Shown here: in pieces, positions 1 through 32,028 of the stretch | How the letters are laid out: each line of letters opens with the position of its first letter | How positions within the stretch are numbered: position 1 is the first letter of the stretch | Assembly (NCBI GenBank): GCA_900128585.1 | Contig: LT642219.1 | Location: 1 to 32,028, forward strand | Length of the DNA stretch: 32,028 nucleotides | Source: Stramenopiles sp. TOSAG23-3 | Lineage: Eukaryota > Sar | Reading direction: 5' to 3' | Notes under the pieces: generated by a model | What the model saw: only the letters and a program-made list of their open reading frames with translations | What the model was told of the DNA's origin: nothing | Database searches by the model: none | Translations under genes and position numbers: made by a program

Positions 1-220
1 AGGAGGAGGAGGAGGGAGTGGTCATTACGAGGTGACGAAGAAGAAAAGAAATTGAAAATTCCTCTCTTAGTCTCATATGGTCACGCTTTGAGAAGAAGCC
101 GGAAAATATAGAATCCAGTAATTCGCATTGAAAAATAAGGCCTTTTGGTTAAATATCTTGGCAGTGTCAAAGGATTCCTTTTGTTCTTCTGGCTGATTGG
201 GTAAGAATTATTTGGGGGAA

Positions 221-1413
221 ATGCCGCAACCCATGTTACTTGTAGCATCTACCGCCGCCGCAATCTTTCTCTTGGCAAGACGAGTATCTGCAAAGAAAAA
301 ACATCCCGTCGCAATAGTAGCGGCAGAAACGCATACAAGTACGAGGGGGTTGGGAGTGGCGAAGGTTCCTGTGACTGTCCTTGGTATGGGTGGAGCAAGT
401 ATCGGTGACATGTACGTGAAAATTAGCAATGCGCAAGCAGTACAGACTTTGGAAGCAGCCCACGCGCACGGCGTTACTTTTTTCGACACGTCACCCTGGT
501 ATGGCGTTGGTCTATCTGAGGCAAGGTTTGGGATTGCCCTTCACTCCGTCCCTCGCACTCCGATGGGGTGAATGGAACCAAGCTGGGATGGATCGGTGGG
601 TTTCATTTTGGAATCCGTTTTGATTATTCGAAAGAAGGATTCCAGCGTCAACTTGAAGATTCCTTGCAACGCACCGGGTTAGGCCGAATCGATTCCGTCG
701 TCATTCACGATTTGGAGCCAACTCCCAGGAACGGAACTCAGGAGGAAAAGATTGAATTAGCAATGCAAGATTTAAGAGTCCTGGAGAAATCGGGGTATGA
801 CTATTTGGTTGCGCAGCGCGCCGCTGGTAAGATTTTAACGTTCGGGGCAGGTGTGAATAGCAACGAAGACGGTGAAGACCTTCGACTGAAGCGTGAATAC
901 AATAAAATGTACGTCAACAAATTGGTGGAGCTTCACAAGACGCGTGGCGAAATCGATTTTCTGTTGCTTGCAAACATGTGGTCCCTTTTGAATTTTGAAG
1001 CATTCGAAGATGGAATCTTACAATTGTGCTCGAAAAATGGCATTTCTGTCGTTGTCGGCGGTCCGTACTCCAGCGGAATCCTTGCAACCGGCGCAGACCC
1101 CGAGCATGGCGGGGTCCCCTACTACAATTACATGCCAGCGGACAATACAGTACGGGAACGGTGCCGTCGGGTCGAACAAGTGTGCAAACGGTTTGGGGTT
1201 CCCTTGATTGCTGCTGCCATACAGTTTCCTTTGCTCCACCCGTCTGTGTGTAGTGTCATTCCAGGTGGAAAAAGTAAATGGGAGGTCGATAGCAATGTTA
1301 AGAATATGAACTTCCCGATACCGCTGGCATTGTGGTATGCTTTAAGGAACGAAGGCCTTCTGCCGTTGAGTTTAAAGTTACCTCCAATGCCCCGACGACG
1401 AAGAAATGAGTAA
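221..1413 (+). CDS. Aldo/keto reductase (D-threo-aldose/L-galactose dehydrogenase type), frame-broken
   Basis: Probable NADP-dependent aldo/keto reductase, a TIM-barrel enzyme oxidising or reducing sugars or aldehydes. The first in-frame ATG is at 221 and is followed by a hydrophobic stretch (MLLVASTAAAIFLLA) that could be a membrane anchor or targeting signal. Then comes the first beta strand (VTVLGMGGASIGDMY) and the Asp/Tyr catalytic segment FFDTSPWYGVGLSEARFG. This frame stops at 569-571. The fold resumes in another frame from about 560 with WIGGFHFGIRFDYSKEGF, the catalytic-His strand (IDSVVIHDLEP) and the cofactor-binding end (LHPSVCSVIPGGKS), and stops at 1411-1413. About 25-30 residues normally found after GIALHSVPR, including the segment with the catalytic lysine (usually TKVGR), are absent, and the frame changes there. 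This is either a pseudogene, a null allele or an assembly error. The family call is firm; the exact substrate is unknown. Confidence 0.75.
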
Positions 1414-1772
1414 GGTATTAACATTAATTCATCAAGAGAAGAGCGCTCATCTTTCATGCTGTGCAACGTATTATATGGTAGGTACCGTAGTATAATAATG
1501 GATGACAACAATAATAAATATATTGTTGTTGTTGTGAATAGAGTATTATATGGTGGTATGGGAGGAGATAGGTCACAATTCTTCTTCCTTTATTTCTGCA
1601 TGTTCCTGGGTATTTGTTCGTTTAGACTAGCTCGTCCTGTTAAATTTTGAGAGTCGTATGTAATCTATAACCATGGGGAAGGCAATGTATAACGGAATAG
1701 AAGTCGTTCGTCTACTTTGTCAAAGGCAAATATTTTTGCTTCCTTTCTAGGTAACCTTTGGGGCGCTATAGC
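1414..1772. other. Spacer between reductase and CoA kinase-Nudix gene
   Basis: AT-rich spacer of about 360 bases between two genes on the same strand. It must hold the 3' end of the reductase transcript and the promoter of the next gene. A 64-codon open frame here (1456-1650) has no recognisable domain and is probably chance. I see no RNA gene or clear motif. Confidence 0.5.
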
Positions 1773-2987
1773 ATGGCAGGGGTGGGTAGCTCTGCCGCGG
1801 CGGCAAAACGGGTCGTGGTCGGACTCACGGGAGGTATCGCCGCTGGGAAATCGACGATTGCTAAAATAATGAAATCATTCGGGGCAACAGTAATTGATGC
1901 AGACAAAATTGGCCATCAGGTCTACGAGCCAGGGACAAAGTGTTTGGCGGATGTCGTTGACCAATTTGGGCCTAGTGTAATAAACCCAGCCGACGGTTCG
2001 CTAAACCGGCGTGTCCTCGGCGACATTGTTTTCAACCCGGAAGAGCCTGAAAACCTGAAGCGGTTGAATAGTATCGTCTGGCCACACATCGAAGAGAGCA
2101 TATGTCGTCGAATAGACGAGCATAAGTCTGGTGTGCTTGTTGTCGAGGCTGCTGTGATGGTGGAAGCCGGCTGGGCTACCAAGTCAAACGACAACCCATA
2201 CGATGAACTGTGGGTTGCGTGGGTTGACGTGAAGACCGCCAAGGTGCGCCTGATGGAACGGAACGGTTTCAGTGAAGACGAGGCCATGAAACGTATAAAC
2301 TCTCAAATATCAAACGAAGAGCGACTCCAACATGCACAAGTTAGTGTCGAAACAAAGTACGAATCGTTAGACGGTTTGAAGCGCCGCGTTGCTGCAGAGT
2401 GGACGGGGCTCGTCGACCGGCACGGTTTGAAAGCGTTGTCGGCCTCCGAAATGGTCGCTGTGGTAGATGAACAAAACAATGTGATAGGGGAGGCGCTGCG
2501 GGAGAAGGTCCGAGGAGAAAACTTGCGGCACCGGGCGACGTATATTTTCGTGCGTCATACGGACTCGAAGCAATTGTACGTCCAAGAACGGACCCTTCTT
2601 AAGGACTACTGCCCCGGCTACCTCGACCCCGTCACGGGGGGGGTTGTTGCCGCGAATGAGACTTACGAAGAAAATGCAAAGCGAGAAATTGAGGAAGAGT
2701 TGGGCCTTACCGGTGATTCTGTGTCCTCCATGAGCCACATGTTTACGTTTTATCACGAGGACCCGGCCGCAAAGGTTTGGGGGGATGCTTGGCTGTGCGA
2801 GACAAACGTGCCTGTAGAAGATATGGTTTTGCAACCGGAGGAAGTGCAGAGTGTCCGGCTCATGTCCGTCGAGGAGATTCTCCAAATGGGCCAGTCCCCT
2901 AGTGGCGCAACAGTTCCGGGCGAGCGTATCACACCAGACGGGTTGGAAGCGGTCAAACGGTATGTAGAATTTTTGGGAAAACAGTAA
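1773..2987 (+). CDS. Dephospho-CoA kinase fused to a Nudix hydrolase domain
   Basis: Two enzymes in one 404-residue chain. The N-terminal part (about residues 13-220) is dephospho-CoA kinase, the last step of coenzyme A synthesis (ATP + dephospho-CoA). It shows a P-loop GGIAAGKS at residues 20-27, the acceptor-site DADKIGHQVYEPG, RRVLGDIVF, the VVEAAVMVEAGW strand and the lid segment MERNGFSEDEAMKRINSQIS. The C-terminal part (about 232-400) is a Nudix hydrolase of the YfcD/isopentenyl-diphosphate-isomerase-like type. It starts with VAVVDEQNNVIGEALRE and carries a perfect Nudix box (GX5EX7REUXEEXGU) at residues 290-312. The start is the first ATG in frame; no targeting signal is obvious, so it is probably cytosolic. 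Both active-site signatures are intact. The Nudix substrate is unknown; a role in CoA or pyrophosphate housekeeping is inference from the fusion. Confidence 0.9.
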   Translation: MAGVGSSAAAAKRVVVGLTGGIAAGKSTIAKIMKSFGATVIDADKIGHQVYEPGTKCLADVVDQFGPSVINPADGSLNRRVLGDIVFNPEEPENLKRLNSIVWPHIEESICRRIDEHKSGVLVVEAAVMVEAGWATKSNDNPYDELWVAWVDVKTAKVRLMERNGFSEDEAMKRINSQISNEERLQHAQVSVETKYESLDGLKRRVAAEWTGLVDRHGLKALSASEMVAVVDEQNNVIGEALREKVRGENLRHRATYIFVRHTDSKQLYVQERTLLKDYCPGYLDPVTGGVVAANETYEENAKREIEEELGLTGDSVSSMSHMFTFYHEDPAAKVWGDAWLCETNVPVEDMVLQPEEVQSVRLMSVEEILQMGQSPSGATVPGERITPDGLEAVKRYVEFLGKQ

Positions 2988-3686
2988 GTCTCCTTTTGAT
3001 GTTTAACAAAGGTTAAACCAGTCCCAAAATAATGTACAGTACAGGCCAAACTTTAGTGAAGTAAGAGGGTCTTCCTTCACTATTAAATCATCTCATTATA
3101 ATATATTTAGACTACTTGTAATAGCACTATTAATTGTTTATATACTCCTATTGGAATTTTGTTCTTGTTGTCCTTTTATTATATATTTTCGTAATAAATA
3201 AACACACCGCTGTGCTTAGTCTATTTTATTATATTAATACCAAGGTGTGGTACGAGGACTTGAAGAAGAAGAATTTTTTATTATTATTTTATTATTATAA
3301 AAATTTCATTTCTTCTATTAATATTAATACAGTAGTAATAAAAAAAAATAAAAAAGTAGTTTTTTTTTTTGAAAACAACTACTATTACTGTGTATAGACT
3401 AATATTATAAAATATAATATCTAAATAGCAGTCAACAACAAAAAGAAGAAAGAAGAGAAAAAAAAATCAATTTTTTTTAAATAAAGAAGACGAGAATGGA
3501 ACATTCAGAAACGACTAATCCTCGTATAATATAGTGTCTATGTATATACAAATATATAAAAAGAATACAGAAGGAAAAAGTTATCCCACACGTAATTTCC
3601 TTGCAGGTTGAAAGTATAAGCAGAGACGAAATAATTGCCCAGGCATAGAAGTATATTTAGGACAAATTTAGTTAGTAATTGGTAGA
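2988..3686. other. Very AT-rich spacer
   Basis: About 700 bases, mostly A/T, with A- and T-homopolymers (for example 3340-3372 and 3460-3480). A 264-base open frame at 3134-3397 is low complexity (Ile, Lys, Phe, Tyr, Asn) and is not credible as a gene. One copy of the repeated 9-mer TACGAGGAC lies at 3251-3259. Confidence 0.5.
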
Positions 3687-3885
3687 ATGGATTCGTCGGG
3701 TGACGAACTCGACGATCTGGAAGCGATGAAGTGGTCGAAAAGAGAAACTTGAAAATGGTATTAAGGAGACCCTAGAGTTCGAAGAAGCTCTTCAAGATTT
3801 GAACATGAAAGACAAACTAGGAGGTGCTAGCGTAGGCAGAAAATCGTCGGGTGCAGGGCAGAAGCGGACCCAAAAGAAAAAATAG
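3687..3885 (+). CDS. Possible small basic protein, needs a +1 frame change
   Basis: A GC-richer island in an AT-rich spacer. An ATG at 3687 opens MDSSGDELDDLEAMK, which stops at 3750-3752. One base further on, a second frame is open from about 3733 to the stop at 3883-3885 and reads as a continuation: charged helix (ENGIKETLEFEEALQDLNMK) then a basic tail ending GQKRTQKKK. Together they would make about 64 residues: acidic N-terminus, short helix, Lys/Arg-rich end. The continuity of composition across the shift is the only evidence. It could be a real small gene with an assembly error, programmed frameshifting, a decayed gene, or chance. I do not recognise the product. Confidence 0.3.
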
Positions 3886-4071
3886 GTTTCCGGGTTTTGT
3901 ACAAAAAATATATTTGGGGCTTTGGAGCCGACACATGGAGGGTGCTCATTGGCGCCCTCAGGAGACCAGGAGGGAACCGTGAGGCTGCGTATGCTGTAAA
4001 AAGGACAGAATGTTAAAAATTATAAGAATTACTTCGTATACGTATACGTATACCTTATCGTACAGCGCAGT

Positions 4072-5958
4072 TCAAGCACTTAGCTTTCCTTCCAATTCCG
4101 CAATTTTCTTCTTGTGAAGCATTTGTTGCTTCTTCGCCAACTGGGCGATTTCTTTCATTTCCTTCTTCTGTGCCTTCGTCTTCTTCTTCAGGCTATCACG
4201 CTCCGCAGTCAATTCTTCCACCTGTTCCATCAGCTCGCTTATCTTTCCTTGTAAATCCTCTATTTGTTCTTTCCCGCCTTGGTTTCTCGAATCGTGGTCT
4301 ACCGTTTGCTTCTTCAAAGTTGCCTCGAGCTCGCTCTTTGCCTGGACAGTCTTCTTGAGTTGCTCCTCTTTGTCGGCGACCTCTTGCGTCAGTTCCTTGA
4401 TTTGGCGCTCAAACTTTTCTTTGTCTTGGGACAGTACAGACAGCGAGTTTTGGGAGGTGTCGTGCTGGTTTTTTCTCTCTTCCGCGTGTGCCTCTTGAAT
4501 TTTTTCCAACTGACTCTTGTAAAAGCCGCTCTTTTCGACTTCGGATTGCGCTTGGCCTCGTAAATTCTCGCAGTCCTTCTCCAATTCAACGTTGTGCTTC
4601 TCTACCTCTAATTTCTCGGCGGTGAGTGCGGCAAGTTGGCTGTGCAATTTATTGATCTTTTCGGACGTCTCGTCCGATTTTCTTTGCATCTGCCGCGTAC
4701 TTTCTTCCAGTTCCATCGAACGTTTTTTCTCCTCTTCCAATTTTTGCTGCGCGCCTAGCGTCAGGTCCTTGTTCGTCGAGATCTGCAGCTTTTTCTCGTC
4801 CTGAAGGGTGGCTATTTCCTTTTCCAAGGACTTTATCTTGTTGTTGTATTCGCTTAGTTTCAGTTGGTACTGGTTCTGCTGCCTCATGTCGTCTTCGGAC
4901 CGCTTTGCTCCAGTTTCCTTGGTGGCCTTTAGCTCCTCCCTGTACCGGTTGCATTCTTCGGTCAAGCGAATGACGTTTTTGTTTGCACTGCTGAGTTGAT
5001 CATTAAGGATTCCCATTTCGTCCTCGTTGTCGCTCAGGCTCTGCTTCAAGTTATCCCTTTCGGCCTTCACGGGCTTCAAATCCGATAACTTCCGGTTGAG
5101 CTCTTCGTTGTCGGCCCTCCGATGGAGTAGTGTTTTATTTAACACGTTAATTTCTCCCTTCAGATGGCTAACTTGGTCCATGAATTCCATAATGCGCGCT
5201 TCATGGTTCTTCCTCGCGGAATCTGGCGCGTCCGTCCGGTCCGTGTCCGACACTTTGCTCTCGAACGCGCCGCCCGGGTTGTTCTTCGCTTGTTCAGCGA
5301 CCTCAGCATTGTACTTTCTCTTCCAGTAGTCTACTTTCTTCTCATACTTGTCCTTCTCCTTCAGCTTCTCTTTTTTGAACTTCTTAAGCTCTTCAACCAA
5401 CTCTTCCCGAGTCTTTGGACGGAACCGTTTCGGCCCACCGATCGTCTGTTTGATGATTTCCGTGTTCACATTTGTTATGTTCTCCTCGACGTCGAGCGCC
5501 CAGCCCCCAGCGGGCCCCCAGCGCTCCGCGAGCATGCGCTTCAAAACGTCCGCCTTCAGCTCAGAATCCTTCAGCTGGGACTTCAGGCCCTGAATTTGGC
5601 GAGACCGATTGTTGTCCGTGTTTTGGGCCTGCAGTTTCTTTATCTCCAGCCTGTACTTTTCGATGCTCTTCTGCAGGGAACGGCTCTTCTCGCGATGCAA
5701 GTTCTCCATCGCAATAAGCTTCTGGTCCGTGTTTTCCTGATCGAAGAGGCCGACGTTCATCGCATCAGTCTTCTTCTTCTTTCCGATCTCGCGCTTATGC
5801 TCGCGCTTCAACCGGGCGATTTCCTTTCTCAACGATAACGTTTCCTCATCCAATGTCGCCCTAAACTCGGATCTTAGCGTTTTCTCCAACGCTTCAAGCT
5901 TCTTCTTCGACGCCGAGGTCTTGCTGCGAGCGGAAAGCGATTTTTTGCTGCTGCTCAT
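4072..5958 (-). CDS. Long coiled-coil protein of unknown function
   Basis: A 628-residue protein, nearly all heptad-rich coiled coil, rich in Lys, Glu, Gln and Leu. The first in-frame ATG is at 5958 (MSSSKKSLSARSKTS); the frame is open further upstream but without an ATG. Structure: a basic Ser/Lys N-terminus, a short coil, then a non-coiled block around residues 145-210 containing LAERWGPAGGWALDVEEN and TIGGPKRFRPKTREELVEEL, then continuous coiled coil to a Lys-rich end (KKTKAQKKEMKE, KKQQMLHKKKIAELEGKL). The GPKRFRPKTREEL block is the likeliest conserved signature. The general architecture resembles ciliary or centriolar scaffold proteins, but I cannot assign a family. No transmembrane segment or signal is seen. 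Its 3' flank on the minus strand carries TACGAAGTAATTCTTA, shared with the ankyrin gene. Confidence 0.7.
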   Translation of the reverse strand: MSSSKKSLSARSKTSASKKKLEALEKTLRSEFRATLDEETLSLRKEIARLKREHKREIGKKKKTDAMNVGLFDQENTDQKLIAMENLHREKSRSLQKSIEKYRLEIKKLQAQNTDNNRSRQIQGLKSQLKDSELKADVLKRMLAERWGPAGGWALDVEENITNVNTEIIKQTIGGPKRFRPKTREELVEELKKFKKEKLKEKDKYEKKVDYWKRKYNAEVAEQAKNNPGGAFESKVSDTDRTDAPDSARKNHEARIMEFMDQVSHLKGEINVLNKTLLHRRADNEELNRKLSDLKPVKAERDNLKQSLSDNEDEMGILNDQLSSANKNVIRLTEECNRYREELKATKETGAKRSEDDMRQQNQYQLKLSEYNNKIKSLEKEIATLQDEKKLQISTNKDLTLGAQQKLEEEKKRSMELEESTRQMQRKSDETSEKINKLHSQLAALTAEKLEVEKHNVELEKDCENLRGQAQSEVEKSGFYKSQLEKIQEAHAEERKNQHDTSQNSLSVLSQDKEKFERQIKELTQEVADKEEQLKKTVQAKSELEATLKKQTVDHDSRNQGGKEQIEDLQGKISELMEQVEELTAERDSLKKKTKAQKKEMKEIAQLAKKQQMLHKKKIAELEGKLSA

Positions 5959-7464
5959 TGTAGAAGCCAACCGTTGTGCCCGTTTCAAATATGCAACTGC
6001 AAATACAAATTTTGATTTTCTTGTAAATTTTAGTCTACGCAAGAATTATCTCTATGTATGTTTATTAAACACGTTTGTACGTTGAATATATTTCTTTATT
6101 TGTTTGTTTTAAAGGAAGAATGTTTCACACAACTATTAAACTTTACACGGGTGGATCGGTAGGGGTGGTGGTGGTTCTGTATACGTCCTCCGCCGTGTAT
6201 TATTCATAATGCAATACCATGTAATGTATTATTATACCGGTCGGTGGAAAAAACGGAAGAGAAAATAATATTTTATTATTCAATGCTATTTTTATATATA
6301 ATAATAATAATGGGAAGAATGAATGTTAAAATTGAATTGAATTGTAAATTGAATTGAATTGAATTGAAATTTATTATTATTTTTAACTATAAAAAAATAA
6401 AAATATTTAACATCAACATAGCATTGATAAGTACACTTAAAAGGAAAGAAGAAAAAAAAACGGTAGAAGTTGGAAAAAAGTCATATCCGTCCTATATAAT
6501 ACGTATTTAGTATACATAAATGTCAAATATTCAAGTACGGTACAGTATAGTACCATATAGAGCTTGTACAGAGACCATGAAGGCCATCCATTGTCATTGT
6601 ACAGTACAGTCTTATTGCTTTTGTACATTATTAGCTTCTACCTTCTACGTATAGAATAAAGATGATAGAAAGATAGAAAGAGAAAGACTTTTTTTCATTA
6701 ACTTTTGTGGAAAAAATAACGTTTTTTGATTCCTTTACTTACTATTACTATGTAATTAATTTTACTGATTACATAAAAGTGGATAAAATTATTGGCGAGA
6801 AGAAGAACCAACCGAACGAGGAACGATGAACGAGGAGACAAGGAGGAGGAAAGAGAACTCAATTCGATTACGTAGCGCTATATAACCAAACCTTTTTTAA
6901 AAGATATGCTGTGGTACTGTATGTATTTTATTTGTTCTATATACTAATTTTCTAATAAGTACTGTCCATTCCTTTATCCCTGGTATTCGACTGAGGACTG
7001 AGGAGTGAGGTTGTTGAGATTGCCTTGCTCCACTTGCCTCCTTTTAATGATGGCCTTTGTGTTTGTATTAATACTTACTACACGGTACGTAGTAATAATA
7101 AATGTCCTCGTAGTTGTTTATTACGAGTATACTATATTATTATAGGTTCAACGATGGACAGAGTGAGGGAGGGAGGGAGGAGATGCAAGACGCACCAAGG
7201 TACAAAAAACAAAAAGAGACCGAATACCACGAAATAATAATAAAAATAACAACGCTGTCTTTTTACTTTTCAACTACATGAATACAAAAGAAAGTTTGAA
7301 ATTTCAAAGAACCAGACCCGTATGATTGGATTAAGTTTACACAGAGTAATCTAGAAATAACTTTCCATCTGCGTACTGAGTACTAAACGTATTCCATCTT
7401 GTGATCGGGTGCGTTCTCCTCTCGTGAAATACTCCTGTGAAGCTAAACAAGAAGACCAATTGCA
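5959..7464. other. 1.5-kb AT-rich intergenic region (divergent promoters)
   Basis: Separates the minus-strand coiled-coil gene from the plus-strand Hook-like gene, so it should hold both promoters. It contains a GAATT-based repeat (about 6331-6366), many TAT/ATA runs, a short GGAGGG stretch near 7168-7184, and one inverted copy of the 9-mer TACGAGGAC (7104-7112). The open frames present (for example 6437-6628 and 7025-7237) are low complexity and unconvincing. No tRNA-like or other RNA structure was noticed. Confidence 0.5.
6331..6366. repeat. GAATT/GAATTG short tandem repeat
   Basis: Several direct copies of GAATT(G), interrupted once by TAAATT. Simple-sequence repeat in the spacer upstream of the Hook-like gene. 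Confidence 0.7.
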
Positions 7465-10026
7465 ATGGCAGCGTCGGGCGCCAGCGGTGGTGGCGTGAGC
7501 GGTAGTTTGCTGCGGTGGATAAACACTTACGGACACAATGTACAGTCAACAGAACAGCTCGAAGACGGCAAAGTGTTCTTGCAAATTTTGAACGAATCGC
7601 ACCTTCGACTCCACTCCACGTCTTACGTGGAGCAGGGCTCGGGGTCGTTTGAAAAGATTTTTAAGGTCCTGTCGAAGGCGTTGGGTTTTCCGGCGGACGA
7701 AATCAGAAACACAGCGGAGAAGCACTCGCTGAGCACGGCACAACTAGTCCTCGGGGCAGTCTTGCGCAGCGAAGGCAAACAGAAATGCATTCAACAAATT
7801 ATGGTCCTAGCAGAAAACGACCAAGCGGACCTTATGAGTAGCATTCAAGAAGTTATGCAACTGTTCCCGGAAGAGTCCGATGGACTCGGGGACTCCTCCC
7901 TAAACGACTCTCGACTCAGTGCAAAGAGCAGCATATTTTCACCGGCCCAGAACAGCGTGGGCGCCGCCACCCCTGCCTCCGTGTTCAGCATCACCAGCAT
8001 AACTTCCAGTTCGAGCAGCGAAAGAACCCCGTTGGAAAAAATTCAAGCTCGAAGGTACAAGCGCGAGAACGAGGCTCTCAGGGATGAAAATGACGCCATG
8101 AAGAAACAAATTGAAGAGCTAAAAGACGCCAATGCGGATCTCACGAAACAGCAGAAAGCGACCCTTGCCGACCAGGAGAGGGTGCGAACGCGCTGGGAAA
8201 TGAAGTTTGCCAGCTTTGAAGACGATTTCAGGGAGTCCAGCTTACAGCAAGACGAAGAACGGAATAGGCTTGCGCAGGAGCTTGACGCTTCCAAGCAGTG
8301 CAGCAAAGAAATGAGCGAGACCATTACTACACTTCGCGACGAACTTGAGTGCTCCAAAGTGGCCGCGGAGAAGGCTGGCAAAGCAGAACTCGCACTGACC
8401 AAGTGCAAGAAAAAACTTGAAGAAGCGGGAGATTACCGTGCCCAGATCAAGAAGATGGAAGAGAATTTGAAAAGCCTGCTCGCCCGTGCTACCAGAGCTG
8501 AGAAAAAATGTGACGGGATTCCCTCCCTGAAAGAGCAGGTAGGTGAGTACCAGAGGGAGCTGACAAACGCGGAAGTGCGTCTGAGCGAACTGAATGCGAC
8601 AATCAAGCAACGGGACATAATCATTGCCACCCTTCGAACGAAGAACGGAGAGTTGGAGAAAGAACACACGGAAAATGTAATCATGAAAGTCCAAGACATT
8701 GAAATGGAAAGCAACGCTGTCGCTGCGGATAGCAGCGGGGGGGAAACGTCAGCAACCATGGCGGAACTGAACCCGGACATCTTGGAACGCATAAAAGTCC
8801 TGGAAGAGACCAACAAGGAGCTGCAAGAGACATGCGACGCCGCTGACACGGACCAATTGCAGGAACTGCGGAAAAAGTGTGAAGACATGACTCGACTGAA
8901 GTCGTCGTTTGAGGAAAAGTACCATGAAAAGTCTCATGACGTTGTGTCGCTTGAGGAAAAGTTAGAATCCTCCGATTCCCACGCTGCGCAATTGGACTTT
9001 CAAATTAAAGACCTGAGGGAGGAAGTTCAAAGCTTGAAAGCTAATCTTGAGTCTTCGACCGAAATGCACATGCAGGCCCTCGACGATGCCATGTTTGAGC
9101 AAGAAATAGAAGAAGAGCGGGGCCTAGCCCGTCTCAACGACCTTGAGAGCCGGTACGCTCGCTACTGTGACCTTCATAACACATCGGACGATGTGTACCA
9201 GAAGAAAATATCAAAGATGAAAGAGCAGGCAAGCGCGTTGAGGGTGTCGTTGGCCGAGCACGAAACGCGGCTCTTCACGGAAAGAACGGAGAGCGAGGCA
9301 AAAATAGCGTCCATGATGGCTGAAATAAACACTGTTCGTGCTGAATACGAAAAGTACCAAGGCTACTACAAGAAAGGGAAACCAGCGTATGAAAAACTGA
9401 AGAAAAAGCTGGCCAAGTACGAAAATATGCTGAAAAGGGGAAAAGTTGCCCTTGACAATGCGTCCAAAAAATGTGAAATTGAGGTCAAAGCGAGGCAATA
9501 TGCTGATGACGTGCGGGATGCCATGAAGAATGAGAACAATAATCTAAAGAAAGAAGTCACTGGTTTGTTGGAAGAACTTCACCAACCTGGGAGTAAAATG
9601 GCCAAGTTGAGAAGCGAATTGCAGACCGTCTCCATGCTCAAGGATGCAATCGGGCGGGAGTTAGAAGAAGTCAAGGGGAAGATGAAAGCCTTGGAGGGGG
9701 AAAATCGGGAACTGAAAGCCAATAGTACGCACCTTCGGTTGAAGCTGGAACGTCTCTCTGCCCTGGATAGTAAGTCCCCCTCGGCGATGAGGCGGAACCA
9801 CTCGCCCAGGCTGGTTCCCACTTCACCCGTTCGAACTCCCAGTGGTAAAGAAAACAATGTAAGGCTTTCGTCGAGGCGCAGCGACAAAGTAGGCGGCGCT
9901 CGACGCGTAACAGTAGGCAGTGAGCAGAAAGGTTTAAGACGCAGCAGCCAAGAGAACAGGGAAAAGGATGTGGTGGTGGAAGGCATTGAAGCCCAAGATC
10001 AACCTTCGCAGTGCCAACAGCAATAA
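7465..10026 (+). CDS. Hook-like protein: N-terminal Hook/CH domain plus long coiled coil
   Basis: Predicted 853-residue microtubule-motor adaptor. The start ATG at 7465 is the first in frame. Residues about 10-135 resemble the Hook N-terminal calponin-homology-like domain: LLRWINTYGHN, EQLEDGKVFLQILNE, then LVLGAVLRSEGKQKCIQQIM and a following helix SIQEVMQLF, the arrangement of Hook proteins that contact dynein light intermediate chain. Residues about 195-765 are coiled coil. The tail is basic and disordered, with S/T-P sites (NHSPR, PTSPVRTPSG) and a KEN sequence at residues 795-797. Hook proteins link dynein to cargo or act in cilia and spindle positioning; which applies here is unknown. 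The KEN box and proline-directed sites would fit cell-cycle control (inference). The gene is convergent with the ankyrin gene, with 256 bases between the stop codons. Confidence 0.75.
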   Translation: MAASGASGGGVSGSLLRWINTYGHNVQSTEQLEDGKVFLQILNESHLRLHSTSYVEQGSGSFEKIFKVLSKALGFPADEIRNTAEKHSLSTAQLVLGAVLRSEGKQKCIQQIMVLAENDQADLMSSIQEVMQLFPEESDGLGDSSLNDSRLSAKSSIFSPAQNSVGAATPASVFSITSITSSSSSERTPLEKIQARRYKRENEALRDENDAMKKQIEELKDANADLTKQQKATLADQERVRTRWEMKFASFEDDFRESSLQQDEERNRLAQELDASKQCSKEMSETITTLRDELECSKVAAEKAGKAELALTKCKKKLEEAGDYRAQIKKMEENLKSLLARATRAEKKCDGIPSLKEQVGEYQRELTNAEVRLSELNATIKQRDIIIATLRTKNGELEKEHTENVIMKVQDIEMESNAVAADSSGGETSATMAELNPDILERIKVLEETNKELQETCDAADTDQLQELRKKCEDMTRLKSSFEEKYHEKSHDVVSLEEKLESSDSHAAQLDFQIKDLREEVQSLKANLESSTEMHMQALDDAMFEQEIEEERGLARLNDLESRYARYCDLHNTSDDVYQKKISKMKEQASALRVSLAEHETRLFTERTESEAKIASMMAEINTVRAEYEKYQGYYKKGKPAYEKLKKKLAKYENMLKRGKVALDNASKKCEIEVKARQYADDVRDAMKNENNNLKKEVTGLLEELHQPGSKMAKLRSELQTVSMLKDAIGRELEEVKGKMKALEGENRELKANSTHLRLKLERLSALDSKSPSAMRRNHSPRLVPTSPVRTPSGKENNVRLSSRRSDKVGGARRVTVGSEQKGLRRSSQENREKDVVVEGIEAQDQPSQCQQQ

Positions 10027-10282
10027 AGCGTAAGATGTGTAAACTTTAAAACAAAATTAAGGCTGTTATTTGAGTAATTGAAATTTTCCTTATATGGTAA
10101 GTAAAATAATGTTCATTACACTCGGTTATCTCAGCTAGGAACTCTTATATCAGAAGTATAAAACTCGTAAGATGCTGTGTCTTCAATTCTCGCAGTTACT
10201 TCGTGCCTTATTTTGCTAGTAATCTTAAGAATTACTTCGTAGAATTCTGAGCTTAAACTTTCTCTCTCGAAAGAGTTAAGAA
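10027..10282. terminator. Shared 3' region of convergent genes with conserved 3'-end element
   Basis: Between two stop codons. It holds a copy of the 3' element (AAGGCTGTTATTTGAG, about 10060-10075, plus strand) also seen near 15740, 20630 and 21920. It also holds TAAGAATTACTTCGTA at 10226-10241, identical to 4023-4038. Probably the cleavage/polyadenylation zones of both genes; the function is inferred from position only. Confidence 0.4.
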
Positions 10283-11737
10283 TCATCTTTTTACGGTACT
10301 AATGTTCCGTGTCGGACTCCGATAGTATCGTCTACAGATGCAGCGATCGTCTCGGTCAGCGGCGTCCACCTGCACCTTTTTCTCTTTCCCGTTGATCTTC
10401 CTCAGAATTTCACTCGCGCCTTTTTCTTTTCTATGTACAGCTACGTCTAACGGAGTCTGATCCTTGTCGTTCTTTGCGCGTACACCCATCGGAAATTTTG
10501 AGACAAGGCTTTCAATAGCCCCACAGCTCCCTTCAAAAGCTGCGTGGTGTAAAGGTAGCCTCTTTTTGCAATCAACGCGCTTGGCCCCACACCCGTACTT
10601 CTTCAGGATGAACCGGATTGTATCCTGCTGCTCGTCCTCGGTCATGCGAGAACATTGACGAAGGGCGTCGATTATGGGAAGGGTAGAGGGTTTGGGCACG
10701 TGTCTGTAGCTCAGGGGTACGTGCTCAGACTGTGAAATGTTTTGCCGCTTGCAAAATTCTTCAGGGGTCATTTCATGCGTTTTAACAACCATGTCCAACG
10801 CGCGCTTGACCTCCTCTTCGTACACTTTCAGGATGAATGAGACTGAAGCCTTGGGCGTGTCCGCGGTCAAATGATGAAGGGCGTTCCAGCCTACTTTATT
10901 GGCGATAATGACAGAGGAGGGGTCAAGCTTTACAAGCTGACACACGCTGTCAACGCTTGCACCGTACATAACAGCCGTGAACAACGGAGTCAGGCCGTTT
11001 TTCACCAAGTGCAAAGTTTCCTTCGCAACCGAATTCACTAAGTCCGACACATTTTTCCACTTTCTTTTTCCGTTGTCAATGACCAATTCCTCACTGTCCT
11101 CCTCTTCTTCACCAAATATCCACTTTGCAATTAGCTCCTCTACGCCTTCTCTTGAAATTACTTCGAAGACGTCTGCGTCATCAGTTGCTGCTTCATTCGC
11201 CGCCCGTTCGTCCGACCCCCCCTTATTTCCAGTGCTACCCGTTTCCGCATCTTCCACTGCTTGCAAGGCCTTCTCCTTTATGACTTCCGCGATTTGAGCA
11301 ATAGTCGGCATGTTATCTTTCTCTAGCATGGACTCTCCGACCATTCTATACACTTGCCTGAGAAACAATTTGACAACATGTACTGGATTTGTGTCTCGCC
11401 AAGCCCCAGAGCATTCCCAGAAAGAATTAATCGGCTTTGTGCACTCGCACTTGGCTTCCTTTGCAAGACGCAACAGCTTTTTCTCTTCAAAGCTGGTCAA
11501 ACTCTTGTGAATGTCTTTCATGTACTGGATATGCTTGCGTTGTTTTCTCTTTTCCTTTGTTTTCGGGCAAGAAGCGGAATGTTTCATATGCTTATGACAG
11601 CTATACCCCCCCTGTTCAGACGAGAACTCCCCGTAAGGCTTACCGTATTTTCCAACAGTATGCGCCATGCAGTTGTCTGCACCAAAACCATTCAGCTGGC
11701 AGTATGCACAGTGAACTTTGGTTTCGACCTCCGCCAT
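10283..11737 (-). CDS. Ankyrin-repeat protein with N-terminal Cys/His cluster
   Basis: 484 residues, ATG at 11735-11737. The N-terminus has a Cys/His-rich module (C10, C13, C23, H26, C47, H48, H50, H53, C57) followed by a basic stretch KEKRKQRKH. This looks like a zinc-binding module, but I cannot name it. The middle is mixed charged helix with a very acidic stretch (GEEEEDSEELVIDNGK). Ankyrin-type repeats follow in two places: GLTPLFTAVMYGASVDSVCQ with WNALHHLTADTP, and later RLPLHHAAFEGSCGAIESLV with DQTPLDVAVHRKEKGASEIL. The tail is basic (DRCICRRYYRSPTRN). Ankyrin repeats bind proteins and the zinc-like module may bind protein or nucleic acid, so a regulatory adaptor role is plausible but unproven. 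No signal or membrane segment. The gene is convergent with the Hook-like gene. Confidence 0.75.
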   Translation of the reverse strand: MAEVETKVHCAYCQLNGFGADNCMAHTVGKYGKPYGEFSSEQGGYSCHKHMKHSASCPKTKEKRKQRKHIQYMKDIHKSLTSFEEKKLLRLAKEAKCECTKPINSFWECSGAWRDTNPVHVVKLFLRQVYRMVGESMLEKDNMPTIAQIAEVIKEKALQAVEDAETGSTGNKGGSDERAANEAATDDADVFEVISREGVEELIAKWIFGEEEEDSEELVIDNGKRKWKNVSDLVNSVAKETLHLVKNGLTPLFTAVMYGASVDSVCQLVKLDPSSVIIANKVGWNALHHLTADTPKASVSFILKVYEEEVKRALDMVVKTHEMTPEEFCKRQNISQSEHVPLSYRHVPKPSTLPIIDALRQCSRMTEDEQQDTIRFILKKYGCGAKRVDCKKRLPLHHAAFEGSCGAIESLVSKFPMGVRAKNDKDQTPLDVAVHRKEKGASEILRKINGKEKKVQVDAADRDDRCICRRYYRSPTRNISTVKR

Positions 11738-12612
11738 TATTGTTTCACTCGGTTTGTTCTATGTGTAATGTAAAGTGAAAGTAACTTGTTCGATAGACAC
11801 TGTCGCAGTCTTGACCTGGATATACTTTGTTCTTCATCGTTCCTTCCATATTGTATTTCATTGGATTCCATTCTTTGTACTTTACACATATAATTATAAT
11901 GTATATACTGATCTATAAAAGTGCGCCAAAACCAATACCAACGAGAAACATCCACATCCATCTCATCAATTATTTATCACCAAGTATTTACTATTTTTGT
12001 TGAGCAAATACGACAAACAACAACTGATGCGCTTTCTATAATTTGCAATTATAAACAATGCTGTGCTTATATTATATAAATAATTAACTATAGTAAATAC
12101 TACGAGACTCCTCGTACTACTCCTCGTACAGCTTATACGATGATTAGATATAATAAATTAATAACAAAAAATGTGCGAAGAAGATAGAAGTAGAAGAGAG
12201 AAGTGAAAAAAAGGAAAAAAACAACACAAAAAAACAAATAACTAATAAGTGGGTGTTCAAGTTGTAACCCGGACAACATAAACACAGCACTATAGACGAC
12301 GATAAATATTCATCTCAAAAAAAAACAAACAAAAAACAAAAAAAAAGAAACTGACGACTGAAAAACCGCGGCTGCCGTTATATTTTTTATATTAAAATAT
12401 TAATGTTTTTTTATAAAATATTAAGCAAAAGAACCACCATTCTATTATACCAAAGACGACTGTAGTCGTAGTCTACGTACAATACTTCGAGTTTTTTGTT
12501 CAGAAACAAGCCAGAATGAAAAGAGATATCAATTTTAAACAAAGTAAACGATTTATCTATTTCCCGCCATTTCATAGTTATTGTAAAAACTAAACTGAAG
12601 ACGAACTTAGTT
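11738..12612. other. AT-rich intergenic region
   Basis: 875 bases between the ankyrin gene (minus) and the selenoprotein-like gene (plus), so it should contain divergent promoters. It includes A-rich runs around 12200-12240 and 12318-12350, and paired CTCCTCGTAC sequences at 12110-12128. The open frames here are AT-driven and unconvincing. Confidence 0.5.
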
Positions 12613-13296
12613 ATGTCGTCTTGAGGGGGTGGGGCCACTGTCGAGAGCGACGTTGCGAGCATTCGCATAGACCTCCGTCACGGAACTAGCTGAGGTTTTC
12701 CGGCATTCGCACGAAAGGTGGCTCGGCAGATTAAACGACGATGCTCGCGTGCTGGTTTTTCTGTAAATGTCGTCTGTGCTCCCAGTGTGCCATTGAGTTT
12801 CGAAGTGTCTGTCTCTGGTAAAGTCGTCCACTCAAAGCTAAACGGCCAAGGTTTTATCTCTACCAAAGAGAAGCTTTCGTCGTGCATGAAGAAGATTCTT
12901 AAAATATTGAGAGCTCCAGCTCCAGAGCAGGGGAATCTAACATTGCCTGAGGATAGCGGTACGTCTCTTTTTACCGCGCTGTAATTTTTTTTGTGGGGGG
13001 GGTGGACATTCTTGCGGTATTAGTTGCTTATGAACTGCGTAGGCGCTGAAACCAATCTTCCAACTTTGTTTGGACAGTTTCCTAGCAGTGAAGCTTCAAG
13101 TTGTTGAACATATCTAATATCAAGAGTGTCTGTACTATTACGTTTTTTTTTTTCAGTAAGTATATATTCGAGAAAAAAATATTTTACTCTTGCAGACACC
13201 GATGTGGATGTGTGTCGTGACATCGCCGTGCAAAAACCATCCGTCGTTCTGAAACTGAAATGTTCACTTTCTCCTTTCAAAATCCCATTAAATTAG
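12613..13296 (+). CDS. Candidate Rdx-family (SelW/SelH-like) selenoprotein with two in-frame UGA codons
   Basis: Reading from the ATG at 12613 gives MSSU, then SIRIDLRHGTSUGFPAF, LARQIK-like helix, FEVSVSGKVVHSKLNGQGF and KLSSCMKKILKIL. This is the thioredoxin-like Rdx fold of selenoproteins W and H: first strand, redox loop, helix, then the FEV-x-GK-x-HSK-x-GxGF hairpin. U marks UGA at 12622-12624 (residue 4) and 12691-12693 (residue 27). The second sits exactly where Rdx proteins carry Sec of CxxU. No ATG lies between the second UGA and the conserved hairpin, so translation must cross UGA or come from an unseen upstream exon. Unspliced, the protein ends at 12984 (123 codons). With the intron 12959-13195 removed, it continues in frame to TAG 13294-13296 (148 codons). 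A SECIS-like hairpin lies at 13026-13094. Oddities: Gly replaces the usual Cys three residues before Sec, and there is an extra UGA at the N-terminus. Confidence 0.6.
12622..12624 (+). other. In-frame UGA, candidate selenocysteine codon 1
   Basis: Fourth codon after the ATG at 12613 in the Rdx-like frame. It would give MSSU at the extreme N-terminus, outside the conserved fold. It is less certain than the second UGA, because an upstream exon or another start could bypass it. Confidence 0.35.
12691..12693 (+). other. In-frame UGA, candidate selenocysteine codon 2 (redox loop)
   Basis: UGA at the position of the redox-active Sec in SelW/SelH-type proteins, between strand SIRIDL and helix PAFARKVARQIKRR. 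The local motif is G-T-S-U-G-F. Reading frame, spacing to the downstream FEV hairpin and the nearby SECIS-like hairpin all support recoding. Confidence 0.55.
12959..13195 (+). other. Candidate intron in the selenoprotein-like gene
   Basis: The donor GCG|GTACGT at 12959 and the pyrimidine-rich acceptor ACTCTTGCAG| ending at 13195 bracket 237 bases. Joining them keeps the reading frame (G|AC makes Asp) and adds a 33-codon exon starting DTDVDVCRDIAVQKPSVV, whose base composition looks coding, before TAG at 13294. Another acceptor-like site (poly-T then CAG) ends at 13156. The intron contains the alternative stop TAA (12982-12984) and the SECIS-like hairpin. Confidence 0.5.
13026..13094 (+). promoter_or_regulatory. 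SECIS-like RNA hairpin
   Basis: Quartet half ATGA at 13030-13033 faces GA at 13090-13091. Between them, helix II ACTGC(G)TAGG (13034-13043) pairs with CCTAGCAGT (13081-13089) with one bulged G. A second step CTG (13046-13048) pairs with CAG (13075-13077), then comes an unpaired AAA (13049-13051) and a mini-stem CCAA/TTGG (13052-13055/13070-13073) closing a 14-base loop, as in form 2 SECIS elements. The AAA is 15 bases from the quartet, slightly more than the usual spacing. It starts 46 bases after the unspliced stop codon. Confidence 0.55.
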
Positions 13297-14375
13297 TCGT
13301 AATAAATATATTGTCACCAAAGTAGTAATTTATCTTTACGCTCTGTACCTGTTATAATACCATCATAAAGATTTTACACCGATACGAAAGAAAAAAAGTA
13401 AAACAAAAAAAATTCCATTATTATATTATTTCAAATTAATTGATTGCAGCAGAAAGGAGACCGAAATTCCTTATTTTTAGCCATGATTTCCGCGGAGTTG
13501 TTAAAAAGAAAAAAGACGACCGTCGATGTTTTTTTTTACGTAAAATGTAATGGTAGACACCTGTTTTATAAAGTGTTCAATGTCCTTGGCGCGAAAAAAA
13601 ATCCGACTCGATTTTCAAAGTATGAAAGCGTTCGGGCAGAAAATGACAAATGAAAGGTACGAGGACGTCTAACTGCATAAGTTTAGACTAGACAATCGCT
13701 CCAATCACAACGCGCGTGACTCAACGAACGTTTATAAATTGTTTGCCCTCTAATGACTTGGAATTGTGGTTCCTAGGGACAATTGAACGTGAAATGGACG
13801 ATTAGGACAAAACGCCACCCGAACAAACACTTATTCATTTGTTGGTGGTAGAAAAATGGATCGTACGGACACAATAATTAACATTAGAAACTGTACGTTC
13901 AGCTTTAAATTTTTTTAAATAAACGTTTTTTCATAAAGATCTTTGCGTTTGAAATAGTTAACACAAAGTCCTTTCCCAATTTTCAATTCCGCGCCAAAGA
14001 TACTGATTTTTTGCAAGGAGGGCATTCTTCTGTTTTAATGCTGTGTCTATATATCGTAAAAATGAAGGGGAACATTTGGGTTTTTTTGGCTTCTTCTTCT
14101 TCATCACAACCTCCCGTCTCCCCCGCCGTGTGAAAGAATGTACCGTACCAGTAATAAAACCGGACGGAAATTTTTTTATTAAGAACTGAAAGTTACAAAC
14201 TAACCTCAATCTTCGTTCTTCCGAAGATAACTTTACATCAGTCTTCGTAGAAGAATAGCTACAACTTCCTTTCCTTTCTTAGTGTAAAAAATGTAAAGAC
14301 TATATTCTAAAAGTCCAGTACCTGTAGCATCAGAGGAGGAGCACAATAGATACACTTGGCAATAACGGTACGGGA
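13297..14375. other. Spacer with only weak small open frames
   Basis: About 1.1 kb. It contains a short plus-strand frame described separately (13483-13653), the 9-mer TACGAGGAC at 13658-13666, and otherwise AT-rich sequence. A 48-codon minus-strand frame (13958-14104, Lys-rich start) is open but has no recognisable features. The promoter of the nucleoside-hydrolase-like gene should lie at the right end. Confidence 0.45.
13483..13653 (+). CDS. Hypothetical small basic protein
   Basis: 56 codons from ATG 13483 (MISAELLKRKKTTVDVFFYV) to TGA 13651-13653, ending SKYESVRAENDK. An acceptor-like TTGATTGCAG ends at 13449 and the frame is open from there, so it could instead be a 3' exon of the gene before it. 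Amino-acid use is varied rather than low complexity. No family is recognised and it may be chance. Confidence 0.2.
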   Translation: MISAELLKRKKTTVDVFFYVKCNGRHLFYKVFNVLGAKKNPTRFSKYESVRAENDK

Positions 14376-15677
14376 ATGTGCGTTGATATCAAAATGCGCG
14401 CTGCGTACGAAAAGTGGAGGGACGCGTTTTACAACAGAAATTTGTCGACTACTCCTGCCTATGATGTGGTAGGCTTGCTTGCAGCACTCTGTATTGGCCG
14501 TCGTTGCTCCCCCGGCCGTTACTTTGACGTCGGCTCGGTCGACAATGTCACCCAAGAAGGCGCTGTCGTGTACAAGCTGAAAGAATCGTTCCGTTCAAAA
14601 GAAACATTGTCCTTGTTTAGAACGCTGGCGAACTTTGGAAAAGCGAATGTGAAGCTGATGATCATTACAGATTTTGGCGAGGAGTGTGACGACGAAGTCG
14701 CGTGCTTGCTGGCAGACAGGCTCCACAGAGAGGGATTGGCAAACGTTCGGTTTTTGTTTGTGACGAACCGGTTCGAGGAGCAGAGGGCACGGTTTGCCCG
14801 GTGGGGTGGAGACGTGTCCTTGGTGTCTTCTATTTACGAAGAAAACCGATTTGAAGAGTTTTTGAACTGGTGTGACGACAGTATTCGCATTGTTCTCCAG
14901 ATAGGCCCAATTCACGAACCGGGATTGATTCCGCGCGCGGCGAGGTGGCGGCCAGCACTAACTTGTAAATATAATTACGTGGTAGTCGGGACGTTCAATG
15001 GGGTTCCTGCCTTGAACGTCAAGGGCGATGCCAGGGCCTCCGCGCTGCACTTGATGAACGGTGCTGAGAAGAAAATAGTCGTGGATACAATGGGAGGTCT
15101 TGGGGCGTTTGAGTTTACGTGGAAGTCTCTGTCCGCTGTTTTCCCGAACATAAGCAAAGATGATAGAGATTCAATTGTAGAGCATGTGTGTAAAATTGGG
15201 TGGCGAAACTCGGTGGGACGAGCAAGTGCGAAGGCAGGTCTGCACGTCGCGCACCTCGTCTCTGCACCTGTTCGTGACTCCCCAGGGGGTGCAAATTACG
15301 CGACCGTAGCGAACATAGAGAGAGAGCTGGGGCGGGGGGTTGTCGGCTCGCGAAAATCAATAGAGTTGGCGGAAAGGTATTTAGACCGTTTGCAGCGTCA
15401 ACCCGTGCAAACCGCGATGAAACTGAAAGTGTTAGACGACGGGTCGACGAACAGTCCGCATGGCGCAACTGCAGCGTCAATTGTAAGTGGGTACGCGTAC
15501 ATTCTGGACTGCCTGCATCACTTTTTCGAAGTCCCCATCGAATTTTTCGAGTCTGGTTCAGCGGAAAACTGGAATGCTCAATGGGACACGCCGTCCGTCC
15601 AAGACGTCGAATCAGGGAAAGTGCAGGCCCCGTTCTTTGCTGATTCGGCGTTCGTATTGCGCGGGCAGTATTCATAA
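14376..15677 (+). CDS. Nucleoside-hydrolase-like protein
   Basis: 433 residues; ATG 14376 is the first after an in-frame TAG at 14325. Residues about 92-325 resemble inosine/uridine nucleoside hydrolases, which cleave the N-glycosidic bond of ribonucleosides in nucleoside salvage. The strand KLMIITDFGEECDDEVACLL carries the Asp cluster D99, D105 and D106 (family pattern DxDxxxDD at a calcium site). It is followed by FLFVTN, RIVLQIGPIHE, NVKGDARASALHL and KKIVVDTMGGLGAFEFTWKS, compatible with the alternating fold. Residues about 15-60 (TTPAYDVVGLLAALCIG) look like the C-terminal part of such a domain placed at the front, as if a tandem copy had been truncated. The key first Asp of DTDxGxDD is not clear, so activity is uncertain. 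The gene is convergent with the peptidase gene 111 bases away. Confidence 0.5.
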   Translation: MCVDIKMRAAYEKWRDAFYNRNLSTTPAYDVVGLLAALCIGRRCSPGRYFDVGSVDNVTQEGAVVYKLKESFRSKETLSLFRTLANFGKANVKLMIITDFGEECDDEVACLLADRLHREGLANVRFLFVTNRFEEQRARFARWGGDVSLVSSIYEENRFEEFLNWCDDSIRIVLQIGPIHEPGLIPRAARWRPALTCKYNYVVVGTFNGVPALNVKGDARASALHLMNGAEKKIVVDTMGGLGAFEFTWKSLSAVFPNISKDDRDSIVEHVCKIGWRNSVGRASAKAGLHVAHLVSAPVRDSPGGANYATVANIERELGRGVVGSRKSIELAERYLDRLQRQPVQTAMKLKVLDDGSTNSPHGATAASIVSGYAYILDCLHHFFEVPIEFFESGSAENWNAQWDTPSVQDVESGKVQAPFFADSAFVLRGQYS

Positions 15678-15788
15678 TTCCTGCGGTACCTTGGTATTTC
15701 GTGCGTAACGTTATTAGGATAAAGTTTTAAAAACAAGAAACTTGGCTGTTAAAGTTTAAAGTGTTTTCTGTTCTTCATAAAAATGTTT
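15678..15788. terminator. Short convergent 3' region with conserved element
   Basis: Only 111 bases lie between the stop codons of two convergent genes. It contains AAACTTGGCTGTTAAAG (about 15737-15753), a copy of the element found at other gene ends in this window. Confidence 0.4.
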
Positions 15789-17933
15789 TTATTTCTGCTC
15801 TAGATAGCTCTTCGTTAATTCCTCGATAGGGTATTCCTTTCCCAAGAGACTGTTTAGCATCATGTACGGATCCTTCGCACCCCCGTGCTCTAATATTTCT
15901 GCCTTGAACTTCTTCCCAGCCTCCGGCGACAAAGGATCTTGTTCAAAAAGAGTTTTCCATATAATTGCAGCATACACCCTCGCGTGCAAGTAGCTGTAAT
16001 ACGTGCCTGCGTAATTGATGAAGTGGCGGAACGTTGAGTGTGGTGTGCAGCCCTGCACGTATGGAGTGGACGTGTACTTGTCCGTTATCTCCTTCAAAAT
16101 TTCAACAGATGTCGTGTCGCTGCCTTCCCTAATCCGCCCATCGTGAAATTGCTGGTCCATAAGGGACCACAGCAGCTGGGTCTCCACCGCTTTCCCCGAG
16201 AACAGCGCGCGTTCCTCCTGGATCTGGGCCACCGCTTCGACCGGCAATGGTTGCTTGGTTTTATAATGTTTTGCGAAATGCTTCAAGACGCGATGGTCTC
16301 GCAGAAAATATTCCATCAGGTGCGATGGTATTTCGACAAAGTCTGTCTTTACACGGGTCCCGGCCAAGTGCTGAAACCGCGTTCGAGAGATCAAGGTGTG
16401 GAGGGCATGCCCAAATTCGTGGAACAGTGTCGTCGCTTCCGCATGGGAGAGCAGCGTCGGTTCCTCTCCAAAAAACAACCCCCCCTTTTTTCTAGGTTTA
16501 CTGAAATTTGTTACTAGCAAGACGGCGGGGAACTGATACTCACCGTCTCGAGTTTGGTGCCCGTGCTTAATCGCAAAATGGGTGGCCCCTGGCATCTTGT
16601 TTGCCCTTTGGTACAAATCTAAGTAGATGACTCCGACCTCCCTGTCTTGGTCGTCGTGAACCACTAGTTTTCGGGCAGCGTTTTCTTCGGACAGCCCCCC
16701 AGACCAATCTTCCGCATCCGGCAACTCTTGTTGCTTGAACGTTAGCCCGAACAATGTTTCGCAAATATAGCTGAGCCCCCCGAAGACACTCTCGAGCTCT
16801 AAGTACCCGTGCATCGAGTTCGAACTCGACCGGTTGACATTTTTGTCCTTGTAACGGTTCATCAGTACTGCAGTGTCCCAAGCGTTCAGTTCCTTGCTGC
16901 CTGGGCTCGCTTTCTCTTTCAGCCCTTCTAAGATTGTCATCTCTTTCTGTATTTTAAGCTTCGCGCTGTCTAAAACGCCGTGAAGGAACGTTCGTATGGC
17001 ATCTTTTGAACCCATCATCTGCTCCTTTGACACGAGGTCGATGTACGAGTCGTGGCCCAAAAGGTTTGCCTTTTCGTGCCGCTTTTTCAGGAGCTGCTCC
17101 AACACTTCTACATTATCCGACCCCACGGCCGAGAACCTTCGGTAAATGGCCTCCCTGATTCCTTCGTCGCCGATGCACGACAGAGCCGTCGGCATGACAC
17201 TGGAGTGAAGAAGAGCCATCCCAGGCTGCAGATTAAAGTGGGCAAGCAGTTTTGGGTTCGTCGCCTCTTTCACCATGTAGTTGGGAAGCCTGTTAATGCT
17301 ACCGGCCGGGAGCGCAAGGAAATCCTGCGCTTGAATCGCATTCGTCATGAACTGGCTCTCCAGCATGGAGATCTGCACGATGACTTCCCTCAGCTTTTCT
17401 TGCTTTTCTTTCTCCAAATGTACGCCATCCTTCTCAAAATCGTTAAGCATCATGCTCGCCATCATCTTCTGCTCCTCCGTCAACGCCCCATACGTGGTCT
17501 CGCAGTCGATCAGGCTCTTCAGGGTCAAGTACAGCCCTTCGTCGTGGCCCAAAACGTACAAGTAGTCCGAAAGTTCGTGCACGGTCTCTTCCGCCGCGCG
17601 GCGAAAATTGTCGTCTACATGAACGCTGCGGCAGAGCTCGGCCACATCAATCACTTCGCAAAGGGTGTAGGATATCTGGTCTAAGTCATCCAAAATGGAT
17701 GGCTCCGGCCGGTCCACTTTGTTGTATATTTTCTGGCGGACTACGTCTACTTCGCCGACGGCCTGTTTGGTGAGCGCCGCCCAGTCCGAAGGTTTGTTCA
17801 AACCGGGCACTCCGAACACTCCTGCACTCTCGGAGCAGAATCTTTTCCACCCAAACAAACGGGCACCAACGTGCGGCCTTTTCGCCAATAGACTAAGTCT
17901 TGCATGCCCAGACAACAACCGTGGAAGGTTCAT
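15789..17933 (-). CDS. M3-family metallopeptidase, mitochondrial intermediate peptidase type
   Basis: 714 residues, ATG at 17931-17933. The N-terminus is rich in Arg/Leu/Ser with few acids (MNLPRLLSGHARLSLLAKRP), a typical mitochondrial presequence. The M3 zinc site is complete: HEFGH at residues 505-509 and Glu534 in DFVEIPSHLMEYF, 25 residues after the second His. The FHEFGHALH, SRTRFQHLAGT and FVEIPS blocks match the intermediate-peptidase/oligopeptidase branch, and the C-terminal Tyr/Gly substrate loop (INYAGTYYSYLHARVYA) is present. Length agrees with mitochondrial intermediate peptidase, which trims octapeptides from imported matrix proteins after the main processing protease. No frame breaks or introns are seen. 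The substrate assignment rests on family resemblance; thimet-type oligopeptidase is the alternative. Confidence 0.88.
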   Translation of the reverse strand: MNLPRLLSGHARLSLLAKRPHVGARLFGWKRFCSESAGVFGVPGLNKPSDWAALTKQAVGEVDVVRQKIYNKVDRPEPSILDDLDQISYTLCEVIDVAELCRSVHVDDNFRRAAEETVHELSDYLYVLGHDEGLYLTLKSLIDCETTYGALTEEQKMMASMMLNDFEKDGVHLEKEKQEKLREVIVQISMLESQFMTNAIQAQDFLALPAGSINRLPNYMVKEATNPKLLAHFNLQPGMALLHSSVMPTALSCIGDEGIREAIYRRFSAVGSDNVEVLEQLLKKRHEKANLLGHDSYIDLVSKEQMMGSKDAIRTFLHGVLDSAKLKIQKEMTILEGLKEKASPGSKELNAWDTAVLMNRYKDKNVNRSSSNSMHGYLELESVFGGLSYICETLFGLTFKQQELPDAEDWSGGLSEENAARKLVVHDDQDREVGVIYLDLYQRANKMPGATHFAIKHGHQTRDGEYQFPAVLLVTNFSKPRKKGGLFFGEEPTLLSHAEATTLFHEFGHALHTLISRTRFQHLAGTRVKTDFVEIPSHLMEYFLRDHRVLKHFAKHYKTKQPLPVEAVAQIQEERALFSGKAVETQLLWSLMDQQFHDGRIREGSDTTSVEILKEITDKYTSTPYVQGCTPHSTFRHFINYAGTYYSYLHARVYAAIIWKTLFEQDPLSPEAGKKFKAEILEHGGAKDPYMMLNSLLGKEYPIEELTKSYLEQK

Positions 17934-18897
17934 CCCTTGTTACACCGCCCGGCCACCGAGAAACGTTCGCCTACCGCCCTCGGTCGAGCAGCACCCCCCC
18001 AGTGCGGGATTACAAAAAGCAGTATGGGGAAAGATGCAAACGGGGCTCGCACTTGGTCAAGTAATGGAAAGTATTTCGTACACAACAGCGAATTAACATG
18101 TTTTATCGATTCATGAATAGGTACAGCTCCATTCCATTTCCGTTATAATTTAAAAGGAGCATACGTGCTTATCGTATAATAAAATACAACAAATCAAATA
18201 AAGAAATATAAGTTCAAGTAATAAAATAATAATAATAATAATATATTATACGACGAAGTACGGAACCTCCTCTCCATGACCTTTTTACATCCACACAGCA
18301 TATATAATTATATAGACACATTAAACTATCCTTTATATTTTGTCTCTCCTCTCTCTTCTCTTCTCTTCTCTTCTCCACCATCCCATCATCCCATCCCATC
18401 CATATGATGAAAAGGGGAGAGGGGTGGTGGTGGTGGGTGGTGGGGGTCCGAGGGGGTGGTGATTAAAAAATAGTAATACGAGGACGTAATATAAAAAAAA
18501 ATACAGTAGAAACCGCGGTATATACGTATGGCCAGGGTCTTTTTTTTTTATTTTTAAAAAAAAATTTTTTTCTCTTTTTTTAACATCAAAATAGCATTGA
18601 TTAATATCGTAATATAAAAAAAAAAAATCTAATTAATATTTATAATATTAATTAATAATAAAGCGAGACGACGAAGGACGACGAAGAAGAACGAAAAAAA
18701 AATGAAAAAAATAATAATAATATCAATTATTAATTGTTCTTTATAATATTTATTATTATTATTGTTAAAACAAAAGAAGTTTCGTACTTCAATTCTTTCC
18801 TTTTTCTTTTTGAAAAGCAAAATTAAGAAACGGTGACTTTTGTTTTAATTGTTCGTTTCCAAATTACCACCGAGAAATTTGAGTGATTTTATTTACC
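17934..18897. other. Divergent intergenic region with simple repeats
   Basis: 964 bases between the peptidase (minus) and the dipeptidase (plus), so both promoters should be here. The first 180 bases are GC-balanced (peptidase 5' leader or promoter). Then come TAA repeats (18222-18243), TCTTC repeats (about 18345-18375), a G-rich stretch (18417-18463), the 9-mer TACGAGGAC (18477-18485) and long A/T homopolymers (18540-18720). No convincing gene. Confidence 0.5.
18417..18463 (+). repeat. G-rich GGTGG repeat, quadruplex-prone
   Basis: Repeated GGTGG/GGGTGG units with several runs of three or more G close together on the plus strand. They could fold into a G-quadruplex. Lies in the promoter region between divergent genes. 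Confidence 0.6.
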
Positions 18898-20591
18898 ATG
18901 AACCTTCTGAGTCAACTTTGTCTTGGGGTTCTCCTGAGCGCCCTGAGCGCCAAGGAGTGCCATGATATCGTACGCAGCAGACTCTGGGTCTTTGTACGGG
19001 ACGCTGGGATTCTACCCTGCCGCCAACCACACCCCTGGGTCCACGCGGACGTGTTACGATTGGGATTCTGGCAAGTATTTAGGCGAAATCCCGGAGGTCG
19101 CGAGTACGTACAACGTCGTCGGAAACACGAACGAGTTCCAGCTGACCATTGCGGAGACCACGTTCGGGGGCCTGGGGTCCCTTAGCTCCCAGTCCGGTGC
19201 CATCATCGACTACGGAAGTTTAATCTGGATCACGCTGCAGCGGGCAAAGAATGTCCAGGAGGCAATCACTGTTATGGACGACCTTATGCAAAAGTACGGG
19301 TACGCGAGCGACGGCGAGTCGTTCTCCCTTGCCGACCCAAAGGAGGTGTGGTTGATGGAGGTAATGAGCAAGGGCGAAGGGGAGCTTGGATCGGTATGGG
19401 TGGCCCAGAAAATTCCCGACGGCTACGTGTCTGGCCATGCGAACCAGGCGAGAATTCGCACGTTTAACCACAACGACCCAAGCACCAGCCGCTTCGCCCA
19501 CGACGTGGTCGACTTTGCGCGGAAGAAGGGATTGTACCCCAGCGATAAGGCGGACTCGGAGTTTTCGTTTTCGGACACGTTCGACCCGGTGTCGTTCACC
19601 GGGGCCCGGCTCTGCGAGTGTCGGGTGTGGAATATGTTCCGGCAGGTCGCAGCAGAGGACAACTTTGGGGACCGGTACCTGGACTACGTGAAGGGCGAAA
19701 ACCTGACCCATCGCATGCCCCTGTTCATTAAACCACGGGACAAAATCTCCTTGAACGATACGTTTTGGTTCATGCGGAGCCACTACGAAGGGACGTACTT
19801 TGACATGACCGTGGACGTGGGGGCCGGGCAGTACGCCTCGGCGTACCGGGCCCGGCCTTTGTTCTGGGAAACAAGCGACAAAGTGACCTACCACAACGAA
19901 CGCCCCATTGGGGTGCAGCAGACGGCGTGGCACTTCACGGCGCAGATGAGGAGCTTCTTGCCGGACATAATCGGAGCGGTGGTTTGGTTCGCAGTCGACG
20001 ACACGGCGCACTCCGTGCATGTGCCGTTTTACCCGTCGGTCACAAAGATCAGCGAAAAGTGGGCGGACAAAGGAATTCAGCATGTGGACGACGAGAAGGC
20101 TAGCTTGAAGGTGTCCTTCGACTCGGCATGGTGGCTGTTCAACATGGTCGCGAACCTTTGCTACAACCGGTACGATGCCATGAACCCTGTCGTCCAGGCA
20201 AAAATAGTCGAGGTGGAGTCTGGCTACTTCAAGGACACCCAGGCAATCGAGGAGAAGGCGAAGGGCATGATTCAAGACGGCAAGACCGCAGAAGTGCGCG
20301 AGATGTTGACACAATTTTCGATGGAACGCGCCGATAACATTGTCGTGGAATGGCTGGAGTTCTGGAAAGAGTTGTTTTTTCAAGTTTCGGGATTACTTTG
20401 TGGTTTCCCCCCCGGCGGCCCCGGCGCACCCAAAGGACCACCCGTGGCCAAGCGTGGTGCAAGGGGGGTACCCGACCAAATGGAACGATGTGGTTGCAAA
20501 GGAAACGGGCGACCACTACCTTGTCCCGAAAAACCTGGACATGGCGCTGGAGAACCGGAAGTTGAAAGCGATTCGCAAGGGGTCAAAGTGA
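18898..20591 (+). CDS. Secreted C69-family dipeptidase, frame broken twice
   Basis: Cysteine (N-terminal nucleophile) dipeptidase of family C69. ATG 18898 starts a signal peptide (MNLLSQLCLGVLLSALSA) followed by KEC, where Cys (18958-18960) is the expected nucleophile. The conserved next 15 or so residues (normally TN/TT...DGS) are missing and the frame changes. The protein resumes at 18962 with MISYAADSGSLYGTLGF, then TYNVVGNTNEFQLTIAETTF, YGSLIWITLQRAKNVQEAI, DPKEVWLMEV and GHANQARI, all typical of the family. Near the end, a run of six T at 20375-20380 shifts the frame. With five, the C-terminus reads FRDYFVVSPPAAPAHPKDHP to the stop at 20589-20591; as written, an unrelated Gly/Pro-rich tail runs to 20620. 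The long body is open (over 460 codons), so sequencing or assembly error or a very young pseudogene is likely. Substrate: dipeptides, probably extracellular or in a lysosome-like compartment. Confidence 0.75.
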
Positions 20592-20909
20592 ACCGGCAGA
20601 TGAAAGAATTCACTGATTAAAAACAAAAAATTGGCTGTTATTTAAGTACATTAATTTTAATCACTTAAATAACAGGGGGCCAATTTTTCGTTTTTGTTTA
20701 ACAGCCAATTTGTTTATTTACGTAGTTAAAATTTATCGTCTTCATATTACTCACTAATTTAACCTTGAAATATTTATGATATGTAAGAATTACCGTATCA
20801 TATGTGAATATTTTTTATTTTAATAATTCAGGCGCTGTGCCCAGGCCTTCTTCACATCTAATCAAACGCATTGCTCAAATTATACAGTTCGTAAAACGCA
20901 CGCGAGAAT
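20592..20909. terminator. Convergent 3' region containing a large inverted repeat
   Basis: Lies between the dipeptidase (plus) and CS-domain (minus) stop codons. It contains the palindrome at 20619-20695, a third partial copy of the element at 20692-20730 (minus orientation) and TAAGAATTACCGTA at 20784-20797, a variant of the repeat at 4023 and 10226. Confidence 0.5.
20619..20695. repeat. Near-perfect inverted repeat of the 3'-end element
   Basis: The left arm (20619-20647; core AAAATTGGCTGTTATTTAAG) and right arm (20663-20695) are complementary over 29 positions, with one mismatch and four extra G in the right arm. They are separated by 15 AT-rich bases. Each arm is a copy, in opposite orientation, of the element near 10060, 15740 and 21920, so one palindrome could serve both convergent genes. 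A MITE remnant is the alternative. Confidence 0.65.
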
Positions 20910-21485
20910 CTACCAAGAAAACGAAGACTTGCCTTTGAAAGAGGCGCTTGTTTCCGACTGGGTTCCGAGTTTTGCGCCGCCAGCCCCCGCACTGTTCGGA
21001 ACGTTTAAGTTTAACTCTGGGTGTTCTTTTGCGATCTTTTCTAGCATTTTTGGGTCTTCAATCTTCACTGGGGCTTTGTCCTTTGGATTCTGACCAGGGG
21101 CAAGCCCTAGTTTAGCAACGTTGATCTTTCGAGTGTCGTTTTCAAATAGCTTTGCCCAAAACCCTTGGCTTTCCTTGGCCTTCGGCAAGTGGATAAGCAA
21201 CGAAGACTCACCGGAGCCTGCGTCGGAGGAGGACAGCGACCAAACACAATCAGGAGTTGTTACTTCATACTTTGAAGGGAACACAGAAGTGTTGGGTGGA
21301 AAAACGCTATCGCCAAAGATAAACAAGCTCATACTGCGAGGTTTGACCTCAAATTTGACATCGGAGGCCTTCGTGTTGACACGAAGGGGAACATTAATCG
21401 TAATGTCCTTCGCCGTTTGTACCCAGGAGTATGACCCATCCTCGCTGGTTAGACCACCATCCACCGCGTCTTCTAGTTCACTCAT
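20910..21485 (-). CDS. CS-domain protein (NudC/p23-like)
   Basis: 191 residues, ATG at 21483-21485. Residues about 15-125 form a CS domain, the p23/alpha-crystallin-like beta sandwich: YSWVQTAKDITINVPL, then VKFEVKPRSMSLFIFGD, DCVWSLSS and SLLIHLPKAKESQGFWAKLF. The order (SWxQT..., then WSL, then LxLxK...WxxL) is that of NudC-like Hsp90/dynein co-chaperones. The C-terminal 65 residues are Lys/Pro-rich and end in a Gly/Ser tail (GKSSFSW). Such proteins assist Hsp90 clients or stabilise dynein components; which branch applies is not decided here. No signal peptide, so cytosolic or nuclear. Convergent with the dipeptidase. Confidence 0.75.
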   Translation of the reverse strand: MSELEDAVDGGLTSEDGSYSWVQTAKDITINVPLRVNTKASDVKFEVKPRSMSLFIFGDSVFPPNTSVFPSKYEVTTPDCVWSLSSSDAGSGESSLLIHLPKAKESQGFWAKLFENDTRKINVAKLGLAPGQNPKDKAPVKIEDPKMLEKIAKEHPELNLNVPNSAGAGGAKLGTQSETSASFKGKSSFSW

Positions 21486-22052
21486 GGGGTGTGCCCAAGG
21501 CTTGCTTTAGAACAAAAGTGTGCAAGAATGATTAAAAAGTACAGCGATAATCTTCTTCTGTAATTGGTTCTACAATTAAAAAAGTTTTGCTTTGTTAATT
21601 TTTGTGCATGTATTTTGTAAATATACATATCATACTATATTTATTTTTTCGGAGACCGTGCGTAGTAGAGATGATNNNNNNNNNNNNNNNNNNNNNNNNN
21701 NNNNNNNNNNNNNNNNNNNNNNNNNNNNNNNNNNNNNNNNNNNNNNNNNNNNNNNNNNNNNNNNNNNNNNNNNNNNNNNNNNNNNNNNNNNNNNNNNNNN
21801 NNNNNNNNNNNNNNNNNNNNNNNNNNNNNNNNNNNNNNNNNNNNNNNNNNNNNNNNNNNNNNNTATACCACGTATGCGCTTTAAAACTCTCTCATATAAA
21901 AAGATATTAAAAAGCAAGAAAACTGGCTGTTATTTATTAAGTAATTAAAATTAATGTACGGCGAACTGAACTCTAGATTTAGACATTCAAGGTTTGCATT
22001 CCTTCATGTACTGCGAACTTATCTTTGCTCTTTTGGTTATATATGACACAAA
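21486..22052. other. Spacer containing an assembly gap
   Basis: Between the 5' end of the CS-domain gene and the 3' end of the membrane-protein gene, interrupted by unknown bases. Near 21907-21958 lies another copy of the 3' element (AAACTGGCTGTTATTTATTAAG followed by TAATTAAAATTAATGTAC). Nothing else recognised; a short gene could be hidden by the gap. Confidence 0.5.
21676..21863. other. Assembly gap (188 N)
   Basis: A run of 188 N. Nothing can be said about its content. Confidence 1.
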
Positions 22053-22999
22053 TTATAGCTGCGATGCTGGTGCATCTGGTGCAAGATTGCCATTGTCTTG
22101 GTAACCATTATTACCGGAGGAAAGTTTTTGGTCTTCTGCATTTTGGTAGTTTGTGCTGCTACTCCCATTTCCGTCGCCCATTTTGCTCTTGGCAAACGAA
22201 TACACAGTGGTCGTAGAATAGACAATTCCATCTTTTGTATACCCTGGTAGTGCCCCCCAAAAGTCGCGGTTAGGAATTGCTTCCAAGCCCTTTTTTTCCT
22301 TCTTGTACACGTTGAACGTTACGCCACCAACACAGTAAACACTGAACACGATGATAAAAACGATGAAAAAGGTTCCAAAAAATCCATTACCGTTGTTACC
22401 CCCGGGCTGATCGCCCCCTCCAGGTTTGTCACCCCCTGGGCACCCTTTGTCGCACGCATGGCACGTTGGAAACGTAAAGGTGTACTCGCACCCGTCGTTT
22501 GCTATGGTAATGTCACTATTCGATGGTACGGCTTTGTTCGGATCGCAGGTGAACTCGATATCCAAATCTCTGGGAGCGAAATTGCAATTTTCTCCATTTG
22601 AAGATAGCAGGGAGGCTCCGGTGGGCACACCCGCACTCCACCTTACACTGGTGTCGTACACCCCTAGAACGTAGCATTCCATGGAGATGCCATTCAGTTT
22701 TTGCACGGCCATCCCTGCGGACGGAACTTTATCACTGCACTTCGTTTGCGAGGTCCCACACACGGTCAAGTCGCTTCAAGGTTTGGTGGAAAGAAGGCGT
22801 TAGATGAGGAAAGCGAGAGTATTTTTGAAGGTGAAAATATTACTTACTACGTATACCCCCCATCGACTACAGCGAAGCTCTTCCCCTTCAAAGAAGAGAA
22901 GTCGTACTTATCGTATTTGCAGTCCGGGCCTGCTTTCACCGCAGCGGCAAAAAGCCCTAGGTTCCCTACTACGAGCGCAAGCGCACAAATGGCATACAT
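22053..22999 (-). CDS. Two-exon type I membrane protein, Atg27/mannose-6-phosphate-receptor-like
   Basis: Exon 1 is 22999-22848 and exon 2 is 22773-22053, giving 290 residues. The first in-frame ATG at 22999 opens a signal peptide (MYAICALALVVGNLGLFAAA). The luminal part has paired cysteines and the pattern DFSSLKGKSFAVVDGGYTYD-LTVCGTS, then ENCNFAPRDLDIEFTCD and CEYTFTFPTCHAC, resembling the beta-sandwich of Atg27 and mannose-6-phosphate-receptor homology domains. A Gly/Pro-rich linker (GGDKPGGGDQPGGNNG) leads to one transmembrane helix (about FFGTFFIVFIIVFSVYCVGG) and a cytosolic tail with Tyr motifs (GYTKDGI, VYSFA). Such proteins cycle between Golgi, endosomes and pre-autophagosomal membranes. 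The splice joins TA|C to give Tyr and restores the conserved YxYxLxxC pattern, which supports it. The precise family is tentative. Confidence 0.7.
22774..22847 (-). other. 74-base GT-AG intron
   Basis: On the minus strand the donor is GTAAGT, starting at 22847, and the acceptor ends TTGAAG at 22774. Without splicing, exon 1 runs into TAG directly after GGYT. With it, the luminal domain is continuous. Confidence 0.75.
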
Positions 23000-23109
23000 G
23001 GTCCACACGTCAAATCTATATTTTATTATACACCCAAAAATCAAAGTTTTCAATACGTGTACATATGTATTTCATTCAGCTCGTTTATTCATTTCATCAG
23101 TTTCTTTAA

Positions 23110-23140
<31 letters not shown>

Positions 23141-23158
23141 TTATCTATCTATTTATCT
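23110..23158. repeat. ATCT tetranucleotide microsatellite
   Basis: About eleven copies of ATCT with two ATTT variants. Likely length-polymorphic. Confidence 0.9.
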
Positions 23159-23278
23159 TCACGTTATTTTTTCTCTTCTTGCGTGCTTTGTCACACAGTA
23201 ATTATATTGTAGTAGTAGATTGTCTACTAATAATAGACGACTATTAATACTGCTGACGACGGCCTCTCGGCCTCTCCC

Positions 23279-23528
23279 TCTCCCTCTCCTTCCTCCTTCT
23301 TCTTCTTCTTCTTCTTCTTCTTCTATAATATTTAATATTTTAGACTATTATTTTCAAATAATTTTTCTTCTTTCTTCTTCTTCTTCTTCTTCTTCTTCTT
23401 CTTCTTTTTCTTCTTCTTCTTCTTTCTTTCTTCTTCTTCTTTTTTTCTTCTTTTTTCTTCTTCTTCTTCTTCTTTTTCTTTTTCTTTTTCTTTTTTTTCT
23501 TCTTCTTCTTCTTCTTCTTCTTCTTTTT
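23279..23528. repeat. TTC/TCTTC pyrimidine tract, about 250 bases
   Basis: Near-pure pyrimidine on the plus strand (CTC, then long TTC runs with T-rich interruptions), broken only by AT-rich sequence at 23325-23360. Mirror-repeat character makes triplex (H-DNA) formation possible. Lies in a divergent promoter region. Confidence 0.85.
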
Positions 23529-24341
23529 CACATTCTTCATCATCGAACTTCAAACTGGATCGAACATATCAGCGTATTTATATACTATGATCTATTTATA
23601 TACACACAGCATTATAATTATAATTTGAAATAGAAGTATCATAAAAAAAAATGAAGAAGGTTGTCCTGAATATGAAAAGTCCTTAACCCTAACACTAAAC
23701 ACTGATCATAAAATTATTAAATAGACACTAGTCTAATTAAAAGGCTTCGTGTCCAACTATAAATAGACTAGTATAGCCCACTATTTCTATGTATGTATTT
23801 TTTCTCCTAATTTGAGTGGCTGTGATTCCAATTTGTAAATCTATACTGTGTAATGTTATTTTCATCCCTTGGTATAGATTTTATTATTGCGAAAAAGATA
23901 ATTTCCTGAAAACTAAACTGAAACGCTCTTTGTTTTTCCTATATTATTTCCCTGTTATTTCTATAGTCTTCGTACCGAATCTTGGTAGAATTGTAAAAAA
24001 ATATCTTTCGTAGTAATATTAATACGTACTATTTACCTGTAAATTAATAATATTAATACCTCCGCCGCCCCTCGCCCCACACCCCACATTTTTTATTTTG
24101 CGCACATTCCTATGGTAAATCTATATTGATGTAGAGTTAAAACAAACGAGGTGGTGTGTTTTTACTTACTTATACGACGACGAATCAATGCACGCACGGG
24201 AGCATAGACGTTGCACCTTCACTTGTAGAAAGAGAAGTTAATAACGTGCAGAAGTTACGTAGCTTTACGAAAGTATCTCAAATTCAAATTCAACAAAACA
24301 AAACAAAAAAGTATTAAAACCACCTACCTTCTTCACGAAAA

Positions 24342-24995
24342 ATGAAAGTCACCGCTATCTTAGCCGCCCTCGGATTGTCCGCAGCCGCCGTTCAAGCCAC
24401 TGTCCTTACCGACTCCAACTACGATGACGAGACTGCCGGAAAGACCGTATTCATCAAATTCTACGCCCCATGGTGCGGTCACTGCAAACGCTTGGCCCCA
24501 GCCTGGAAAGAGCTTATGGACAAGTACGAGGGCCATGCCAGCGCTATGGTTGGCCACGCCGACTGCACCGGCGAAGCCAAAGAACTTTGCAACAAGCAAG
24601 GCGTCCAAGGGTTCCCAACGCTAAAGTACGGTGACCCCAACAACTTGGAGGACTACGAAGGTGGGCGCGACCTCGAAGAGCTCACCAAGTTTGCCGAAGA
24701 AAACTTGAAACCAATGTGTTCCCCAAAAGACTTGGACCTGTGCGAAGAAGACGACCGCAAGGAAATCGAAGGTTTCATGGCTTTGTCGGCCGAAGACTTG
24801 GCGGCAAAGATCGCTGAAAAGGAAGAAACCATCAAGAACGCTGGCGAGACCTTCGACGAAAAGTTGAAGGAGCTTCAAGCCACCTACGAAGAACTCCAAA
24901 AGACCCGCGACGACACCATTGCCGAAGTCAAAGCGAGCGGACTTGGACTGATGAAGTCAGTGGCAGCACACAGTGCCGAAAAGACCGATCTCTGA
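24342..24995 (+). CDS. Small PDI-like protein: one thioredoxin domain plus charged C-terminal helix
   Basis: 217 residues, ATG 24342. Residues 1-19 are a cleavable signal peptide (ending AAAVQA). Residues about 20-125 are a thioredoxin domain with the PDI active site WCGHC (C45 and C48), the helix KRLAPAWKEL and the cis-proline segment GVQGFPTLKYG. Residues about 130-205 are an acidic/Lys helical tail (AEKEETIKNAGETFDEKLKE) that may be a coiled coil. The protein ends AEKTDL, a plausible KDEL-variant ER-retention signal (KTDL). It probably catalyses disulfide exchange in secretory proteins. Codon choice is strongly biased to GCC/ACC/AAG-type codons, suggesting high expression. It has one domain rather than the two of classical PDI. 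Confidence 0.88.
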   Translation: MKVTAILAALGLSAAAVQATVLTDSNYDDETAGKTVFIKFYAPWCGHCKRLAPAWKELMDKYEGHASAMVGHADCTGEAKELCNKQGVQGFPTLKYGDPNNLEDYEGGRDLEELTKFAEENLKPMCSPKDLDLCEEDDRKEIEGFMALSAEDLAAKIAEKEETIKNAGETFDEKLKELQATYEELQKTRDDTIAEVKASGLGLMKSVAAHSAEKTDL

Positions 24996-25517
24996 TTGCT
25001 TACAAAGGCGAGAAATGAAAGTAAATTTCCTGTCGTTTCTCAGCTTTTGTTGGTTATGTGTGTGCTCGCATTTTTGTCTTCCGGAGAGAAGTCTTCAAAG
25101 AGGGAAGTTGGTAGCAACCAAGGCAGTTGACGTTTTCGTAAGCGTCACTCCAGTCGTCAAATTAGTCCGTGTCCGTGTCCTAGAGTAAATAGTCAAGGTT
25201 GACATCTGAGTTGGTACAGATAGCATACGCTTCCAGGCAGCCGGTAGTCTCTACCGTTTTGCTTGGGGCGACAAGTGCCGTTTTTGAACCAACTCACATG
25301 TACAGAATAACCTGACTGCTTCTCTTTCTCGAGAACGGCAAGGCGTGATTTGACGACCGCTTTCAACGCGATCAACCTTTCCTTCTATACAGATTGCAAC
25401 ATCTATAGAACAGAATGCGTCTGCAAAACATATTTTTTCAAGTAGATATGGAAATGATGCTCGTTCGCAATAAATTCAATATTGCAACGTGAGCTGACAC
25501 AAATTGCAGGACCCATA
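24996..25517. other. Convergent 3' spacer
   Basis: 522 bases between the PDI-like gene (plus) and the Mx-like gene (minus). A 57-codon frame starting at 25015 has a hydrophobic start but no support as a gene and is most likely 3' UTR. No repeat element like those at other gene ends was found. Confidence 0.45.
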
Positions 25518-28007
25518 TTAAACAAGACTGGCGAAGGGGAGCTTTTGTGCCGCAATCGGCACGAGAAACCTTTGCCCAGACAATGGATTTGCTACTACAC
25601 AAGCAAGCAAAAAGTAGTAGTGAACGACGGGATATTTATATACAAAAAGAGAGGAAACAATCATTAGGCGTCTGGTGCAGACCGGCTCTATAATTTGCAA
25701 GGGCTCAACTTTTCTAAAAATCAAGATCACCCGTTGTGGATGATGAAGAGAGGAAGAAAAGTTTGGGCCACCCCGTCTTAAAAAGTTTAAGACAACTTGG
25801 CAGTTATTAGAGGCGCGTGCGTTTTTATTAAATTTAATAGTCAGCCGGATAGTTTTTATTTTTTCTTTCTCCCTCATCAAAATACGGAACGATGTACGAA
25901 GTAGTTTAACAGTCTCTTCGAGCTGTTTTCGTTTTCTTCTTTGTTTCTCATCTTGAAAAAAGTAATTTTCCATATCTTCATCGTTTGCATTAAATAATGT
26001 CTCTTGTAACATTTTCTCTATTCTGTTCGCATGTATTGGATTTGTGTAACCATCGGTAATAATCATACCCACTTCATCCACATATCTTTTTTTTGCCAAT
26101 TTCCAGTATGCTTCTAACATGTCAATCATGTCGTCAACTTCTTGGGATTCATTGCTGGCATTGCCTAATGTAGATTTGAGAATCTCGATTAATTCAGTTT
26201 TTTTTACGTACCCTGAGGCTAGCGGGTAGTTGCCAATAGTATTTTTCTCATACACCGTTGCGTCAGATATACCGTTTATCTTCTTTTCTACCCGATCATT
26301 ACGTAATTTGTTGATTGTATCCCAGAGATAATGGTTCTCAGTGCTCGGTATTTTTTCTTGGTCAAGTAAGGCTCCCAAGCGCTCTCTGACAATTTCTTGA
26401 ATTGTTTTATAATACTTGTCGATATCGGCTACCAGTCTGTCACATAGTCGCGGAAATTTTGCAGCATGTTTTTTAGCAAAGATATGTGCAGTCTTTATGG
26501 CAAATGTGTGCACATTATCTTGGAAGATTTTGCTTGGTTTTTGCCATAAATTAACATAATCTTCGATCAGAGAGGAGAAAACATTAAAATTTAAAAACCC
26601 GGGAAGTTCACGCCCTCTTCGACATTGCATTAGTTCAAAGAGTTCTCCTCGAAAATGTTTCATTCTTTCTGTAATTTCCCAGTTTTCTTCATCAATACAT
26701 AAATAGTCTCCAATTTTTTTACCCTTTTTTAATTGCAAGATTTTTTCACGGATTTCTCCGTTGTGTGACGTGTGCTCCACTTTAAATGTATCCTTCTCTC
26801 CATGAAATCCTGGCTTTGTTTTGCGCACTGCCTTTTCAAATTCTTTGCGATACTTCCTCTCCTGAGAAATCAAACTTGCTTCATGCTTTTCACTAAAATT
26901 ATCAACCCTTTCCATAACTTTCCGTAGGTCAATTAATACATTTCTGCTGATATCGCTGAAACGCATACGTTTTGCCAACAACGTTTCCGGAGAGCCGTAC
27001 CCAAGCTCCTGTAATTCCCCATTTGCGTCTTCAAGCATTTTATCAACTTCCTTGGACAAAGTTGGAATAGCGACTTCAATACGTTTTACCAAAATTTCAG
27101 TCAAGGCCGTAGATAATGCTTCTACACCAAGTTTATCTTGTATTCCTGGAATGGAATGATATTCGCTCTTTTTAAAATATGCCATTTCGTCTTTGCGAGA
27201 ATCTTCAATACTCATTTGGGAATCCAAATTTGCTTGAGATCGGTTCTTCAGCATAAAATACCCATGCTTTAAAGGCTTGCTGCGGTTCATCAATACTTGC
27301 CTCACTTCTTCTTCAGCGCCTTTATCAACAAGGTCCGGCTTTGTCAGCACGCCAACAGTCCGCTCCCCTTCAGGATCAACTTGATGTGCCTTTTCCAGTA
27401 TTTCGCTAGTAGCTATATCAACATTTGCTGGTATTACTGCTAAGATTACGGTCCTCGTTTGCTTCAAATAATGTGAAAGCATATTTTGAACTTGTTCCAT
27501 CACGTTTTTATTTTGGCCATCAACAATGGTTCTGACAATTCCTGGCAGATCAATTATAGTCAAATCTGGTACATCCGGCCCTCGTAGTTTAATCTCAATG
27601 AATTCATTCTCTCCCGCAAAATCGTTTCCGTCTCCAGCCAATTCATTAGTTAATTTTGTAATATGTTCTGAGATCTTTTCTTTTTCGTTTTCATTTTCTA
27701 TTACAAGCGGGTCTGAGTCTTGTATAGATATTTCAGCTTTCCAAGAGCAACCTTGGCTCATGATTACCATAGTTGGACATCTAGTAACGAGACCAGAGCC
27801 CCGTGGAAACGGAATACCTGATATTGCTTCCAAAACGGACGATTTACCTGAACTTTGGTCACCCATGACCGCAATTTGCGGTATTGGTATTTTTTTGTGC
27901 AATCCGATTTTTCGCAAGTAGTCAACAAGGTCAATAACCGCGCGGGTACGCTCACGCATCATATGTACCGTGTTGTTCATGGAAGAGGGCGAGGAGGAAT
28001 TAGACAT
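25518..28007 (-). CDS. Mx-like dynamin-family large GTPase
   Basis: 829 residues, ATG at 28005-28007. Dynamin GTPase domain with every G motif: G1 GDQSSGKSS at 49-57, switch I SGLVTRCPTM (71-80), G3 DLPG (153-156), G4 TKPD (222-225), and NRSQ (255-258). The sequences RGSGLVTRCP and ANVDIATSEILEKAHQVDPEGERTVGVLTKPDL are closer to Mx proteins than to classical dynamin. The middle stalk follows (about 310-560), then a GED-like helical end (EETVKLLRTSFRILMREKEK, up to about 725). There is no PH or proline-rich domain. The last 104 residues, starting near FNKNARAS, match nothing known to me and may reflect a lost stop. Mx proteins assemble into rings and block virus replication in animals; other Mx-like dynamins remodel membranes. 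It is divergent from the helicase gene and, like it, uses many A/T-ending codons. Confidence 0.85.
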   Translation of the reverse strand: MSNSSSPSSMNNTVHMMRERTRAVIDLVDYLRKIGLHKKIPIPQIAVMGDQSSGKSSVLEAISGIPFPRGSGLVTRCPTMVIMSQGCSWKAEISIQDSDPLVIENENEKEKISEHITKLTNELAGDGNDFAGENEFIEIKLRGPDVPDLTIIDLPGIVRTIVDGQNKNVMEQVQNMLSHYLKQTRTVILAVIPANVDIATSEILEKAHQVDPEGERTVGVLTKPDLVDKGAEEEVRQVLMNRSKPLKHGYFMLKNRSQANLDSQMSIEDSRKDEMAYFKKSEYHSIPGIQDKLGVEALSTALTEILVKRIEVAIPTLSKEVDKMLEDANGELQELGYGSPETLLAKRMRFSDISRNVLIDLRKVMERVDNFSEKHEASLISQERKYRKEFEKAVRKTKPGFHGEKDTFKVEHTSHNGEIREKILQLKKGKKIGDYLCIDEENWEITERMKHFRGELFELMQCRRGRELPGFLNFNVFSSLIEDYVNLWQKPSKIFQDNVHTFAIKTAHIFAKKHAAKFPRLCDRLVADIDKYYKTIQEIVRERLGALLDQEKIPSTENHYLWDTINKLRNDRVEKKINGISDATVYEKNTIGNYPLASGYVKKTELIEILKSTLGNASNESQEVDDMIDMLEAYWKLAKKRYVDEVGMIITDGYTNPIHANRIEKMLQETLFNANDEDMENYFFQDEKQRRKRKQLEETVKLLRTSFRILMREKEKIKTIRLTIKFNKNARASNNCQVVLNFLRRGGPNFSSSLHHPQRVILIFRKVEPLQIIEPVCTRRLMIVSSLFVYKYPVVHYYFLLACVVANPLSGQRFLVPIAAQKLPFASLV

Positions 28008-28825
28008 AGTTTTCTGGTAAAGTTAATTTGAATGATGGATGTTTTGAATATCGTTTAATTTCTTAAGCTTCAGTCTGTTTTTTAAACCTGCTTAATGGTT
28101 CAAATTTCTTAAAATATTATTTAATAGCAAAGATACAAATACCCCTCAACCGGGCCCGCAACAAGAGAGTTGGTTGTGAAGCAACTTTTACTAAAGGCTA
28201 CGAACTGTGTAGAAGTTCGTACTACCGTACAGCAGGACACAACACAGAGGAAATGGAGTGAAAACCTGGGTAAAATACGTAAGGTAGTATTCGCGTTGGT
28301 GGGTTGTTTTTTACGAAAAGATTTGTCTTTGTCGTCTCGCCGTGTGGTGTCACTCATTTTGTTTCCTTCTTCTTATTTCCTTGTTCTTATTAGTCCTATA
28401 TTTATTTCCTTCTTCTTATTTCCTTCTTCTTCTTATTTCCTTCTTCTTATATTTCCTTCTTCTTCTTCTTTTGATTGACGACACAAACTATTCCCGTACC
28501 GTACGGTAATATTAATACCAGGACACAACACTTCTAAAATTATTAGCTTTATGTATATTATTTAAAATAATAATAATAATAATAGAACGACTGCTAATAA
28601 TATAATATACATCATCTTCTCCTCGTCTCCTACTCTCGTATGCGCGTACTTCGTGTCACTCTCATTTTGCATCATTCCATTATTTCATAGACGGTACGAG
28701 TTCCTAAATTAGAACAGTTTTTTCACGAGTCGAAACGTACGAGGACAGTTAACCAGGAACTCTAAATTAAAACGTTGAAAGTTCAACGACTAGTCGCAAA
28801 TTTTATATGCCAAACGACAACTAAG
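28008..28825. promoter_or_regulatory. Shared divergent promoter region of the Mx-like and RIG-I-like genes
   Basis: 818 bases between two divergent start codons. Contains the pyrimidine repeat at 28362-28471, a palindromic CCGTACCGTACGG-type stretch (28494-28506), ATAATA repeats (28566-28582) and the 9-mer TACGAGGAC (28738-28746), 80 bases before the helicase ATG. Co-regulation of the pair is inferred from geometry only. Confidence 0.45.
28362..28471. repeat. Degenerate TTTCCTTCTTCTTA repeat
   Basis: About five imperfect copies of a 14-base pyrimidine-rich unit in the promoter region between the divergent pair. Confidence 0.65.
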
Positions 28826-31800
28826 ATGTCAAGTCTGGCTGTTGACAATGAAGGCACAAGCACGTGGGACCGATTCATGACGGAGGATGTATGTTTACTG
28901 GACAACGAGTCTTTTAAATGTGATAAAACCGGAAATTTTACTGAAGACCAAATTTTTCAAGTTCTAGCACCTTCAAGAAAAGACGATGTAATTAAAAAAT
29001 ATCGCTCCTCACCTATCCTGGTGAAAACAAAACTTGTCCCAATTGAAGTATTGAAAGAGATAGTAACCTGCGACATTGACCTGTTTGGGTTTTTAGTTGT
29101 ACAAAAAGGCGCGAACGTTTCTAACGATAGGCGTGAAGGGCTCAAACTAAAGTTTGGCGGAAGTTTTACTACTATTACACTACAACACCAGATGCATTTG
29201 GGAGAAACTGTGCTGGAAGTAAAAAAATTCAGTCTTTCTTCAGGAAACAAAACTTTAAGACCCCAAATGGACAAGTTAATAGAGGAACATTGGAAAGAGA
29301 AACAGACGTTTGAAGAATCACGTGAGCTAAAACTACAAATGTACAAGTGTAAAGACAGTCTTGAAATTATCAATTGGACGTGGGCAAAAAAAGGGGTAAA
29401 AAGAAGAAGATCACCAAGTGATAAAAGGGTCGGAAACCTAGCTGTTGAAAAAAATGCGGAAATTGCCGGTTCTTTAAATGTTCGTGGTGGTATTACAGGA
29501 GCTGTAATATCTACCGGTGGTGCTGATTTAGCCGAGTGGCGGCCCATATGCAACGAAACAAAGCTGTTAAAGGAAAAAATTGGAACATTACACGGTAGGG
29601 TCGTAATTCGGGCAAAAAGTGAATACACGATAATATTTCCCGATCACGTCGAAAGCTGGTACGAGGTTTTAGTTGTTTCCTCTAAACCTGGGGTGGTTAT
29701 AGGAGAACAGAACAAAGAACAGTTTCCAAATTGTGAGAGGATTGTTGTAGCCGGCTACGCACCGGTGTGTTTCATCGGTGATGTAAAAAAACACGATTTT
29801 TTAATGCCATCAGGAATGAATGACGGTACTGCAAAAGCATTGGGAGGGAATAATTCTTCTCTTCTTTTCGCAATGGCTGCCGAAGACGGAAATAATGAAA
29901 CTGGGATGGTTAATGCTCTGATATACAGTCGCCCGTACCCTCAACCTGCACGACCTGCAAGGTTGCATGATATCAGTCCAGACTTTGACTTAATTGTTAA
30001 AAATGTGATAAGAGAGATGAAAGAAGATTCTAAAGATGCCCAAAATTTGATTAGAATGCGTTGCGAAAATCTCAGAAAATTATCTCCAAAATTTTACCGA
30101 GAAACAATATCGGACATTTTAAAAACAGCTCTTGACGGCCCTGATCGTGGTAAATTTACAAGATTTAAAAAGGCCCTCACAGCGGAAATTCGAAGGGTAA
30201 AAGCTGTACCGACCAAATCGAGGCAAAGACGTATTAACCTGAGAAGTTATCAAAAGGAACTAGTTCGACGCGTAAAAGACCGTACTCGAAGTATAGTGGT
30301 TCTTCCTACAGGAACTGGGAAAACGTTTATAGCTGCTGAAGTGATTTACGAACGCCTGAAAAAAATGGAAGATAAAATAAGTATATTTTTATGCACCACC
30401 AATCCACTTCGAATGCAGCAGGAAAACGAACTTCGTGAGTATATATCCAGTCAGCACGATTATGATAAAAATATTCGAGTAGCATCACTTGTTAGCGAAG
30501 CTACGAACCAGCATGCTCTTGAAAACACAAACAATGCTTTGTATGTCATGACGGCAGGCGGCTTTGATAATGTAGTCGCGACAGAAAAACTGTTAAATCA
30601 TATCGATCTTATTGTGTTAGACGAAATTCATCATCTGGAATGCAACAACAAGAAACATCCTTACAATAAAATTGTAAAAACGTGGCATGATGTTGATTTA
30701 CTGGGATTAACGGCGACGCCGGCTGCTTCAATTACCGATAATTCAACGAGGAAAAGATTCGAATCGTTGTTGAAGTCATTTCATACAGATAATGATGGTT
30801 TCTTACAGGTAATCGAAGAGAAGGAAGATTTGAACAAATTTTGTAACAAAACCGAATTCACGACACAGCCCGTTGTGATGGATCCTGCCGATAAAGACTG
30901 TATTAAACTATTGGAAGAGTTTATTCGGGATTTAGAAATGGATCTAGAAGACAATATCTCTTTCAAGCTAGCATTTCCAGACGAAAAAGACGTGTACGGT
31001 TACCAAGTGAAAGTAACTGCGATGGCCAAGACAGTATTGGAAAAAATGAAAGGACACCAAAAGGCGATGCTATATCGAAGTCAGCTGATATTTTTATCCT
31101 ATCTTAGCGAAGGGCTCAGCTTGGTAAAGAATTTGGGGCATAAATATGCTCGTGAGCATATCTCAAGAAGAGGCAGAAGCTCAATTCTAACTGATGGAAG
31201 TAATGATTCTAAAGAATTTCTTGACAAAGTAGAAAGTCTATTGCTTGGGCTAGAGTCCGCTCAGAATGCAAACCCAGAATGTCAACATCCTAAATTTATG
31301 GAGATGAAAAAAACAATACTTTCCTATACAGCGCAGGCGGAGGAACACCGTTGCAAGGTGTTGGTATTTGCGGAGACAAGGAGAGTAGTAATGGAGCTGT
31401 CCTGCAGGATTAACAGTGATCCGGATTTTATATCAAACAATATTTGTTGTGATTTTTTGCTTGGTTCGTCAAGCAAATCCCACCCTGGTCGCCCGAATGG
31501 GCTTCAAATGTCTCAAGACAAGCAGTTACAAAAATTGGAGAATTTCAAGTACGGAAAGGTGGACGTGTTGGTCGCTACAACAATTGCCGAAGAGGGAATT
31601 GATATTACAAAGTGCAATCTTGTTATCCAGTACGATGTATCCCCCTCTGGGAAATGTTTACAACAGCGAGCTGGACGAGCTCGCGCATTGAACTCCGTCG
31701 TTCATTCCATTTACTTTGCTGATGCGTGCAAAAAGTTTGATGAAACCAAAGCATTGCATAAGTCAGAAGTGGAACAGGATAGAATGAACAACGAAATACA

Positions 31801-31930
31801 AGAAAGAGCAAAACCCGACCGCGGTACGACACGGTTGCGCGCCGAATTGACGGAAGCTGAGAGAAAGAAACACAAGAAGACATTAGAGAAACAGAAAAAA
31901 GGAGAAAGGGAAATCTCTCCTACGAAGTAA
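28826..31930 (+). CDS. RIG-I/Dicer-type DExH helicase with an N-terminal beta-type domain
   Basis: 1034 residues from ATG 28826, the first in frame (MSSLAVDNEG). The C-terminal half is a superfamily 2 helicase: entry motif NLRSYQKELV, Walker A PTGTGKT (494-500), DEIH (599-602), LTATP (628-632), motif V ATTIAEEGIDI (917-927) and motif VI QQRAGRAR (946-953). Between the two RecA folds is a long helical insertion (YRSQLIFLSYLSEGLSLVKN ... HPKFMEMKKTILSY, then KVLVFAETRRVVMEL), as in the Hel2i insert of RIG-I-like receptors and Dicer. There is no CARD, RNase III or zinc-binding RIG-I C-terminal domain; it ends in a basic Lys/Glu tail. Residues about 215-345 look like a beta-rich domain (GGADLAEW at 231-238; PSGMNDG at 328-334). 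The family normally binds double-stranded RNA, so virus sensing or small-RNA processing is plausible. It faces the Mx-like gene. Confidence 0.85.
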   Translation: MSSLAVDNEGTSTWDRFMTEDVCLLDNESFKCDKTGNFTEDQIFQVLAPSRKDDVIKKYRSSPILVKTKLVPIEVLKEIVTCDIDLFGFLVVQKGANVSNDRREGLKLKFGGSFTTITLQHQMHLGETVLEVKKFSLSSGNKTLRPQMDKLIEEHWKEKQTFEESRELKLQMYKCKDSLEIINWTWAKKGVKRRRSPSDKRVGNLAVEKNAEIAGSLNVRGGITGAVISTGGADLAEWRPICNETKLLKEKIGTLHGRVVIRAKSEYTIIFPDHVESWYEVLVVSSKPGVVIGEQNKEQFPNCERIVVAGYAPVCFIGDVKKHDFLMPSGMNDGTAKALGGNNSSLLFAMAAEDGNNETGMVNALIYSRPYPQPARPARLHDISPDFDLIVKNVIREMKEDSKDAQNLIRMRCENLRKLSPKFYRETISDILKTALDGPDRGKFTRFKKALTAEIRRVKAVPTKSRQRRINLRSYQKELVRRVKDRTRSIVVLPTGTGKTFIAAEVIYERLKKMEDKISIFLCTTNPLRMQQENELREYISSQHDYDKNIRVASLVSEATNQHALENTNNALYVMTAGGFDNVVATEKLLNHIDLIVLDEIHHLECNNKKHPYNKIVKTWHDVDLLGLTATPAASITDNSTRKRFESLLKSFHTDNDGFLQVIEEKEDLNKFCNKTEFTTQPVVMDPADKDCIKLLEEFIRDLEMDLEDNISFKLAFPDEKDVYGYQVKVTAMAKTVLEKMKGHQKAMLYRSQLIFLSYLSEGLSLVKNLGHKYAREHISRRGRSSILTDGSNDSKEFLDKVESLLLGLESAQNANPECQHPKFMEMKKTILSYTAQAEEHRCKVLVFAETRRVVMELSCRINSDPDFISNNICCDFLLGSSSKSHPGRPNGLQMSQDKQLQKLENFKYGKVDVLVATTIAEEGIDITKCNLVIQYDVSPSGKCLQQRAGRARALNSVVHSIYFADACKKFDETKALHKSEVEQDRMNNEIQERAKPDRGTTRLRAELTEAERKKHKKTLEKQKKGEREISPTK

Positions 31931-32028
31931 ACGAATAAGAATTCTCAACATTGAACTGTAAGAACAAAATTTGGTTTAATATGATTTACGACCTTATAAA
32001 TGTTAAACTTCCTTCGTTCAAAAACAAG
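31931..32028. other. 3' flank of the helicase gene
   Basis: 98 AT-rich bases after the helicase stop codon, to the window end. No element recognised. Confidence 0.4.

Follow-up and report, generated by a model that had tools for sequence, protein, structure and literature searches.

In animals, both the Mx GTPases and the RIG-I-like receptors (RLRs) serve antiviral immunity. The Mx-like dynamin superfamily comprises vertebrate Mx, fungal MxF, plant DRP4 and protist Mx-like proteins and extends across eukaryotes, stramenopile and other protist members included, and the same source treats the antiviral function of the non-animal members as unsettled (PMC11789081). For the RLRs, a 2019 review, citing earlier work, states that none could be recognized among eukaryotes other than animals, even in fungi and choanoflagellates (PMC6723221). 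A further precedent comes from MYRF, in which a phage tailspike domain (an intramolecular chaperone) has been reused inside a eukaryotic nucleic-acid-binding protein, which it trimerizes (PMC3742443, PMC8326128).

We analyzed a window of 32,028 nucleotides from Stramenopiles sp. TOSAG23-3 (contig LT642219.1), in which an Mx-like ORF at 25518-28007(-) and a helicase ORF at 28826-31930(+) are both present. As the initial annotation had described, the two are adjacent and head to head, and the measured distance from ATG to ATG is 818 bp (28008-28825). The explanation that we favor, with a confidence that is evenly balanced, is that both are genuine host genes of a eukaryote, one for an Mx-clade GTPase and the other for a rarely found Dicer/RIG-I-branch helicase with a phage-type N-terminus, and that they act as separate genes, plausibly in antiviral or foreign-nucleic-acid surveillance. 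A search of the same genome for a light-harvesting gene found none. The features of the locus are as follows.

25872-28007, minus strand: predicted Mx-like dynamin GTPase, homologue-supported part, residues 1-712 (Pfam, PDB, 17-protein alignment, tree)
27339-27875, minus strand: GTPase domain, Dynamin_N, residues 45-223 (Pfam and motifs)
26802-27305, minus strand: middle/stalk, best Dynamin_M stretch, residues 235-402 (Pfam)
25878-26150, minus strand: GED-like stalk end, residues 620-710 (Pfam GED E 0.0015, 19.1 bits, below the cut-off of 21.4; aligned)
25518-25871, minus strand: terminal open-frame part of the Mx ORF, unsupported by homologues (alignment)
28008-28825, no strand: intergenic region between the two start codons
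28354-28471, no strand: low-complexity CTT/TTCC tract within the intergenic region, a possible assembly weak point
28826-31930, plus strand: predicted helicase of the Dicer/RLR branch, 1034 aa counted from the ATG, with a phage-type domain in its N-terminus (start match, alignment, tree)
28826-29398, plus strand: conserved N-terminal region of the helicase family, fold unassigned (alignment; no Pfam match; model unreliable)
29399-29410, plus strand: basic KRRR patch, possibly an NLS (alignment)
29432-29518, plus strand: stalk-like repeats ahead of the phage-type domain, possibly a beta-stalk (alignment)
29495-29893, plus strand: phage-type domain, distant kin of Peptidase_G2/IMC (hhalign, shuffle null, negative control, viral locus L018, Pfam link, phage annotation)
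29978-30205, plus strand: predicted four-helix bundle that separates the helicase core from the phage-type domain (model m22d960a1c8e8)
30233-30724, plus strand: RecA-like domain 1, with LPTGTGKT and DEIHH (Pfam, motifs)
30884-31336, plus strand: putative helical insert between the RecA-like domains, Hel2i-like (low-confidence model)
31337-31681, plus strand: Helicase_C, with motif VI QRAGRARA at 31664-31687 (Pfam, motifs)

Pfam assigned Dynamin_N (8.5e-39) and Dynamin_M (6.2e-34) to the minus-strand ORF, which has a GTPase domain with intact nucleotide motifs (GDQSSGKS, DLPG and TKPD) together with a stalk, an organization shared with the Mx-like superfamily. Its nearest solved relatives are Mx1 and Mx2, and in the PDB sequence search Mx2 scored 270 bits (3.1e-79) versus 174 bits for the best non-Mx dynamin, placing the sequence nearer to Mx than to Dyn/Drp, whereas the genome's own classical dynamin (L002) gave the reverse pattern (493 bits to dynamin-1 versus 222 to Mx2). 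The hallmark of classical dynamins is a PH domain, and no PH family appeared among the Pfam matches of the Mx-like protein to E 10. In the tree, with an outgroup of three long-branched rows from one genome, the GTPase fell among protist Mx-like proteins with vertebrate Mx as the next group; of the three other dynamins encoded in the genome, two stood apart and L004 lay unplaced on the Mx side. The earlier designation as an Mx-type rather than a fission dynamin agrees with the score and, subject to the weak outgroup, with the tree, and these comparisons confirmed 25518-28007(-) as encoding a predicted Mx-clade dynamin-like GTPase. Its final ~115 codons (25518-25871) are absent from the homologues, most of which stop near residue 714 of the alignment of 17 proteins. 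In addition, the same-species protein P0007, which is 97% identical to the ORF, has another C-terminal end, and translation of 24901-26100 in its three minus-strand frames did not reveal this end; the stretch is probably not the natural C-terminus of the protein. Besides this unlike tail, the window gene differs from its relatives in the superfamily in adjoining a putative RNA helicase gene.

Pfam matched the plus-strand ORF to ResIII, DEAD and Helicase_C, and its start at 28826 coincides with that of the database protein P0003. In the tree, the four-row helicase family grouped with the Dicer and RLR rows (100/100), with Hef/FANCM on the opposite side (100/100); because the stem of the family is long (2.12), this placement applies to the Dicer/RLR side as a whole and not to a position within it. 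Motif VI reads GRAR in 5/5 family rows and GR[A/G]R in 7/7 Dicer rows, as against GRT in all 10 Hef/FANCM rows. The best PDB sequence match was AncD1D2, which we take to be a reconstructed ancestral Dicer helicase, followed by a Dicer-related helicase and MDA5, and relatives at 53-67% identity retain the motifs. Taken together, sequence evidence confirmed 28826-31930(+) as a predicted ATP-dependent helicase of the Dicer/RLR branch and not of Hef/FANCM. The latter, although related SF2 helicases, were rejected as its identity on the opposite tree side and the GRT motif VI. Hef was the best NCBIfam model (155.9 bits versus a cut-off of 610), Pfam found no ERCC4 in the helicase protein, and a separate FANCM-like gene (L006) occurs in the same genome.

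With RIG-I, MDA5, LGP2 and DRH-1 the window helicase has in common an SF2 core with DExH and the GRAR motif VI. A low-confidence model (mean pLDDT 49) shows a putative Hel2i-like helical insert separating the RecA-like domains; all 50 matches listed for this model were RIG-I, MDA5, LGP2 or DRH-1 chains, at large rmsd. However, in five members of the family Pfam to E 10 matched neither a CARD nor the RLR C-terminal RNA-binding domain, motif VI leaves just 39-80 residues to the C-terminal end, and a fold search with the model of the four-helix bundle (pLDDT blocks of 79-88 from model residue 391, and 56 for 381-390) gave no firm match. N-terminal CARDs are also absent in LGP2. Thus, the initial reading as a RIG-I-like helicase stands for the branch and fails for the receptor: judged by its domains, the protein is not a canonical RLR, and it carries an N-terminus of ~450 residues and is apparently non-animal. 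The Dicer helicase domain lies on the same tree side with the same kind of motif VI, whereas the PAZ and RNase III domains of Dicer were unmatched by Pfam in the window helicase. This affinity, the order of the PDB matches headed by AncD1D2, a single match to the Piwi domain in this genome and the NLS-like patch are consistent with a role in a Dicer-related RNA-silencing or nuclear RNA pathway, in which the helicase would work with Argonaute and its neighbor would be coincidental. No RNase III domain was found in the genome, however, where incomplete assembly or introns could hide domains, and we regard such a role as possible but rather unlikely.

The helicase N-terminus includes a domain whose homologues are phage virion domains of the tail-fibre/baseplate type. 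In hhalign the comparison with the phage domain gave a probability of 95.9, an E of 5.4e-9 and a score of 58.0, versus a top score of 21.6 in 100 column shuffles; the homology is collinear over 121 columns, ADLAE motif included, and whole-protein alignment located the domain at the same place. Among 7,998 scored candidates, four relatives of the helicase bear this N-terminus. The domain was overlooked in the initial annotation and is the most unusual feature of the locus. Its phage counterparts (L018-L022) are distantly related to the Peptidase_G2 IMC domain, with L018 reaching 17.4 bits against PF11962 (cut-off 25), whereas in the helicase the domain is internal, within a eukaryotic protein, and the curated Pfam model itself did not match the helicase or family members to E 10. 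In PHROG, the phage relative matched best to families of unknown function, followed by head scaffolding (E 9.3e-4) and tail fibre (E 0.002), and most phage records of the domain are labelled hypothetical; the name "tail-fibre/baseplate type" thus derives from few labels. The literature searches yielded no description of this helicase domain architecture.

Under the explanation that we favor, the protein may be an oligomerizing RNA helicase, possibly antiviral, that dispenses with CARDs, the RLR C-terminal domain and RNase III. The phage-type domain and the repeats would fold as an oligomer, with tail fibres and MYRF suggesting a trimer, and would hold several helicase modules via the helical-bundle linker, and we propose that the assembled modules would therefore bind dsRNA multivalently, with ATP hydrolysis powering movement or discrimination on RNA. 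Such oligomerization is suggested by analogy and not by the structure models, because these are poor (mean pLDDT 42 and 49); MYRF serves as a precedent, and differs in having a DNA-binding domain as effector plus a membrane anchor. The Mx-like protein would most probably self-assemble via its stalk and target viral components or membranes, a mode of action that other Mx/DRP4 proteins may share, and the two would plausibly be separate surveillance genes whose adjacency may carry no meaning. An apparently non-animal Dicer/RLR-branch helicase with a new N-terminus and without RNase III bears on the origin of RNA sensing, and its phage-type domain offers a concrete idea of oligomerization, with MYRF as precedent (PMC3742443, PMC8326128). 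A bolder version, in which a captured phage tail-fibre-type domain replaced the CARDs and the C-terminal domain to yield a trimeric RNA sensor of RLR type whose expression is coordinated with that of an Mx effector, appears decidedly unlikely; if true, it would extend RLR-type RNA sensing beyond animals, with a fibre-based oligomerization module.

The initial annotation had further proposed a sensor-plus-effector cassette. On such a reading the helicase would detect viral RNA, with the Mx-like GTPase as its co-induced effector, both driven from the common 818-bp region and inherited jointly. The pair is adjacent and divergent, with the smallest gap among the window's five divergent pairs, its members match in AT-ending codon use, and both families are antiviral in animals. 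However, divergent orientation is the local norm (5/11 adjacent gene pairs in the window), and no meaning of the head-to-head adjacency is supported. In addition, Mx-like relatives were numerous in the database search and relatives of the helicase N-terminus few, and the longest contigs of the same-species P0007 and P0003 (5107 and 10224 bases) neither prove nor exclude linkage. The proposal gained no direct support, and we consider it unlikely; the helicase architecture is real and interesting, the cassette speculative. Should the Mx neighbor prove co-induced, a protist would have an RNA sensor paired with an Mx effector at this locus; otherwise, the locus would still contribute an additional domain architecture.

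The reported preference for A/T-ending codons relative to the neighbors was reproduced: GC3 is 0.36 for the Mx gene and 0.37 for the helicase gene, whereas nine other genes of the window lie at 0.52-0.72. Twenty other stretches of the genome, one of them consisting almost entirely of N, supplied 47 long ORFs for comparison; GC3 was 0.37 or lower in two of these, both from one contig, and at a codon-use distance of 0.0835 between the two genes, only 2 of the 47 were closer to Mx and 4 to the helicase. As a hint of common origin or transfer, this bias holds insofar as the atypical use is shared, but relaxed codon selection explains it equally well, because the GC3 of both genes is near the GC of stretches taken as intergenic (0.32-0.36 in 6 of 7 in the window). 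A related possibility is an AT-rich island gained jointly, with a virus or a second protist as a conceivable donor. Alternatively, the two genes, codon outliers at the contig end, could have been joined in assembly at the low-complexity tract that separates them. The related database protein P0127, an aspartokinase fused directly to this helicase's C-terminus, suggests that data of this kind probably include chimeric contigs. Nevertheless, we judge an island or join most improbable: pattern scans of viral contigs recovered no Mx-like relative and no more than two helicase loci, 25-28% identical, local non-coding DNA is equally AT-rich, and the neighboring PDI-like gene (24342-24995) has ordinary codon use.

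The window comprises one entire contig (C479, 32,028 bases) of a 12.9-Mb assembly of 660 contigs and carries two open reading frames (ORFs) that, together with their domains, were found to be as the initial annotation described them, in a head-to-head layout with start codons separated by 818 bp. The relevant features are as follows:

25518-28007, minus strand: Mx-like dynamin GTPase ORF (homologue-supported part, 25872-28007)
28008-28825: intergenic region, containing a low-complexity CTT/TTCC tract (28354-28471)
28826-31930, plus strand: helicase of the Dicer/RLR branch, 1034 aa
29495-29893, plus strand: phage-type domain within the helicase N-terminus

The first ~450 residues of the helicase matched no Pfam family, and in a protein search with residues 20-480 four relatives came out of the 7,998 candidates that were scored: a 99% identical protein and three more distant ones (43-57% identity). 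Residues 241-373 (numbering from 28775) contain a GADLAE motif, and scanning viral contigs with this domain yielded one confirmed relative (E 2e-5 among candidates), a 135-residue protein on a phage-like contig. Comparison of profiles built from six phage domains and four helicase domains supported homology (probability 95.9, E 5.4e-9, score 58), and in the alignment of whole helicase proteins the phage domain matched at the same place (E 5.5e-8). The maximum score was 21.6 in 100 column shuffles and 10.9 with reversed rows, and an Mx alignment used as negative control gave a probability of 0.1. A single occurrence of the domain was found in the genome. On the viral contig, two adjoining genes (L018:5004-7729) each end in the same domain.

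The 135-residue protein matched Peptidase_G2 below the cut-off of that family (E 0.0032). Among PHROG families, its best matches are of unassigned function; head scaffolding (E 9.3e-4) and tail fibre (E 0.002) come next. Its relatives in 29 phage records are mostly labelled hypothetical; one is annotated as a “baseplate wedge subunit and tail pin,” another as a “virion structural protein,” and one relative adjoins a putative tail sheath gene. “Tail-fibre/baseplate type” is therefore offered as a reading of sparse annotations. In the structure model, a helical bundle was predicted directly after the domain (pLDDT about 79-88), for which structure comparison found no firm fold match; elsewhere the N-terminal model cannot be relied on (mean pLDDT 42), and the phage-type fold is thus putative.

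Fibre proteins are often trimers. By analogy with these and with MYRF, described as a eukaryotic precedent for oligomerisation via a phage-type domain (PMC3742443, PMC8326128), the helicase may oligomerise through this domain. Its substrate would be dsRNA, judging from its branch. Among the papers listed by literature searches that covered few subscription journals (for a helicase with an intramolecular-chaperone domain, a tail-fibre/RIG-I fusion and Mx paired with RIG-I in marine protists), none reported such an architecture or gene pair, and no paper containing the word “Peptidase_G2” was returned.

The Mx-type identity of the GTPase was borne out by its closest solved relatives, Mx2 (270 bits) and Mx1 (256 bits), versus 174 bits for the best non-Mx dynamin, whereas the pattern was reversed for L002 (dynamin-1, 493 bits; Mx2, 222 bits), one of the three further dynamin-like genes recovered from the genome. 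The Pfam search listed no PH domain. Among 8,000 candidates scored, 4,743 proteins matched; vertebrate Mx appears among the 120 relatives listed, as do proteins carrying names of several algae and protists. One of the closest (45%) has a EukProt name starting “Tbor_TRINITY” and is annotated MX1. In a tree of 54 rows (the window protein, three dynamins of the same genome and 50 relatives hand-picked from the 120), the protein fell in a 9-row protist set (SH-aLRT 99) nested within 39 Mx-like rows (support 96), and the 12 vertebrate Mx rows formed a separate clade (support 99). Rooting is weak; the outgroup rows are long-branched and not on one side of a branch, with the dynamin-like L004 falling on the Mx side. 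The gene belongs to an already known kind of proteins (Langley et al., 2025, PMC11789081).

The last ~115 residues of the Mx ORF are not common to 16 aligned relatives, and translating 24901-26100 in the minus-strand frames did not reveal the tail of a database protein with 97% identity; the natural gene therefore probably ends near 25872. A strain rearrangement, an intron or an assembly difference are candidate explanations for the divergence of 25518-25871 from that protein.

Both genes are, as had been noted, more A/T-ending than their neighbours (GC3 0.36 for Mx and 0.37 for the helicase versus 0.52-0.72 in nine other window genes). In 48 long ORFs from 20 genome stretches (one nearly all N), three had GC3 <=0.37, one of which consisted of N and was excluded; the remaining 47 averaged 0.566, and the two at <=0.37 both lie on one AT-rich locus (contig C500, 1-10000). 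These two ORFs (GC3 0.16 and 0.26) are one 3-beta-HSD-like and one without Pfam match. The codon similarity behind the suggested shared origin or transfer holds (distance 0.0835, with 2/47 sampled ORFs closer to Mx and 4/47 closer to the helicase), but transfer is not needed: because GC is 0.32-0.36 in six of the seven stretches treated as intergenic, drift to non-coding base composition is enough to explain the low GC3.

The ATPase and GTPase motifs are intact, and branch membership and domain homology are established; from their families, both genes would have a defence role. That they form a co-regulated cassette seems improbable to us. Their gap, which includes the low-complexity tract, is the smallest among the divergent pairs of the window (818 to 2,638 bp), but divergent orientation is shared by 5 of the 11 neighbouring gene pairs, so a head-to-head layout is no evidence for pairing. 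Same-species database entries place Mx and helicase on contigs differing in size, which fits linked or unlinked genes. Two separate surveillance genes are the likeliest reading.

Neither a chlorophyll-binding protein nor RNase III was found in the genome; given the former, the organism is perhaps a heterotroph. The kind of relatives met in the databases would suit a marine stramenopile, a tentative placement. Another locus (contig C352) has a partial Piwi-domain match (E 1.3e-7). A database protein from a 10,587-base contig has an aspartokinase that runs on in frame into the last ~240 residues of the window-type helicase; its aspartokinase part has a best genome match of 31% identity, and it is probably a chimeric assembly. 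Finally, the window contains four copies of TAATATTAATAC (3319, 24014, 24048 and 28507), of which the one at 28507, between Mx and helicase, reads GGTAATATTAATACC; the motif is a possible host promoter element.
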